Notes under the pieces: model-generated
Told to the model about the DNA's origin: nothing
The model's input: only the letters and a program-made list of their open reading frames with translations
Databases searched by the model: none
Position numbers and translations under genes: made by a program
Assembly: GCF_007995055.1 (NCBI RefSeq)
Contig: NZ_VOQQ01000001.1
Coordinates: forward strand, 372,001 to 436,000
Source of the DNA: Sphingosinicella ginsenosidimutans
GTDB lineage: Bacteria > Pseudomonadota > Alphaproteobacteria > Sphingomonadales > Sphingomonadaceae
Reading direction: 5' to 3'
DNA: 64,000 nucleotides
Shown here: positions 1 to 64,000 of the stretch, one piece after another
How the letters are laid out: every line of letters begins with the position of its first letter
Numbering within the stretch: the stretch's first letter is position 1

Positions 1-292
1 TCGGCTCCCCCCGCTCGATGCCGAGCGCGAGCAGCCGGTCGGTCACGAAAGCGAGCATCTCCCAGCTCTTGCTCGCCTCCCCGGCCGGGATGGTGACGGT
101 TTCGGTGGCGAGGCCCGACAGGCCCTGGGTGAGCCGCGCACCCTGCGCCGCAGCGACATTTTGGTCGGTCACGACGAATGCGCGACCATTGGGCGCGAGC
201 GGCGCGAGATGTTGGGCGGCGCGGCCGATCAGGCCCGCTTCGATGCGGACGTCATAAGCGCGCGGCCCAAGCTCGACCCGCACGATGCTCAT
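1..292 (-). CDS. aroB: 3-dehydroquinate synthase, N-terminal part (cut by window edge)
   Basis: Second step of the shikimate pathway: NAD- and metal-dependent conversion of DAHP to 3-dehydroquinate in the cytoplasm. Only about 97 residues are inside the window. The start reads [20 protein letters not shown], and [10 protein letters not shown] matches the family motif PxGExxKs near the NAD site. The ATG at 292-290 overlaps the aroC stop (ATGA), and GAGGAGGGGG just upstream is a strong ribosome-binding site that lies inside a small palindrome. It is the last visible gene of the aroF-trpE-trpG-aroC-aroB operon. Family assignment is firm; the C-terminal catalytic residues cannot be checked. Confidence 0.9.
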
Positions 293-1221
293 GTCCCCCT
301 CCTCTCCGGGGAGAGGGCAGGATGAGGGGATTGGAGCGCCTGGTCGGCCAGGACCAGCGCCATCATCGCCGCCGCCACCGGCGCGCCGCGGATGCCGACG
401 CAGGGGTCGTGGCGGCCCTTCGTCACGATCTCGGTCTCGTTGCCCTCGCGGTCGATCGTCGGCACCGGCGTCAGGATCGAGCTGGTCGGCTTGAACGCGA
501 TCCGCACCCGCCCCGGGGCCGCCAGCTCGACGCCCTTCACCGCATTGATCGACATCATCGCCGCGAAGGTTTCCGACGGCGGCGGTTCGGCGCCCTCGAC
601 CGCGCATTCGACGACCGCGCCGAGCGAATCGCCCGCCTTTCGCGCCGCATCGAGCCGCGCGGCCCAGCGCTCCGCAGCGGCGGCGTCCGGGCAGAAGAAG
701 GGATTGGCGTCGATCTGGTCGGCATCGAAACCGGCGATCGGATCGCCGCCGATCTCCACCACATAGGCCGCGATCGTCACGCCGGGGATCAGCTTGCGCG
801 CGACCGCCCCGGCCGCGACCCGCGACGCCGTCTCGCGCGCCGAGGACCGGCCGCCGCCGCGCCAGTCGCGAAATCCATATTTGGCGTCATAGACATAGTC
901 GGCATGGCCGGGCCGATAGGCCTGGCTGACCTCCGAATAATCCTTCGATCGCTGGTCGATATTCTCGATCTTCAGGCTGATCGGATCGCCGGTGGTGCGG
1001 CCGGATCGGACTCCCGAAAGGATTCGCACCTCGTCCGGCTCCCGCCGCATCGTCGTGAAGCGCGACTGGCCGGGCCGGCGCCGATCGAGGAAGGGCTGGA
1101 TGTCGCCCTCGGCGAGCGCGATCCCCGCCGGGCAGCCTTCGACAAGCGCGCCGATCGCCGGCCCGTGGCTTTCGCCCCAGGTCGAAAAGCGGAAGCACCG
1201 TCCAAAGCTGTTCCAGCTCAT
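289..1221 (-). CDS. aroC: Chorismate synthase, internally shortened
   Basis: Chorismate synthase converts 5-enolpyruvylshikimate-3-phosphate to chorismate using reduced FMN. The start [20 protein letters not shown] carries signature 1 (GESHG); [32 protein letters not shown] and GRHDPCVG are present. At 310 residues it is short for a family of about 350-390. Compared with Caulobacter and E. coli enzymes from memory, about 9 residues are missing before [11 protein letters not shown]. About 42 are missing between GVE and AFKPTSS, including the near-invariant NHAGG(I/L)GGISxGQ loop that contacts FMN. The usual Glu in PVxEAM is Ala. The C-terminus ([12 protein letters not shown]) comes from a palindromic repeat. 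The frame is open, so this is an in-frame loss, not a frameshift. Activity is doubtful; a full-length copy may exist elsewhere. Confidence 0.85.
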
Positions 1222-1844
1222 CAGGCGGCGTGCATGGCTGGCGCCGGCGCGTCGGGCAAGCCTTGGCGGGCGGGAAAGAGGGCGAGGACGTTTTCGAGGA
1301 TGCGGTCGCCGTCCGCGGTGAGGATCGATTCGGGATGGAACTGCAGCCCGATCTGGAGCGCCGCGAGATCGCTGATCGCCATCGCCATGCCGTCGATCTC
1401 GGCATGGACGGTGAAGCGCGCGGGAATGTCGCGCGTGCACAGCGAATGGTAGCGCCCGACGCGCACCGGCCCCTCCAGCCCGGCGAAGGGCCCGGCGCCG
1501 TCATGGTCGATCAACGTGCCCTTCCCGTGCACCGGCTCGCCGGCCCGATCGACCCGGCCGCCGGCCTCGAACACGATCGCCTGGTGGCCAAGGCAGATGC
1601 CGAGCACCGGCACATTGCCCTTCGCGATCCGGATCAGATCGAGGCAGCAGCCCGCCTGTTCCGGCCGCCCCGGGCCGGGCGAGAGCAGGATCGCGGCGCC
1701 GGCTTCCTTCGCCAGCGCCAGCGCATCGCCCGCCGCGATCGTGTTGCGCAGGACTTTGACCGTGCAGCCAAGCCGCGCCAGCGTCTCCACCAGGTTGAAA
1801 GTGAAGCTGTCGAGATTGTCGATCATCAGGATGGATCGGGTCAT
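1221..1844 (-). CDS. trpG: Anthranilate synthase component II (glutamine amidotransferase)
   Basis: Supplies ammonia from glutamine to TrpE for anthranilate synthesis. The 207-residue protein is a class I glutamine amidotransferase: [11 protein letters not shown] at the N-terminus, LLSPGPG (oxyanion strand), the nucleophile Cys in [10 protein letters not shown], and the His-Glu pair in GLQFHPES. The start ATG at 1844-1842 overlaps the trpE stop (ATGA), and its own TGA shares one base with the aroC ATG (TGATG), so translation is coupled on both sides. The same family serves p-aminobenzoate synthesis (PabA). The trpE neighbour and the Trp-rich leader favour an anthranilate role, although amphibolic use is possible. 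Confidence 0.93.
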
Positions 1845-3340
1845 GCGGCGACTCCGCTGAGCACGGAAAGGAGGGCCGCGGCCTTCTGGCGCGTCTCCGC
1901 CGCTTCGCGCGCGGGGACGGAATCGTGGACGATGCCGGCGCCGGCGCGGACATAGGCCGTCCCGCCGGTCACGACCGCCGATCGGATCACGATGGCGCTG
2001 TCGAGCAGGCCGTCGCCGTCGATCCAGCCGATCGCGCCGCCATAGGCCCCGCGCCGGGTCCGCTCGTGGCGGCGAAGCAATTCCGTCGCCCGGATCTTCG
2101 GGGCGCCCGAAAGCGTGCCTGGATTGAGGCCGGCATGGAGCGCGTCGATCGCATCGAGATCGGGGCGGAGCGTCCCGACGACCGAGGAGACGAGGTGCAT
2201 CACATGCTGGTAGCGCTCGACCGTCATCAGCGCGCGGACCCGGCGGGTTCCCGCGACGCTGATCCGCGCCACATCGTTGCGGGCGAGATCGACGAGCATC
2301 ATATGCTCGGCCAGCTCCTTGCCGTCGAGGCGCATGTCGGCCTCGAACCGCCCGTCCTCGTCGGCGCAGCGGCCCCGCTTTCGGGTGCCGGCGATCGGCT
2401 TGATCTCGACCTGCCTCGCCCCCTCCTCGCGAAAGACGCGCACCGAGGTTTCGGGCGACGCGCCGATCAGGACGAAATCGCCGCCGTCGACATGGTAACG
2501 ATAGGGGCTCGGCTCGCGCGCCCGCAGCGCCGCATAGGCGGCAAGCGGATCGGCGCAGCGGGCGCTGAAGGTGCGCGACGGCACGATCTGGTAGACATCC
2601 CCGGCGGCGACATGGCCGCGCATCGTCTCGACCAGCGCGCAATAGGCGGCATCGTCGAGATCGACCGAGATCGGCGCCGCCCCCGGGGGGATGGGGGCCG
2701 GCGGCGCGGCGTCGGCGGCCGCGCGCGCGATGATCGAGGACAAACGCTCCTGGGCGGCGAAGGCGGCCTTTTCGTCCTCCCCGAACGCGGCGCAGACGAT
2801 GCGTGGCGCCGCGCCCGGATCGAAGACCACCAGGCTTTCGGCGAGCCAGGCGACATAATCGGGAAAGCCGGTCGGATCCTCGCCGCTCGCCGGCAGCCCT
2901 TCAAGGTTGGCGGCATAATCGAAGGCCAGGACGAAGGGCACGAAGAGCGCGCACGGCTCCTGCGGCGAAAGATTGTCGAAGCCGATCAGCGCGCGCACCG
3001 CATCGAGCGGGGTCGGCGCGCGCAATCGTTCCTCGGCATCGTCGCCGGCGATCGGCGGAAAGGCGAACCGCACCCCCTCCGCATCCCTGTCTGCCACGCG
3101 ATCGGCGAGCCGTTCGGCAAGCGCCGAGAGCGCCGCCGCGCCATTGGCCGACAGCGCGCTCGCGACGACCTCGTTGCCCCGGCATTCGAGCCGAAGCGCA
3201 GCGCGCTCCATCAGCAAGGCGGGGCCGTCCGCTTTCTCGATCAGCAGGGTGTCGGCCCGTCCGGCGCACAGCGCGCGATAGAGCGCCAGCGGGTCGACAG
3301 CCCGGCCGAGCGCGCGGGTGAAGGCGCGCACCTGGCTCAT
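1841..3340 (-). CDS. trpE: Anthranilate synthase component I
   Basis: Converts chorismate plus ammonia to anthranilate. The 499-residue protein resembles E. coli TrpE along its whole length. It has an N-terminal regulatory region, then the chorismate-binding core with [62 protein letters not shown] and [11 protein letters not shown]. At the Trp-feedback pocket, E. coli LLES (Ser40) is here LIEK (Lys at about residue 36), so feedback inhibition may be altered; this is inference. The ATG overlaps the aroF stop (ATGA). PabB is the alternative name, but overall similarity and the Trp-coded leader make TrpE more likely. Confidence 0.92.
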
Positions 3341-4353
3341 GCCGCGATCCTGCCGACGGCGGCGAGCACCGCCGACACGCGTGGCATCAGCGCCGCGAAC
3401 TGGTCCGGATAGAGCGACTGGGCGCCGTCCGACAGCGCGACCGACGGATTTTCGTGGACCTCGATCAGGAGGCCGTCCGCGCCGCAGGCCGCCGCCGCCA
3501 GCGCCATCGGCCCGACGAGATCGCGGATGCCGGTGCCGTGCGATGGATCGACGACGACCGGCAGGTGCGTGCGCTGCTTCATGTAGGGCACGGCGTTGAG
3601 ATCGAGCGTGTTGCGGGTCGCGGTCTCGAAGGTGCGGATGCCGCGCTCGCACAGGATCACCTGATCGTTGCCGGCGGCGAGGATATATTCCGCCGCGAGC
3701 AGCAGCTCCTCGATCTTCGCGGAGAGACCGCGCTTCAGCAGGACCGGCTTGTCGGTCCGCCCGACGGCGCGCAGCAGTGGGAAATTCTGCATGTTGCGCG
3801 CGCCGATCTGCAACGCGTCGGCATGGGCCGCGACGATGTCGACATCGGCGGTGTCCATCACCTCGGTGACGACCGGCATGGAGAGCTCGTCCGCCACCTC
3901 GCGCAGCAGCCGCAGCCCCTCTGGCCCGTGGCCGCTGAAGCCATAGGGGCTGGTGCGCGGCTTGTAGGCCCCGGCGCGAAGCACCTTCGCCCCCGCGGCC
4001 TGGACGGCGCTGGCGCTGTTGAACAGCTGCTCGCGGGTCTCGACCGCGCAGGGGCCGGCGATCACCGGCACCGCGCGGCCGCCGAAGGCGACGCCGCCGA
4101 TCGAGACGATCGTGTCGTGCGGGTGCAGGTCGCGCGCGACAAGCTTGTAGGGGGCAAGGATCGGCTTCACCGATTCGACGTGCGGGTCGCTGTCGAGCGC
4201 GAGCTCGGCGAGCACCCGTTCGTCGCCGAGCGCGCCGAGCACCACGCGCTCGGCCCCCGGCATGTGGAGTGGTTTCAATCCGGCGCCGGCGATCCGGTCG
4301 AGCAGCCGCTGGGCGGCGTCGGCGGGGGCTTCGGGCTTGAGGACGATGATCAT
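3337..4353 (-). CDS. aroF: 3-deoxy-7-phosphoheptulonate synthase (DAHP synthase)
   Basis: Entry enzyme of the shikimate pathway, condensing phosphoenolpyruvate with erythrose-4-phosphate. The 338-residue protein looks like the type I-beta class. A small ferredoxin-like N-terminal domain (about residues 1-70, [10 protein letters not shown]) is followed by the TIM barrel with [58 protein letters not shown] and VVDPSHGTG. It is the first structural gene after the Trp-coded leader and attenuator. CAGGAAG upstream of the ATG serves as ribosome-binding site. A position directly behind a Trp leader suggests tryptophan supply controls carbon entry at this locus. Confidence 0.93.
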
Positions 4354-4382
4354 GTTGGCAAACTTCCTGGCGACTGGGCAAT

Positions 4383-4407
4383 AAAAAAACCCGCCGGTCG
4401 GGCGGGT
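4383..4407 (-). terminator. Trp attenuator terminator before aroF
   Basis: On the minus strand a 7-bp stem (ACCCGCC / GGCGGGT) with a 5-nt loop is followed by a run of seven T, a classic intrinsic terminator about 30 nt before the aroF ATG. It sits downstream of the Trp-rich leader ORF rather than after a gene, which marks it as an attenuator. Confidence 0.88.
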
Positions 4408-4452
4408 CTGATCGGTCGAGACCTTAAAGGTCAGGATGCGCTTCGATCAGCC
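4405..4452 (-). promoter_or_regulatory. Antiterminator pairing of the trp leader
   Basis: The segment covering the last codon and stop of the leader ORF (GGCTGATCG, 4452-4444) can pair with CGATCAGACC (4414-4405) with one bulged A. The second segment includes the first bases of the terminator 5' arm, so the two structures exclude each other. A ribosome stalled on the Trp codons (4482-4456) leaves 4452-4444 free and favours readthrough. A ribosome at the stop codon covers it and favours termination. A small hairpin GACCTT-A-AAGGTC (4420-4432) lies between the two arms. Confidence 0.75.
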
Positions 4453-4548
4453 GCGCCATCGCGAGGACGTCCACCGCCACCAGCCGAACGCAAATGCGCC
4501 GTGGCCGGAAACCGGCGCGGCGAATGCGGAGGCGTGGTCGCGAGTCAT
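4447..4548 (-). CDS. trpL: Trp operon leader peptide
   Basis: A 33-codon ORF that begins MTRDHASAFAAP and ends FGWWRWTSSRWRG, with four tryptophan codons in the last eleven residues, then TGA. Trp is rare in ordinary proteins, so this cluster just before a mutually exclusive terminator/antiterminator pair identifies an attenuation leader peptide. The ATG lies only a few bases after the predicted transcription start, so the ORF is probably leaderless or nearly so, a layout I recall for Sinorhizobium trpL. No Shine-Dalgarno sequence is visible, which fits. Confidence 0.85.
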   Translation of the reverse strand: MTRDHASAFAAPVSGHGAFAFGWWRWTSSRWRG

Positions 4549-4550
4549 CG

Positions 4551-4585
4551 CCGCATGCTTACAGACACCGCGCCTCGCGCGTCAA
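4551..4585 (-). promoter_or_regulatory. Predicted sigma-70 promoter of the aroF-trpEG-aroCB operon
   Basis: On the minus strand TTGACG (4585-4580) is a near-consensus -35 box. After a 16-nt spacer comes TGTAAG (4563-4558), a plausible -10 box. Transcription would start near 4551, two or three bases before the leader ATG at 4548. No other good -35 box is seen between the leader and the divergent M13 gene at 4786. Confidence 0.6.
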
Positions 4586-4785
4586 TCGTCTCCGGCATGG
4601 GCATCAAGGCGCGACGTTCGTCGCACGACCTAACCCCCTGTTTCCCCGCACGTCCCCTCCTCTCGGACAGGGCACATGTCGTTCGTCTAAAAAAACTTGC
4701 ATCGCCGCCCGGCTTGCGAGCTAGTGCGCGCGGGGACTTATCTTAGGACGGCCGGCGACCGCCTGGCCGTTGGGAGGCCATTTAC

Positions 4786-6846
4786 ATGCAAAAATCCCGT
4801 ATCGCCGCGCTGGCGGCGATCCTGCTTGCCGGAACGGCGCCGCTTTTTGCCCAGGCGCAGCCGCCCCACAGCGCCGCAACCGCCGCATCGGGAAGCGGCC
4901 ATGCCGCGTTCGGCGATTGGGGCGTCGATCTTTCGGCGCGCGATCTTTCGATCCAGCCCGGCGACGATTTCTGGCGCTACGCCAACAACAGCTGGTTCCG
5001 GAACAATCCGATCCCGCCCGACGAGACCTCCTGGGGCGGCTTCACCTCGCTTCGCAACGATGTCGAGCGGCAGGTGAAGGCGATCGTCGACACCGCCGCG
5101 CAGGCGAGCGATCCGGTGAGCCAGCGCGTCGCGGCCATGTATGCGAGCTGGATGGACGAGGCGGGGATCGAGGCGCGCGGCACCGCGCCGCTGCGTCCCT
5201 ATCTCGACCGGATCAACGCCGCGCAGAGCCGGGACGATCTCGTCCGGCTGTTCGCGACTCCCGGCTTCCCCTCGCCGCTCGGCGTCGGCATCACGCCCAA
5301 TCCCGGCGATCCGACCCACTATGCCGCCGGCGCAAGCCAGGGCGGGCTCGGCATGCCGAACCGGGATTACTACCTCAATCCGGGCGCGCAGTTCGACGCC
5401 TATCGGGCCGCCTATCGCACCTATGTCGCGACCATCTTCCGCCTCGCCGGCTATAGCGAGCCGGAGGCGCGCGCGGACCGGGTGATCGCGCTCGAACATG
5501 CGATCGCCGAGGCGCACTGGACGCCCGAGCAGAGCCGCGACGTCGCGCGCTCGATCAATCCGATGACGCCGGCGCAGCTCGCGGCGCTCGCGCCCGAGTT
5601 CAACTGGCCGCTCTGGCTCCAGGGCGAGGGCCTGTCGGGCGTCAACACGATCATCGTCCGCCAGACGACCGCCATCCAGGCGGAGGGTCGGCTGTTCGCC
5701 TCGACCCCGGTCCAGACCTGGAAGGACTGGCTCGCCTTCCAGTTCGTCAGCAACAATGCGGAATTCCTGCCGCGCGCCTTCGATCAGGCCAATTTCCAGT
5801 TCTTCTCGCACACGCTGCGCGGCACCGAGCAGCAGCGCGAGCGCTGGAAGCGCGGGCTCGCCGTGGTCAACCGGACGCTGGGCGAGGATGTCGGCCAGCT
5901 CTACGTGGCGCGTTACTTCCCCGAGGAGTCGCAGCGCCAGATGACCGAGATGGTCGGCAATCTGCGCGCCTCGCTCGGCGAGCGGCTGCGCGCCAACCAG
6001 TGGATGGACGACGCCACCCGCCAGGCGGCGATCGCAAAGCTCGACGCCTTCGATCCGCGCGTCGGCTTCCCGGTCCACTGGATCGACTATTCGTCGATGC
6101 AGGTCGATCCGCACGATCTGCTCGGCAACATGATGCGCGCCCAGCAATTCCAGCATAACCTGCAATTGTCGCGCCTGCCCAATCCGGTCGATCGCACCTT
6201 GTGGGGCATGACGCCGCAGACGGTGAACGCCTATTACAGCCCGCTCACCAACCAGATCACCTTCCCGGCGGCGATCCTGCAGCCGCCCTTCTTCGATCCG
6301 AATGCCGATCCGGCGGTCAATTATGGCGCGATCGGCGCCGTGATCGGCCACGAAATGGGCCACGGCTTCGACGATCAGGGCAGCCGCTTCGACGGATCGG
6401 GCCGGCTGCGCAACTGGTGGTCCGAAGAGGCCAATTCGCGCTTCCAGGCGCTCGTCACCCGCCTCGGCGCGCAATATGACACCTACGAACCCGTGCCGGG
6501 CCTGCATATCCGCGGCCGCCAGACGATGGGCGAGAATATCGGCGATCTCGGCGGCATCGAGGTCGCCTATGGGGCCTATCGCCGCTATGTCGCGCAGCAT
6601 GGCGAGCCGCCGGTGCTGAACGGCCTGACCGGCGACCAGCGCTTCTTCCTCGCCTTCGCCCAGGTCTGGCGGTCGCAGCAGCGGCCCGACGCGCTTCGCC
6701 AGCAGGTGCTGACCGATCCGCACAGCCCGGCCGAATTCCGCGTGAACGGCGTCGTGCGAAACGTCGATGCCTGGTATCGCGCCTTCAACATCCAGCCGGG
6801 CAACAGGCTTTACCTGCCGCCCGACCAGCGCGTTCATATCTGGTGA
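4786..6846 (+). CDS. Secreted M13-family zinc metallopeptidase
   Basis: Neprilysin/PepO-type endopeptidase that cleaves short peptides outside the cytoplasm. The 686-residue protein starts with a clear signal peptide (MQKSRIAALAAILLAG...AQAQP). The N-terminal M13 domain has the repeated family phrase SARDLSIQPGDDFWRYANN. The catalytic domain carries NAYYSP, the zinc site HEMGH (residues 522-526), the third ligand Glu583 in GENIGDLGG, and the C-terminal GDQRFFLAFAQ. A tandem paralogue follows at 6908 with a similar layout, so the pair arose by gene duplication. M13 enzymes often begin with a lipobox Cys; none is present here, so a soluble periplasmic protein is likely. Confidence 0.93.
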   Translation: MQKSRIAALAAILLAGTAPLFAQAQPPHSAATAASGSGHAAFGDWGVDLSARDLSIQPGDDFWRYANNSWFRNNPIPPDETSWGGFTSLRNDVERQVKAIVDTAAQASDPVSQRVAAMYASWMDEAGIEARGTAPLRPYLDRINAAQSRDDLVRLFATPGFPSPLGVGITPNPGDPTHYAAGASQGGLGMPNRDYYLNPGAQFDAYRAAYRTYVATIFRLAGYSEPEARADRVIALEHAIAEAHWTPEQSRDVARSINPMTPAQLAALAPEFNWPLWLQGEGLSGVNTIIVRQTTAIQAEGRLFASTPVQTWKDWLAFQFVSNNAEFLPRAFDQANFQFFSHTLRGTEQQRERWKRGLAVVNRTLGEDVGQLYVARYFPEESQRQMTEMVGNLRASLGERLRANQWMDDATRQAAIAKLDAFDPRVGFPVHWIDYSSMQVDPHDLLGNMMRAQQFQHNLQLSRLPNPVDRTLWGMTPQTVNAYYSPLTNQITFPAAILQPPFFDPNADPAVNYGAIGAVIGHEMGHGFDDQGSRFDGSGRLRNWWSEEANSRFQALVTRLGAQYDTYEPVPGLHIRGRQTMGENIGDLGGIEVAYGAYRRYVAQHGEPPVLNGLTGDQRFFLAFAQVWRSQQRPDALRQQVLTDPHSPAEFRVNGVVRNVDAWYRAFNIQPGNRLYLPPDQRVHIW

Positions 6847-6853
6847 GCCTTAT

Positions 6854-6886
6854 CGCCCCTCCCTGCATCAGGGAGGGGCGCTTTCT
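6854..6886 (+). terminator. Hairpin between the two M13 genes
   Basis: A 12-bp stem (6854-6865 with 6869-6880) closed by a 3-nt loop follows the first M13 stop by a few bases, then CTTTCT. The T-rich tail is weak, so it may act as a partial terminator or an mRNA-stabilising hairpin between the paralogues. Confidence 0.55.
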
Positions 6887-6907
6887 ATGTCGAAGGATCC
6901 AATCGCA

Positions 6908-9007
6908 ATGAAGCATGTCCTGTTCCTCGCTGGCGCGGCGACGATCGCCCTCGCGCCGCTTTCCGCCCAGGCCGCCACCGGCGCCGCAACCGCCGCGACC
7001 GCCACCGGCGCCGCAGCCGCCGCGACCGCCACCGGCACGGCCGCCGCCACCGCGGCCACCGCCGGCCGCCCCGAATATGGCGATTTCGGGATCGACCTTT
7101 CCGCCCGCGATCTTTCGGTGCGGCCGGGCGACGATTTCTGGAGCTATGCCAATGCCGGCTTCGTCCGCGCCCATCCGATCCCGGCCGACCGGGTCAGCTA
7201 TGGCGTCAGCGATGTCCTGCAAGACCAGATCGAGCAGCAGCTCAAGGACATCGTCGAGCATCCGGGCGACGATGCCGCCGCCCGCCAGGTCGCCGATTTC
7301 TATGCAAGCTGGATGGACGAGGCGGGGGTCGAGCGGCGCGGGGCCGCGGTGCTCCAGCCCTATCTCGACCGGATCAACGCGGTCCACGATCGCGCCGGCC
7401 TCATCGCCCTGTTCGCGACTCCGGGCTTCGCCTCGCCGGTCGATATCGGCATCATCCCCGATCCGGCGGACACGACCCGCTACGTCGTCACCGCGAGCCA
7501 AAGCGGGCTCGGCCTTCCCGGCCACGATTATTATCTGAACCAGGGCGCGGATTATGATCGCTATCGCGCCGCCTATCGCGCCTATCTGATCCAGATCCAG
7601 ACGCTTGCCGGCATTCCGGACGCCGCGGCCAAGGCCGACGCGGTGATCGCGCTCGAACATCGCATGGCCGAGGTCCAGTGGGCGCCGGAGCGCAGCCGCG
7701 ACATCCAGCAGACCTACAATCCGATGGATCGCGCCCAGCTCGCCACGCTCGCCCCGCAATTCGATTGGCCCAACATGCTCGCCGCCGCCGGCCTTGGCAG
7801 CGCGCAGACCGTCGTGGTGGGCGAGACCAGCGCGATCCACGATACCGGCGCGCTGCTCGAAAGCGTGCCGCTGGAGACGTGGAAAGCCTATCTCACCGTC
7901 CACTTCATCGACAATTTCGCCCAATATCTGCCGCGCGCCTTCGATCAGGCGAATTTCGAGTTTCGCAGCCACACGCTGCGCGGCGTGGAGCAGCAGCGCG
8001 ACCGCTGGAAGCGCGGGCTTTCGGTGCTCAACCGGTCGCTTGGCGAGGCGGTGGGCCGCATCTATGTCGAGCGCCATTTCCCGCCCGAAAGCCGCCGCCA
8101 GATCACCGAGCTGGTCGGCAACCTGCGCGCCGCGCTGAACGAGCGGCTTCGCGCGAACCAGTGGATGGACGACACGACCCGGGAACAGGCGATCGCCAAG
8201 CTCGACGCCTTCGATCCGCGGCTCGGCAGCCCAGCCCAGTTCGTCGATTATTCGCCGATCCGCGTCGATCGCGCCGACCTGCTCGGCAATGCGGTGCGCG
8301 CCGGCCAGTTCGCCTGGGAACGCCAGGTGCGCCGGTTCGGCGGGCCGGTCGATCGCAGCCTGTGGGAAATGACCCCGCAGACGATCAACGCCTATTACGA
8401 TCCGCTGATGAACCAGATCACCTTCCCGGCCGCGATCCTGCAGCCGCCTTATTTCGATCCCAATGCCGATCCGGCGGTGAATTACGGTGCGATCGGCGCG
8501 GTGATCGGCCACGAGATCGGCCACGGCTTCGACGATCAGGGCAGCCATTTCGACGCGCAGGGCCGCATCCGCGACTGGTGGACGCCGCAATCCTCGCAGC
8601 GCTTCGCGGAGCGCACCCAGGCGCTCGGCGCGCAATATAACCAGTTCGAGCCGCTGCCCGGCCTGCACGTCAACGGCCAGCTGACCATGGGCGAGAATAT
8701 CGGCGATCTCGGCGGCATCGAAATGGCCTGGTCGGCCTATCGCCGCTACGTCGCCCAGCATGGCGAGTTGCCGGTGATCGACGGCCTGACCGGCGATCAG
8801 CGCTTCTTCCTCGCCTACGCCCAATCCTGGCGCGATTACTGGCGCGAGGGGCTGCTTCGCGAAGTGGTGCTGACCAATCCGCACGCGCCGTCCATGTACC
8901 GGGTCAATGGCGTCGTCCGGAATGTCGACGAATGGTATCGCGCCTTCAACATCCAGCCCGGCGACAGGCTCTATCTGCCGCCGGAGCAGCGCGTCCACAT
9001 CTGGTGA
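6908..9007 (+). CDS. Secreted M13-family zinc metallopeptidase, paralogue
   Basis: Second copy of the neprilysin/PepO-type peptidase, 699 residues. The chosen ATG begins MKHVLFLAGAATIALAPLSA, a good signal peptide; an upstream in-frame ATG at 6887 (MSKDPIA) is possible. After cleavage comes an Ala/Thr/Gly-rich linker encoded by a 27-nt tandem repeat. Catalytic features: HEIGH at residues 535-539, third zinc ligand Glu596 in GENIGDLGG, and GDQRFFLAYAQSWRDYW. It matches the upstream gene almost residue for residue in the catalytic half and differs most at the N-terminus. GAAGGA at 6891 serves as ribosome-binding site. Confidence 0.93.
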   Translation: MKHVLFLAGAATIALAPLSAQAATGAATAATATGAAAAATATGTAAATAATAGRPEYGDFGIDLSARDLSVRPGDDFWSYANAGFVRAHPIPADRVSYGVSDVLQDQIEQQLKDIVEHPGDDAAARQVADFYASWMDEAGVERRGAAVLQPYLDRINAVHDRAGLIALFATPGFASPVDIGIIPDPADTTRYVVTASQSGLGLPGHDYYLNQGADYDRYRAAYRAYLIQIQTLAGIPDAAAKADAVIALEHRMAEVQWAPERSRDIQQTYNPMDRAQLATLAPQFDWPNMLAAAGLGSAQTVVVGETSAIHDTGALLESVPLETWKAYLTVHFIDNFAQYLPRAFDQANFEFRSHTLRGVEQQRDRWKRGLSVLNRSLGEAVGRIYVERHFPPESRRQITELVGNLRAALNERLRANQWMDDTTREQAIAKLDAFDPRLGSPAQFVDYSPIRVDRADLLGNAVRAGQFAWERQVRRFGGPVDRSLWEMTPQTINAYYDPLMNQITFPAAILQPPYFDPNADPAVNYGAIGAVIGHEIGHGFDDQGSHFDAQGRIRDWWTPQSSQRFAERTQALGAQYNQFEPLPGLHVNGQLTMGENIGDLGGIEMAWSAYRRYVAQHGELPVIDGLTGDQRFFLAYAQSWRDYWREGLLREVVLTNPHAPSMYRVNGVVRNVDEWYRAFNIQPGDRLYLPPEQRVHIW
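6974..7054 (+). repeat. 27-nt tandem repeat coding an Ala/Thr/Gly linker
   Basis: Two 27-nt copies (6974-7000 and 7001-7027) differ at one base, and a third, degenerate copy runs to about 7054. They encode ATGAATAAT-like nonapeptides between the signal peptide and the M13 domain of the second peptidase. The first M13 gene lacks the repeat. Copy number may vary by replication slippage. Confidence 0.8.
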
Positions 9008-9016
9008 CGAGTCGCG

Positions 9017-9046
9017 AAGGGGCCGGGAAACCGGCCCCTTCTTCTT
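9017..9046 (+). terminator. Intrinsic terminator after the M13 pair
   Basis: A perfect 10-bp stem (9017-9026 / 9031-9040) with a GAAA tetraloop, followed by CTTCTT, ten bases after the second M13 stop codon. Confidence 0.85.
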
Positions 9047-9205
9047 GCGCGCCATCGCCGGCCGCGCCGCATGTCGAAGGATGGGACGCCTTCGTCGCAG
9101 CCGGCCGCGCTTTGCCTAAACGATCCGCGGCTTTGCCGAAGACGCGATGCACCTCCCGATGGCCGGGTTCATGGATTGCGGACCCCATGAACCAGGGAGG
9201 TCCAT

Positions 9206-9598
9206 ATGAATATCAACACGATCCTGCGGCGCGGCTCCATCGCCGTCGTTGCGACCCTCGCCGGAACGCTGGCCGTCGCCCAGGCGGACGCCCAGCCGCG
9301 CAACGACCTGACCGTCTTCGCGCCGGCAACGCCGGAAGACTTGATCGTCGCCACCGTCTCCTACGCCGATCTGAACCTCGCTCGCAGTGAAGGCCAGGCG
9401 GTGCTGGAGCAGCGGGTGCGCGGCGCGGTGCGCCGGGTCTGCCCCGTCAGATCGCGCGATCTCTCCATCGCCGCGTTCGGCGACCGGTGCATTGTTGCGG
9501 CCTGGGAAGGCGCGCGGCCGCAGATGGCGGCGGCGATCGCGCAGGCCGGCAGCGGCTATGCGATGCGCGGCACGATCAGCGTCGCGGCCCGGCCCTGA
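9206..9598 (+). CDS. UrcA family protein
   Basis: A 130-residue exported protein with an N-terminal signal sequence (MNINTILRRGSIAVVATLAG...AQADAQ). The core phrase VSYADLNLARSEGQAVLEQRVRGAVRRVC is the hallmark of UrcA-family proteins, common in sphingomonads and caulobacters and of unknown function. Two later Cys residues (CPVRSRD, DRCIVAAW) could form a disulfide. GGGAGG six bases before the ATG is the ribosome-binding site. It stands alone, with terminators on both sides. Confidence 0.85.
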   Translation: MNINTILRRGSIAVVATLAGTLAVAQADAQPRNDLTVFAPATPEDLIVATVSYADLNLARSEGQAVLEQRVRGAVRRVCPVRSRDLSIAAFGDRCIVAAWEGARPQMAAAIAQAGSGYAMRGTISVAARP

Positions 9599-9614
9599 CC
9601 GGCCTGGCCGAACG

Positions 9615-9651
9615 GGCGGGCCGCTCCACCTCGCGGAGCGGCCCGCCTTTT
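9615..9651 (+). terminator. Terminator after the UrcA gene
   Basis: A 13-bp perfect stem (9615-9627 / 9635-9647) with a 7-nt loop, followed by TTTT. It lies between convergent genes; the T tract is on the + strand side, so it mainly ends the UrcA transcript. Confidence 0.85.
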
Positions 9652-9662
9652 CACGTCAGGCG

Positions 9663-9911
9663 TCAGGCGTCGCCTTCTTCCTCCTCGAAAATCTCGACCG
9701 CGACATCGGCATTGGCGGAAAGCCGCACCTTGTCGCCCTCGACCTCGGCGACCAGTCCCTTCGAGATATAGTGATGGTGCCCCTTGTGGCTGCCCTCGCC
9801 GCTGTCCTTCTTGGTCAGCTTGATCCGGTCGCCCTCGATCTTGTCCACCGTGCCGACATGGACGCCGTCCGCGCCGATGACCTCCATATGCTCGCGAATT
9901 TCACCTGCCAT
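9663..9911 (-). CDS. DUF2171 domain protein
   Basis: An 82-residue cytoplasmic protein with no signal or membrane segment. MAGEIREHMEVIGADGVHVG, followed by VDKIEGDRIKLTK and GHHHYISKGLVAEVEGDKVRLS, is the PRC-barrel-like DUF2171 pattern, with an acidic tail (EIFEEEEGDA). Function is unknown; family members are often stress-linked small proteins. The start at 9911 is chosen because GAAGGAGAC precedes it. A longer form starting at 9950 would add an Arg-rich stretch without a ribosome-binding site. Confidence 0.8.
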   Translation of the reverse strand: MAGEIREHMEVIGADGVHVGTVDKIEGDRIKLTKKDSGEGSHKGHHHYISKGLVAEVEGDKVRLSANADVAVEIFEEEEGDA

Positions 9912-9977
9912 TTTCTGTCTCCTTCTGGCGTGGACCTGATCGATCGACAAAACGCATCAAAGCGATTCGGGTCCCCG

Positions 9978-11702
9978 TCACGATGCGACCGGAACCGGCG
10001 CCGGCTCAAGGGCCTGCGACGCCGCCGCTGAATGCTGGGCGAGATAGGCGTGGATCGCGGCCACGACCTGCGCGCCGTCGCCGACCGCCGCCGCGACCCG
10101 CTTGACCGAGCCCGAGCGGACGTCGCCGACCGCGAACACGCCGCGCCGGCTGGTCTCCAGCGGCAGTCGATCCTCGCCCCCGCCCGGGCCGGCGCACAGG
10201 AAGCCGCCGGCATCGACCTCGAGGCCCGAGGCGCGGAGCCAGTCCGTATTCGGATCGGCGCCGATGAAGGAGAAGAGGTGGCGCACCTGGCGCCTGGTCT
10301 CGAGGCCCGAGACCCGGTCGCACCAGCGGATCGCCTCAAGCGCGCCGTCCGCGCCTTCGAGGGCGCTGATCTCGCAGCCGACGACGATCTCGACATTGGG
10401 CAGGCCTTCGATCCGCTCGACGAGATAGTGCGACATCGTGTCGGCGAGCGGGCGGCGCACGATCAGCGTCACCCGCGCCGCCGCGCCGGCAAGGAACACC
10501 ACCGCCTGGCCGGCCGAATTGCCGCCGCCGACCAGCGCCACCTCCTGCCCTGCCGACAGCTTCGCCTCCAGCGGCGAGGCCCAATAGTGGACCGAACTGC
10601 CTTCGAATTCGTCGAGCCGGTCGACGTCGAGCCGGCGATAGCGCGCGCCGGTCGCGATCACGGCGGTGCGGGCGCGCACCCGCTCGCCGGTCGACAGCGC
10701 GAGGCACAGGGTGTCGCCGCCGCATTCCAGCCGCAGCGCTTCGTCCGGGATCGCCATTTCGACCCCGAATTTCTGGGCCTGGCTGTGGGCACGGCCCATC
10801 AGCGCCATTCCGGAAATTCCGGTCGGGAAGCCAAGGTAATTCTCGATCCGGCTCGATGCGCCCGCCTGGCCGCCGAACGCGCGGCAATCGAGCGCGAGCA
10901 CCGAAAGCCCCTCCGATCCCGCATAGACCGCGGTCGCGAGACCGGCCGGCCCGGCGCCGACCACGACGACATCGAACACCCGCTCCGGATCGATCGGGCC
11001 GACCAGGCCGATGCAGCGCGCCAGCTCGCCGTCGCTCGGATTGCGCAGGATCTGGCCGCCGGGGCAGAGCACGATCGGCAGCTCCTCGCGCGTGACCTGG
11101 AATCGCTCGACGAAGGTGCGCCCGCACGGATCGGTCTCGGCATCGAGCAGGCGGTGCGGATGGCCGTTGCGCCGAAGGAAATTGGCGAGCCGCCCGACAT
11201 TGCCGTCGCCCGCCCGGCCCACGATGATCGGCCCGCCGCCGCCGCTTTCGAGCAGGCCCATGCGCCGAAGGATCAGCGCGCGCATGATCCGCTCGCCAAG
11301 ATCGGCCTCCGCGATCAGCAGCGCGCGCAGCCGTTCGGGCGGGATCAGCAGCGCCTCGACCGGGCGGACCGCTTCGGCATCGACCAGGGACGGCCGGCCG
11401 GACAGCTGGGCGAGCTCGCCCATGAAGCCGTTGGCAAGATGGGTCACGATCGGCACCGGGCCGGATTCACCTTGCTGGCTGACCTCGACCGCGCCGTCGA
11501 GGATGACGGTGAGCCCGTGCCCCGGCTCCCCGACCCGCGCGAGCGCCTCGCCCTGCGCGTAACGGCGCACCGTGCCGAACCGCCGCAGCCGGGCGATGTC
11601 CGCGTCGGTCAGCGTCGGGAACATCTGGGCGCCGCGCGTTTCGATGATGGTCTGGGCGGCGGGCGGGATTCCGGCCGGGCCGCGGGGGATCGTGTCGGTC
11701 AT
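9978..11702 (-). CDS. Cyclic-nucleotide-binding domain fused to thioredoxin-reductase-like FAD oxidoreductase
   Basis: A 574-residue two-domain cytoplasmic protein. Residues about 25-150 are a CRP-type cNMP-binding fold (GHGLTVILDGAVEVSQQG, FMGELAQLSGRPSLVDAEA). After a linker, a thioredoxin-reductase-like flavoprotein starts at about residue 248 with VVVGAGPAGLATAVYAGSEG. FGGQAGASSRIENYLGFPTG and the NADPH site VALVGGGNSAGQA follow, ending with FAVGDVRSGSVKRVAAAVGDG. The redox CxxC of true thioredoxin reductases is absent. The electron acceptor is therefore unclear, and the cNMP-like module may gate activity. GAGGGA lies ahead of the ATG. The next gene upstream is the chloroperoxidase-like hydrolase, 59 bp away on the same strand, so the two may be cotranscribed. 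Confidence 0.87.
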   Translation of the reverse strand: MTDTIPRGPAGIPPAAQTIIETRGAQMFPTLTDADIARLRRFGTVRRYAQGEALARVGEPGHGLTVILDGAVEVSQQGESGPVPIVTHLANGFMGELAQLSGRPSLVDAEAVRPVEALLIPPERLRALLIAEADLGERIMRALILRRMGLLESGGGGPIIVGRAGDGNVGRLANFLRRNGHPHRLLDAETDPCGRTFVERFQVTREELPIVLCPGGQILRNPSDGELARCIGLVGPIDPERVFDVVVVGAGPAGLATAVYAGSEGLSVLALDCRAFGGQAGASSRIENYLGFPTGISGMALMGRAHSQAQKFGVEMAIPDEALRLECGGDTLCLALSTGERVRARTAVIATGARYRRLDVDRLDEFEGSSVHYWASPLEAKLSAGQEVALVGGGNSAGQAVVFLAGAAARVTLIVRRPLADTMSHYLVERIEGLPNVEIVVGCEISALEGADGALEAIRWCDRVSGLETRRQVRHLFSFIGADPNTDWLRASGLEVDAGGFLCAGPGGGEDRLPLETSRRGVFAVGDVRSGSVKRVAAAVGDGAQVVAAIHAYLAQHSAAASQALEPAPVPVAS

Positions 11703-11761
11703 CTGTTCCCTCGGGAAGCGCGGGCCGGGCGGGGACGCAAGGGCCCGCCCGGCCTCGATGG

Positions 11762-12634
11762 TCAGGCCGTTGTGGGCGTCGCGACGATCAGCGATTCGGT
11801 CGACGATTCGCCCTCCCGGATGAAGGCGAGCAGCTCGGCATTCACCAGGTCCGGATGGGTGGTCATCATGCCGTGCGGCAGCTCCTTGTAGCTCTTGAAC
11901 GTGCTGCGCTTCAGCAGCTTGGCCGCAAGCGGACCGGAATCGGCATAGGGCACGATCTGGTCGTCCTCGCTGTGCATCACCAGCACCGGCACGTCGATCG
12001 CCTTCAGATCCTCGGTGAAGTCGGTTTCGGAGAAGGCCTTGATGCAGTCGTAATGGGCGTTGGCGGCGCCCATCATGCCCTGGCGCCACCAATTGTCGAC
12101 GCAGCCCTGGATCGTCGCGACGCCGGGCCGGTTGAAATTGTAGAACGGGCCCGAGGCAATATCGATGTAGAGCTGGGAGCGATTGGCGGCGAGCGCGGCG
12201 CGATAGCCGTCGAACGCCTCGATCGGGGTGCCGCCGGGGTTGCTCTCCTTCTTCACCATCACGGGCGGCACGGCGCTGATGATCGCCGCCTTGGAGACGC
12301 GGCCCGGCTCGGCGCGCGCGACATAGTGAACGACCTCGCCGCCGCCGGTCGAATGGCCGACATGGATCGCGCCCCTCAGATCGAGCGCGCTGACCAGATC
12401 CATCACGTCGGCGGCATAATGATCCATGTCGTGGCCGCCGGATGTCTGGCTGGAGCGGCCGTGGCCGCGCCTGTCGTGCGCGATCACGCGATAGCCCTGG
12501 TGGAGGAAGAACAGCATCTGCGCGTCCCAATCGTCCGCGCTCAATGGCCATCCGTGGTGGAAGACGATCGGCTGGCCGGTGCCCCAGTCCTTGTAGAAGA
12601 TTTCGGTTCCGTCGCGGGTGGTGATCATGTTCAT
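11762..12634 (-). CDS. Alpha/beta hydrolase, non-haem chloroperoxidase type
   Basis: A 290-residue cytoplasmic esterase/perhydrolase. [20 protein letters not shown] and the oxyanion-hole HHGWP open the fold. The nucleophile is Ser95 in GHSTGGGEV, the typical cofactor-free chloroperoxidase elbow. The acid lies in [13 protein letters not shown] and the catalytic His in LPHGMM. These enzymes hydrolyse esters and, with acetate, form peracids; true substrates are usually unknown. The start is fixed by CAGGAGAC upstream. The last dozen residues ([11 protein letters not shown]) extend beyond the usual C-terminus. Confidence 0.88.
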
Positions 12635-12783
12635 GCCATGTCTCCTGGCTGCGCGGGTGCGCGTGCGGGGGGTGCCGCGATCACGGGCCCGGCGGATCAC
12701 AGGAAGCGGCGCGCCGGACTCGGCTCGCGACGGTGGAAACCTATCATGGATTCGGTGGCGCGGCCATGACAGGGCCGCGCGAT

Positions 12784-13314
12784 TCATTCGCGCTCGCGAA
12801 GCAGCGCCGAAAGCGTCCAGCCGGACTCGCCGTGCCCGGTGCCGTTGATCGCATCGTCGAGGAACCAGCGCCCGTCGATCAGGACGAATTCGAAGCGCGT
12901 CGAATCCTGCCGGTCGCCGTTATGGAAGCGGGCCGTCACCGTCCGCCGGCCCGGCCCGTCCTCGGGGCGGACGACCAGCGAGACCTGCGAAATCTGCCAG
13001 TCCTGCGCGTTCGTCCACCAATCGAAATCGATCGCGCCGACCGTGTCCGGATGCGCGTCCTCCCAACGCTGGTAGGCCGCGAACAAGGCGGCGAGCCGCG
13101 GCGAATAGGCATAAGCGGGATCGGGCGGCGGCCGATCCTCGCCGCCATGGACATAGGCGTCGTACATCTGCGCCACGAAGGCGCGCGGATCATCGACCCC
13201 CCGCATCTGCGCGGCCGCGCCGTGCCGGGCGGTCCGATCCGCCGAGGCCGCCGGTCCGGCAACGGCCGCCAGGGCGACCAGGGCAACCGTGACGAGAACC
13301 CGCTGTGTGCGCAT
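12784..13314 (-). CDS. DUF3828-type exported protein
   Basis: A 176-residue protein with a signal peptide ([25 protein letters not shown]). The mature part contains [39 protein letters not shown] and a C-terminal [12 protein letters not shown], the general layout of DUF3828 proteins (a NTF2-like fold of unknown function, periplasmic). GGAGGCGGAG precedes the ATG. Divergent from the cyclophilin gene at 13426, with 111 bp between them. Confidence 0.7.
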
Positions 13315-13425
13315 CTCCGCCTCCCCCGCAATGCGTTCTTGTCTGCCCAAGTCGGCTTGGAGTCCAGCGGCACCTTGCTCAGGCCGCGCGGCTGCGGCAG
13401 GCTCGCGCAAACGAACGGGGGACCC

Positions 13426-14352
13426 ATGCGCCACATCGCCTTCGCCGGATTTCTGCTCCTCGCCGCCGCGGCCGGAACCGCGCAGACGGGCCACTGGCAG
13501 CCGCAGCCGATCGCCGGCGCAACCGAGCCCTCCGAAGTGGTCGCCCATTCCGCCGCGTCCGACTGGCGGCCGATCGCGCCCGAAAACCTGCTCGTCATGG
13601 ACCTCGCCGACGGCGGACGGATCGCGATCGAGCTCGCGCCCGAATTCGCGCCGGTCCATGTCGCCAATATCCGCCGGCTCGCCCATGCCGGCTGGTGGCA
13701 GGGCGCGAGCGTCTATCGCGTGCAGGACAATTATGTCGCCCAATGGGGCCAGAATGACGGCGGCGGCACGCGTCCCGAAGGCGTCGTCGAGCATCCGCCG
13801 GCGGAATATGAGCGCCCGACGGCCGGCCTGTCGATCCACCCGCTCGGCTATCCCGACAGCTATGCGGCGCAAGCCGGCTTCGTCGACGGCTGGCCGGTGG
13901 GCACCGATCCGGCCCGGGGAAGCGCCTGGCTCGCCCATTGTTATGGCGCTGTCGGGGTCGGCCGCGATCTCGCGCCCGACACCGGCATGGGCGGCGAGCT
14001 CTATGCGGTGATCGGCCAGGCGCCGCGCCATCTCGACCGCAACATCGCCGTCGTCGGCCGGGTGATCGAGGGGATGCCGGCACTGTCGGCCCGGCCGCGC
14101 GGCACCGGTGATCTCGGCTTCTACCAGGTCGATCGGGGCGAGACTCCGGTGCCGATCCGGTCGATCCGCCTCGCCGCCGACATGCCCGCCGCCGAGCGTC
14201 CGTCCTACGAGGTGATGCGGACCGACAGCGAGGCCTTCGCGCGCTATGTCACCGGCCGCGCCAATCGCGGCGGCACCTTCTTCAACGTTCCCGCTGGCGG
14301 CGTCGATCTGTGCAACGTCAACGTGCCCGTGCGGCGACGAGCCGCGCCCTAG
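13426..14352 (+). CDS. Exported cyclophilin-type peptidyl-prolyl isomerase
   Basis: A 308-residue periplasmic protein with a signal peptide (MRHIAFAGFLLLAAAAGTAQ). The cyclophilin domain begins at LLVMDLADGGRIAIELAPEFAPVHVANIRRL, with WWQGASVYRVQDNYVAQWGQND as the substrate-facing segment and a long insert before GGELYAVIGQAPRHLDRN. Likely helps fold outer-membrane or periplasmic proteins. The C-terminal about 80 residues (from RLAADMP) are an extension seen in sphingomonad homologues. The stop overlaps that of the convergent protease gene by 4 bases. Confidence 0.87.
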   Translation: MRHIAFAGFLLLAAAAGTAQTGHWQPQPIAGATEPSEVVAHSAASDWRPIAPENLLVMDLADGGRIAIELAPEFAPVHVANIRRLAHAGWWQGASVYRVQDNYVAQWGQNDGGGTRPEGVVEHPPAEYERPTAGLSIHPLGYPDSYAAQAGFVDGWPVGTDPARGSAWLAHCYGAVGVGRDLAPDTGMGGELYAVIGQAPRHLDRNIAVVGRVIEGMPALSARPRGTGDLGFYQVDRGETPVPIRSIRLAADMPAAERPSYEVMRTDSEAFARYVTGRANRGGTFFNVPAGGVDLCNVNVPVRRRAAP

Positions 14353-14861
14353 CGGATCGTCATCGCGTCGCCGCGGATCTCGACGGCGCCCACGCGGCCG
14401 AGGAAGCTCTGGCCGAGTAGCGACATCGGCAGACGCTCGCCGACCACAGCCGGCACGTCCCGCGCCTCGACCGGGCCCAGGGTGACGCGATCGAGCGTCA
14501 CCGGCATCACGTCCATCTCGCCGCCGGCGCCGATCGCGCGGAGCCGCTGCGTCGGAAAGGTGAGGCCCGCGCGCTGCGCGTCCTCGCGGGTCAACGCAAC
14601 CACGCTCGCGCCCGTATCGACGACGAAGCGGATGGTCGCGCCGTTGACGATGGCATCGGCGTAGAAATGGCCGTCCGGCGCGCGGCGGATCGATCGTGCG
14701 GCGACACCGGGATCGGCGTCAGGCGCCGGCGCGACCGCCGGCGATTGCTGGCGTGACGGCGCCGCAGGCGCTGGCGGGGGCGCGCGGCCGAGGTTCGGCG
14801 CGATCAGGGCCGCGCCGATCAGCACGATCCCCGCCGCGACCAGGGTGCCGCCGTTCGACAT
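14349..14861 (-). CDS. Retropepsin-like (clan AA) aspartic protease, membrane-anchored
   Basis: A 170-residue protein of the TIGR02281-like family. The N-terminal segment GGTLVAAGIVLIGAALIAP is a membrane anchor, followed by a Pro/Ala-rich linker. The single protease domain has the active-site motif FVVDTGASVVALT, the flap region and LLGQSFLGRVGAVEIRG near the end. Such single-domain enzymes work as dimers; substrates are unknown, with the active site probably in the periplasm. Convergent with the cyclophilin gene, with a 4-bp overlap of stop codons. Confidence 0.86.
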   Translation of the reverse strand: MSNGGTLVAAGIVLIGAALIAPNLGRAPPPAPAAPSRQQSPAVAPAPDADPGVAARSIRRAPDGHFYADAIVNGATIRFVVDTGASVVALTREDAQRAGLTFPTQRLRAIGAGGEMDVMPVTLDRVTLGPVEARDVPAVVGERLPMSLLGQSFLGRVGAVEIRGDAMTIR

Positions 14862-14913
14862 GGCCGCATTCTAAGGCGGCCATGTCGAAGGCCGGGTTAA
14901 CGCCGCCGCGCGC

Positions 14914-15167
14914 TCAGGCCGCCTCGGCGAACCGATAGCGCCGGACGGTGCGGATGGTCTGTCCGCCGGCGACGAGCGCCGCGTTTTCCAGCGGCAGCGC
15001 CGTGCCGCAGAACGCGCATTCGGCCGACAGCCGGCCGATATACCAGTGGGATCGGCCGCAGCCGGGGCAGTGGTTGGTTTCCTGGTCGCGATAGACGATG
15101 TGATAACCGCGCGCCGCCGCCGGGGGACAAGGCTGCCACCGCGCGCGTCGAGTATGCTGGTCGCCAT
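14914..15167 (-). pseudogene. Small zinc-ribbon protein with an apparent 1-nt frameshift
   Basis: AAAGGAGCCGAAC followed by ATG at 15167 starts MATSILDARGGSLVPRRRRA. The conserved part (GYHIVYRDQETNHCPGCGRS, then CAFCGTALPLE, ending FRFAEAA-like at 14914) sits in another frame that has no start codon near it. Adding one base in the G5 run at 15122-15126 would join them as ...SLVPPAAARGYHIVYRD..., a protein of about 84 residues. Two CxxC pairs suggest a zinc ribbon; related small proteins occur in sphingomonads. Either the gene is broken or the run is under-called. Function unknown. Confidence 0.65.
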
Positions 15168-15352
15168 GTTCGGCTCCTTTTCGACTCGAATGTGCCTGCC
15201 CAACGCGGCGCCGACGGGCGCGGTTGCATGGATTCACCATGAATTCGCAGGTGCTTGGCGGTTCACCCCGCAAGCGTCACGAAAATGAGACACTTCGGAG
15301 CCCCGGAACGCTCCCCCCTCTCGCGCGTAACGCTGCGCGCAAAGGAGACGCC

Positions 15353-16132
15353 ATGCACATCGCGATCGATGTCGAGCTCGACTATGATTTCCCAGCCCCG
15401 GCCGATGTGCTGCTCGCCGTCGAGGTCGCGCCGCTCGCCGACCAGAGCCTGGTCGAGGATCGGCTCACCGTGACCGGGGCCGGTCCGCTGCGCCCGATCG
15501 CCAGCGGCGACGGCATCGGCCGGCGAACCTGGACGAGGGCCGCCGGTCGTCTCTACGCCCGCTATCGTGCCGAGGTGGCGCTCGACCGGATCGTCACCGC
15601 GCTCGACTCGCTCGCGATCACGCCGCTCCACGATCTGCCGGCCGAGGCGATCCCCTATCTGTGGCCGAGCCGCTATTGCGAATCCGACCGGTTCGAGAAT
15701 TTCGTGCAGACCCGCTTCGGCGCGATCGAAGGCGGCGCGCGGATCGCCGCGATGGCGGAGTGGATCAATCACGAGCTCGCCTATCGCCCCGGCACCAGCG
15801 ACACCGCGACCACCGCCGTCGACGCCTTCGTGGCACGCCAGGGTGTGTGCCGCGATTTCGCCCACCTGCTCGCCGCCTTCGCGCGCGCGGCGGGCGTGCC
15901 GGCGCGGCTCGTCTCGGCCTATGCGCTCGATCTCGAGCCCTGCGATTTCCATGCGCTGGTGGAGGTCTGGCTCGACGGCGCCTGGCATCTGGTCGATCCG
16001 ACCGGCCTCGCCCGGACCGATCAGGTCGCGCGCATCTGCGTCGGCCGCGACGCCACCGACATCGCCTTCATGACGATCTTCGGCCAGGCGACGCTGAATT
16101 CGCAGCGCGTGGCCGTCAGCCGGGCGGGTTAG
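15353..16132 (+). CDS. Transglutaminase-like family protein
   Basis: A 259-residue protein with the bacterial transglutaminase N-terminal domain (MHIAIDVELDYDFPAPADVL) and a papain-like core. The Cys lies in ARQGVCRDFAHLLAAFARAAGVPARLVS, the His in CDFHALVEVWLDGAWHLVDPT, and the Asp in the same DPT motif, so the catalytic triad is complete. No signal peptide. Such proteins usually act as cysteine proteases or amidases and often sit with ATP-grasp/circularly permuted partners; none is adjacent here. AAAGGAGACGCC is the ribosome-binding site. The 3' end overlaps the convergent EF-hand gene by 17 bp. Confidence 0.88.
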   Translation: MHIAIDVELDYDFPAPADVLLAVEVAPLADQSLVEDRLTVTGAGPLRPIASGDGIGRRTWTRAAGRLYARYRAEVALDRIVTALDSLAITPLHDLPAEAIPYLWPSRYCESDRFENFVQTRFGAIEGGARIAAMAEWINHELAYRPGTSDTATTAVDAFVARQGVCRDFAHLLAAFARAAGVPARLVSAYALDLEPCDFHALVEVWLDGAWHLVDPTGLARTDQVARICVGRDATDIAFMTIFGQATLNSQRVAVSRAG

Positions 16133-16961
16133 CGCCGCCGTCCGGGTCGTCGGGCGGGAGCGATCGGCCGCCGGCCTCCCCGCCCTGCGCCGGGCCATGC
16201 CGGCCGCGCCCGCGCCCCTGCATGAACTGCTCCATTCGCTGCGCGCGCATATGCTGGAGCTGGGCGAGCGTGATCCGGCCGCCATGATCGGTGTCGAGCC
16301 GGTTGAAGCGCTCGCCGGCCGCATGATCCCATTCGGCGTGGCTGATGCCCCGGTTGAGGTCGCGGTCCGCGTCCATGATCGGGTGCGGGATCGGCAGCAG
16401 CCCGAAGCGCGCCGCGCCGGTCATCATGCCCATGCCGCCGCCCGGCGCCCCGCCGCCAAGGCCGCCACGCGCCGCCCCGCCGCGGCCCATTCCGCCACGA
16501 CCCATCCCGCCACCGCGCCGGCCCATCCCGCCGCCGCCGCGCCGAAACCCGCCATTTCCTCCAAAACCCACGCCACCGACGCCACGGCTCGACATTTCGG
16601 GGAGGATCGACTGCTCGTAATGCGCGACCTCGTCCGGCCCGATCTCGCCGTCATGGTCGGTGTCGAGCACCGCGAAATAGCGGACGAAATCCGCGTGGAA
16701 TTCGGCCCAGTCGATCGCGCCGTCATGGTTCGCATCGACGCCGCGGAACCAGGCCTGCATCGGCGGCGGCCCGCCGGGCTGGGCGCGAAACGGCTCGCCC
16801 GCGGGGCTGACGAAGAGGCGCGCGCCAAACCCTGCGGCGCCGCCTGCGCCGGGCCGGTGGCCGCCCTGCATGCCGGGCCGATGGTGGCGAAAGCGCGGTT
16901 GTTCGGTCGCGCAGGCGCAAAGCGCGGTCGCGGCGACAAGTGCAAGGATGGCAAGGCGCAT
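16116..16961 (-). CDS. Exported EF-hand protein with Gly/Arg/Met-rich linker
   Basis: A 281-residue exported protein, possibly a lipoprotein (MRLAILALVAATALCACATE). Two canonical EF-hand loops (DANHDGAIDWAE and DTDHDGEIGPDE) come first. A low-complexity stretch of GGGMGRRGGGMGRGG-type repeats (about residues 133-185) follows. Then come a distorted loop beginning DADRD and a degenerate loop DTDHGGRITLAQ, in which Gly replaces a ligand Asp. It ends with a basic Gly-rich tail. Calcium binding in the periplasm is likely for the first pair; function unknown. GGGAGGATC precedes the ATG. Confidence 0.78.
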   Translation of the reverse strand: MRLAILALVAATALCACATEQPRFRHHRPGMQGGHRPGAGGAAGFGARLFVSPAGEPFRAQPGGPPPMQAWFRGVDANHDGAIDWAEFHADFVRYFAVLDTDHDGEIGPDEVAHYEQSILPEMSSRGVGGVGFGGNGGFRRGGGGMGRRGGGMGRGGMGRGGAARGGLGGGAPGGGMGMMTGAARFGLLPIPHPIMDADRDLNRGISHAEWDHAAGERFNRLDTDHGGRITLAQLQHMRAQRMEQFMQGRGRGRHGPAQGGEAGGRSLPPDDPDGGANPPG

Positions 16962-17056
16962 CGGATCCTCCCTGAAGGACGATCCCGATATGCGCCGCCA
17001 CATGTCACCCGATCATGTCCGGCGAATGAATTCGTGTCGCAAATTGTCGCGGGCGA

Positions 17057-17998
17057 TCAACCCGCGGCGACGCTCAGCCGGGCAAGCTGATCCGGGTCGA
17101 GCTCAAGCGTCAGCACGCCAAGCAGCTCTTCCAGCTGCGCCACCGAGGTCGCGCTGGCGATCGGCGCGGCGATTGCCGGCTGCGCGGCCAGCCAGGCGAG
17201 CGCGACCTGGGCCGGTGTCGCCCCGATCTCGGCGGCGATCGCGTCAAGCGCCGCGAGCACCGCGAGCCCGTTGCCGTCGAGAAAGGCGCTCATCCGATCG
17301 CCGCGAACGCTTTTGCCGATATCCGCCTTCGACCGGTATTTGCCGGTGAGAAAGCCGGAGGCGAGGCCGTAATAGGGCAGCACCGCGACACCGCGGGCGA
17401 CGCACAAATCCTGGAGCGCGCCTTCGAATTCCTCGCGCTGGACGAGGTTGTAGCGGGGCTGCAGCACTTCGTAGCGCGCAAGGCCTTCGCGAGCGGACAG
17501 ATCGAGCGCCGCGGCGAATCGATCGGCGCTGAAATTCGAGGCGCCGAGCATGCGGACCTTGCCGGCCTTCACGAGCGCATCGAAGGCGGCCGCGCTCTCC
17601 TCCTGCGGCGTCGCGGGATCGTCCTTGTGCGCATAATAGAGATCGATCGTCTCGACCCCGAGCCGCGCGAGCGAGGCATCGACGGCCTCGGCGATCGATC
17701 GCTTCGACAGGCCGGTGCTAAAGCCGACCTTGGTGGCGATCAGCACGCCGTCGTGGCCGCCGCGACGCTTCAGCCACTCGCCGATGATCGTTTCCGATTC
17801 GCCGCCGCGATTGCCGGGGGCCCAGGCCGAATAGACATCGGCCGTGTCGATCATCACCCCGCCCGCTTCGGCGAAGCGATCGAGGATGCGGAAACTGTCC
17901 TCGCGCGATTTCACCGTCCAGCCGAAGACATTGCCGCCGAGCACGAGGCGCGGCGTCGACAGCCCGCTTTCGCCAAGGATTGTGGTCGCGACCATCAT
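17057..17998 (-). CDS. Aldo/keto reductase
   Basis: A 313-residue NADPH-dependent oxidoreductase with a TIM-barrel fold. The catalytic tetrad is visible: Asp and Tyr in IDTADVYSAW, Lys in LIATKVGF, His in YYAHKDD. The cofactor end has GASNFSADRF and the C-terminal APIASATSVAQLEELLG. The start has GAGGAG upstream and a second in-frame ATG directly after. Substrate unknown; the closest named relatives are YajO/YghZ-type reductases. Confidence 0.9.
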   Translation of the reverse strand: MMVATTILGESGLSTPRLVLGGNVFGWTVKSREDSFRILDRFAEAGGVMIDTADVYSAWAPGNRGGESETIIGEWLKRRGGHDGVLIATKVGFSTGLSKRSIAEAVDASLARLGVETIDLYYAHKDDPATPQEESAAAFDALVKAGKVRMLGASNFSADRFAAALDLSAREGLARYEVLQPRYNLVQREEFEGALQDLCVARGVAVLPYYGLASGFLTGKYRSKADIGKSVRGDRMSAFLDGNGLAVLAALDAIAAEIGATPAQVALAWLAAQPAIAAPIASATSVAQLEELLGVLTLELDPDQLARLSVAAG

Positions 17999-18091
17999 CA
18001 GACTCCTCGTTGCCCGCCTGCGCCACTTAGTGCCGGGCCGGCCACCCGCAAGGGGCTGGCCCCTTTTGTCGCGCGGGCCTAAGCGGCCTTC

Positions 18092-18481
18092 ATGATCGCG
18101 CCGCTCTTCGCCCTGCTCATCGCCGCCACCCCGCCAGGGATCGCCGGCAATTGGGTGACGCAGGATCGAAGCGCGATCGTTCGCGTCGGCGATTGCGGCG
18201 GGACGATCTGCGGACGGATCGTGCAGATCCTGCGCCGCGGCGCGCCGACCGGCGACATCCACAATCCCGATCCGGCCCAGCGCCGCCGGCCGCTGGTCGG
18301 CATCGCGGTGCTCAGCGGATTCACCGCCCAGGGCGCCGGGGCGACCGGCGGGCGCGCCTACGATCCCGAGAGCGGGCGATCCTATCGCTCCTATCTCAGC
18401 CTCAACGACGACGGGACGCTGAAGGTCACCGGCTGCGTCGCCTTCTTCTGCCGTTCGCAGACCTGGACGCGGGCGCGCTAG
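18092..18481 (+). CDS. DUF2147 domain protein
   Basis: A 129-residue exported protein: a short signal sequence (MIAPLFALLIAATPPGIA), then GNWVTQDRSAIVRVGDCGGTICGRIVQI and GRSYRSYLSLNDDGTLKVTGCV, typical of DUF2147, a small beta-barrel-like periplasmic domain of unknown function. Four Cys residues could form two disulfides. A terminator-like hairpin lies about 25 bp upstream of the ATG. Confidence 0.82.
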   Translation: MIAPLFALLIAATPPGIAGNWVTQDRSAIVRVGDCGGTICGRIVQILRRGAPTGDIHNPDPAQRRRPLVGIAVLSGFTAQGAGATGGRAYDPESGRSYRSYLSLNDDGTLKVTGCVAFFCRSQTWTRAR

Positions 18482-18484
18482 CGC

Positions 18485-18742
18485 CTAGAGCGCGACGCCT
18501 TCTTCCGTCAGCCGATCGACCGCGTCGACCAGCTGGCCCACGGTCTCGATCTCGGCCTGCATGTTCATCGTGATCAGGATTTCGAACTCGTCCTCGACCG
18601 AGGCGACGAAATCCATCACGACCAGGCTGTCCCATTCGAGATCGCCGGCGAACGTGGTCGCGTCGGTCAGCGCCACGCCCTTCTTGTTGAACGGCTCGAT
18701 CAGCGCAGCGACGCGCGCGAAGGTTTGCGAACGATCGGTCAT
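18485..18742 (-). CDS. Acyl carrier protein, probably for sphingolipid synthesis
   Basis: An 85-residue acidic carrier protein. The phosphopantetheine attachment site is Ser39 in LEWDSLVVMDFVASVEDEFE. It is not the housekeeping AcpP, which normally sits with fabF. Its closeness to the ceramide-reductase-like gene and serine palmitoyltransferase, as in the Caulobacter sphingolipid locus where a dedicated ACP neighbours spt, suggests it delivers the acyl chain to Spt. That role is inference. Confidence 0.85.
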   Translation of the reverse strand: MTDRSQTFARVAALIEPFNKKGVALTDATTFAGDLEWDSLVVMDFVASVEDEFEILITMNMQAEIETVGQLVDAVDRLTEEGVAL

Positions 18743-18861
18743 GGCGGCCCTTTAGGTGCCTTTGCCATCGCAGGCAAATCGGGCGGCAATGGGGCGCGCT
18801 TGGCAAGGCGGCCGTCGTCATGCGATGAGAAGGGCGCGTGGCAGGGGGGAAGGCAAGCGTG

Positions 18862-19368
18862 ATGGAAGCCGGGCGAAAGCGGGAATTTCCGCCCAATATG
18901 GTGAACCTGCTGCGCACGTCGCAGCAGATGCACCTGACGCTGAGCCAGATGGCCGACCAGAAGGCGAACATGCTGCTCGCCGCGACCTTCGTCGTCTTCA
19001 CCATCACGATCGGCCAGGTCCGGCAGGTCGATTACCCGCTGCCGCTGCTTCTGCTCGGCGGCGGCGCCTTCTTTTCGGCGATCTTCGCGGTGCTGGCGGT
19101 GATGCCCGCCGCGCATTTCAAGACCGGCGGCAAGCTCAACCTGCTCTTCTTCGGCTCCTTCTGCCGGCTCGAAGAGGAGGACTTCCTGGAGCGGCTGCTG
19201 ACCGAGATGGAGGACGAGGAACAGGCTTTCCGGATGATGGCGCGCGATCTCTACCAGAACGGCATCGTGCTCGAGCGGAAGAAATACCGCCTCCTCGCTT
19301 ATGCCTACTGGATCTTCCTCGCCGGGCTGGTCGCGGCGGCAGCGGCGTTCGTGCTGGATTATTTCTGA
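18862..19368 (+). CDS. PycTM-like (DUF5706) membrane protein
   Basis: A 168-residue integral membrane protein. LRTSQQMHLTLSQMADQKAN, continuing into MLLAATFVVF, shows the D-x-KAN-x-LL motif that starts the first of two adjacent membrane helices in the Pycsar effector (PycTM) family. A cytoplasmic helical stretch with many Glu (CRLEEEDFLERLLTEMEDEE) leads to a final helix (AYWIFLAGLVAAAAAFVLDYF). PycTM proteins disrupt the membrane when a phage-induced cyclic pyrimidine nucleotide binds. No nucleotide cyclase is adjacent here. ATG 18862 is preferred (GGGGGAAGG upstream); a GTG at 18838 is possible. Confidence 0.72.
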   Translation: MEAGRKREFPPNMVNLLRTSQQMHLTLSQMADQKANMLLAATFVVFTITIGQVRQVDYPLPLLLLGGGAFFSAIFAVLAVMPAAHFKTGGKLNLLFFGSFCRLEEEDFLERLLTEMEDEEQAFRMMARDLYQNGIVLERKKYRLLAYAYWIFLAGLVAAAAAFVLDYF

Positions 19369-19404
19369 GCCGGGTCAGGCTTGCCGCGCGCACCGGCAGC
19401 CTCG

Positions 19405-21984
<2,580 letters not shown>

Positions 21985-22008
21985 CTCGCTTCGGCCCCGG
22001 CCAAGACC

Positions 22009-23241
22009 CTAGCCGATGACGCCGGTCGCCTTGCCGGCATTTTCGAACATCGTGAGGATCTGGCCGACCTCCTCGCTCGAATGTTCGGCGCAGAGCGAGC
22101 AGCGCAGCAGCGTCATCCCCGCGGGCGTCGCTGGCGGGCGGGCGAGGTTCACGTAGAGCCCCTCGGCGAGCAAGGCCTCCCACATTGCCGCGCCCTTCTC
22201 CAGGTCCGGCATGATGACCGCGACGATCGCCGATTGCGGCGTCTCCGATCCGAGCGTGAAGCCCAATGCCTTGAGCCCGGCATGGAGGCGCTTCGAATTC
22301 TCCCACAGATGCGCGCGCTTGTTGGAGCCGTGCATCAGCTTGCGGATCGAGGTCGCCGCGGTCGCGACCACGCTTGGCGGCAGCGAGGCGGTGAAGACAT
22401 AGGGCCGGCAGACGAGCCGCAGGATCTCGAACTTCGGATGGTTGGAGACGCAGAAGCCGCCGACCGTCCCGACGCTCTTGGAGAAGGTGCCGATGATGAA
22501 ATCGACCTGGTCGATGACGCCCTGGTCCTCGGCGACGCCGCGGCCGTTGGGGCCGATGAAGCCCATCGAATGCGCCTCGTCGACCAGCACCATCGCGCCG
22601 TGCGCCTTGGCGATGCCGATCATCTCCTTCAGCGGCGCGATGTCGCCGAGCATCGAATAGACGCCTTCGAGGACGACGAGCTTGCCGGCCCCCGCGGGGA
22701 TGCGGGCGAGCCGCTTTTCCATCGCGCCGATATCGTTGTGGCGGAACGGCACGATCTCCGCATCGCCCATCTTGCAGCCGTCATAGATCGACGCATGGCT
22801 GTCGATGTCGAGGACGATATAGTCGCCCTTGCCGGCGATGGTGGAGATGATGCCGAGATTGGCCTGGTAGCCGGTCGAGAACACCATGGCATGATCCATG
22901 GCGTAAAAGTCCTTCAGCGCGTCCTCGCATTCCTTGTGGCCCTGATAGGTCCCGTTGAGGACCCGGCTGCCGGTTGTGCCCGAGCCGAATTCGTCGAGCG
23001 CCCGCTTGCCGGCGGCAATGACGTCGTCGTCGAACGTCATGCCCATATAATTGTAGGTGCCGAGGAGGATCGTCTCGCGCCCGTTGCAGATCGCGCGGGT
23101 CGGCGAGAGGACCTTTTCCATGACGAGGCTGAACGGATCCTTCACCCCGGTCGCGAGCAGGGCCTCGCGCTGGGCGATCAGCGGATCGAACTTGGCAAGA
23201 AGATCGGCCGCCGGCGCGGCGGATCGGGCAGTATCGGTCAT
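22009..23241 (-). CDS. spt: Serine palmitoyltransferase
   Basis: PLP enzyme of the alpha-oxoamine synthase family that condenses L-serine with palmitoyl-CoA or acyl-ACP to 3-ketodihydrosphingosine, the first step of sphingolipid synthesis. The 410-residue soluble protein matches the Sphingomonas paucimobilis enzyme closely. It has LLGTYNYMGMTFD, FSTGYQANLGIIST, DSHASIYDG (His149, stacks on PLP), VDEAHSMGFIGPNG (Asp221, His224) and GTFSKSVGTVGGF, in which Lys255 forms the Schiff base. These sit exactly ten residues before the known S. paucimobilis positions. It is a strong marker for a sphingomonad-type outer membrane containing glycosphingolipids. Confidence 0.94.
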   Translation of the reverse strand: MTDTARSAAPAADLLAKFDPLIAQREALLATGVKDPFSLVMEKVLSPTRAICNGRETILLGTYNYMGMTFDDDVIAAGKRALDEFGSGTTGSRVLNGTYQGHKECEDALKDFYAMDHAMVFSTGYQANLGIISTIAGKGDYIVLDIDSHASIYDGCKMGDAEIVPFRHNDIGAMEKRLARIPAGAGKLVVLEGVYSMLGDIAPLKEMIGIAKAHGAMVLVDEAHSMGFIGPNGRGVAEDQGVIDQVDFIIGTFSKSVGTVGGFCVSNHPKFEILRLVCRPYVFTASLPPSVVATAATSIRKLMHGSNKRAHLWENSKRLHAGLKALGFTLGSETPQSAIVAVIMPDLEKGAAMWEALLAEGLYVNLARPPATPAGMTLLRCSLCAEHSSEEVGQILTMFENAGKATGVIG

Positions 23242-23343
23242 GGCGGGGTCCTTAGTCGGCCGCGCCATCGCTGCCAAGGAAATGCGGCTGAACCTTGGCG
23301 ATGAGGGGGCGCGGCGGCGTCGGCCGCGGCGCCCCCCCCATCG

Positions 23344-24405
23344 CTACGCCGCCTTGAGCGTCGCCATGTCGATGACGAAGCGGTACTTCACATCGCTTTT
23401 CAGCATCCGGTCATAGGCCGCGTCGATATCCTGCATCGCGATCATCTCGATGTCCGAGGTGATGCCGTGCTCGGCGCAGAAATCGAGCATCTCCTGCGTC
23501 TCCGCGATACCGCCGATCAACGAGCCTGCGATCGAGCGCCGGCCGGCAATGAGCGGGAAGATGTTCGGCGAGGGATGCGGGCTCGAGGGCACGCCGACGA
23601 GGGTGAGCGCGCCGTCGCGCTTGAGCAGCGTCGTATAGGCATCGAGATTGTGCGGCGCGGCGACGGTGTTGAGGATGAAATCGAAGCTTCGCGCATGCGC
23701 CTTCATCTGGCCGGGATCGGTCGAAACGACGACCTCGTCCGCGCCGAGATCGAGCGCCGCCTGGCGCTTCGATTCCGAGGTGGTGAAGGCGACGACATGG
23801 GCGCCGAGCGCATGGGCGAGCTTCACGCCCATATGACCGAGCCCGCCGATGCCGACGACGCCGACCTTCTTGCCCGGCCCGACATTCCAGTGACGCAGCG
23901 GCGACCAGGTCGTGATCCCGGCGCACAGCAAAGGCGCGACCGCGGCGAGATCGGCCTCGTCATGGTTGATCCGAAGCACGAAATGCTCGTCGACCGTGAT
24001 CGCCGCCGAATAGCCGCCGAACGTATTGTCGCCGCTGCCGTCCATCCAGCCATTATAGGTGCCGAGGAAGCCGTGCGGCCCTTCGCAGAACTGCTCCAGC
24101 CCCTCTTCGCACGAATGGCACGTGCGGCACGAATCGACCATGCAGCCGACCCCAACGATGTCGCCGGGCGCGACCTTCGTCACCTCGCCGCCGACCGCGC
24201 TCACCCGGCCGACGATCTCGTGGCCAGGCACGCTCGGAAACTTGACCCCGCCCCATTCGCCGCGGGCGGTGTGGAGATCGGAGTGACAGACGCCGCAGTA
24301 GAGGATGTCGATGAGGACATCCTTTGGCCCCGGCTCGCGCCGGTCGATGACGGTCTCAGCCAGAGGCGTGGTCGCAGATTGCGCGGCGAAGGCTTTGGTC
24401 TGCAT
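23344..24405 (-). CDS. Zinc-dependent NAD(P) alcohol dehydrogenase (YahK/CAD type)
   Basis: A 353-residue medium-chain dehydrogenase. Catalytic zinc ligands: CGVCHSD, GHE and the Cys later in the fold. Structural zinc: four Cys in CMVDSCRTCHSCEEGLEQFC. The nucleotide site is GVVGIGGLGHMGVKLAHALG. The order of motifs matches the cinnamyl-alcohol/aldehyde reductase branch (YahK, YqhD-like activity on aldehydes). AAGAAAGGGAT precedes the ATG. It follows the aldo/keto reductase gene by 26 bp on the same strand, so both probably detoxify aldehydes from one transcript. Confidence 0.91.
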   Translation of the reverse strand: MQTKAFAAQSATTPLAETVIDRREPGPKDVLIDILYCGVCHSDLHTARGEWGGVKFPSVPGHEIVGRVSAVGGEVTKVAPGDIVGVGCMVDSCRTCHSCEEGLEQFCEGPHGFLGTYNGWMDGSGDNTFGGYSAAITVDEHFVLRINHDEADLAAVAPLLCAGITTWSPLRHWNVGPGKKVGVVGIGGLGHMGVKLAHALGAHVVAFTTSESKRQAALDLGADEVVVSTDPGQMKAHARSFDFILNTVAAPHNLDAYTTLLKRDGALTLVGVPSSPHPSPNIFPLIAGRRSIAGSLIGGIAETQEMLDFCAEHGITSDIEMIAMQDIDAAYDRMLKSDVKYRFVIDMATLKAA

Positions 24406-24431
24406 GGATAATCCCTTTCTTGTTTTAATCT

Positions 24432-25403
24432 TCAACTGAATCCGACGACCGAATGCGGTCGATAAGGCTCCTCAAGCGAGGCGATCTCCGCCTCGTCCAG
24501 TTCGACGTCGAGCGCGGCGATCGCGTCGTCGAGATGTTCGGGGCGGGTCGCGCCGACGATCGGCGCGGAGACCTCCTCCTTCGCGAGCACCCAGGCGAGC
24601 GCGACCTGCGCCATCGGCAGGCCGCGCGCGCCGGCGACTTCGGCGAGCCGGTCCACCACCGCGCGATCGCCCTCTTCGAAGAGCGTCTTCCCGAACGCAT
24701 CGGTCTGCGACCGCGCCGTCGACGCGTCCCAGGGGCGCGTCAGCCGCCCGCGCGCGAGCGGGCTCCACGGGATCAGCCCGATCCCTTCCGCGTGGCACAG
24801 GGGCAGCATCTCGCGCTCCTCCTCGCGATACAGGAGGTTCAGATAATTCTGCATCGACACGAACCGCGTCCACCCGTTCGCCTCGGCAACGTGGAGCATG
24901 GTCGCGAACTGCCAGGCATACATGGAGGAAGCGCCGATATAGCGCGCCTTGCCGGCCTTCACGACATCGTGGAGCGCCTCCAGCGTCTCCTCGATCGGCG
25001 TCTCGGGATCGAAGCGGTGAATCTGATAGAGATCGACATAATCGGTGCCGAGCCGGGCGAGGCTCGCGTCGATTTCCTGCAGGATCGCCTTGCGGGACAG
25101 GCCGGCGCCGTTCGGCCCCTTGTGCATCCGGCCGTGGACCTTGGTCGCGATCACCACCTCGTGGCGCGGGATCATTTCCTTGAGCAGCCGGCCGACGATC
25201 TCTTCCGACGTGCCGTCCGAATAGACGTTGGCGGTATCGAAGAAATTGATCCCCGCCTCGATCGCCTTCCTGACGATCGGCCGGCTCTCCGTCTCCCCGA
25301 GCGACCAGGGATGCGGGCCGCGAGCGGGGACGCCGAACGACATGCAGCCGATGCACAGGCGCGAAATATCGAGCCCCGTATTGCCGAGCTTGACGTAGCG
25401 CAT
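24432..25403 (-). CDS. Aldo/keto reductase
   Basis: A 323-residue NADPH-dependent reductase. MRYVKLGNTGLDISRLCIGCMSFG opens the barrel; catalytic residues appear in FFDTANVYSDG (Asp, Tyr), VIATKVHG (Lys) and YQIHRFD (His). The C-terminal GATRPEHLDDAIAALD is normal. GGGAGAGG precedes the ATG. It resembles YajO/YakC-type reductases. Divergent from gltB with about 230 bp between. Confidence 0.9.
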   Translation of the reverse strand: MRYVKLGNTGLDISRLCIGCMSFGVPARGPHPWSLGETESRPIVRKAIEAGINFFDTANVYSDGTSEEIVGRLLKEMIPRHEVVIATKVHGRMHKGPNGAGLSRKAILQEIDASLARLGTDYVDLYQIHRFDPETPIEETLEALHDVVKAGKARYIGASSMYAWQFATMLHVAEANGWTRFVSMQNYLNLLYREEEREMLPLCHAEGIGLIPWSPLARGRLTRPWDASTARSQTDAFGKTLFEEGDRAVVDRLAEVAGARGLPMAQVALAWVLAKEEVSAPIVGATRPEHLDDAIAALDVELDEAEIASLEEPYRPHSVVGFS

Positions 25404-25633
25404 CCGCCTCTCCCTGTCGCTGACGCGCCGGCGGACGCCGGTGCCGCCGCGATATGGGTGAACGAGGCGTGCGCGAAAAGCCCCTGCCGGGAGCAAAATC
25501 TTGCGTTTGGCCCGGGCTTGTGCGCGGGCGCGCGAGAAAGGTGTTGCGCTCCGGCGTGCGAGCCGACAGTCTTGCTGCGCCGCAGCGACGGAACGCTCGG
25601 CATTTCCGGTCGACGATGAACGGAGGGAGCAAG

Positions 25634-30090
<4,457 letters not shown>

Positions 30091-30094
<4 letters not shown>

Positions 30095-31443
30095 CCAATC
30101 CCACCGGATTCCTCGACATCGCCCGCCACGATCGCGCCTATCGGCCGGTCGAGGAGCGGCTGAAGCACTGGGCCGAGTTCGTCGAGCCGCTGCCCGAGAC
30201 CGAGGTCCGCCTTCAGGCGGAGCGCTGCATGGATTGCGGCGTGCCCTTCTGCCATTCGGGCTGCCCGGTGAACAATTACATCCCGGACTGGAACGATCTG
30301 GTCTCGCGGGGCGAATGGCGCGCTGCGCTGGAGCGGCTGCACAGGACCAACAATTTCCCGGAATTCACCGGCCGCGTGTGCCCGGCGCCATGCGAGGCGG
30401 CGTGCACGCTGAACATCGACGACAATCCGGTGACGATCAAGACGATCGAATGCGAGATCGTCGATCGCGGCTTCCGCGAAGGCTGGATCGGCCCGGTGTT
30501 CAGCCCGCGCGGCAGCGGCAAGCGGGTCGCCATCGTCGGCTCCGGCCCCGCCGGCCTCGCCTGCGCCCAGCAGCTCGCGCGGATGGGCCATGCGCCGACC
30601 GTGTTCGAGAAGAACGACCGCATCGGCGGCCTGCTTCGCTACGGCATTCCCGACTTCAAGATGGAAAAGGCGCTGATCGACCGGCGCATGATCCAGATGG
30701 AGGCGGAAGGGGTGATCTTCCGCCCCGGCGTCGAGGTCGGGACGGCCATTTCGGTCGACCGGCTGATGGACGATTATCATGTCCTCGTCCTCGCCGGCGG
30801 CGCGGAGCAGCCGCGCGACCTCCCCGTGGAAGGGCGCGATCTTGGCGGAATCCATTTCGCGATGGACTATCTCGTCCAGCAGAATCGCCGCGTCGCCGGC
30901 CTCCCGTTCGCCGGCGCGCCGATCCTCGCGACCGGCAGGCATGTCGTCGTCATCGGCGGCGGCGACACCGGATCGGACTGCATCGGCACCGCGAACCGCC
31001 AGGGCGCGGCCAGCGTGACCCAGATCGAAATCATGCCCCGGCCGCCTGAGCGCGAGGCCAAGGGGCTGGTGTGGCCCTATTGGCCGGTGAAGCTGCGTAC
31101 CTCCTCGTCGCAGGAGGAAGGCGCGGCGCGCGAATTTTCGGTGAAGACGCTGCGCGTCGAGGGCGAGAATGGCCAGGCGCGCGCGCTCATCTGCGAGCAG
31201 GACGGCACGCCGCTCAGCCTCCAGGCCGATCTGGTGCTGCTGGCGATGGGCTTCACCGGCCCGCGCGAGGACGGGATCGTCGGCAAGACCGACGCCCAAT
31301 TGCCCCGCGCCGGATATCAGACCTCGCGGCCCGGAATCTTCGCCTGCGGCGACATGCGGCGCGGCCAGAGCCTGGTCGTGTGGGCGATCCGCGAGGGCCG
31401 CGAATGCGCCGAAGCGGTGGACCGCTTCCTCGCCGCCGACTGA
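30091..31443 (+). CDS. gltD: Glutamate synthase small (beta) subunit
   Basis: Flavoprotein that takes electrons from NADPH for GltB (450 residues). N-terminal Cys clusters [19 protein letters not shown] and CPAPCEAAC bind 4Fe-4S centres. The FAD site is [21 protein letters not shown], the NADPH site [17 protein letters not shown], and the C-terminal FAD motif [20 protein letters not shown]. The ATG overlaps the gltB stop (ATGA), so the subunits are made in step. Confidence 0.96.
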
Positions 31444-31576
31444 CGCCAAGTCCGTTCGCGGGGAGTCGCCCTGCCCGCTGCGTCGATGGACAGGGCGCGG
31501 ACCGCTCACTAGATGACGGTCCCACCCATGCGGCCGGCCAGGATCGGCCGACACGGAATGTCACGGCGAAAGAAGA

Positions 31577-32089
31577 ATGACGGGCAGCGGTCTCGAAGCC
31601 GCGTTTCTGGCGAACCGCGCATCGCTGCTGCGCTTCCTGCGCGCGCGCGGCGCGGGCGAGGCTGCGGACGATCTGCTCCAGGAAGCGTGGGTCCGCGCGG
31701 CGGCCGAGGCGAAGGGGCCGATCGCCGATCCCGTCGCCTATCTCTATCGCACCGCCAACAACCTGATGATCGACCGCAGCCGCGCGGTGCTCCGTGCGGC
31801 GGAGCGCGATCGCCGCTGGATCGATGCCCAGGGGATCGACCCCGACCCGCCGGGTGCCCCATCCGGCGAGCGCGCCCTGATCGCCCGCGAGGAGCTGGCC
31901 GCAGCGGAAGCGACACTCGCCGGGCTTGGCGAACGAACCGATTTCGTCTTCCGTCGCTTCCGGATCGAGGGGGCAAGCCAGCGGCGCATCGCCGAGGAGC
32001 TGGGGATCAGCCTCAGCGCCGTGGAGAAGCATCTGCAGCGAGCCTATCGAGCCCTCGCCGATCTGAGGAGGCGGTTCGATGCGGAATGA
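31577..32089 (+). CDS. FecI-type ECF sigma factor
   Basis: A 170-residue extracytoplasmic-function sigma factor. Region 2 contains DDLLQEAWVRAAAEA and AYLYRTANNLMIDRSR; region 4 contains FRIEGASQRRIAEELGISLSAVEKHLQRAYR, the usual helix-turn-helix that reads the -35 box. It is followed by a FecR gene and an STN-domain TonB receptor, the standard cell-surface signalling order: receptor loading in the outer membrane relaxes FecR, which frees the sigma factor. Confidence 0.93.
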   Translation: MTGSGLEAAFLANRASLLRFLRARGAGEAADDLLQEAWVRAAAEAKGPIADPVAYLYRTANNLMIDRSRAVLRAAERDRRWIDAQGIDPDPPGAPSGERALIAREELAAAEATLAGLGERTDFVFRRFRIEGASQRRIAEELGISLSAVEKHLQRAYRALADLRRRFDAE

Positions 32090-32125
32090 GCCACGCCGCA
32101 ACGTCTTGGCTTCGAGGTGGTGCCG

Positions 32126-33067
32126 ATGACCGAGCGTGACGAGAGAATCGAACAGGAAGCGATCGACTGGCTGGTGCGGCTCGGCGAGGCGGACGCCGGC
32201 GAATGGGAGGCGTTCACGCTCTGGCTGGAGGCCGATCCGGCCCATGCCGCGCGCTACGAGGCGCTGGCCGCTGCGGATCGCGATTGGGGCGCGCTCGCTC
32301 CCCCTGCCCGGCAGGACCCGCCCGTCCCGGTCCGGCGCGGACCATCGAGACGGACCATCTTCGGAGCCGCGATCGCCGCCTCTCTCGCGCTGGTGATCGG
32401 CTATGAGGCGATGGCGCCCCGTGACACGACCTATGCAATCGAAACCGCGACCGGGAGCCGTCGCACGATCGCGCTGGCGGACGGCGGGCGGATCGAGCTC
32501 AACGGCGGCACGCGGGTGACGCTCGATCGCCGCAATCCCCGCTTCGCGCGGCTCGACCGCGGAGAGGCGCTGTTCACCGTCGCGCATGACGCATCGCGAC
32601 CGTTCGAGGTCGAGGCGGGCGACGCGCGAATCGCCGATCTCGGGACGGTGTTCAACGTCGTGCGCGATGCCGGCGGGCTCGAGGTCGCGGTCGCCGAGGG
32701 GGCGGTGATGTTCAATCCGGATCGCCAGGCGGTGCGGCTCGCCCCCGGCATGATCCTCCGCCAGTCGCCGGGCGAAGCGCCCGAACTGACGCGGGGCGGC
32801 GATCCTGCTGCGATCGCCGGCTGGCGCGAGGGCCAGCTGACCTATGTCTCGGCGCCGGTGGCCCGTGTCGCCGCCGATCTGGCGCGCAATCTCGGGGTTC
32901 CGGTCACCGCGGACCGGACGGCCGTAAATCGCAGGTTCACCGGCGTGATTGTCCTCGATGGATCGCCGCAAGCAGTGGTGAATCGCGCCGCGGGCCTCCT
33001 TGGGGGGGACGCGCGGCGATCGGGCGAGGGATGGACGTTGACGGTGGGAGCTGGTGCGACTCCCTGA
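32126..33067 (+). CDS. FecR-type anti-sigma factor
   Basis: A 313-residue inner-membrane regulator. The cytoplasmic N-terminal DUF4880-like domain (EQEAIDWLVRLGEADAGEWEAF) binds the sigma factor. One membrane helix (RTIFGAAIAASLALVIGYEAM, about residues 75-95) follows. The periplasmic FecR domain (TATGSRRTIALADGGRIELNGGTRV ... FEVEAGDARIADLGTVFNV) ends with an STN-like fold. ATG 32126 is preferred; GTG 32117 is possible. The end overlaps the receptor start by 14 bp. Confidence 0.92.
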   Translation: MTERDERIEQEAIDWLVRLGEADAGEWEAFTLWLEADPAHAARYEALAAADRDWGALAPPARQDPPVPVRRGPSRRTIFGAAIAASLALVIGYEAMAPRDTTYAIETATGSRRTIALADGGRIELNGGTRVTLDRRNPRFARLDRGEALFTVAHDASRPFEVEAGDARIADLGTVFNVVRDAGGLEVAVAEGAVMFNPDRQAVRLAPGMILRQSPGEAPELTRGGDPAAIAGWREGQLTYVSAPVARVAADLARNLGVPVTADRTAVNRRFTGVIVLDGSPQAVVNRAAGLLGGDARRSGEGWTLTVGAGATP

Positions 33068-35450
33068 GGCGATCTTTGCGATCCTTCTGATGGCGAGCGC
33101 GCCCGCGGCTGGCGCCACGGCGGCGCGCAGCCTCGATCTGCCGGGCGGTCGGCTCGGCGACGCCGTGGTCGCGCTCGGGCGCCAGGCCGGCGTCAGCGTC
33201 GGAGTCTCGGACCCGCTGCTCGCCGGGACGCGCGTCCCGGCGGTCCGCGGCCAGATGAGCCCGGAACAGGCGCTTGGCCGCCTGCTGAGCGGCACGCCGG
33301 CCAGCTACGTGGCGCTGGACGGACGCACCTTCCGCATCGTCCGCCGCGCCGCGCCCCGACGCGCCCTCCCCGCACCGCGCCCCATGTCGCCGCCACCGCA
33401 GGCGGCAGACGAGGAAGCGATTGTCGTCACCGCGACGCGCCGGCCGATCCGCCTCGCCTCCTATGCCGGCGGCGCGGACATCGTTTCCGGCGACCGGCTC
33501 GGCCCGGCGGACGGGGCGCGGGGGACCGGCGCTCTCGTATCGCTGCTGCCCGAGCTTGCCGCCACCTATCGCGGCTCCGGGCGCGACAAGCTGTTCATCC
33601 GGGGTATCGCCGATTCGAGCTTCATCGGCCCGACGCAGGCGACCGCGGGCCAGTATCTGGGCGACACGCGGCTCAACTATAACGCGCCCGATCCCGATCT
33701 TCGGCTCTACGACATCGACCGGGTCGAGATCTTGCAGGGCCCGCAGGGCACGCTCTACGGGTCCGGCTCGCTCGGCGGCATCATCCGCATCCTCCCCAAC
33801 CGGCCCGATCTCGACCGCGCCGAGGGCTGGCTGGCCGGCGGCGCCTCGGCAACCTGGCACGGCGCGCCCGGAGCCGACGCGGCGGGCATGGCGAACCTGC
33901 CGCTGGTGCCCGGGCGCGTCGGGCTCAGGCTGACGGCCTATGGCATCCAGGACGGCGGCTATATCGACGACAGCACCCGCGATCTCGACAATGTGAACCG
34001 CGTGCGCACGATCGGCGGCCGCGGGGCGCTGCGCGTCACAGCCGGCGACGGCTGGACGATCGACCTCGGCGCGACCGGGCAGCGCATCCGCTCGCGCGAC
34101 AGCCAATATGCCGATCGCGATGCGCCCCCGCTGACGCGCGCCAGCGCCGTCGCCCAGCCCTTCGGCAGCGATTTCCTGCTCGGCGACTTCACCGTCAGCA
34201 ATGAATGGGGCCGGCTTCGGTTCGTCACCTCCCTCGGCGCCAGCCATCAGCGGCTTTCGGAGCGCTATGACGCGACCCAGGCCGGCGGCCCGCCCTCCGC
34301 CTTCGCGCAGCAGACGCGCACCACCCTGCTGTCGGCCGAAAGCCGCCTTTCCTGGCAGGACGACAATGGGTCGGGCTGGATCATCGGCACCAGCCTCATC
34401 TCCAACCGCGCGGAGCAGCGCCGCCAGTCCGGCGACGGCGCGTTCCTCGCCGACTTCAGTCGGGTGGACGACGATTACATCCGCGCCGCGCTGCCGGCGC
34501 AGACCGGCGTCGACAACCGGATCGAGGAAGCGACCCTGTTCGGGGAGGGCAGCCTCGCCCTCCTGCCCGGCGTCATCGCCACGGCCGGCGGACGGCTCAC
34601 CCGATCGCACCTGTCGGGCTCGGCGCTCGACGTCTTCGTGCCGGTGCTCCAGCCGCTCACCGGCACCCAGGCGAGCCGCAACGAGACCGCCTTCCTGCCC
34701 TCCGCCGCCCTCTCGGTCGAGGCGGCCCCGCGACTCCATCTGTTCGCCCGCTACCAGGAAAGCTTCCGTCCGGGCGGGCTCGCCGTTTCGGAATTCGCGA
34801 TCCGCCGGTTCCGCAACGACCATGTCTCGACGATCGAGGCCGGGCTTCGCTACGGACTGCCGGGCCTGCGCGCGTTCGATCTCACCGCGACGGCGGCCTA
34901 TACGCTCTGGCACGACATCCAGGCGGACACGGTCACGATGAACGGCTTTCCGACCACCGCCAATATCGGCAACGGCCGCATCTACACGTTCGAAATGGCC
35001 CTCGGCTGGCGCCCTCTGCGCGGCCTGTCGCTCGCGGTCGCCGGCATCGCCAATGACAGCCGGGTGACCAACCCGCAGCCCAATATCGACATGACCAGCG
35101 ATTCCTCGCTGCCCAACGTCGCCGATTTCAGCGGCCGGATCGGGGCGGATTACGAGACCAGGATCGCGCCGTCGCTGGATCTGCGCCTGTCTGCCGCGGC
35201 GCGCTATGTCGGCAAGTCGCGGCTCGGCATCGGGCCGGTGCTCGGCGAGCGTCAGGGCGACTGGCTCGACGTCACGCTCGGCGCCGAGATCGACCGCGGG
35301 CGCCACGCCTGGTTCCTCGACATCACCAACCTGCTCGACACCGCCGGCAACCGCTTCGCGCTCGGCTCCCCCTTCACCCTGGTCGACGGCAGGCAGGTGA
35401 CCCCGATGCGGCCGCGCACGATCCGGCTCGGCTGGCAGCTGCGCTTCTAG
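33054..35450 (+). CDS. TonB-dependent outer-membrane receptor with STN signalling domain
   Basis: A 798-residue receptor with a GTG start inside the FecR gene. It has a signal peptide, then an STN domain (about residues 25-100, SLDLPGGRLGDAVVALGRQA), the TonB-box region EEAIVVTATRR, a plug (KLFIRGIADSSF, DRVEILQGPQGTLYGSGSLGG) and a 22-strand barrel ending in LGWQLRF with terminal Phe. The STN domain contacts FecR in the periplasm, so this is a transducer, not only a transporter. The ligand is unknown and no siderophore gene is nearby. Confidence 0.94.
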   Translation: MRLPEAIFAILLMASAPAAGATAARSLDLPGGRLGDAVVALGRQAGVSVGVSDPLLAGTRVPAVRGQMSPEQALGRLLSGTPASYVALDGRTFRIVRRAAPRRALPAPRPMSPPPQAADEEAIVVTATRRPIRLASYAGGADIVSGDRLGPADGARGTGALVSLLPELAATYRGSGRDKLFIRGIADSSFIGPTQATAGQYLGDTRLNYNAPDPDLRLYDIDRVEILQGPQGTLYGSGSLGGIIRILPNRPDLDRAEGWLAGGASATWHGAPGADAAGMANLPLVPGRVGLRLTAYGIQDGGYIDDSTRDLDNVNRVRTIGGRGALRVTAGDGWTIDLGATGQRIRSRDSQYADRDAPPLTRASAVAQPFGSDFLLGDFTVSNEWGRLRFVTSLGASHQRLSERYDATQAGGPPSAFAQQTRTTLLSAESRLSWQDDNGSGWIIGTSLISNRAEQRRQSGDGAFLADFSRVDDDYIRAALPAQTGVDNRIEEATLFGEGSLALLPGVIATAGGRLTRSHLSGSALDVFVPVLQPLTGTQASRNETAFLPSAALSVEAAPRLHLFARYQESFRPGGLAVSEFAIRRFRNDHVSTIEAGLRYGLPGLRAFDLTATAAYTLWHDIQADTVTMNGFPTTANIGNGRIYTFEMALGWRPLRGLSLAVAGIANDSRVTNPQPNIDMTSDSSLPNVADFSGRIGADYETRIAPSLDLRLSAAARYVGKSRLGIGPVLGERQGDWLDVTLGAEIDRGRHAWFLDITNLLDTAGNRFALGSPFTLVDGRQVTPMRPRTIRLGWQLRF

Positions 35451-35571
35451 CCGGCCCAGGAAAAAAGTTTCGCCTTCGCGGTGCGGGTTTGGCCGCGCCG
35501 CGCCGTCTCCCCGGCAACGACCCGCGATCCGACCGGATACGCAGGGTCTCAAGCAAAGGGAGCCCGTCCAG

Positions 35572-38500
35572 ATGCGTCGCCTGCTGGCCTATTCCAGCCT
35601 TACCCCCCTGGCGCTCGTCGCCGCCGCCTTTCCCGCCCACGCACAGCGCAGCATCGACAATGCCGTCACCACGCCGGTCGCGACATCGACCGCCAATAAC
35701 GGCGCGGCGGCGGACGTCAGCGTCACCGCCAACGGATCGGTCACGGTGACGAGCGGCGCCGCGGTCACGATCGACAGCGACAACGACGTTGCGAACGCGG
35801 GCAAGATCAACATCAACAATGCGAACAACGCCACCGGCATCCTCGCATTGCCCGGCCGCACCGGGGACATCACCAATTCGGGGACGATCTCCGTCCTTGA
35901 AGATTACACCCCGAAGGACAACGACAATGACGGCGATCTCGACGGGCCGTTCGCCCAGGGATCGAACCGCTTCGGCATCCGCGTCGGCCCCGGCGGCACC
36001 TTCACGGGCGCCATCGCCAATAGCGGCACGATCACGATCGAAGGCAATGATTCGGCCGGCATCGCGATCGACAGCGCGCTTTCCGGGACGCTCGCCAACA
36101 ACGGCACCATCGCAGTCACCGGCGACCGTTCGTACGGCCTTCGCGCCGGCGACATCAGCGGCAACGTGCGGATCGCCGGCAGCATCTCCGCGACCGGCGA
36201 AGGCGCGGTCGGCGTCGCGCTCGACGGCGATATCGGCGGCGCGCTGGTGATCCAGGGCGCGATCGCATCGACCGGCTACCGATCGATCACGCCGCCGTCT
36301 GATACGTCGAAGCTCGACTCCGACGATCTGCTCCAGGGCGGTCCGGCGCTGCGAATTTCCGGCAACGTCGCCGGCGGAATCGTCTTCGCGGTTCCGCCCC
36401 CCGACAAGGATGCCAACAATGCCGACGAGGATAATGACGGCATCCCCGACGCGACCGAAGGCAGCGCCAACGTCGCCTCGCGCGGTGCCGCGCCCGCCGT
36501 CCAGATCGGATCGGCGAGCGAGGCGATCACGGTCGGGGCGATCGCCGGCAATGCCAGCGGCTACGGCCTTGTCGTCGACGGCGCGATCGCCGGGATCGGC
36601 ACCTATGCGGGGGTCAATGGCAACGGCCTGGTGATCGGCGGGCTCGGCGGCAACGTGACGATCGCCGGCGGGATGGCCGTCAACGGATCCGTCAGCGCAA
36701 GCTCGAACGGGGCCAACGCGACCGCGATCCATATCGGCTCTGGCGCTAGCGTGCCGACGATCCAGGTGGCCGGCAGGGTGACCGCGGCCGGGGGCACCGA
36801 CGCCGGCGATCTCAGCCAGGCGATCCTGATCGATCAGGGCGCGAATGTCGCCACGATCCGCAACAGCGGCGCGATCTCGGCCAATGCCGGCGCGAACGGC
36901 AGCGCCGCCGCGATCGTCGACCGCTCCGGCGGGGTCGGCCTGGTCGAGAACAAAGGCTCGATCAGCGCGAGCGGGGCGAGCGCCATCGCGATCGATCTCA
37001 GCGCAAACACTTCCGGCGCCATCGTGCGCCAGACCGAAGTCGAACAGGGTGCCACACCCCCCGCAATCAACGGCGGCATCCTGTTCGGCACCGGCAACGA
37101 CCGGCTCGAAATCGCGGACGGCGCCGTCACCGGCGCGACCAGCTTCGGCGCCGGGGACGACACGCTCTCGCTTGGCGGCGATGCCGCCTACAAGGGCAAT
37201 GTCAGCTTCGGGGCCGGCGCCGATCACATGGTCCTGGCGGGCCAGTCCACCTATTCAGGCAACGCTGATTTCGGCGGCGGCGCGGATCTGCTGGAGGTGA
37301 ACGGCACCGCCTCCTTCCTCGGCGGGCTCGCCAACGGCGGCGGGCTCGACGTGCGCGTCGGCGGCGGCCGCTTCCAGGCGACCAACCAAGGCTCCGTCGC
37401 GCTCAATTCGATCGCGATCACCGGCGGCGGGACGCTTGGCGTCAGCATCGACGGCGCGGCGGGCACGAACACCCATTATGACGTCGCCGGCACCGCGAGC
37501 TTCGCCGCCGGCTCGCACGTCCAGGTCCGGCTCGCCAACATCTCGCAATCCGCCGGGCGCTACGAGTTCCTGAGCGCCGGGGCGCTGACCGGCGCCGACA
37601 ATCTGACCTTCGATGCGACCGGCCTGCCCTTCCTGTTCAAGGGCGCGCTCGAAGCCGACGGCAACGATCTGGCGATCACCATTTCGCGCAAGACTGCGTC
37701 GGAGCTCGGCCTCAACGGATCGGCCACGCGCGCCTATGACGCGATCTTCGCGGCGCTCGACAAGGATAGCGCGGTCGGCAGCGTCTTCCTGGGAATCGCC
37801 GACAGCGCGACGCTCCGCGCCCAGATCGGCCAGATGCTGCCCGATCATGCCGGCGGCGCGTTCGAGACCGTGACGACCGCGTCGCGTACCACGGCGCGCT
37901 TCCTTGCCGATCCCAACGCGCCGGTCGCCGATCTCGGCGGCGGCTGGGGCTTCTGGCTCCAGCAGGTCGCCTGGGGCACGTCGAAGAATCTCGGCGACAC
38001 CGCCGCCTATGACGTCAACGGCTGGGGCGCGAACGGCGCGGTCGAGCGGCGTACCGGAATCGGCAGCTTCGGCCTCTCGCTCGCCTATCTCGCCGGACAG
38101 GATGCGAACGGCGACAACGACAACGAGGTTCGCACCGACCAGTTCGAACTCGCCGGCTATTGGCGGGTGCAGGCGGGCGCGCTGCACGCTTATGCCCGCG
38201 CATCGGCGGCGCGGATCAATTTCGACAGCACCCGCTCCTTCGCCGGCATCAGCCTCGCCGGCGCGGAGGTCGATCGCACGAGCGAGGCGGATTGGCACGG
38301 TTGGCTCTATTCCGCCGCCGCCGGCCTGTCCTACGAGCTCCGCTTCGGCCGCGTCTTGCTGCGCCCCGGCGCCGGCATCGATTATTATCGACTGACCGAG
38401 GGCGGCTATGCGGAGACCGGCGGCGGCGACAGCTTCGACCTCACCGTCGGGCGGCGCACCAGCGACGAGCTGGCCGGCACCGCGAACCTTTCGCTCGGCT

Positions 38501-38781
38501 ACGAATTCGGCAGCCGCAGCCCCGATTCGATCTGGGTCAGGACCGAGATCGAGGGTGGCCGCCGCGAGATCCTCTCGGGCAGGCTCGGCGCGACCACCGC
38601 CCAGTTCGCCGACGGCGACCCGTTCACGCTGGAACCGGCGCAGCGCACCAGCGGCTGGGAAGGCGCGCTGAGGGTCATCGGCGGCAGCGGCGTCACCACG
38701 ATCGCGGCGGAAGGCCATGCCGAGGAGCAGAACGGGCGCGCCTCGGTCGGCTTCCGCGTCTCCGTCGCGTTTGGATTCTAG
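35572..38781 (+). CDS. Autotransporter (type Va) with beta-helix passenger
   Basis: A 1069-residue surface protein. It has a signal peptide (MRRLLAYSSLTPLALVAAAFPAHA), then a long passenger of short Gly/Ala/Asn repeats such as NSGTITIEGNDSAGIAI and NNGTIAVTGDRSYGLRA (parallel beta-helix). Two Asp-rich calcium-type loops (DNDNDGDLDG and DKDANNADEDNDGIPD) and four RTX-like nonapeptides near residues 505-580 follow. The last about 280 residues are an autotransporter barrel (GGGWGFWLQQVAWG ... FRVSVAFGF, terminal Phe). It lies 121 bp after the receptor gene and may be controlled by the same sigma factor. Role unknown; adhesion or ligand capture is plausible. Confidence 0.9.
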   Translation: MRRLLAYSSLTPLALVAAAFPAHAQRSIDNAVTTPVATSTANNGAAADVSVTANGSVTVTSGAAVTIDSDNDVANAGKININNANNATGILALPGRTGDITNSGTISVLEDYTPKDNDNDGDLDGPFAQGSNRFGIRVGPGGTFTGAIANSGTITIEGNDSAGIAIDSALSGTLANNGTIAVTGDRSYGLRAGDISGNVRIAGSISATGEGAVGVALDGDIGGALVIQGAIASTGYRSITPPSDTSKLDSDDLLQGGPALRISGNVAGGIVFAVPPPDKDANNADEDNDGIPDATEGSANVASRGAAPAVQIGSASEAITVGAIAGNASGYGLVVDGAIAGIGTYAGVNGNGLVIGGLGGNVTIAGGMAVNGSVSASSNGANATAIHIGSGASVPTIQVAGRVTAAGGTDAGDLSQAILIDQGANVATIRNSGAISANAGANGSAAAIVDRSGGVGLVENKGSISASGASAIAIDLSANTSGAIVRQTEVEQGATPPAINGGILFGTGNDRLEIADGAVTGATSFGAGDDTLSLGGDAAYKGNVSFGAGADHMVLAGQSTYSGNADFGGGADLLEVNGTASFLGGLANGGGLDVRVGGGRFQATNQGSVALNSIAITGGGTLGVSIDGAAGTNTHYDVAGTASFAAGSHVQVRLANISQSAGRYEFLSAGALTGADNLTFDATGLPFLFKGALEADGNDLAITISRKTASELGLNGSATRAYDAIFAALDKDSAVGSVFLGIADSATLRAQIGQMLPDHAGGAFETVTTASRTTARFLADPNAPVADLGGGWGFWLQQVAWGTSKNLGDTAAYDVNGWGANGAVERRTGIGSFGLSLAYLAGQDANGDNDNEVRTDQFELAGYWRVQAGALHAYARASAARINFDSTRSFAGISLAGAEVDRTSEADWHGWLYSAAAGLSYELRFGRVLLRPGAGIDYYRLTEGGYAETGGGDSFDLTVGRRTSDELAGTANLSLGYEFGSRSPDSIWVRTEIEGGRREILSGRLGATTAQFADGDPFTLEPAQRTSGWEGALRVIGGSGVTTIAAEGHAEEQNGRASVGFRVSVAFGF
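37084..37310 (+). repeat. RTX-like glycine/aspartate repeats in the autotransporter passenger
   Basis: Four units with a period of 20-21 residues start FGTGNDRLEI, FGAGDDTLSL, FGAGADHMVL and FGGGADLLEV. This is the calcium-binding RTX nonapeptide pattern (GGxGxDxUx), but spaced about twice as far apart as in classical RTX toxins. Confidence 0.7.
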
Positions 38782-38794
38782 CCGCCGCCCGCTT

Positions 38795-38831
38795 ATCCTC
38801 GCCCCCGGCGCGTGGCGCGGGGAGCGAGGAT
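38795..38831 (+). promoter_or_regulatory. Hairpin covering the SDR ribosome-binding site
   Basis: Bases 38795-38806 pair with 38820-38831, 11 of 12 positions Watson-Crick, with a 13-nt loop. The 3' arm contains the Shine-Dalgarno sequence (GGAGCGAGGA) of the SDR gene starting at 38832. No T tract follows, so translation control or mRNA end protection fits better than termination. Confidence 0.6.
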
Positions 38832-39506
38832 ATGGCGAACAGGATCGTCGTGACGGGCGCGGCCGGAAGCCTTGGCCGCGCCGTGATCGCGAAGCTTGCG
38901 AGGAGCGGCGTGCCGGTCGCGGCGATCTTTCGCAAGGACACCGCCGAGATGCCGTCGTCTGACGTCGTCGCGATCGACGGCATCGATCTGACCGATGCCG
39001 GGAGCGCGCGCGGCGCATTCGATGCGATCGCCGCGCGGCACGGCCCGATCGGCGGCCTCGTCAACGTCGCCGGCGGCTTCGCGTGGGAGACGGTCGGTGA
39101 CGGCGGCGAGGACACGTGGGACCGGCTGTTCGCGATCAATCTCAAGACCGCCTTCAACGCCTGCACCGCGGCGATCCCACACCTCGCGGCCGGTGGCGCG
39201 ATCGTCAACGTCGCGGCGGCGGCAGCGCAGGAGGCCGGCCTTGGCAACGCCGCTTATGCGGCCTCGAAAGCGGGCGTGCTGCGGCTCACCGAAAGCCTCG
39301 CCGCGGAGCTCCGGCCCAGGGGCGTCCGCGCCAATGCCGTCCTGCCGACGATCATCGATACGGCTCCCAACCGCGCGGCGATGCCTGACGCGGATTTCAC
39401 GAAATGGGTGAGGCCGGACGAACTCGCCAACGTGATCGCCTTTCTGCTTTCCGACGAGGCAAGCGCGATCGATGGCGCGGCGATCCCTGTCGCCGGACGC
39501 CTTTAG
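38832..39506 (+). CDS. Short-chain dehydrogenase/reductase
   Basis: A 224-residue SDR. The NAD(P) site is VVTGAAGSLGRAVIAKLA and the active-site pair is YAASKAG. The Asn of the catalytic tetrad is in FAINLKTAFN. The usual catalytic Ser after IVNV is replaced by Ala (IVNVAAAAAQ), which is unusual and may mean reduced or changed activity. AFLLSDEASAIDGAAIPVAGRL is the normal C-terminus. Its ribosome-binding site lies in a hairpin. It abuts the convergent FAD oxidoreductase with no spacer. Confidence 0.87.
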   Translation: MANRIVVTGAAGSLGRAVIAKLARSGVPVAAIFRKDTAEMPSSDVVAIDGIDLTDAGSARGAFDAIAARHGPIGGLVNVAGGFAWETVGDGGEDTWDRLFAINLKTAFNACTAAIPHLAAGGAIVNVAAAAAQEAGLGNAAYAASKAGVLRLTESLAAELRPRGVRANAVLPTIIDTAPNRAAMPDADFTKWVRPDELANVIAFLLSDEASAIDGAAIPVAGRL

Positions 39507-40646
39507 TCAGCCTTGGCGGCGCCCCTCAAAGCGGCGGGGCGAGAAATCGGCCGGATCCACTTCGTTGGCGAGAAGCGAATCGCATAGCGGCGCGCCTTGC
39601 GCCAGCGCCGCGCCGAGCCGAGCCATGCCCGGCGCCGTCTGGACGCCATAGCCCCCCTGGCCGACGAGCCAGAAGAAGCCCGGCACCACGCCATCGAAGC
39701 CGCAGACCGGAACCCGGTCCGGCGAGAAGGTCCTGAGGCCGGCCCAGCTGTGCCGGATATGGCGGACGGGAATGTCCGCGGCCTTGCCGACGCGATCGAC
39801 GGCAAGCGCGATGTCCCATTCCTCGGGCTGGATGTCGCACGGCTCGACGAGCGTCTCATCGGCCGGGGACAACAGGACGAGCCCGGCATCGGGCTTGAAA
39901 TAGAATTGCTCGTCGATGTCGATCACCAGCGGCCAGCCCGCGATCGGCCCTGCGTCCGCCGGCGGATCGACCAGCGCGGCGGTCCGTCGCCGCGGCTCCA
40001 GGCCGAGGGGCGCGACGCCGGCCAGGCGGGCGATCTCGTCGCCCCAGGCGCCGGCGGCGTTGACCAGAATCCGGCCCTCGAACGATTCCGCCCCGGCCGA
40101 TACGACCCAGGCATCGCCGTCGCGACGGATCGCCTCGACCCGCTTCGAGGTCAGCAACGTGCCGCCGTTGAGTTTCAGCCGCCGCAGATAGGCCTGGTGA
40201 AGGCCGTGGACATCGATGTCCGCGGCCCCCGGCTCCTCAAGTCCGCCAGCGACATAATCGGGGCGGAGCACCGGGCACAAAGCGCGCGCATCCTCGGCCG
40301 AGAGCCGCCGTGCGAAACGGCGAATGTCCGGCTGGCCGGCGAACGCCTCGAGCCGCTCAAGCTGCTCCTTGTTCGCGATGTAGAGCGCGCCGCGCGCGCC
40401 GACGAGAGGCGCGTCGGCGAAGTCTCCGGGCGGGTGGAAGAACAACGGCTTGCTCGCGCGGGAGAGCGCGCGCACCGGCGGCTTGCCGTACATCTCGAAG
40501 AAGATCGCCGCCGATCGGCCGGTCGAATGGTAATTGGGCTGCGCTTCGGCCTCCAGCAGGAGGACCGAGGCCGATCCGGACAGCTCCGCCGCCATCGAGG
40601 CGCCCGCGATCCCACCACCGACAACAAGAAAATCCACGATCGACAT
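39507..40646 (-). CDS. FAD-dependent oxidoreductase of the DAO (D-amino-acid oxidase/dehydrogenase) family
   Basis: A 379-residue flavoenzyme. MSIVDFLVVGGGIAGASMAAELSG is the FAD site, followed by LLLEAEAQPNYHSTGRSAA, ILVNAAGAWGDEIA and the C-terminal GLRTFSPDRVPVCGFDG with LVGQGGYGVQTAPGMARL. The family oxidises D- or secondary amino acids and passes electrons to oxygen or quinones. A divergent XRE-cupin regulator and a D-aminoacylase-like gene beside it point to D-amino acids as substrates, by inference. A GTG at 40673 could extend the N-terminus by nine residues. Confidence 0.88.
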   Translation of the reverse strand: MSIVDFLVVGGGIAGASMAAELSGSASVLLLEAEAQPNYHSTGRSAAIFFEMYGKPPVRALSRASKPLFFHPPGDFADAPLVGARGALYIANKEQLERLEAFAGQPDIRRFARRLSAEDARALCPVLRPDYVAGGLEEPGAADIDVHGLHQAYLRRLKLNGGTLLTSKRVEAIRRDGDAWVVSAGAESFEGRILVNAAGAWGDEIARLAGVAPLGLEPRRRTAALVDPPADAGPIAGWPLVIDIDEQFYFKPDAGLVLLSPADETLVEPCDIQPEEWDIALAVDRVGKAADIPVRHIRHSWAGLRTFSPDRVPVCGFDGVVPGFFWLVGQGGYGVQTAPGMARLGAALAQGAPLCDSLLANEVDPADFSPRRFEGRRQG

Positions 40647-40882
40647 CGGCCCGTTCGCGCATCCTTCCGCCACCGCCGGTCGTTCGCGGCGACCGGATTG
40701 GAGCCCGCTGTGCCAGCCACTTTCGGATTTGACAAGATATTTTCACTTCCAGCAAGACGGCGTGAAATCGCTTGCATTCCCTGCGCGGCGCCACAATTTC
40801 ACGGTGGCACGCTGTCGGCACCTGAAAGTTTTTCTCGCGGTGCGGCCGACTCTGCCGCTATATTGCGCGCCGCTGAGGCGGG

Positions 40883-41497
40883 ATGGGGACAAGGATGCTG
40901 AAGCCAGGAGAAACGCTGAGAAAGCTGCGGGCGGCGCGGGGGCTGACCCTGGATGAGGTCAGCGGGAAGACGGGGCTGGCGGCGTCCACCCTTTCGAAAA
41001 TCGAAAACAACAAGATGTCGCTGACCTTCGACAAGCTCCAGCGCATCAGCAACGGCCTCAACATCGACATTTCGGAGCTTTTCAAGAACGGCGCGCCCGA
41101 GCCCGGGGGGACCGAAGGCCCGCGCGGGCGGCGGAGCGTCACGCGCGCCGGCGAAGGCGAACTCATCGAAAGCCAGAATTATCTTCACCGTTACGCCGCG
41201 ACCGATCTGCTGAAAAAGCAGTTCGTTCCGATCATCGCCGACGTCATGGCGCGCAGCATCGAGGATTTCGGCGAGATGGTGAACCATCCCGGCGAGGAAT
41301 ATTCGCTGGTGCTCGAAGGCGAGATCGAGCTCCACACCAAATATTATGCACCGCTGCGGCTCGGCGTCGGCGATTCGGTCTATTTCGACAGCGGCATGGA
41401 CCATGCCTATATTGCCGTCGGCGAAGGGCGTTGCCGGATGCTCTGCATCTGCACGCCCTCGGATCACCCCGGGCTCGTCGACATGGCGAGTCCCTAG
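40883..41497 (+). CDS. XRE-cupin transcriptional regulator
   Basis: A 204-residue regulator with an N-terminal helix-turn-helix (LRKLRAARGLTLDEVSGKTGLAASTLSKIENNKMSLTFDKL, about residues 11-52) and a C-terminal cupin barrel (about 130-198; HPGEEYSLVLEGEIELH, GVGDSVYFDSGMDHAYIA). Such regulators sense small amino-acid or polyamine-type ligands with the cupin. It is divergent from the DAO-family gene and upstream of the aminoacylase, so it likely controls both. The start could also be ATG 40895. TATATT at 40859-40864 may be its -10 box. Confidence 0.89.
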   Translation: MGTRMLKPGETLRKLRAARGLTLDEVSGKTGLAASTLSKIENNKMSLTFDKLQRISNGLNIDISELFKNGAPEPGGTEGPRGRRSVTRAGEGELIESQNYLHRYAATDLLKKQFVPIIADVMARSIEDFGEMVNHPGEEYSLVLEGEIELHTKYYAPLRLGVGDSVYFDSGMDHAYIAVGEGRCRMLCICTPSDHPGLVDMASP

Positions 41498-41521
41498 CCG
41501 GACCAATGCCTTCGCCATTTC

Positions 41522-41557
41522 GGCAAGTCTTTTTCCAGATCGATAAATTTTTGTTGC
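41522..41557. promoter_or_regulatory. Possible operator between the XRE-cupin and aminoacylase genes
   Basis: GGCAA (41522-41526) and TTGCC (41553-41557) form an inverted repeat around an AT-rich core that contains TTTTCCAGATCG. The same 12-mer with AT-rich flanks recurs at 49520-49531 upstream of another gene. The site lies 57 bp before the D-aminoacylase start. Regulator and function are not shown by sequence. Confidence 0.3.
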
Positions 41558-41613
41558 CTGCGTCGGCCAAGCGCCTACGATGGTTCGCAAACACCATCAG
41601 GGAGGCGGAATTC

Positions 41614-43182
41614 ATGCGGATGCGCGCCACAACCGGTCGGGTCGTTGGGGCGCTGGCCCTTCTGCTCTCGCTGGGGGCCGCGGCGCCGAGCCGGCAGCCC
41701 GCCTTCGACATCGTCATTTCCGGCGGCCGCGTCATGGATCCGGAAACGGGCTTCGATCGAATCGCCAATGTCGGAATACGCGGCCATTCGATCGTCGCGA
41801 TCTCGACGACGCCGCTCCACGGCCAGGTCGAGATCGATGCGCGCGGCAATGTGGTCGCGCCCGGCTTCATCGATCTGCACGCGCATGGCCAGATGCAACT
41901 CGCGCAGCGCTATCAGGCGCATGACGGCGTCACCACCGCCATCGATGCGGAGGCCGGCGCACTGCCGCTGGCGCCCTATTATCAGGCGATGGCCGGCCGC
42001 TCGATCATCAATTACGGCGTCTCAGCCTCGCATCGTTGCGCCCGGATCGAGGTGATCGGCGGCGTGCCGTGCGGCGGCCATTTCGCGACCAACGAGGCCA
42101 CCTATCGCGTGTGGACCCATGCCGGGGCGGCGGGCGATCGTCCCTTCACCCAGCCGGCGACACCGGAGCAGCAGGCCCGCATCGTCGCCCTCCTGCGCCA
42201 GGCGGTGGACGAGGGCGCCATCGGCGTCGGCCTCGGTCTCGAATATACGCCCGGCGCCGGACGCTCGGAAATCTATGACATTTTCAAGATGGCCGCCGAC
42301 ATCAATGCGCCGGTCTTCGTCCATGTCCGCCGGCGCACGCCCGATGCCGCGCCGGGCGTGCCGATCGCGGTGGTGCAGGAGCTGATCGCGGACGCGGCGG
42401 TCACCGGCGCCTCGCTCCACATCTGCCACGTCCACAGCACCGGCCTTGGCGACACGCCGGTTCTGATCGACATGATCGACCGGGCCGAGGCGCGCGGGAT
42501 CGACGTCACCAGCGAAGCCTATCCCTATACGGCGGGCAGCACGATGATCGGCTCCGAATTCTTCGCGCCGGGCTGGCAGCAGCGTTCGTCGATCACCTAC
42601 AGCGATCTCCAGTGGACCGCGACCGGCGAGCGGCTGACCGAGGAGAGCTTCAACCGCTACCGGCGCGAAACGCCGAACGGGATGGTGATCGTCCACATGA
42701 TCCCCGACGCGATCGTCGACCAGGCAATCGCCGCTTCCAATCTCCTGATCTCGTCCGACGGACAGCCCTGGATGACGCAGGGCGAGCATCCGCGCGGCGC
42801 CGGCACCTTCTCGCGCGTGCTCGGTCGCTATGTGCGCGAACGCCACACGCTCACCCTGATGGCGGCGCTGCGCAAGATGACCCTGCTGCCCGCGCAACGG
42901 CTCGAACAGATCGCGCCCGCGATGCACAACAAGGGCCGGATCCGCGTCGGCGCCGATGCCGACATCGTCATCTTCGATCCCAACCGGATCATCGACAATG
43001 CCACCTACGAGCATCCGATGCAGTTTTCGGGCGGCATCTCGACGCTGATCGTCGGCGGCACGCCGGTGATCCGCAACGGCGAGCTCGTCGCGAACGTGTT
43101 TCCGGGCCAGGCGGTGCGTTCGCAGCCGACAGCGGCGCGCCGGCCGGCGACGAACCGCCCGGCGCGCCGCAATACCGCCTAG
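41614..43182 (+). CDS. Secreted D-aminoacylase-like amidohydrolase
   Basis: A 522-residue metal-dependent hydrolase with a signal peptide (MRMRATTGRVVGALALLLSLGAAAPS). Metal ligands: His89 and His91 in DLHAHGQ, later His in VFVHVRRR and HICHVHS, and the catalytic Asp in ISSDGQPW. In classical N-acyl-D-amino-acid deacylases a Cys bridges the metals after GxTT; here the segment is GVTTAIDAEAGA with Glu at that place, so the metal centre or substrate may differ. GGAGG lies eight bases before the ATG. Likely hydrolyses N-acyl-D-amino acids or similar amides in the periplasm; products would pass to the YkvI-type transporter and the DAO-family oxidase. Confidence 0.85.
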   Translation: MRMRATTGRVVGALALLLSLGAAAPSRQPAFDIVISGGRVMDPETGFDRIANVGIRGHSIVAISTTPLHGQVEIDARGNVVAPGFIDLHAHGQMQLAQRYQAHDGVTTAIDAEAGALPLAPYYQAMAGRSIINYGVSASHRCARIEVIGGVPCGGHFATNEATYRVWTHAGAAGDRPFTQPATPEQQARIVALLRQAVDEGAIGVGLGLEYTPGAGRSEIYDIFKMAADINAPVFVHVRRRTPDAAPGVPIAVVQELIADAAVTGASLHICHVHSTGLGDTPVLIDMIDRAEARGIDVTSEAYPYTAGSTMIGSEFFAPGWQQRSSITYSDLQWTATGERLTEESFNRYRRETPNGMVIVHMIPDAIVDQAIAASNLLISSDGQPWMTQGEHPRGAGTFSRVLGRYVRERHTLTLMAALRKMTLLPAQRLEQIAPAMHNKGRIRVGADADIVIFDPNRIIDNATYEHPMQFSGGISTLIVGGTPVIRNGELVANVFPGQAVRSQPTAARRPATNRPARRNTA

Positions 43183-43209
43183 CCTTCCTCTCCCGACAGG
43201 AACTGCGAC

Positions 43210-44346
43210 ATGAGCAAAGCCCCCAGCCTGTTCCAGCGTCTGATCCTGCCGGGCTTCGCCTTCAAGGCCGTGATCATCGGCGGGGGCTATGCGACGGGGC
43301 GCGAGCTCGTCCAGTTCTTCTTCCCGAGCGGGCCGCTCGGCGGCGTCATGGGCCTTCTCTTCGCCGCGGCGATCTGGAGCGTCGTCGCGACGCTCACCTT
43401 CCTCTTCGCGCTGGCGACCGACAGCTATGACTACCGCACCTTTTTCAAGCGCCTGCTCGGCCCGGCCTGGCCAGCCTTCGAGATCATCTACATCCTGCTG
43501 ATCCTGCTCGTCCTCTCGGTGTTCGGGGCAGCGGCGGGAGAGATTTTCAGGCTCGCCTTCGGCCTGCCGCCGCTCGTCGGGACGCTTGCCCTGATGAGCG
43601 CGATCATCGTCGTCGTGATGGCCGGGCAGCACGCGGTCGAGAGCGTGTTCAAATATGTCTCGATCTTCCTCTATCTCGTCTACATGCTCGTCGTCGCGCT
43701 GTCCTTCTACAAGCTCGGCGACCGGATCTCCGCCGCCTTCGCGATGGACGTGCCGACCTCCGGCTGGGCGATGGGCGGCCTCACCTATGCCGGCTACAAT
43801 CTCATCGGCGCAGTGGTGATCCTGCCCGTGGCGCGCCACCTCACCAGCCGGCGCGACGCCGTGATCGCCGGCCTGCTCAGCGGGCCGCTGGCGGCGCTTC
43901 CCGGCCTGCTCTTCTTCCTGTGCATGACCGCGCTCTACCCTGGCATCGGCGACGCCGTGATCCCGTCCGACAGCCTGCTCGCGGCGCTTGGCATGCCGAT
44001 CCTCCACGTCGTCTTCCAGCTGATGATCCTTTCGGCGCTGCTCGAGAGCGGCGTCGGCTTCGTCCACGCGGTCAACGAACGGGTCGCCAGCGTCTACCGC
44101 CTGCGCGGCCGCACGATGTCCCATTGGGCGCGCTTCGGCGTGGCGACGACCGTCCTTGTCGGCGCGGTCTTCGTCGCCGCGCGCTTCGGCCTCGTCGAGC
44201 TCGTGGCGCGCGGCTACGGCGCCTTCGCGTGGCTGGTCCTGGCGGTCTATGTGGTGCCGCTTCTGACGATCGGCACCTGGCGGCTCCTCGCCGCGCGCAG
44301 GCCCGGCGCCGCCGCGACGGACGAAGCCCCCGCCTCCATCGGCTGA
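43210..44346 (+). CDS. YkvI-family membrane transporter
   Basis: A 378-residue inner-membrane protein with about ten helices. FKAVIIGGGYATGRELVQFFFPSG opens with the glycine-rich helix typical of YkvI-like proteins, distant relatives of amino-acid/cation symporters. It starts 28 bp after the D-aminoacylase stop on the same strand, so the pair is almost certainly an operon. Import of the amino acid released by the hydrolase is the simplest inference. Substrate unproven. Confidence 0.83.
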   Translation: MSKAPSLFQRLILPGFAFKAVIIGGGYATGRELVQFFFPSGPLGGVMGLLFAAAIWSVVATLTFLFALATDSYDYRTFFKRLLGPAWPAFEIIYILLILLVLSVFGAAAGEIFRLAFGLPPLVGTLALMSAIIVVVMAGQHAVESVFKYVSIFLYLVYMLVVALSFYKLGDRISAAFAMDVPTSGWAMGGLTYAGYNLIGAVVILPVARHLTSRRDAVIAGLLSGPLAALPGLLFFLCMTALYPGIGDAVIPSDSLLAALGMPILHVVFQLMILSALLESGVGFVHAVNERVASVYRLRGRTMSHWARFGVATTVLVGAVFVAARFGLVELVARGYGAFAWLVLAVYVVPLLTIGTWRLLAARRPGAAATDEAPASIG

Positions 44347-44350
44347 AAGA

Positions 44351-44384
44351 GGACGCCCCACCCCACCGGACGCCCCACCCCACC
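44351..44384. repeat. 17-bp exact tandem duplication
   Basis: GGACGCCCCACCCCACC occurs twice in direct succession (44351-44367 and 44368-44384), just after the transporter stop codon. It looks like a slippage product; no function is evident. Confidence 0.8.
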
Positions 44385-44394
44385 GGGCGGCAAG

Positions 44395-44434
44395 AAAATG
44401 GCCGGCTGACCGGGGACGTGTCGGTCAGCCGGCC
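44395..44434 (-). terminator. Terminator of the CocE/NonD gene
   Basis: A perfect 12-bp stem (44400-44411 / 44423-44434) with an 11-nt loop. Reading the minus strand, it is followed by ATTTTCTT, so it ends the CocE/NonD transcript. It may also slow readthrough from the convergent transporter gene. Confidence 0.75.
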
Positions 44435-44477
44435 GCCGGCCCCTGGGGGATTGAGAGTGGGGCGGCGAGGGGAAGCC

Positions 44478-46301
44478 TTATTCCGCCGGCTGTGCCGCAG
44501 CGGTCTGCATCGGCGGATCGAACGGCTCCGAGGCGCCGCGCGGCACGATCGGAAGGATGATCTCCGACGTGTAGCGGCGGTCATGATGCACCCGGGTGTG
44601 GGCGATCGCGGTTTCGGTGCCGGAATCGGAATTGGCCGTATTGAGGTTGCGGCCGAACACCGGGAAATCGCTGCTCGTCACCTCGACCCTGAAGCGGTGG
44701 CCGGCACGGAAATAGTTGCTGGTCGGGAAGAGATCGACCGGGATCCGATAGACCTGGCCCGGCTGCATCAGCTCCGGATCGGACATCGAGTTGCGATATT
44801 TCGCGCGGGCGATCCCCTCGGCGATGTTGAGCGACCGGCCATCGGGATAGACGTCCATCAGCCGCACGACGACGTCGGTATCGACCACGTCGGAGGAGAT
44901 ATAGATGTTGGCGCGCACCGGCCCCGTCACCTCGACGTCCTCGGCCAGCGGCTGCCCCGTATAGACGAGCACGTCGTCACGCTGCTCGACCGATGCGTGG
45001 TCGACGCTGCCTTGCGGCAGGCCCCCGCGCGCGCCGGCGGTGCGGCTGCTCAGCGACGGCACCGGGTGGTTGGGATCATAGGTGAAGGTGTCGGGCGCGC
45101 CCCGGCCGTTGCCTTCGACAAGCATGCCGTCGCCGGCGGCGGTGTTGGCGTGGCCGCCGCTCGACAGCCGCATCGACCGATACTGCGTTCCCGGGATTGG
45201 GAAGGCATCCGCCTGCCGCCATTGGTTCAGCGCGGGGAGGAAATAGATGAAGTTCTTGTGGGTCGGCGCTTCGCGACCGAGCAGGACATGATCCATCCAG
45301 CGGTCGCGAAGCGAATCGAGATCGATGATCGCCTGCGGCCCGGCATCGAGCGCGCCGATGACACGGTTGCGGTTCACGCCGTGGAGCCATGGCCCGATCA
45401 CGAGGACATGATTCCCGGGCGTTGCCGAATGGCCGCGCGCATTCTCGTAATTGCGCACCGCGCCGAGCAGCTGGCCTTCATACCAGCCGGTGACGTTGAA
45501 GGTTGGAATATCGCGCCCGGGCGTGTTCCCGGTCGCCTGCAGCGGCTGCCAGTAGGGGCCGAAGCGATCCTCGCGCATCGCATCCTCCCACGCCTGGACG
45601 CGGCGGCCGTTGCGCTGGTCGATGGTGGAGAGCGGGAGCGCGGCCATCACCTCGCCCCAGTCGAAATCCTCGACCTCGTGCGGATGGTTCACCCGGCCAT
45701 ATTCCTGCATCATCCACGTGAAGATGAGATCGAGCTTCGGAACGCCGTTGAAGCGGACGAAATCGCCGAAGCCGTCGGCCGGGGCGACGTAGGAAACGAT
45801 CGCGCTCTGGTGCGGATTGCGCTCGCGCCACAAGTTCCACTGCGAATTGCCGCTATAGGACGCGCCGATCGTCGCCACCTGGCCGTTCGACCAGTCTTGC
45901 TGCGCGATCCAGTCCAGCACATGGGCGCCGTCGGCGGCATCGCGGAACGGCGCGAAGTCCCCGCCTGAATCGAAGCGGCCGCGCACGTCGACCGAAACAT
46001 AGGCATAGCCGCGATTGACGAAGTCGATCACCTGGGCCGCGCTCGCGTCCTTCCCATAGGGGGTCTGGAGGAAGACGGTCGGGTGCTTCTGATCGTCCGC
46101 CGGACGCAGCACGGTCGCCGACAGGCGCACGCCGTCGGGCATGGTGATGCCGACATCATATTGCGCGATCGTGTTCGGGTAGCGAAAGCCGACCTGCGGC
46201 GGGCTGGCCTGCGCCGATGGCTGATCGGCCTGCGCGACCGAGCCGGCGACGGCGAGCGCGAGGCTGGCCCCCGCCAGCAAAAACGTGCGGAACGTCTTCA
46301 T
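44478..46301 (-). CDS. Secreted CocE/NonD family hydrolase
   Basis: A 607-residue serine hydrolase of the X-Pro dipeptidyl-peptidase (S15)/cocaine-esterase group. Signal peptide MKTFRTFLLAGASLALAVAG...AQAD. The nucleophile is Ser in TIGASYSGNSQW; the oxyanion-side Tyr lies in FLQTPYGKD. The catalytic His is probably in IGPWLHGVN, and the C-terminal jelly-roll domain begins near DVEVTGPVRANIYIS. This family includes alpha-amino-acid ester hydrolases and glutaryl amidases, which act on acylated amino compounds. Upstream on the same strand is a TonB receptor with a 33-bp gap, so the receptor probably imports the substrate or product. Confidence 0.92.
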   Translation of the reverse strand: MKTFRTFLLAGASLALAVAGSVAQADQPSAQASPPQVGFRYPNTIAQYDVGITMPDGVRLSATVLRPADDQKHPTVFLQTPYGKDASAAQVIDFVNRGYAYVSVDVRGRFDSGGDFAPFRDAADGAHVLDWIAQQDWSNGQVATIGASYSGNSQWNLWRERNPHQSAIVSYVAPADGFGDFVRFNGVPKLDLIFTWMMQEYGRVNHPHEVEDFDWGEVMAALPLSTIDQRNGRRVQAWEDAMREDRFGPYWQPLQATGNTPGRDIPTFNVTGWYEGQLLGAVRNYENARGHSATPGNHVLVIGPWLHGVNRNRVIGALDAGPQAIIDLDSLRDRWMDHVLLGREAPTHKNFIYFLPALNQWRQADAFPIPGTQYRSMRLSSGGHANTAAGDGMLVEGNGRGAPDTFTYDPNHPVPSLSSRTAGARGGLPQGSVDHASVEQRDDVLVYTGQPLAEDVEVTGPVRANIYISSDVVDTDVVVRLMDVYPDGRSLNIAEGIARAKYRNSMSDPELMQPGQVYRIPVDLFPTSNYFRAGHRFRVEVTSSDFPVFGRNLNTANSDSGTETAIAHTRVHHDRRYTSEIILPIVPRGASEPFDPPMQTAAAQPAE

Positions 46302-46334
46302 TCTCGTCTCCTTCCACCGGCGCGCCGCCGATGC

Positions 46335-49280
46335 TCACATGTTGAAGCGGATGCCTACGCGGAACACGCGTCCGAGGACGTCATAGAAATTGGGGTTGGC
46401 GGCCTCGAACACGAACGGCGTGCCGCTCGGCCCGGGCGCGACCACCGCCGGATCCTTGTTGAAGACGTTGATGACGTTGAAGAAGAGCTCCGCCTCTCCG
46501 CCGCCCGGCGTGTGCAGCCGGCGCGCCAGATAGGCGTCGAGATAGAAGGCGCCAGGAATGTGATTGTCGTTGATCGTGCGGTTCGCGATCGTCGACGTCG
46601 GGCAGCCCGACGTGCATTCGATGAAGCTGGTGTCGTAGACGCCGGCGCTGACGCCGCGGCCGGTGATCGTCGCCGTCGTGTTGCGGTTCGAATAGGTGAT
46701 CGAGCCGCGATAGATCCAGTTGGGCACGCCGAAGGCGGCGGCATTGCTCCCCGCCTGGTCGGTGGGCGCATCGATGCCGTTGTCGGTAAAGCTCTTGAGA
46801 TAATGGGTGGCGAGCAGGCTGAAGGTGAGGTTGCCCGAAAGCCCGCCGGAAATGTCGGCGAGATTCATCCGGTAATCCGCCTGGAAATCGATGCCGCGCG
46901 CAATCTGCGACACAAAGTTGAACGGCTGGAGCCGGATCTGGGTGATGACGTCGGCGCCGTTGACCGTGCCCCGCGTGATCGCCGCGCAATAGGTCGAATC
47001 GCCCGCGAAGCAGCGATCGACGATCGTCTGCGCCGAGACCGATGCGATCGCTCCCGAAATCTTGATGTTGTAATAGTCGGCCGAGACGCTGAAGCCCGGA
47101 ATGAAACGCGGCTGAAGCACCACGCCGAGGCCCAGCGTGTCGGCCACTTCCGGACGCAGATCCGGATTGCCGGTGACGAGCCCCTGATAGGCGGTGAGCG
47201 CGTTGCCGTTGAACGGATCGATGACCGTGTTCTGGTTGAGGCCGCCCGCGTTGAACAGTTCGAGCAGGTTGGGCGCACGGATGTCGCGCGATCGGGTGGC
47301 GCGGAAGCGAACGCCGTCGATCGGCGTCCAGGTGCCGCCAAGCTTCCAGGTCGTGACCCGGCCCGACGTGCTGTAGTCGGTGAGCCGGACGGCGCCGTTG
47401 AACTCCAGCTCGCGGGCAAACGGGAGGTCGCGAAGCAGCGGGACCACCGTTTCGAGGAAGCCCTCCGTCACGTTGTAGCCGCCGAAGGTCGGCAGGTAAT
47501 TGCCGACGAAATAGCCGTTGGCCCCGCCGATCGGATCGACTTCGCCGCTGATCGCCTCGCGGCGATGTTCGACGCCGAGCGCGATCGAGACCGGACCGGC
47601 CCAGATCGAGAAGGGCTCGCCGTTGATCGAGGCCGCGACCACGTCCTGCGTGATCCGGTTGCGACGGAAGGACGTGCCGGTCAGATAGTTGATGACATCC
47701 GGTCCGTTCACCCCGACTCCGAAGAGATTGTAGGGGACGCAGCCATTGGTCGGATTGGTCAGCGTCGAGCGGCAGACGATGTTTCCGCTCACCGGATCGC
47801 GCACGGCATCGATCGCGAGCGCGAACCGCGACTTGTTGAGATTGTCCGGCGAGGTTTCAAGCAGCCGCGCGACGCCGCGCTGGTAATAGGCGTTCCAGTG
47901 CCAGGTGCCGCCAAGGGCATGAAGGCTGCCGTTGGCGCCGATCACGTAACGCTCGACCGTGCGCTTGTTGTCGGTGCCGAGCGCGGGCAGATCGCCGTTC
48001 ATCGTGCCGAGCGTGAACTGGCTGATGCCGAGCTGCGCCGCCTGATCCGCGATCGATTGCGGCAGGAAGGCGTTGGTCGCGCTGACCACGAGGTTTCCGA
48101 CATTGAAGACCTGGCAACACAGCGACCGCACCGTCGAGTGGCTGATCGAGAATTGCCCGAACAGCTCGACATCGGGAAGGATGTCGTAGCCCGCGCGCAG
48201 GAACAGGCTCTTGCGATTTTGCTGCGGATCGAGCGTCTGGACATTGGCGAACAGGTTGCTCGCCCAGTCGCCGCCCTGCATCACGCCGCCGCTCAGGATC
48301 GGACCATAGTTGAACTGGTAGGGCACGCCGCCGGCGCCGAAGGCGGTGCCGCGCAGCGCCGTGTTGGTGATGATGCCGCCCGCCGTCGCATTGGCGAGCG
48401 CGACCTGCGGCAGCAGCAGCCGCTCGGGCTGGCCGTTGGTGAGCGTATAGGCCGGGTTGTTGATGATCTCCCAGCCTTCGCGGTCCCAGCGTCGCCCTCC
48501 GTCGCCGTCGGTGCCTTGCACCCCGCTCATCTCGCCGCTGATGATGAGATGGCCGCGATTGTCGGCGAAGCTCAGGCCGCCGGCGATCGATGCATCCCAG
48601 GTCCTGTCGTCTCCATAAGTGGTGATGCCGCTGGACGCCGAGGCGCGGATGCCCGTGAAGCGGCGGTCGAGAATGAAGTTGACCACGCCCGAAAGCGCGT
48701 CGGAGCCGTAGGCCGCCGAAGCGCCCCCGGTCACCACCTCCACGCGGGAGATCAGTGCCTGCGGGAAATCGTTGACGTCGACGAGGCCGGAGGCGGACGA
48801 GGCGACCGAACGCTGGCCGTCGAACAGGATCAGGGTGCGGTTCGCGCCGAGGCCGCGCAGGTTGATCGCGTTGATGCCGGCGGTGCCGGTGCCGATGCTG
48901 CCCTGGCTGTTTTTCGGCGTGACGCTGCTCGAGACCGACGGAAGCGTGTTGACCGCATCGGCGATGTTCTCGCGCGCGGCGGCGCGCAGCTGTTCGGCGC
49001 CGACCACGGTCAGCGGCGTCGGCGCCTGATAGCCGTCGCGCGCGACGCGCGTGCCGGTGACGACGACTTCGGTGGCAGCCTCCTCCTGCGCGGGGGACGC
49101 CGCGGGCGGCTGGGCATCTGCGGCCGCAACCTGGGGCTCTTCGACGGGGGGCTGCGCCGGCGCGCTCTGCGCGAACGCCTGTCCGTGCGCCGCGACCATG
49201 GCCGCAAGCAGCGCGACCCGGCTGACATGCATGTGACGCCCGCGAATGAGATCGATGGCGGCTGGACCAAACGGCTTCAT
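46335..49280 (-). CDS. TonB-dependent outer-membrane receptor
   Basis: A 981-residue receptor. The signal region ends MVAAHGQAFAQ; TonB-box-like TEVVVTGTRV leads into a plug domain (LTVVGAEQLRAAARENIADAVNTLPSV, INLRGLGANRTLILFDGQR, VEVVTGGASAAYGSDALSGVVNFIL). The large barrel with long Asn/Gly-rich loops and several Cys pairs (SLCCQVF, CAAITRG, CTSGCPT) ends in VFRVGIRFNM. The type is typical of sphingomonad receptors that import peptides, oligosaccharides or aromatic acids. It precedes the CocE/NonD gene in one transcription unit. GGGGAGG marks the start. Confidence 0.93.
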   Translation of the reverse strand: MKPFGPAAIDLIRGRHMHVSRVALLAAMVAAHGQAFAQSAPAQPPVEEPQVAAADAQPPAASPAQEEAATEVVVTGTRVARDGYQAPTPLTVVGAEQLRAAARENIADAVNTLPSVSSSVTPKNSQGSIGTGTAGINAINLRGLGANRTLILFDGQRSVASSASGLVDVNDFPQALISRVEVVTGGASAAYGSDALSGVVNFILDRRFTGIRASASSGITTYGDDRTWDASIAGGLSFADNRGHLIISGEMSGVQGTDGDGGRRWDREGWEIINNPAYTLTNGQPERLLLPQVALANATAGGIITNTALRGTAFGAGGVPYQFNYGPILSGGVMQGGDWASNLFANVQTLDPQQNRKSLFLRAGYDILPDVELFGQFSISHSTVRSLCCQVFNVGNLVVSATNAFLPQSIADQAAQLGISQFTLGTMNGDLPALGTDNKRTVERYVIGANGSLHALGGTWHWNAYYQRGVARLLETSPDNLNKSRFALAIDAVRDPVSGNIVCRSTLTNPTNGCVPYNLFGVGVNGPDVINYLTGTSFRRNRITQDVVAASINGEPFSIWAGPVSIALGVEHRREAISGEVDPIGGANGYFVGNYLPTFGGYNVTEGFLETVVPLLRDLPFARELEFNGAVRLTDYSTSGRVTTWKLGGTWTPIDGVRFRATRSRDIRAPNLLELFNAGGLNQNTVIDPFNGNALTAYQGLVTGNPDLRPEVADTLGLGVVLQPRFIPGFSVSADYYNIKISGAIASVSAQTIVDRCFAGDSTYCAAITRGTVNGADVITQIRLQPFNFVSQIARGIDFQADYRMNLADISGGLSGNLTFSLLATHYLKSFTDNGIDAPTDQAGSNAAAFGVPNWIYRGSITYSNRNTTATITGRGVSAGVYDTSFIECTSGCPTSTIANRTINDNHIPGAFYLDAYLARRLHTPGGGEAELFFNVINVFNKDPAVVAPGPSGTPFVFEAANPNFYDVLGRVFRVGIRFNM

Positions 49281-49749
49281 CGTGGCCTCCCCTGCACGGT
49301 GAGCGACACCCTTCTCACCAGTTATGACGAAACTGAAACGCTTTTACGCTTTTTGCAACTAAATTCTATATCGGCAAATTGACCTATTCCCCGATACCTC
49401 CCACACCGACCCATGCGCGGGCGGAGAGACGCCGAAGAATAGCGATTTCACAGCGTGTTAGCAGCGTTTCCCCGAGGCACTCGCGTTCGGCCGGGCGGGC
49501 GGATCAGGAACCGCACCGCTTTTCCAGATCGTAAAAATGGCCACCATGAGCGCCGGCATGATTCATCGTTCGCCTTGCCGGGGCCCGGCCAAAGGCCGAA
49601 CCGCAAAAGCACCGACCAAACATCATGGGCCCCACAACTCATATTCTGTTCAGGCCCTTCCTCATGACGCCCATCATCGGACGGGTGAGGCTCGGTCCGG
49701 CATCAGGCGCCCCGACATAGCGAGTATGTCCATGGAGACCCGGAAGCTG
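49281..49749. other. Intergenic region between divergent TonB receptor and MDR gene
   Basis: No convincing gene is present. An AT-rich stretch (49320-49380) just upstream of the receptor probably holds its promoter, with two direct copies of ACGCTTTT at about 49338-49352. TTTTCCAGATCG at 49520-49531 matches a sequence before the D-aminoacylase gene. Open frames starting at 49537 have no ribosome-binding site and no recognisable protein. Confidence 0.5.
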
Positions 49750-50697
49750 ATGGAAGCTGTCGTTGTCGGGGAAGCGGGACAGCTGGAGATCCAGCCCGTG
49801 CCCCTCCCCCAGGCGAAGCATGACGAGGCGATTGTCGAGCTCCATGCCACCTCGATCAACCGCGGCGAAGCGCGGCGTGCAAAGCAGGTTGCCAAGCCGG
49901 GGTTCCGGCCGGGCTGGGACGTCGCCGGGGTCGTGCGCCAGGCCGCCGAAAACGGCTGCGGGCCTCCAGTCGGCGCGCGGGTCGTCGGCCTGCTCACCGG
50001 AGGCGCCTGGTCGGAATTCACCGCCATTCCCGTCACCGCGCTCGCTGAACTGCCACCCGGCATCAGCTTTGCCGAGGCCTCCTGCCTTCCGGTTGCCGGG
50101 CTGACCGCGCTTTACGCCCTCCATCGCGGCGCAAGCCTTGTCGGTCGGCGAGTGCTTGTGACCGGCGCGACCGGCGGGGTCGGCCATCTTGCCTGCCAGA
50201 TCGGCCAGGCATCTGGCGCCACCGTGATTGCCGCCATTCGCGATCCGGCGCACGAACCATTCGTTCGCCGCTTCGGCGCCGATGCAGTCGCTTTGATCGG
50301 CGACGAAGCGAGCGCGGTCTCCCGATATGGGCCTTATGATCTGATCGTCGAATCGGTCGGCGGCGCGATGCTGGAGGCCTGCCTGCCGGCGTTGAGCCCC
50401 CACGGATTGTGCGTCGCCTTGGGCGTATCGGGGGGTCGCCGCTTCAGCCTGGATGCCGAAGCATTTTTTCGCGCGAGAGCCTCGCTCACCGGCATGGTTC
50501 TGTTCCACGATCTCCAGACGATCGAAAGCGCCGCCACCGGCCTTTCGCGCCTGCTCTCGCTGATGGCGCGGGGGAAGCTCCGGCCCCATATCGGTGGCCG
50601 ACGGCCCTGGCTGGAGATCGATTCCGCGGCGGACGACCTGTTGAAGCGTGCGATGCCGGGGAAGATCGTGATCGAGCGACGGCGCGACGAGCATTGA
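49750..50697 (+). CDS. Zinc-independent MDR oxidoreductase (quinone-reductase type)
   Basis: A 315-residue NADPH-dependent oxidoreductase. MEAVVVGEAGQLEIQPVPLP is a typical N-terminus for the family, with HATSINRGEARR, PGWDVAGVV and the nucleotide site VLVTGATGGVGHLACQIGQA. No zinc-binding Cys/His set is present, so it belongs with quinone oxidoreductases and enoyl reductases. ATG 49750 has GGAAG four bases upstream; in-frame ATGs at 49732 and 49726 are alternatives. It is followed at once by the SnoaL-like gene, suggesting an operon tied to the catabolic island. Confidence 0.85.
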   Translation: MEAVVVGEAGQLEIQPVPLPQAKHDEAIVELHATSINRGEARRAKQVAKPGFRPGWDVAGVVRQAAENGCGPPVGARVVGLLTGGAWSEFTAIPVTALAELPPGISFAEASCLPVAGLTALYALHRGASLVGRRVLVTGATGGVGHLACQIGQASGATVIAAIRDPAHEPFVRRFGADAVALIGDEASAVSRYGPYDLIVESVGGAMLEACLPALSPHGLCVALGVSGGRRFSLDAEAFFRARASLTGMVLFHDLQTIESAATGLSRLLSLMARGKLRPHIGGRRPWLEIDSAADDLLKRAMPGKIVIERRRDEH

Positions 50698-50698
50698 C

Positions 50699-51100
50699 GT
50701 GAACGGCGCCGACGTCCTGGAAATCAATCAGGCCTGCGCCCGGCTCGTGGCGCTTTATTGCCGCTATGTCGACGACGGCGATCATGCCGCGCTGATCGAT
50801 CTGTGGACAGAGGACGCGGTGTGGACGTCGATCGCCGGACCGATGACCGGACATGGCGAGATCGCCAGATACCTCGCCAGCAAGCCGGCGACCGTCTCGC
50901 GACACCTGTGCGGGAATCTCCTCCTCGATGTCATCGATAGCGACAACGCGGTGGGAAGCTGCGATTTCATCGCTCTCATCGGGACCGGCGATCCCGATCG
51001 CCCCGTCATCCAGAAAGCCGGCCGTTACGAGGATCGCTATCGTCGCACGGCCAATGGCTGGAAGTTCGCCGCTCGAGTGATGCGTCTGGCGGAGCTGTAA
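50699..51100 (+). CDS. SnoaL/NTF2-like protein
   Basis: A 133-residue single-domain alpha+beta-barrel protein (INQACARLVALYCRYVDDGDHAALIDLWTEDAVW ... GHGEIARYLA ... YEDRYRRTANGWKFAARVM), the SnoaL-like NTF2 fold. Members include polyketide cyclases, ketosteroid isomerase relatives and dehydratases. A GTG start one base after the previous stop implies coupling. A function in isomerising or hydrating a cyclic substrate is possible, but the sequence does not prove it. Confidence 0.82.
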   Translation: MNGADVLEINQACARLVALYCRYVDDGDHAALIDLWTEDAVWTSIAGPMTGHGEIARYLASKPATVSRHLCGNLLLDVIDSDNAVGSCDFIALIGTGDPDRPVIQKAGRYEDRYRRTANGWKFAARVMRLAEL

Positions 51101-51155
51101 GCCGGCCCCAGGGCGTTGATGTCGCCGGCGCTCGCTTGGTCGGCGCACCTCCTCA

Positions 51156-51195
51156 AAAAGAATGTCCTTCGGTACCCGCGAGTACCGAAGGACAT
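51156..51195 (-). terminator. Terminator of the second TonB receptor gene
   Basis: A perfect 14-bp stem (51162-51175 / 51182-51195) with a CCGCGA loop. On the minus strand TTCTTTTTG follows, so it ends the receptor transcript; it lies between convergent genes and may act in both directions. Confidence 0.88.
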
Positions 51196-51215
51196 CCCAA
51201 CGTGACCGGGGGACG

Positions 51216-53591
51216 TCAGAAGTCGAACGTCACCTGCATTCCTCCCTGACGCCCGCGACCGAAGAAGGTCGAGGCATAGTTGGTCGAATCGATCGACCCC
51301 AGAATGCGGTCCGTGTTCAGGATGTTATCGACATAGAGCTCAATCCTGGCGTTGTGCCCGACGCCGATATCGACATCACTCAGCGACAGGCGCGCATTGA
51401 GGAAGCCCTGGCCCGGTGCTCTGATGCGATCATTGTTCACGTTGATCCGGGTGAGCGCGAAAAAGTAGCGCGCGCTCTGATATTGATAGTTCACACGGGC
51501 ATTGAGCTGGCCGATCGGCGTTGGCACGGTATAGCGCAGGCCCGCGTCGAAGGTCAGCTTCGCGACATAAGGGAATTTAGCCTCGTCCGCGACGTTGATG
51601 TCCTCGGTCCCCGTGAAATACGGGAATTGATCGTAAACCGGATCGACATAACCGATATTCCCGTCGAAGGAGAATCCTCCCCCGAGCCTCGCGGAGAGCT
51701 CCGCTTCGATGCCGGTATAATGCGCACGGCCGGCATTGGTCAGCGTGGAGACGCGAATACCGGTGACAGGATCGGCGATGCGACCCGACACCTGCAAATC
51801 CCGATAGCGCGAGTAAAAGGCCGCAAGATTGAACCGCACTCGGGACCAGAGTTCGGATTTCAAGCCGATTTCGTAGCTGGTCACCAGCTCGGGCTTGAAC
51901 GACTCGAACGCCGATCCAGGGACGAACCCGCCCGCCTTGTAACCGGTGCTGAAGCGCGCATACGTCATCACACCCGGCGTCCACCGATAACCGACACTCG
52001 CCAGCACGCTGGTATTGTTGAAGGTGTCGGAACCGGTGAAGCTCCGGTTCTGGACATCGTTGACATATCCGCGATCGTCGATCGCCTTGCGATCTTCGGT
52101 GTAACGGATGCCGCCGGTCAGATCGAGCCGGCCGCCCAACGCGCTCGGCCGCCAGGTGACCTGTCCGAAGCCGGCCCAGCTGTCGGTCTCATAATCATAG
52201 TCCCTGCGCGAGAATGTGTTGGTCCCCAGCCCGTTGGGAAGGAGCCTCGTGTTGAAGTTGACGTTGTTCTCGCTCAGCCGTTCCCGGAAATAGAAGAAGC
52301 CGCCAACGACGTTGAAATCGCCAAACCTCCCGAGCAACTGCACCTCTTCAGAGAATTGATGCTGGTTGAGATCGCGGATGGGCGTTTGAAGGGGGGTGAC
52401 CTCGGTGATGATGTAGCCGTCCGGGGACGACGCGTCTTGGACCCTGCCCAACAGGAACGGCTGGGAAGACGCGTTCGCCGGCCGCGATTCATCGGCTTCC
52501 CGATAAGCGGTGATCGACTTCAGCGAGAGTGAGTCGCTGAGTTCGTAGTTGAGCGTCAACGCGTGGCCGCGGTCCGTCGCGACCTGACGCGGAAAGGTCC
52601 GACTTTCCTGAACGTCCAGTTTTGTCGGCGAGATGATGATCGAGCCGCCACCAAGCGCGGCCGACTGATTGAAGTAATTGAGCAGATCCTGATTTACGAA
52701 GAAGATAATCTGCTGGTTGTACGATACGCTTCGATTGTTGTTGTAATCGAATTCGTACTCGGCCGAGAATCGTCCCCAGTTGCCAGCGAGGCGCAGGTCC
52801 ACGCCGTCGGCGTTGAGCGCGCCCGCCCAGCGGCTCGACGGTAATCCTGGATTCTCGACCACGCCGCCGATCTGCCGATGATAATAGCTTCCCCGGAATC
52901 GCAACCCCGATTCGCCGATCTCACCGCTGTTCAGTACCGCTCGGGTGGTGAATTCGTGATCCGAGCCCACGCCGATCGACAGCGTTCCACCGCTGTCGCG
53001 GGTGGGCGCGGGAGTGAAGATGTTGATCGCGCCGCCCGTCGTGTTGCGCCCGAAGAGCGTGCCCTGCGGACCGCGCAGCACTTCGATCCGGTCGATAATT
53101 CCCAGCTGGGCGAAGTTGAGCGACGTGCGAGGGCGGATGACCCCGTTCACATAGACGGAGGTGGGTGCATCCAGATAAGGGCTCGGATCGTTCTGCCCGA
53201 TGCCGCGGATGAAGATGTTGCCGCCGGCCCCCGCGCCAGTCGCCGGGGTGACGATGAGATTCGGTGCAAGCGACGTCAGGGTTCCGATATTTTCCGGCCG
53301 CAGCTCCGCCAGGCGCGTCGCCGAGAAGGCGGTTACCGAGACCGGAACATCCTGAAGGCGCTCCTGGACTCTGCGGGCCGTGACGACGATGTCTTCCATC
53401 CCGCCTGCGGCTTGCGCAGCGGGCGCCGGCGCATCGGCCGGCCGCGTGGCGGCCGTCTCTTGCTCAGCTGTTGGATTGCCCGCCTCCTCGGCGGGATCGA
53501 AGGCGTACGCCATGGCCGGCGTCCCGCTCGCCGCGGCGGTAGCGATCATCGTAGCGATCGCCAGATGACTGACCTTGATGCCAATCGGCAT
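51216..53591 (-). CDS. TonB-dependent outer-membrane receptor of the catabolic island
   Basis: A 791-residue receptor of the FecA/CirA-like class common in sphingomonads. Signal peptide MPIGIKVSHLAIATMIATAAASG...; TonB box GMEDIVVTARRVQERLQDVP; plug domain with VPVSVTAFSATRLAELRPEN, IFIRGIGQNDPSPY and RIEVLRGPQGTLFGRNTTGG. The barrel ends in GRGRQGGMQVTFDF with terminal Phe. The start is fixed by GGAGGAGAGC. Its position facing an acyl-CoA catabolic operon suggests uptake of that pathway's hydrophobic substrate. Confidence 0.93.
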   Translation of the reverse strand: MPIGIKVSHLAIATMIATAAASGTPAMAYAFDPAEEAGNPTAEQETAATRPADAPAPAAQAAGGMEDIVVTARRVQERLQDVPVSVTAFSATRLAELRPENIGTLTSLAPNLIVTPATGAGAGGNIFIRGIGQNDPSPYLDAPTSVYVNGVIRPRTSLNFAQLGIIDRIEVLRGPQGTLFGRNTTGGAINIFTPAPTRDSGGTLSIGVGSDHEFTTRAVLNSGEIGESGLRFRGSYYHRQIGGVVENPGLPSSRWAGALNADGVDLRLAGNWGRFSAEYEFDYNNNRSVSYNQQIIFFVNQDLLNYFNQSAALGGGSIIISPTKLDVQESRTFPRQVATDRGHALTLNYELSDSLSLKSITAYREADESRPANASSQPFLLGRVQDASSPDGYIITEVTPLQTPIRDLNQHQFSEEVQLLGRFGDFNVVGGFFYFRERLSENNVNFNTRLLPNGLGTNTFSRRDYDYETDSWAGFGQVTWRPSALGGRLDLTGGIRYTEDRKAIDDRGYVNDVQNRSFTGSDTFNNTSVLASVGYRWTPGVMTYARFSTGYKAGGFVPGSAFESFKPELVTSYEIGLKSELWSRVRFNLAAFYSRYRDLQVSGRIADPVTGIRVSTLTNAGRAHYTGIEAELSARLGGGFSFDGNIGYVDPVYDQFPYFTGTEDINVADEAKFPYVAKLTFDAGLRYTVPTPIGQLNARVNYQYQSARYFFALTRINVNNDRIRAPGQGFLNARLSLSDVDIGVGHNARIELYVDNILNTDRILGSIDSTNYASTFFGRGRQGGMQVTFDF

Positions 53592-53838
53592 TGTGCTCTC
53601 CTCCCTCCATCGACGGCTTCGGAACCGAGATCGTCCGCCGTCTGCCCCTCGGCCTGAAGCCAAGTCTGCTGCCCCCGGCTTGTTCACCGCCGGTTGTCTC
53701 ATCGTCCTTCCAACACCCCCCTCCCGCCAAGTGACGATCCTTAGCGGTCCGGCCGCCAAAATGTTGTCGTCACCCCCCAAGCGCCGAAGCCCCTGCGATC
53801 CCCGATCGGTGCCCGATCGCCGGATCGGCAGCCGCCGC

Positions 53839-54402
53839 TTAGTGCGGGCTTGAAAAGCCCATCAACTGGTCCGCGACCAGGCCGAATTGCGCGTCGGCTT
53901 CGGCGGCAAGGCAGGTGCCTTCCTTGTCGAAGAGCGGATCGCGCGTATTGAGGGCAAGGCCGAGCGAGGTCGGCCAGCCGCGCAGGGCATGGGCGATGCT
54001 CCGCAGGGCTTGCAAGGTCATGTTGGCGCCCTGCCAGCCGGCGCCGGTCGCCACACATGCGATTGGCCGTCCGGTAAAATAGGGACGAGAGTCCCGCGCC
54101 AGATCCTCCACATAGTCGAGCGCGTTCTTCACGAGTCCGGAGACGCTACCATGATATCCAGGCGATCCGATGACGACGCCGTCGGCGCGGCGCAGTGCGG
54201 CGACCATCCGCTCGGCCGCCTGCGTCCGATTTGCCTCACCCGGCGCATACATCGGCAGGTCGATGTCGCGGCCAGCAAACAACGCCGTTCGTGCGCCGCG
54301 CCCTTCGGCATGAGCAAGGACGCGGGCAATCGCCCGCTCGGTCGTCGAGTTCGCCGTGAGGGCGCCTCCCAGACCGACGATGAATTTGGCGCGACGGGAC
54401 AT
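53839..54402 (-). CDS. NAD(P)H-dependent FMN reductase-like flavoprotein
   Basis: A 187-residue flavodoxin-fold protein. KFIVGLGGALTANSTTERAI is the FMN phosphate loop region and GVVIGSPGYHGSVSGLVKNALDYVEDL is the SPxYxGSxxGxxKNALD signature of NADPH-dependent FMN reductases (SsuE/ArsH-like). It could supply reduced flavin to a monooxygenase; none is recognised in the window. GGAGAA precedes the ATG. Divergent from the bile-acid-symporter-like gene. Confidence 0.88.
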   Translation of the reverse strand: MSRRAKFIVGLGGALTANSTTERAIARVLAHAEGRGARTALFAGRDIDLPMYAPGEANRTQAAERMVAALRRADGVVIGSPGYHGSVSGLVKNALDYVEDLARDSRPYFTGRPIACVATGAGWQGANMTLQALRSIAHALRGWPTSLGLALNTRDPLFDKEGTCLAAEADAQFGLVADQLMGFSSPH

Positions 54403-54543
54403 TGCTGTTTCTCCGCGACGCAGGAGACACCCGAGGGGGCATTGGCGCCACCTTGCAAAGTTCGGCATTGCCCCAACAAATATGCCGCGAGCGCTGCACA
54501 GCTTTAGGTCGACAGCGCCGATGGCCTTCTTCACGAACCAGTG

Positions 54544-55512
54544 ATGCCCGGTCGTCTTCTCGCCCTCTTCGATCCGTTCGTCGCCGGACTGATCGGCATC
54601 CTGCTCCTCGCCACCATCGCGCCGCCGCAGGGAGCCTGGGCGGCAATAGCGAGCGACGCCGCGAACGTCGGCATCGTGCTGCTGTTCTTCCTCCACGGCG
54701 CGAAGCTTTCGCGGCAGGCGATCCTCGACGGGGCGCGCAACTGGCAATTGCATCTGGCGACCCTTGCGACGACCTTCGTGCTGTTCCCGTTGCTGGGCAT
54801 GGCACTGACGTCCCTGCCCTTGTTCGATCGCACGACCGGGATGGGTCTGCTGTTCCTCACGCTCCTGCCCTCCACGGTGCAGTCATCGATCGCCTTCACC
54901 TCGATCGCGCGGGGAAATGTGGCCGGAGCGGTGTGCAGCGCCTCATTCTCCAACCTGCTGGGCATCGCCGCGACTCCCCTGCTCGTCATGTGGCTGATGG
55001 GCGGCAATGGAGCGGGGATCTCGATCGAATCGGCCAAATCCATCGCGCTGCAACTGCTCCTGCCCTTCGTCGTCGGGCATCTTTCCCGCCCGCTGGTCGG
55101 CGCGTTCGTGGCGCGCCACAAACGGTTCGTGTCCCTGGTGGACCGTGGATCGATCCTGCTGGTCGTCTACACGGCTTTCGGGGCAGCCGTCGCGGAGGGA
55201 CTATGGCAGCGGCTGCCACTGTCCGGCCTGGCGCTGATCCTGCTCGGGTGCGCAATCATCCTTGGGATCGTGCTGATGCTGACCTGGTGGCTGGGCGGCG
55301 CGCTGGGCTTCAGCCGGGCGGACCGCATTGTCCTGCTGTTCTGCGGATCGAAGAAGAGCCTGGCCTCGGGCGTGCCGATGGCCGGCGTGCTGTTCCCGCC
55401 CGCCCAGGTTGGCCTGGTGCTGGTACCGCTGATGATCTTCCACCAGATTCAGCTCGTCGCCTGCGCGGTGATCGCGCGCCGGCTGGCCCGGTCAGCTCCG
55501 ACGGACGAGTAG
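54544..55512 (+). CDS. Bile-acid:sodium symporter family permease (SBF-like)
   Basis: A 322-residue inner-membrane protein with about ten helices. LLFFLHGAKLSRQAIL and LTLLPSTVQSSIAFTSIARGNVAGAVCSA match the crossing-helix motifs of the SBF_like family (YfeH group). LLFCGSKKSLASGVPMAGVLFPP is the second conserved crossover. A Na-coupled organic-anion importer is likely, which fits a neighbouring steroid- or terpenoid-type catabolic operon. A GTG one codon upstream (54541) is an alternative start; no strong ribosome-binding site is seen. The 3' end overlaps the convergent acyl-CoA synthetase gene by 21 bp. Confidence 0.87.
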   Translation: MPGRLLALFDPFVAGLIGILLLATIAPPQGAWAAIASDAANVGIVLLFFLHGAKLSRQAILDGARNWQLHLATLATTFVLFPLLGMALTSLPLFDRTTGMGLLFLTLLPSTVQSSIAFTSIARGNVAGAVCSASFSNLLGIAATPLLVMWLMGGNGAGISIESAKSIALQLLLPFVVGHLSRPLVGAFVARHKRFVSLVDRGSILLVVYTAFGAAVAEGLWQRLPLSGLALILLGCAIILGIVLMLTWWLGGALGFSRADRIVLLFCGSKKSLASGVPMAGVLFPPAQVGLVLVPLMIFHQIQLVACAVIARRLARSAPTDE

Positions 55513-57657
55513 GGCGTCGACCGCGACGATCGTGTCGCCGTTGCAGATGATCGGGTTGATATCCGCGCCGTCGAGAAGGTCTCCATGATCGGCGAGCAAT
55601 TCGGAGACGCGCGCGATCAATTCGCCGAGCGCCTTGCGATCGACCCGAGCCCCACCACGATAGCCGTCGAGCAGGACGCCGCCTTTCAAACGCTCCAACA
55701 GAAGCTCTCCGGCCGCGGGGCTGACGGGCACGCTCGTCAGGGCCCGGTCCTTGAGCAGCTCGACGAAGACTCCGCCAAGGCCCACCACCAGCATCTGGCC
55801 GAACACGGGATCGCGTTTCGCGCCGATCATCATCTCGACGCCGGCCGGGATCATCGGCTGGACGAGCAGTCCGTCCACCCGCGCTCCGGGCGCATGGGTC
55901 GCGGCATTGGCCAGCACCTGCCGGGCGGCGGCCAGCACGGTAGCCCGGTCCGCCAGGTCGATCGCAACCACACCGGCTTCGGTCTTGTGGGCGATGTCCG
56001 GCGAATCGATCTTCACGACCACCGGATAACCGAGCGCATCAGCCGCGTCGGCAGCCTCCTCCGGCGACGCCGCCAGGCGATCGGTCACCACGGTGACGCC
56101 ATATTCGGCGAGGACCGCCTTGGCCTGCCTTTCCGTGAGGATCATATCGGTGCAGGCGCGCAGCAACGTGCCTGCGCGCGTGGCCGCCTCCCTGTCCACG
56201 ATCCGGCCACCCGTCGACACGCCCAGTCGGTCAACCCGCGACGCGGCCCAGTCGCGCAGCGCGGCCATCGAGGCGAAGCAGCGATCCATCGACCGGAAGA
56301 CCATCTGGTTCGGATCGCGTTCCGCCTCGATCAATCCCGGCCCGGCGAGATATTCGGTGATCCACACATTGCAGACGCGCTTGTCATATTTGGCCGCAAG
56401 CTCGCCGAAGGCCCTCACCCGATTGGCGGTATGCACCGAATAGGGATGGGCCGTAACCAGCGTACCATAAGCCGGATCGGACAGCAGCAAATCGACGCAG
56501 GCGAAGTAGCCGTCATGGTCGTTGGCGAGGCCCCCGGTCACGTCGCACGGATTGCGGGCCGTGCCGAAATCTGGAAGCTTCTTCTGCACTGCGGCCCGGA
56601 TATTCTCATCGGGCTGCGGCAGCTCGACGCCATGCAGCTCGGCTTTGTCCGCCGCCATCACCGATGCGCCGCCCGAACTGGTCAGCACGATGACGCCCCC
56701 GGCCGCATCCGGATCGGCCTTGGCGCAATAAGCGGCGGTCTCGATCAGGTTCTCGAACCCATCGACCATGATCGCCCCCACCTGCTCCAAGGAGGCGACG
56801 AAGGCGTCGTGCGTGCCCGCCAGCATCCCCGAATGGGTCATTGCCGCGGCGGCTCCTCCCTCGCCGGTGCCAAGCTTGTGGACGACCAGCGGCTTGCCCG
56901 CGCGAAATGCGATGTCGGCCGCCTCGAGCAATCGTGCGCCACTGGGGACCGCCTCGAACACACAGGCGATCGCGGTGCAGGCCGGAGCCTCGGCCAGATA
57001 GGCGATATAGTCCGCGACATCAACGTCGCAGCTGTTGCCGGAGGTGAGGATGTGACTGAGCGAAACGCCGCGCTGGACCGCCTGCGCGCAGGCGAAGCCG
57101 AGCCCGCCTGATTGGCTGACCAGCCCGACAGCGCGCGCCTGGGGCGCGACGATTCGGTCATCGATCCGCAGGACGGGCGTATTGGTATAGGTGAGCGCCG
57201 CGCCATCGGCATAATTGACCGCGCCCAGGCAGTTGGGGCCGATAATCCTTATGCCGGTATCGAGTGCGATCGCAGCCAGTCGCTCCTGCTGGCCACGGCG
57301 GTCCTCACGACCGGTATCGGCATAGCCCGCGGCGAAAATGATCGCCGATTTCGCCCCGGCAGACGCCGCGTCCAGCAAGACGTTTTCCACAGCGACCTGC
57401 GGGACGGTGATGATCACGCAGTCGGGCGCATGGCCGACCGAGGCGATCGACGGATGACAGGGCGCACCGTCAATTTCGGTATATTTCGCATTGACGAGGT
57501 CGATCGCGCCTTCGAAGCCGAGCAACCGGAGTTGCCCGAGCGCGCGGGCGCCGGCGCCCCTTGTGGACGGGCTGATCCCGACGATCGCGACCCGCGCAGG
57601 ATTGAGGATCGGGTCGAGATCCCGATGGCGATAGACGCCGCGCGTTCCGCTGTTCAC
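55492..57657 (-). CDS. ADP-forming acyl-CoA synthetase (acetate-CoA ligase family)
   Basis: A 721-residue fused NDP-forming acyl-CoA ligase. Residues about 14-110 are the CoA-binding Rossmann domain (PARVAIVGISPSTRGAGARAL). Flavodoxin-like ligase domains follow with the phosphohistidine candidate in AAMTHSGMLAGTHDAF, then a C-terminal ATP-grasp domain (from about 485; GYPVVVKIDSPDIAHKTEAGVV, VGLGGVFVELLKD). It activates short or branched acids reversibly. GTG start with GGGGGAG upstream. It lies 97 bp downstream of the thiolase-like gene and is probably the last gene of the operon. Confidence 0.9.
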   Translation of the reverse strand: MNSGTRGVYRHRDLDPILNPARVAIVGISPSTRGAGARALGQLRLLGFEGAIDLVNAKYTEIDGAPCHPSIASVGHAPDCVIITVPQVAVENVLLDAASAGAKSAIIFAAGYADTGREDRRGQQERLAAIALDTGIRIIGPNCLGAVNYADGAALTYTNTPVLRIDDRIVAPQARAVGLVSQSGGLGFACAQAVQRGVSLSHILTSGNSCDVDVADYIAYLAEAPACTAIACVFEAVPSGARLLEAADIAFRAGKPLVVHKLGTGEGGAAAAMTHSGMLAGTHDAFVASLEQVGAIMVDGFENLIETAAYCAKADPDAAGGVIVLTSSGGASVMAADKAELHGVELPQPDENIRAAVQKKLPDFGTARNPCDVTGGLANDHDGYFACVDLLLSDPAYGTLVTAHPYSVHTANRVRAFGELAAKYDKRVCNVWITEYLAGPGLIEAERDPNQMVFRSMDRCFASMAALRDWAASRVDRLGVSTGGRIVDREAATRAGTLLRACTDMILTERQAKAVLAEYGVTVVTDRLAASPEEAADAADALGYPVVVKIDSPDIAHKTEAGVVAIDLADRATVLAAARQVLANAATHAPGARVDGLLVQPMIPAGVEMMIGAKRDPVFGQMLVVGLGGVFVELLKDRALTSVPVSPAAGELLLERLKGGVLLDGYRGGARVDRKALGELIARVSELLADHGDLLDGADINPIICNGDTIVAVDALLVRRS

Positions 57658-57754
57658 CTGGCTCCCCCGTTACAGAATTGTCCTTGCGCCGACCCTGCCC
57701 GCCAGCCGGGGCAGCGCGCCAGCAAGCTGCGCTCGCACCCTGCCTGATCAAAAG

Positions 57755-58912
57755 TCACAGCGTCTCCCCGGACCCCAGGATGATCGTCGCCTGGCTCGCG
57801 AGCACGCCCCCATTGCCGTGGGCCAGGGCGACCTCGACGCCAGGCTGTTGCCGATCGCCGGCCGTGCCCGCGATCTGTGCCGCCGCTTCGACGATGGTGA
57901 ACAGGCCGAACATGCCCGGATGACAATAGGAAAGGCCGCCTCCGCTGGTATTGACCGCAAGCCGCCCGCCCGGGGCGATCGCGCCGTCCTCGACGAAGCG
58001 CCCGCCTTCGCCCTTCGGGCAGAACCCCAGATCCTCGAGGAACAGGATCGTATTGATGGTGAAGGCGTCATAGACCTGCACGACATCGACATCGGCGGGC
58101 GTCACGCCGGCCTGAGCGAAGGCGCGCGGGCCGCTTTCGGCCGCGCCCGTGACGGTCAGATCGGGCATTGACGAGATATCCCGGTGGGTGGCCGCCTGCC
58201 CCGCGCCCAGGACATAAGCCGGACGCTTGGCATGATCGCGGGCGCGATCGGCACGCACCATCACGATCGCTGCTGCGCCATCGGTGACCACACAGCAATC
58301 GCGGGTGGTGAGCGGGTCCGACACCATGCGTGCCGCCAGCACGTCGGCAACGCTCAGCGGATCGCGCATGAATGCGGCAGGATTGAGCGCGGCCCATTGC
58401 CGCGCGGCCACAGCCACTTCGGCCAGCTGCGCACGCGTCGTTCCATATTCATGCATGTGCCGCGCCGCCGCCAGCGCATAGGCGGACACCGGCATGCGCG
58501 GCTTGAACGGCCCCTCGTAGGTTGGGGGCAGGCTCGATCGGACCAACTTGCCGGCGCCGCTCTTCTGGTTGCTGCCATAGGCGATCAGCGCGACATCGCA
58601 CTGGCCGGACGCGAGAGCGAGCGCGGCATGCGCGACATGCGTCTGAAAGGCAGAGCCCCCAGTGCGGTTATTGTCGGTCAGCCGGGGCCGCACGCCGAGA
58701 TATTCCGCCAGCGTCATGCCCGAGAGGAAGTCGTCAGGCAGGCCGATGAACAACGCATCGACATCGGCCGGTGTCAATCCTGCCGACGCCAGCGCGCGCG
58801 TGCTCGCGGCCGCGGCCAGATCGATCGAACTGAAGCCCGGCGACAGCCCTTCGCCAAAGGTCGCGTGCCCGACGATCGCGGTCTCGCCGCGCGGGAACCG
58901 ATCGGTGCTCAT
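57755..58912 (-). CDS. Thiolase-fold protein lacking the nucleophilic Cys (Ltp/SCP2-type)
   Basis: A 385-residue thiolase-family protein. The position of the nucleophilic Cys of true thiolases is occupied by NNRTGGSAFQTHVAHAALAL, without Cys. QVYDAFTINTILFLEDLGFC and the C-terminal NTSGGGLSYCHPGMFGLF are conserved. In steroid degradation, Cys-less Ltp2-type proteins pair with DUF35 partners and act as retro-aldolases, cleaving acetyl- or propionyl-CoA from a beta-hydroxyacyl-CoA. The adjacent DUF35 gene, overlapping by ATGA, fits that model. Substrate unknown. Confidence 0.87.
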   Translation of the reverse strand: MSTDRFPRGETAIVGHATFGEGLSPGFSSIDLAAAASTRALASAGLTPADVDALFIGLPDDFLSGMTLAEYLGVRPRLTDNNRTGGSAFQTHVAHAALALASGQCDVALIAYGSNQKSGAGKLVRSSLPPTYEGPFKPRMPVSAYALAAARHMHEYGTTRAQLAEVAVAARQWAALNPAAFMRDPLSVADVLAARMVSDPLTTRDCCVVTDGAAAIVMVRADRARDHAKRPAYVLGAGQAATHRDISSMPDLTVTGAAESGPRAFAQAGVTPADVDVVQVYDAFTINTILFLEDLGFCPKGEGGRFVEDGAIAPGGRLAVNTSGGGLSYCHPGMFGLFTIVEAAAQIAGTAGDRQQPGVEVALAHGNGGVLASQATIILGSGETL

Positions 58913-59265
58913 GCCGGATCGAACACCACAATCGGGCCGTCCTCGCCCGCCGCGATACGCGCGCGCACCGCCATTCCGATACGCACATCGCCGGGATCGA
59001 TCCCTTCGACACGGGTCATCATGCGCACGCCTTCGGCCAGATCGACCAGCGCAACATTATAGTCGCGGGCACGGGGTTCGTTTCGTACCACCGTTGTCGA
59101 ATGGACGACGCCGCTGCCGCTGGCGGCCACCCATTCGAGATCGAGACAACCCGTCACCGGCTCGGCGACCCGGGGATAGAAGATGAAGCGGCCGGTTGCG
59201 CGTGAGCGCTGGAGCATGAAGCGGCCCTCCTCAAGAAAGGCGCGAAACTGCTGGTCGGGTCCCAT
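58909..59265 (-). CDS. DUF35 OB-fold protein with degenerate zinc ribbon
   Basis: A 118-residue partner protein. The usual rubredoxin-like zinc ribbon (RCxxCGxxxFYPRxxCxxC) has decayed to QRSRATGRFIFYPRVAEPVTGC, losing most Cys. The OB-fold part is intact (VHSTTVVRNEPRARDYNVALVDLAEGVRMMTRV). Such proteins form complexes with Ltp-type thiolase-fold enzymes. Start ATG 59265 shares one base with the ligase stop (TGATG); a GTG one codon earlier is possible. It overlaps the thiolase-like gene by ATGA. Confidence 0.86.
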   Translation of the reverse strand: MGPDQQFRAFLEEGRFMLQRSRATGRFIFYPRVAEPVTGCLDLEWVAASGSGVVHSTTVVRNEPRARDYNVALVDLAEGVRMMTRVEGIDPGDVRIGMAVRARIAAGEDGPIVVFDPA

Positions 59266-60755
59266 CACGCGGCCTCCAGAATGCGGCGGAGCGCTGCGCG
59301 GTCGAGCTTGAGCGAACCGTTGCGCGGCAGATGTTCGACGATGGCGATGCGCACCGGCGCGGCCTGCGGCGAAATCGCGCTGCGCACGGCGTCGATCAGC
59401 GCCTGGACGTCTGGCGGCGCCGCGCCTTCGCGCAGCTGTATCGCCGCCACCGGAACTTCGCCAAGGCGCGGATCCGGCAGGCCGACGACGCCCGCATCCT
59501 CCACCGCCGGATCCCTGCGCAGCACTTCGGCGATCGCCTCCGGCGAAACCTTGAAGCCGCCGCGGATAATGACGCTGTCGGTTCGACCCTTGAGAAAGAC
59601 GAAGCCGTCCGCGTCAATCCGGGCGAGATCTGTCGTCGGCACCCAGTCAGCCGAGACACGCGGGGCCAACACCTCGAGTCGGCCGATCTCTCCCGCGGCC
59701 TGCACCTGGCCCGTGTCGGGATCGGTGACACGCAATTTTATGCCCGGCCGGGCGCGCCCCACGCTGCCCAGCTTGACGTCGCGATACCTGCGATGATCGG
59801 CGATCGTCCAGTTGGCGATCACGCCGCAAAACTCCGTGGCGCCATAGTTGATCAAAACCGGAATCCCGTAGCGCTCCTCGAATTCGCGCTGAACCGATGG
59901 ATCGAGCGGCGCCGAGCCGCAGCGCATCGCCGGGATCGACGACATCACCTCACGCGGCACATCCGAATCCAGCACCATCCGCATCGCGGCCGGGGGAAGC
60001 GACATGAAGGCCGATGGACGATATGCCTTCACGGCGCGCACCCATTCGTCAACGCTGAACCGTTCGAGCAGCACTGCCGGCTGGCCGCGGACGGCGCAGG
60101 TGATCAGCCCGAACAGGCCGCTGATATTGCCGAGCGGATAGAATTGGATGAACGGCGCACTGGCGTCGGTCGTATTGGCCTGCGCAGTGGCGACGATAGC
60201 GTCCTGGACCGCCGCCGCCAGCGTCGCATAGCTGATCGGTACCCGCTTGGGCGGACCGGTGGTGCCGCTGGTCAGCATCTCGATCGCCGTGTCGCTCGGG
60301 GCGAACTTGCGTCCGGCAGCAGCGGTCCCGGGGACGTGCGTAACGGCGGCGATGCCCCGTTCGCCGCCCAGCGCGATTCCGAGCATGCCCGCATTCACCG
60401 CCGCGCCGCGCAGTACGTCCTCCCAGTCCCCGGCATCGGCGATAACCGCGCCCATCGCGAGCGCGGTGAGTTCCGCGGCAAGGTTCTCGCGTGCCTGATA
60501 AGCGTGAAGCATCACCACGTGGCGTCGCTGCGAGAGCAGCCCGAACAAAGCGGCGACATGCGGCGCGCGATTGCGCGCGATCAGGCCCAGAGGCGCATCG
60601 GAGGCAACGCCGGCCTTTTCGAGCAATTCGAGCACGGCCTGTGAGATGGCGCGAACCTGGCCGAGCGAAACCCATTCGCCGCGCACCTCCAGATAGGGGC
60701 GCTCGGCATCGCCCGCGAGGACGTCGCGCAGGGCCGAATCGAGCGCCAGCGTCAT
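59265..60755 (-). CDS. AMP-forming acyl-CoA ligase
   Basis: A 496-residue ANL-superfamily ligase that makes acyl-CoA through an acyl-AMP. The P-loop is EMLTSGTTGPPKRVPIS (Arg where Gly is common). LINYGATEFCGV, the hinge motif FLKGRTDSVIIRGGFKVSPE and the C-terminal catalytic Lys in NGSLKLDRAAL are present. It probably activates the carboxylate side chain of the imported substrate. Coupled by ATGA and TGATG overlaps to its neighbours. Confidence 0.92.
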   Translation of the reverse strand: MTLALDSALRDVLAGDAERPYLEVRGEWVSLGQVRAISQAVLELLEKAGVASDAPLGLIARNRAPHVAALFGLLSQRRHVVMLHAYQARENLAAELTALAMGAVIADAGDWEDVLRGAAVNAGMLGIALGGERGIAAVTHVPGTAAAGRKFAPSDTAIEMLTSGTTGPPKRVPISYATLAAAVQDAIVATAQANTTDASAPFIQFYPLGNISGLFGLITCAVRGQPAVLLERFSVDEWVRAVKAYRPSAFMSLPPAAMRMVLDSDVPREVMSSIPAMRCGSAPLDPSVQREFEERYGIPVLINYGATEFCGVIANWTIADHRRYRDVKLGSVGRARPGIKLRVTDPDTGQVQAAGEIGRLEVLAPRVSADWVPTTDLARIDADGFVFLKGRTDSVIIRGGFKVSPEAIAEVLRRDPAVEDAGVVGLPDPRLGEVPVAAIQLREGAAPPDVQALIDAVRSAISPQAAPVRIAIVEHLPRNGSLKLDRAALRRILEAA

Positions 60756-61711
60756 GCCTCGATCCCCGGCGGCTGGCAGGCGAGCAAAATCCGCTGGTGG
60801 GCGCGGCTGGACCCGGCAATGTGAAGCCAGAGCTGGGTGCGGCGGACGAAGAGCTGCGCGTCGCATTCCTCGGTAAAGCCGATGCCTCCATGCACCTGCA
60901 CGTTGCCCCGGCTGTTCTGCAGCGCCGCGTCGCCCGCGATGAGACGCGCGGCCGAAACCTGAAAGGCAGCATCGCTCCTCTGCCCGCCGAGCGCCAGGGC
61001 TGCGAAGCTTGTCTGGGCCCACGCCGCTTCACAGCGCAGCGCCATGTCGGCACAGCGATGCTTGATCGCCTGGAACGCTCCGATCGGTTGACCGAACTGC
61101 TCGCGCACCTTGGCATAGGCTACCGCCATGTCGCGCGCTGCTTCCGCGGTGCCCACGAGGATCGCCGCAACCCACAAGGCGAAGCGGCGGGAGGCGAAGT
61201 CATCGCCGGCCGGCGCGTTGAGCGTCCCACGTTCGAGGATCACGCTGTCGTCGATCGCGCGGCTGGCGACGGGGTTGGCGAACGCGCCCTCCTCGACCAG
61301 GGCCAGCCCCTCGCCCGCGGCGATGCAGGCATCGCCCGGCCGATGATCGAACCGGTACCACGAACCGTCTCCGGCCGGGATCGCGAGCGACGCTCCACGG
61401 CTGCCATCGATAAAGGGGGTCGGTTCTTGGGCGAGATGCGCGGCGAGCATCGTTGCCGCCAGCCGCGGGCCGACGAGTTGCCGCCCGGCTTCGCGCATCA
61501 GCAGGATTTCCTCGACAGCGCCGCAGCCGAGGCCGCCCCTGTCCACCGGCACGCCCAGGCCCGCCCAGCCGAGCCCTGCCAGCTGACGGATCAACGCGTG
61601 GTCCGCATCTGTCCCTTGATGAAGCCGGGCGAGCGGGGCCTCCGCCGCAAGCACCTGCGCGAAATTTTCCGCCAGCGCCTGTTCTTCGCCGTTGGGAAGC
61701 AGATCGATCAT
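60752..61711 (-). CDS. Acyl-CoA dehydrogenase-like subunit (short, degenerate active site)
   Basis: A 319-residue member of the acyl-CoA dehydrogenase fold, shorter than the usual about 380. LGWAGLGVPVDRGGLGCGAVEEILLMREAGRQL and VREQFGQPIGAFQAIKHRCADMAL are typical. QVHGGIGFTEECDAQLFVRRTQLW is present. However, the terminal G-T-(S/T)-E-I-x-R motif of the active enzymes is GSSRAHQRIL here, without the Glu. This pattern occurs in one subunit of heteromeric steroid-type dehydrogenases (FadE26/27-like), which fits the complete dehydrogenase encoded by the overlapping gene. Confidence 0.87.
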   Translation of the reverse strand: MIDLLPNGEEQALAENFAQVLAAEAPLARLHQGTDADHALIRQLAGLGWAGLGVPVDRGGLGCGAVEEILLMREAGRQLVGPRLAATMLAAHLAQEPTPFIDGSRGASLAIPAGDGSWYRFDHRPGDACIAAGEGLALVEEGAFANPVASRAIDDSVILERGTLNAPAGDDFASRRFALWVAAILVGTAEAARDMAVAYAKVREQFGQPIGAFQAIKHRCADMALRCEAAWAQTSFAALALGGQRSDAAFQVSAARLIAGDAALQNSRGNVQVHGGIGFTEECDAQLFVRRTQLWLHIAGSSRAHQRILLACQPPGIEA

Positions 61712-62883
61712 TTCGTGCCCCGCGGCAGGCCAAGGACGCGCTCGCCGACGATGTTGCGGCGAATCTCGGTGGTGCCGCCCGCGATCGAATGTTTGAACCC
61801 GTCGAGATAGCGGTAAACCCATTGGCTTGCCGCGCCTTCCCGCTCGACCGATCCGGCGCCCAATATGTCGAGTGCAAGCCCGTGGACCCGCTGGAAGAGT
61901 TCGGCGAAATAGAGCGAGATCATCGCGCCTTCAGGCCCCGGCACCGGCGAACGGAGTGCGCGTGAGATCGCCGCATAGGTCATCGCCCGCATCGCGGCGA
62001 CCTCGGCGCGGACCGTGGCCAGCCGCGCGGCGATTTCGTCGTCCTGGATCGCGCGCTTCCCGGCGATCGGCCCCGGCACCTCGCCCGCCAGCACGATCAG
62101 CTCCTCGATCGTGCGCTGCAGCTCCACCTGATGCGGAATCATCGCGGTGCCGCGCTCGAAGGAGAGGGTCGACATCGCGACGCTCCAGCCCTCTGTCAGC
62201 CCGCCGACGACGTTGGACAGCGGGATTCTCACATTGTCGTAAAACACTTCGGAAAAGGTGGTGGCGCCGGCCATCGTCCGGATCGGTCTCACCGTGATGC
62301 CCGGCAGCTTCATGTCGCAGATGACCCAGGCGAGCCCGCGATGGCGGGGCAGATCAGGATCGGTGCGGACCAGCAGTTCCTGCCAGTCCGCGACGTCGGC
62401 ATAGCTCGACCAGATCTTGCTTCCGTTGACGACGACATCGTCCCCATCGACCGTCCCGCGCATACGTATGCCGGCCAGATCCGATCCCGCTCCCGGTTCG
62501 GAGAATCCCTGGCACCACACGGCCTCGCCCGACAGGATGCGGGGGACGTGGTCGGCCTGCTGGGCCTCCGATCCGCGCGCCATCAATGTCGGCCCGCCAT
62601 GGTTCAGGCCGACGAACATGCACCCGGGTGGGGGCGCGCCGGCATGGGCATATTCCTCGTGCCAGATCAGCTGGTGCATCAAGCTGAGCCCGCGCCCGCC
62701 ATATTCGGTGGGCCAGGCGATACCGCCCCAGCCGGCTTCGAACTGCCGTCGTTGCCAGGCGGTGTCGAACGCGCGCATCGCCGCGCCTTCTTTCGGGCGC
62801 TCCTCGATCGGGATGTTCGCCCTCAGCCAGGTGCGAACCTCGTCGCGAAAAGCGCGGTCCTCGGCCGAGAAACTATATTCCAT
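61708..62883 (-). CDS. Acyl-CoA dehydrogenase
   Basis: A 391-residue FAD enzyme that forms the alpha,beta-double bond of acyl-CoA. MEYSFSAEDRAFRDEVRTWL is a typical start. QGFSEPGAGSDLAGIRMRG and GSKIWSSYADVADW form the FAD/substrate region; IAGGTTEIRRNIVGERVLGLPRG is the normal C-terminus with the GTTE motif. Its stop overlaps the start of the short dehydrogenase (ATGA), suggesting a mixed complex. Confidence 0.93.
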   Translation of the reverse strand: MEYSFSAEDRAFRDEVRTWLRANIPIEERPKEGAAMRAFDTAWQRRQFEAGWGGIAWPTEYGGRGLSLMHQLIWHEEYAHAGAPPPGCMFVGLNHGGPTLMARGSEAQQADHVPRILSGEAVWCQGFSEPGAGSDLAGIRMRGTVDGDDVVVNGSKIWSSYADVADWQELLVRTDPDLPRHRGLAWVICDMKLPGITVRPIRTMAGATTFSEVFYDNVRIPLSNVVGGLTEGWSVAMSTLSFERGTAMIPHQVELQRTIEELIVLAGEVPGPIAGKRAIQDDEIAARLATVRAEVAAMRAMTYAAISRALRSPVPGPEGAMISLYFAELFQRVHGLALDILGAGSVEREGAASQWVYRYLDGFKHSIAGGTTEIRRNIVGERVLGLPRGTK

Positions 62884-62886
62884 TGC

Positions 62887-63666
62887 TCAGCGCCCTTCGA
62901 ACCGGGGTGTACGCTTCTCACGAAAGGCGGCGACGCCCTCGCGATGGTCGGCGGAGCCGAAAGCGGCCGCCTGGGCAAATCCCTCTAGCGCGAGATAGGC
63001 TGCCGCATCGCCGTCAAAGCCCCGGTCGACCAGCCGCTTCGTCAGACCGAGCGAAACGGCGGGACCTTCGGCCAGCTGGCGCGCGATCGCCTCCGCTTCG
63101 CTCTCCAGCCTGTCGGCCGGGACGATCCGACTGACCATGCCGATCGCCAGCGCCTCCGCAGCATCGACCTTCCGCCCGGTCAGCAGGATGTCCTTCGCGC
63201 GAACCACACCGATTGCGCGCGGCAACGTGCGGCCGAGCCCGTAATCGGCGACGACACCCACCAGCGGGAACCCGGGCACGAACAGCGCGTCGTCTGCGGC
63301 AATGATGATGTCGCCGACCATCGCCAGACCGAAGCCGGCGCCGACCGCGATACCGTTGACCGCGGTGACGATTGGCTTTTCGGCTTCGATCAGCGCCCGC
63401 AGCCACGCATGGCTGCGCGCAAGCCGCGCGCGCGATTCCTGGGGGCTCGGGATCGCCTCCATGGTGCGCAGGTCACCGCCGGCGCAGAAGCTCCTGCCCG
63501 TTCCAGTCAGCAGCAGGCAGCGAACGGCCTCGTCCGCCAGCAGCGCGGGTACCGCCGCCTCAAGCGCGGACCGGATGGCGGGACTGAGGGCGTTTCGGGT
63601 CTCCGGCTCTGCCAATTTCAGGACGGCGACGCCATTCGCCACCGTCTGGATCACCGCCTCAGCCAT
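62887..63666 (-). CDS. Enoyl-CoA hydratase/isomerase
   Basis: A 259-residue crotonase. VLKLAEPETRNALSPAIRSAL, the oxyanion motif RSFCAGGDLRTM and IVTAVNGIAVGAGFGLAMVGDIIIAADDALF are conserved. At the position of the first catalytic Glu of hydratases the segment reads PLVGVVADYG, so isomerase or altered chemistry is possible. Three bases separate it from the downstream dehydrogenase gene. Confidence 0.92.
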   Translation of the reverse strand: MAEAVIQTVANGVAVLKLAEPETRNALSPAIRSALEAAVPALLADEAVRCLLLTGTGRSFCAGGDLRTMEAIPSPQESRARLARSHAWLRALIEAEKPIVTAVNGIAVGAGFGLAMVGDIIIAADDALFVPGFPLVGVVADYGLGRTLPRAIGVVRAKDILLTGRKVDAAEALAIGMVSRIVPADRLESEAEAIARQLAEGPAVSLGLTKRLVDRGFDGDAAAYLALEGFAQAAAFGSADHREGVAAFREKRTPRFEGR

Positions 63667-63674
63667 CGCCCGTC

Positions 63675-64000
63675 CTACAGCGCCATGTCGCCATCGAGCA
63701 TGCGCTTGGAGATCAGGCGCCGCAAGATTTCGGCGCTCCCATCGGCGATGGTGATCTTGCGCATCGCGATATAGGCGTCGGTGAGAAACATCTCATTGGT
63801 GAAGCCCATCGCGCCGAACGCCTGGATGCAGCGATCGACGCATTGCTTGGCGGCGTCGGCGGCGAAGCACTTGGTCATCGCCAGTTCCTTCGAGGCGGCC
63901 TGGCCACGGTCGAGCAGTTGAGCGACGTTGATCGCCATCAGGTGCGCAGCGTGGATCTGCATCGCACTCTCGGCGAGCGGGAAGGTGACACCCTGATTGG
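63675..64000 (-). CDS. Acyl-CoA dehydrogenase, C-terminal part (cut by window edge)
   Basis: The last about 108 residues of a third acyl-CoA dehydrogenase are visible, open to the right edge (NQGVTFPLAESAMQIHAAHL ...). QAFGAMGFTNEMFLTDAYIAMRKITIADGSAEILRRLI is the family C-terminus, with Glu in GSAE. The start lies beyond the window. Eight bases separate it from the enoyl-CoA hydratase gene, in the same operon. Confidence 0.9.
   Translation of the reverse strand, partial: NQGVTFPLAESAMQIHAAHLMAINVAQLLDRGQAASKELAMTKCFAADAAKQCVDRCIQAFGAMGFTNEMFLTDAYIAMRKITIADGSAEILRRLISKRMLDGDMAL

Follow-up and report, generated by a model that had tools for sequence, protein, structure and literature searches.

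The minus-strand element at positions 4585-4383 of the 64-kb window (the whole stretch of DNA that was analysed) is very probably a ribosome-mediated, near-leaderless tryptophan attenuator placed before aroF-trpE-trpG. Judged by its sequence, the attenuator is ordinary in mechanism; the set of genes behind it is unusual, and a twin leader lies before trpD elsewhere in the genome. Positions given below are those of the window, and other locations in the same genome carry the prefix G000:C1.

Anatomy of the trpL1 leader

The element comprises a promoter-like pair, then a 33-codon ORF (trpL1), then a strong terminator, and is followed by aroF at 4353. A -35 element (TTGACG, 4580-4585, minus strand) can be read from the sequence 16 nt from a -10 element (TGTAAG, 4558-4563, minus strand), which is itself 9 nt from the leader ATG. 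This promoter position would place the transcript start at ~4552-4549. The leader ORF (4447-4548, minus strand) encodes MTRDHASAFAAPVSGHGAFAFGWWRWTSSRWRG, in which Trp residues are arranged as WWRW...W, and ends with a TGA stop codon at 4449-4447. Its four Trp codons occupy 4482-4480, 4479-4477, 4473-4471, and 4458-4456. Codons 23, 24, and 26 fall within TGGTGGCGGTGG (4471-4482, minus strand), the conserved predicted stall site, which is nearly invariant in nucleotide sequence in 20 leaders. By eye, no Shine-Dalgarno site was seen before the ATG. The coordinates that an earlier note had given for this region were correct.

A strict sigma-70 scan of 4300-4800 returned no promoter. A TTGAC box is present 33-40 nt upstream of an in-frame leader ATG in 12 of 20 aroF leaders, where ~0.5 would be expected, and in 21 of 22 trpD leaders (0.9 expected). 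In 13 of the 20 aroF leaders (shuffles expect 1.3), 5-11 nt separate the end of the best TTG-(16-18)-hexamer element from the in-frame ATG closest to WW, and this spacing holds in 14 of 20 (1.0 expected) when measured to the farthest in-frame ATG. No promoter-like element was found for aroF leader L011, and the top-scoring candidates of L018 and L019 sit elsewhere. Given the conserved promoter-to-ATG spacing, seen both in the TTGAC box and in the -10 distance, the comparison supports a trpL1 transcript that begins at, or a few bases before, the leader ATG and thereby backs the near-leaderless start proposed earlier.

The intrinsic terminator that the earlier note had placed after trpL1 was confirmed at 4383-4409 (minus strand); it consists of regions 3 and 4, with a 9-pair stem (4409-4387), a 5-nt loop, and seven T residues at 4389-4383. 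Upstream, region 2 (4444-4457, minus strand), the 5′ arm of the predicted antiterminator, shares bases with the fourth Trp codon and with the stop codon of the leader, and region 3 (4401-4414, minus strand) provides the 3′ arm. Since 4409-4401 of region 3 is also the 5′ arm of the terminator, the two structures are mutually exclusive. The earlier reading of the antiterminator, 4452-4444 with 4414-4405, is correct as far as it goes, but the most favorable duplex extends to 13 pairs between 4457-4444 and 4414-4401 and leaves C4453 and A4407 as single-base bulges. A small hairpin (GACCT TTA AGGTC, 4420-4432, minus strand) lies between the leader stop and the terminator, within the antiterminator loop.

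The predicted folds were compared with shuffled sequences. The fold of 4551-4375 has a z-score of -2.31, with 1 of 200 shuffles as stable or better. Complementarity between regions 2 and 3 exceeds that of dinucleotide shuffles (own p 0.002; combined p 5e-6), and the hairpin between stop and terminator has a mean z of -1.6 (10 of 20 at p<0.05; combined p 1.6e-8), both combined values being too small, since the 20 aroF leaders are related. Taken leader by leader, the region 2/region 3 energy test gives p<0.05 in 5 of 20 cases and is not significant in 15; the hairpin of trpL1 itself has z -0.59 and p 0.26.

In the alignment of the 20 leaders, the antiterminator core has standard pairs in 95% of cells, as against 33-54% when the arms are slid, and the terminator core is paired in 160 of 160 cells (100%), as against 25-62%. 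Covariation was sought in three ways, in the two core pairings and by swapping region 3 between leaders, and was not found in these cores, which hardly vary. Pairs changed on both sides number 0 in the antiterminator core and 1 in the terminator core across the 20 leaders. In the alignment-free swap, an exchanged region 3 was as good in 281 of 5000 trials for aroF leaders and in 1345 of 5000 for trpD leaders. Both pairings thus keep their place across the leaders; compensatory change, which the earlier note would have taken as decisive, is not demonstrated by cores so nearly constant.

Searches of the window set this leader apart. In a census of ORFs of 10-60 codons (longest per stop, both strands, 64 kb), trpL1 was the sole one among 727 short ORFs with at least four Trp codons including WW. 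A covariance model built on 19 leaders from other genomes of the genus, with the window left out, found trpL1 at 51.4 bits (E 9.4e-11); the next match in the 64 kb reached 13 bits (E 0.066). The Rfam family RF00513 (Trp_leader) matched 4488-4381 at 24.5 bits, short of its gathering score of 41, with E 0.0055 in a 271-base search, and at the gathering threshold it was not reported anywhere in the window. For 20 loci (19 same-genus aroF leaders and that of Ferrimonas), RF00513 was listed in four, at 26.2-29.8 bits.

Conservation in relatives and proposed mechanism

Twenty-six genomes of the genus, our own included, were sampled, and AroF orthologues (identity of at least 71%) were present in 20. 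In all 20, the sequence directly 5′ of aroF contains a leader ORF with WWR and a terminator of the form CCCGCC-GGCGGG, so the Trp codons of the leader are indeed conserved, as the earlier note required of its reading; WWRW is present in 19. Twelve nucleotides, TGGTGGCGSTGG, are nearly invariant across the aroF leaders, and the remaining peptide varies. In 6 of the 26 genomes (G001, G009, G016, G018, G019, and G213), searches detected neither AroF nor TrpE of this type, yet four of the six keep the trpD leader.

Beyond the genus, the same arrangement of leader and aroF occurs in G080 and G112, from the next genera of the family, and AroF of this type (at least 69% identity) was found in 5 of 249 sampled family genomes, own included. 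Of 80 distant named AroF loci, 78 have at least 150 nt of upstream sequence, and five of these 78 show a short ORF with WW. Only Ferrimonas balearica (L157) among the five adds trpE-trpG directly after aroF and a terminator; its leader, MTHRSAQHIAWWWRSQT, contains WWW and stands before aroF-trpE-trpG-trpD-trpCF. Locus L160 (Kangiellaceae) has the gene order and no short ORF with two Trp codons, and at L156, where gene order and terminator are present, the leader region is lost at the contig end.

Matches to the R1 leader model occurred in 113 of 249 family genomes; some of the best were read, and most weak ones were left uncounted. By eye, the matches in G003:C350, G006:C28, and G041 were tRNA-linked terminators and those in G001:C14, G046, and G239 were ORF ends, and the matches in G019, at G001:C1:23549, and at G000:C1:2151642 were likewise rejected as leaders. 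A separate locus, L105 (G224:C1:353345-353244, minus strand), has a third Trp leader (MNHPSAPADAMTTGTWWRGRMHAERWRD) and terminator before a gene for a membrane protein that resembles a TSUP-type permease.

These features point with high confidence to transcription attenuation of the classical, ribosome-mediated kind, with charged tRNA-Trp as the sensed signal. Here, the transcript would begin at the leader ATG or only a few bases away, and a ribosome would load on the near-leaderless transcript and trail the polymerase. When Trp is low, stalling at codons 23, 24, and 26 would leave region 2 (4457-4444) free to pair with region 3 (4414-4401), and the polymerase would then read into aroF-trpE-trpG-aroC-aroB. 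When Trp is sufficient, the ribosome would reach the stop codon, region 3 would pair with region 4, and termination would follow at 4389-4383. The geometry fits such a switch: given that the stop codon (4449-4447) lies within region 2 and that region 3 contains the terminator 5′ arm, a ribosome at the stop would favor the terminator, and one on Trp codons 23-26 would favor the antiterminator. A ribosome stalled farther on, at the fourth Trp codon (4458-4456), would cover region 2, whose edge this codon occupies. Anatomy, conservation, and gene content can be observed directly; from the sequence we infer where transcription starts, that the leader is translated, that the switch operates, and that read-through reaches every downstream gene.

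Leader peptides in this group are long, with ~24 to 52 residues depending on the ATG taken, and trans roles of a leaderless trpL are described in Sinorhizobium meliloti (PMC7298713). The terminator might thus be mainly a constitutive brake, or it might delimit a trans-acting small RNA or peptide like rnTrpL and peTrpL in that organism. We regard this as very improbable, given that the conserved parts are chiefly the WWR codons, region 2, and the terminator, and the peptide is otherwise variable; a trans role would, in any case, not exclude attenuation. The reading of trpL1 as a Trp attenuator, first proposed in the earlier note, thus stands on its leader, terminator, pairings, and conservation, at the level of sequence.

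Genes behind the leader

The first gene, aroF (3337-4353, minus strand), encodes a type I-beta DAHP synthase of 338 amino acids, and matches to Pfam PF00793 and PF18152 and, over cut-off, NCBIfam NF006421 bear out its earlier identification as the first controlled gene. It overlaps by ATGA with trpE (1841-3340, minus strand; anthranilate synthase component I, NF010079 over cut-off), which in turn overlaps by ATGA with trpG (1221-1844, minus strand; anthranilate synthase glutamine amidotransferase, PF00117 and TIGR00566 over cut-off). A chorismate synthase gene without two conserved segments, aroC-alpha (289-1221, minus strand), overlaps trpG by TGATG. The 5′ end of aroB (1-292, minus strand; 3-dehydroquinate synthase, TIGR01357 and NF006604 over cut-off) reaches the window edge, the full gene being G000:C1:372292-371153, and an LL-diaminopimelate-type aminotransferase gene comes after it, outside the window. 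All six genes are consecutive with start-stop overlaps. The operon does start with aroF, as had been claimed, but it is larger than was then seen and runs on into aroC, aroB, and the aminotransferase gene. Given the presence of aroC and aroB, pathway steps 1, 2, and 7 lie behind the switch, and the Trp signal would sit over DAHP synthase, DHQ synthase, and one chorismate synthase chain.

Within 150-3500, no terminator-like site was found, and a sigma-70 scan gave no promoter-like site, a weak negative, as the same scan misses the aroF promoter. The order AroF-TrpE-TrpG was found in all 17 relatives read (of 19), and aroC stands behind trpG in our own genome only (1 of 18). TrpE of this type exceeds its model cut-off in 3 of 79 sampled family genomes, with G112 just below. 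Divergent from the operon are two adjacent plus-strand ORFs, 4786-6846, which matches M13 metallopeptidase, and 6767-9007, which is similar by eye.

It had also been proposed that tryptophan gates entry into the shikimate pathway. The gene aroF is indeed behind the switch, but entry as a whole is not, given that a type II DAHP synthase gene lies elsewhere in the genome (G000:C1:38114-39358). This gene was found in 22 of the 26 genus genomes; among the 20 genomes with AroF, a match was absent in G008, G022, and G023, of which G022 and G023 are incomplete. In our own genome, G004, and G012, the search upstream of it gave no short ORF rich in aromatic codons, and the one found in G020 has a single Trp. 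Given this separate enzyme and the lack of an aromatic-rich leader ORF before it, Trp cannot shut all shikimate entry here.

The chorismate synthase AroC is known as a homotetramer; it is not known to have a human counterpart or to occur in a two-subunit (heteromeric) form. No full-length AroC was found in our own genome, which is 99.8% complete. The product of aroC-alpha leaves model positions 242-286 of TIGR00033 unmatched; against the NCBIfam aroC model (cut-off 212.2), its main stretch scores 251.6 bits, and 311.4 bits with in-frame neighbours. A second, AroC-like ORF, beta (L250; G000:C1:1723032-1723664, plus strand; 210 amino acids), scores 74.4 bits, below that cut-off. Alpha keeps ESHG, RRPG, PGHADY, SARET, KPTSS, and GRHDPC; beta holds the two segments missing from alpha, keeping WGAP, NAD, NHAGG-GGI, and the C-terminal tail, and is without most other invariant positions. 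Neither chain contains all invariant AroC segments. In a structure model of beta by itself, the NHAGG loop is disordered. Seven relatives with the same losses were found for each type, with pairwise identities of 81-97% (alpha) and 67-95% (beta). The last 15 residues of alpha are encoded at 289-336 (minus strand); C-terminal ends vary among the alpha relatives and resemble read-in of intergenic sequence.

An invariant column was defined as at least 98% identical in 120 full-length AroC sequences, and was counted as kept when its top residue was present in at least seven of eight rows. Of 187 such columns, alpha keeps 136 and beta 75, and neither keeps 7, compared with 30.5 expected if losses were independent; losses come in blocks, so the columns are not independent. 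Among 397 family genomes, the beta-type match occurs only in our own (E 2.3e-132), the next best (E 2.5e-34) being part of a normal AroC. Beta lies behind a fabI-like gene; at this place, a whole aroC is retained in two of the four relatives examined.

Given these complementary losses, each shared by seven relatives, the sequences suggest that chorismate synthase here has two subunits, one of them placed under the Trp attenuator. It is unlikely that aroC-alpha and the 210-residue ORF are instead two decaying copies with nothing functional split between them. Each does lack segments that full-length chorismate synthases keep without variation, as decay would have it, but no full-length copy was found in the genome, the losses are common to the seven relatives of each type, and so few invariant columns are lost from both, a comparison tempered by the block-wise losses. 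If the two-subunit enzyme is confirmed, it would be a natural case in which an essential enzyme became an obligate pair by complementary loss.

A second Trp leader, operon history, and known systems

A second Trp leader with terminator (L088, L239; G000:C1:621125-621003, minus strand) precedes a second operon of trpD, fused trpC-trpF, trpB, and trpA, the last identified from its translation only. A model built on aroF leaders alone finds this leader at 40.2 bits (E 3.2e-8). With the aroF-leader model, Trp leaders before trpD were found in 22 of the 26 genus genomes, with trpD read downstream in 21 and the contig ending in the other (G021); such a match was missing in G017, G019, G022, and G213, by which absence is not proven. 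The trpD leaders of the relatives G014 and G015 part after WRWWWDIPS, the one in G015 (L060) having lost the terminal RW. Given a second leader of the same type before trpD, the two Trp operons probably respond to one and the same signal.

Both leaders were found in 18 genomes. The second leader lies between trpG and trpD in G004 and G013, the two leaders are divergent and 265 nt apart in G007, and in the remaining 15, kilobases of sequence separate the two or they lie on separate contigs. In G112, from another genus, aroF-trpE-trpG-trpD-trpCF-trpB is contiguous with no leader between trpG and trpD. Fused TrpCF occurs in 3 of 79 sampled family genomes. In an AroF tree of 60 rows, which covers 39 of 80 named loci and was obtained by a quick search with SH-aLRT support only, the genus, G080, G112, three gammaproteobacterial aroF-trpE-trpG loci, and three other loci form one set with support of 100.

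From these arrangements, we infer that a whole-pathway operon was transferred, later gained a second attenuator, and then split. The series from G112 through G004 and G013 to our own genome offers a testable order in which an operon could be split without loss of control. It is possible, if the less favored view, that the trpD and aroF leaders are independent in origin and that the split was unrelated to a gained attenuator. Outside WWR the two leader peptides share little, and shared function may explain their likeness; against this, the aroF-leader model reaches the trpD leader of the same genome, and the contiguous operon of G112 is without an inner leader, whereas G004 and G013 have one between trpG and trpD. 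Taken together with the chorismate synthase pair, gain of an attenuator and then splitting would form part of a joint history that we consider about evenly balanced: an obligate alpha-beta chorismate synthase replaced the one-chain enzyme, alpha moved into the aroF-trpE-trpG operon, the attenuator came to control aroF, aroB, and the sole gene for one half of the last shikimate enzyme, and a further attenuator arose between trpG and trpD before the operon broke in two. If this is true, Trp would tune both the Trp branch and the exit from the shikimate pathway.

A literature search, mostly of non-subscription coverage, returned no report of a sphingomonad trp attenuator, a second Trp attenuator, or an attenuated aroF so arranged. 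Attenuation in proteobacteria was reportedly the subject of a study by Vitreschak and others in 2004. In Escherichia coli trpL, the leader ORF contains Trp codons, and antiterminator and terminator have one common arm; both traits recur in trpL1. Unlike E. coli trpL (RF00513), trpL1 has aroF as the first gene and no Shine-Dalgarno site was seen, and its score for this family stays below the gathering value (24.5 versus 41 bits). From chorismate synthase AroC as it is known, the present case differs in that the invariant residues are divided between two proteins.

The trpL of Sinorhizobium meliloti, as described in PMC7298713, begins its transcript at the leader ATG and encodes a 14-residue leader, and among the three trp operons there, attenuation acts on trpE(G) alone. 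Like trpL/rnTrpL before trpE(G), trpL1 is alphaproteobacterial, and its promoter spacing predicts a transcript that likewise begins at the leader ATG or close to it; unlike it, trpL1 has a 33-residue leader, and both Trp operons here have one. For Corynebacterium glutamicum, PMC4046766 gives a trpE Trp leader with three consecutive Trp residues and lists separately an aroF leader with Phe-Tyr-Phe. A leader-peptide attenuator before a DAHP synthase gene is thus common to both, with Phe-Tyr-Phe in the C. glutamicum aroF leader and Trp here. Finally, the Acholeplasma uORFC-13-1 motif, for which PMC8632094 proposes Phe codons, likewise combines a uORF and a terminator before aroF; the codons in trpL1 are those for Trp.
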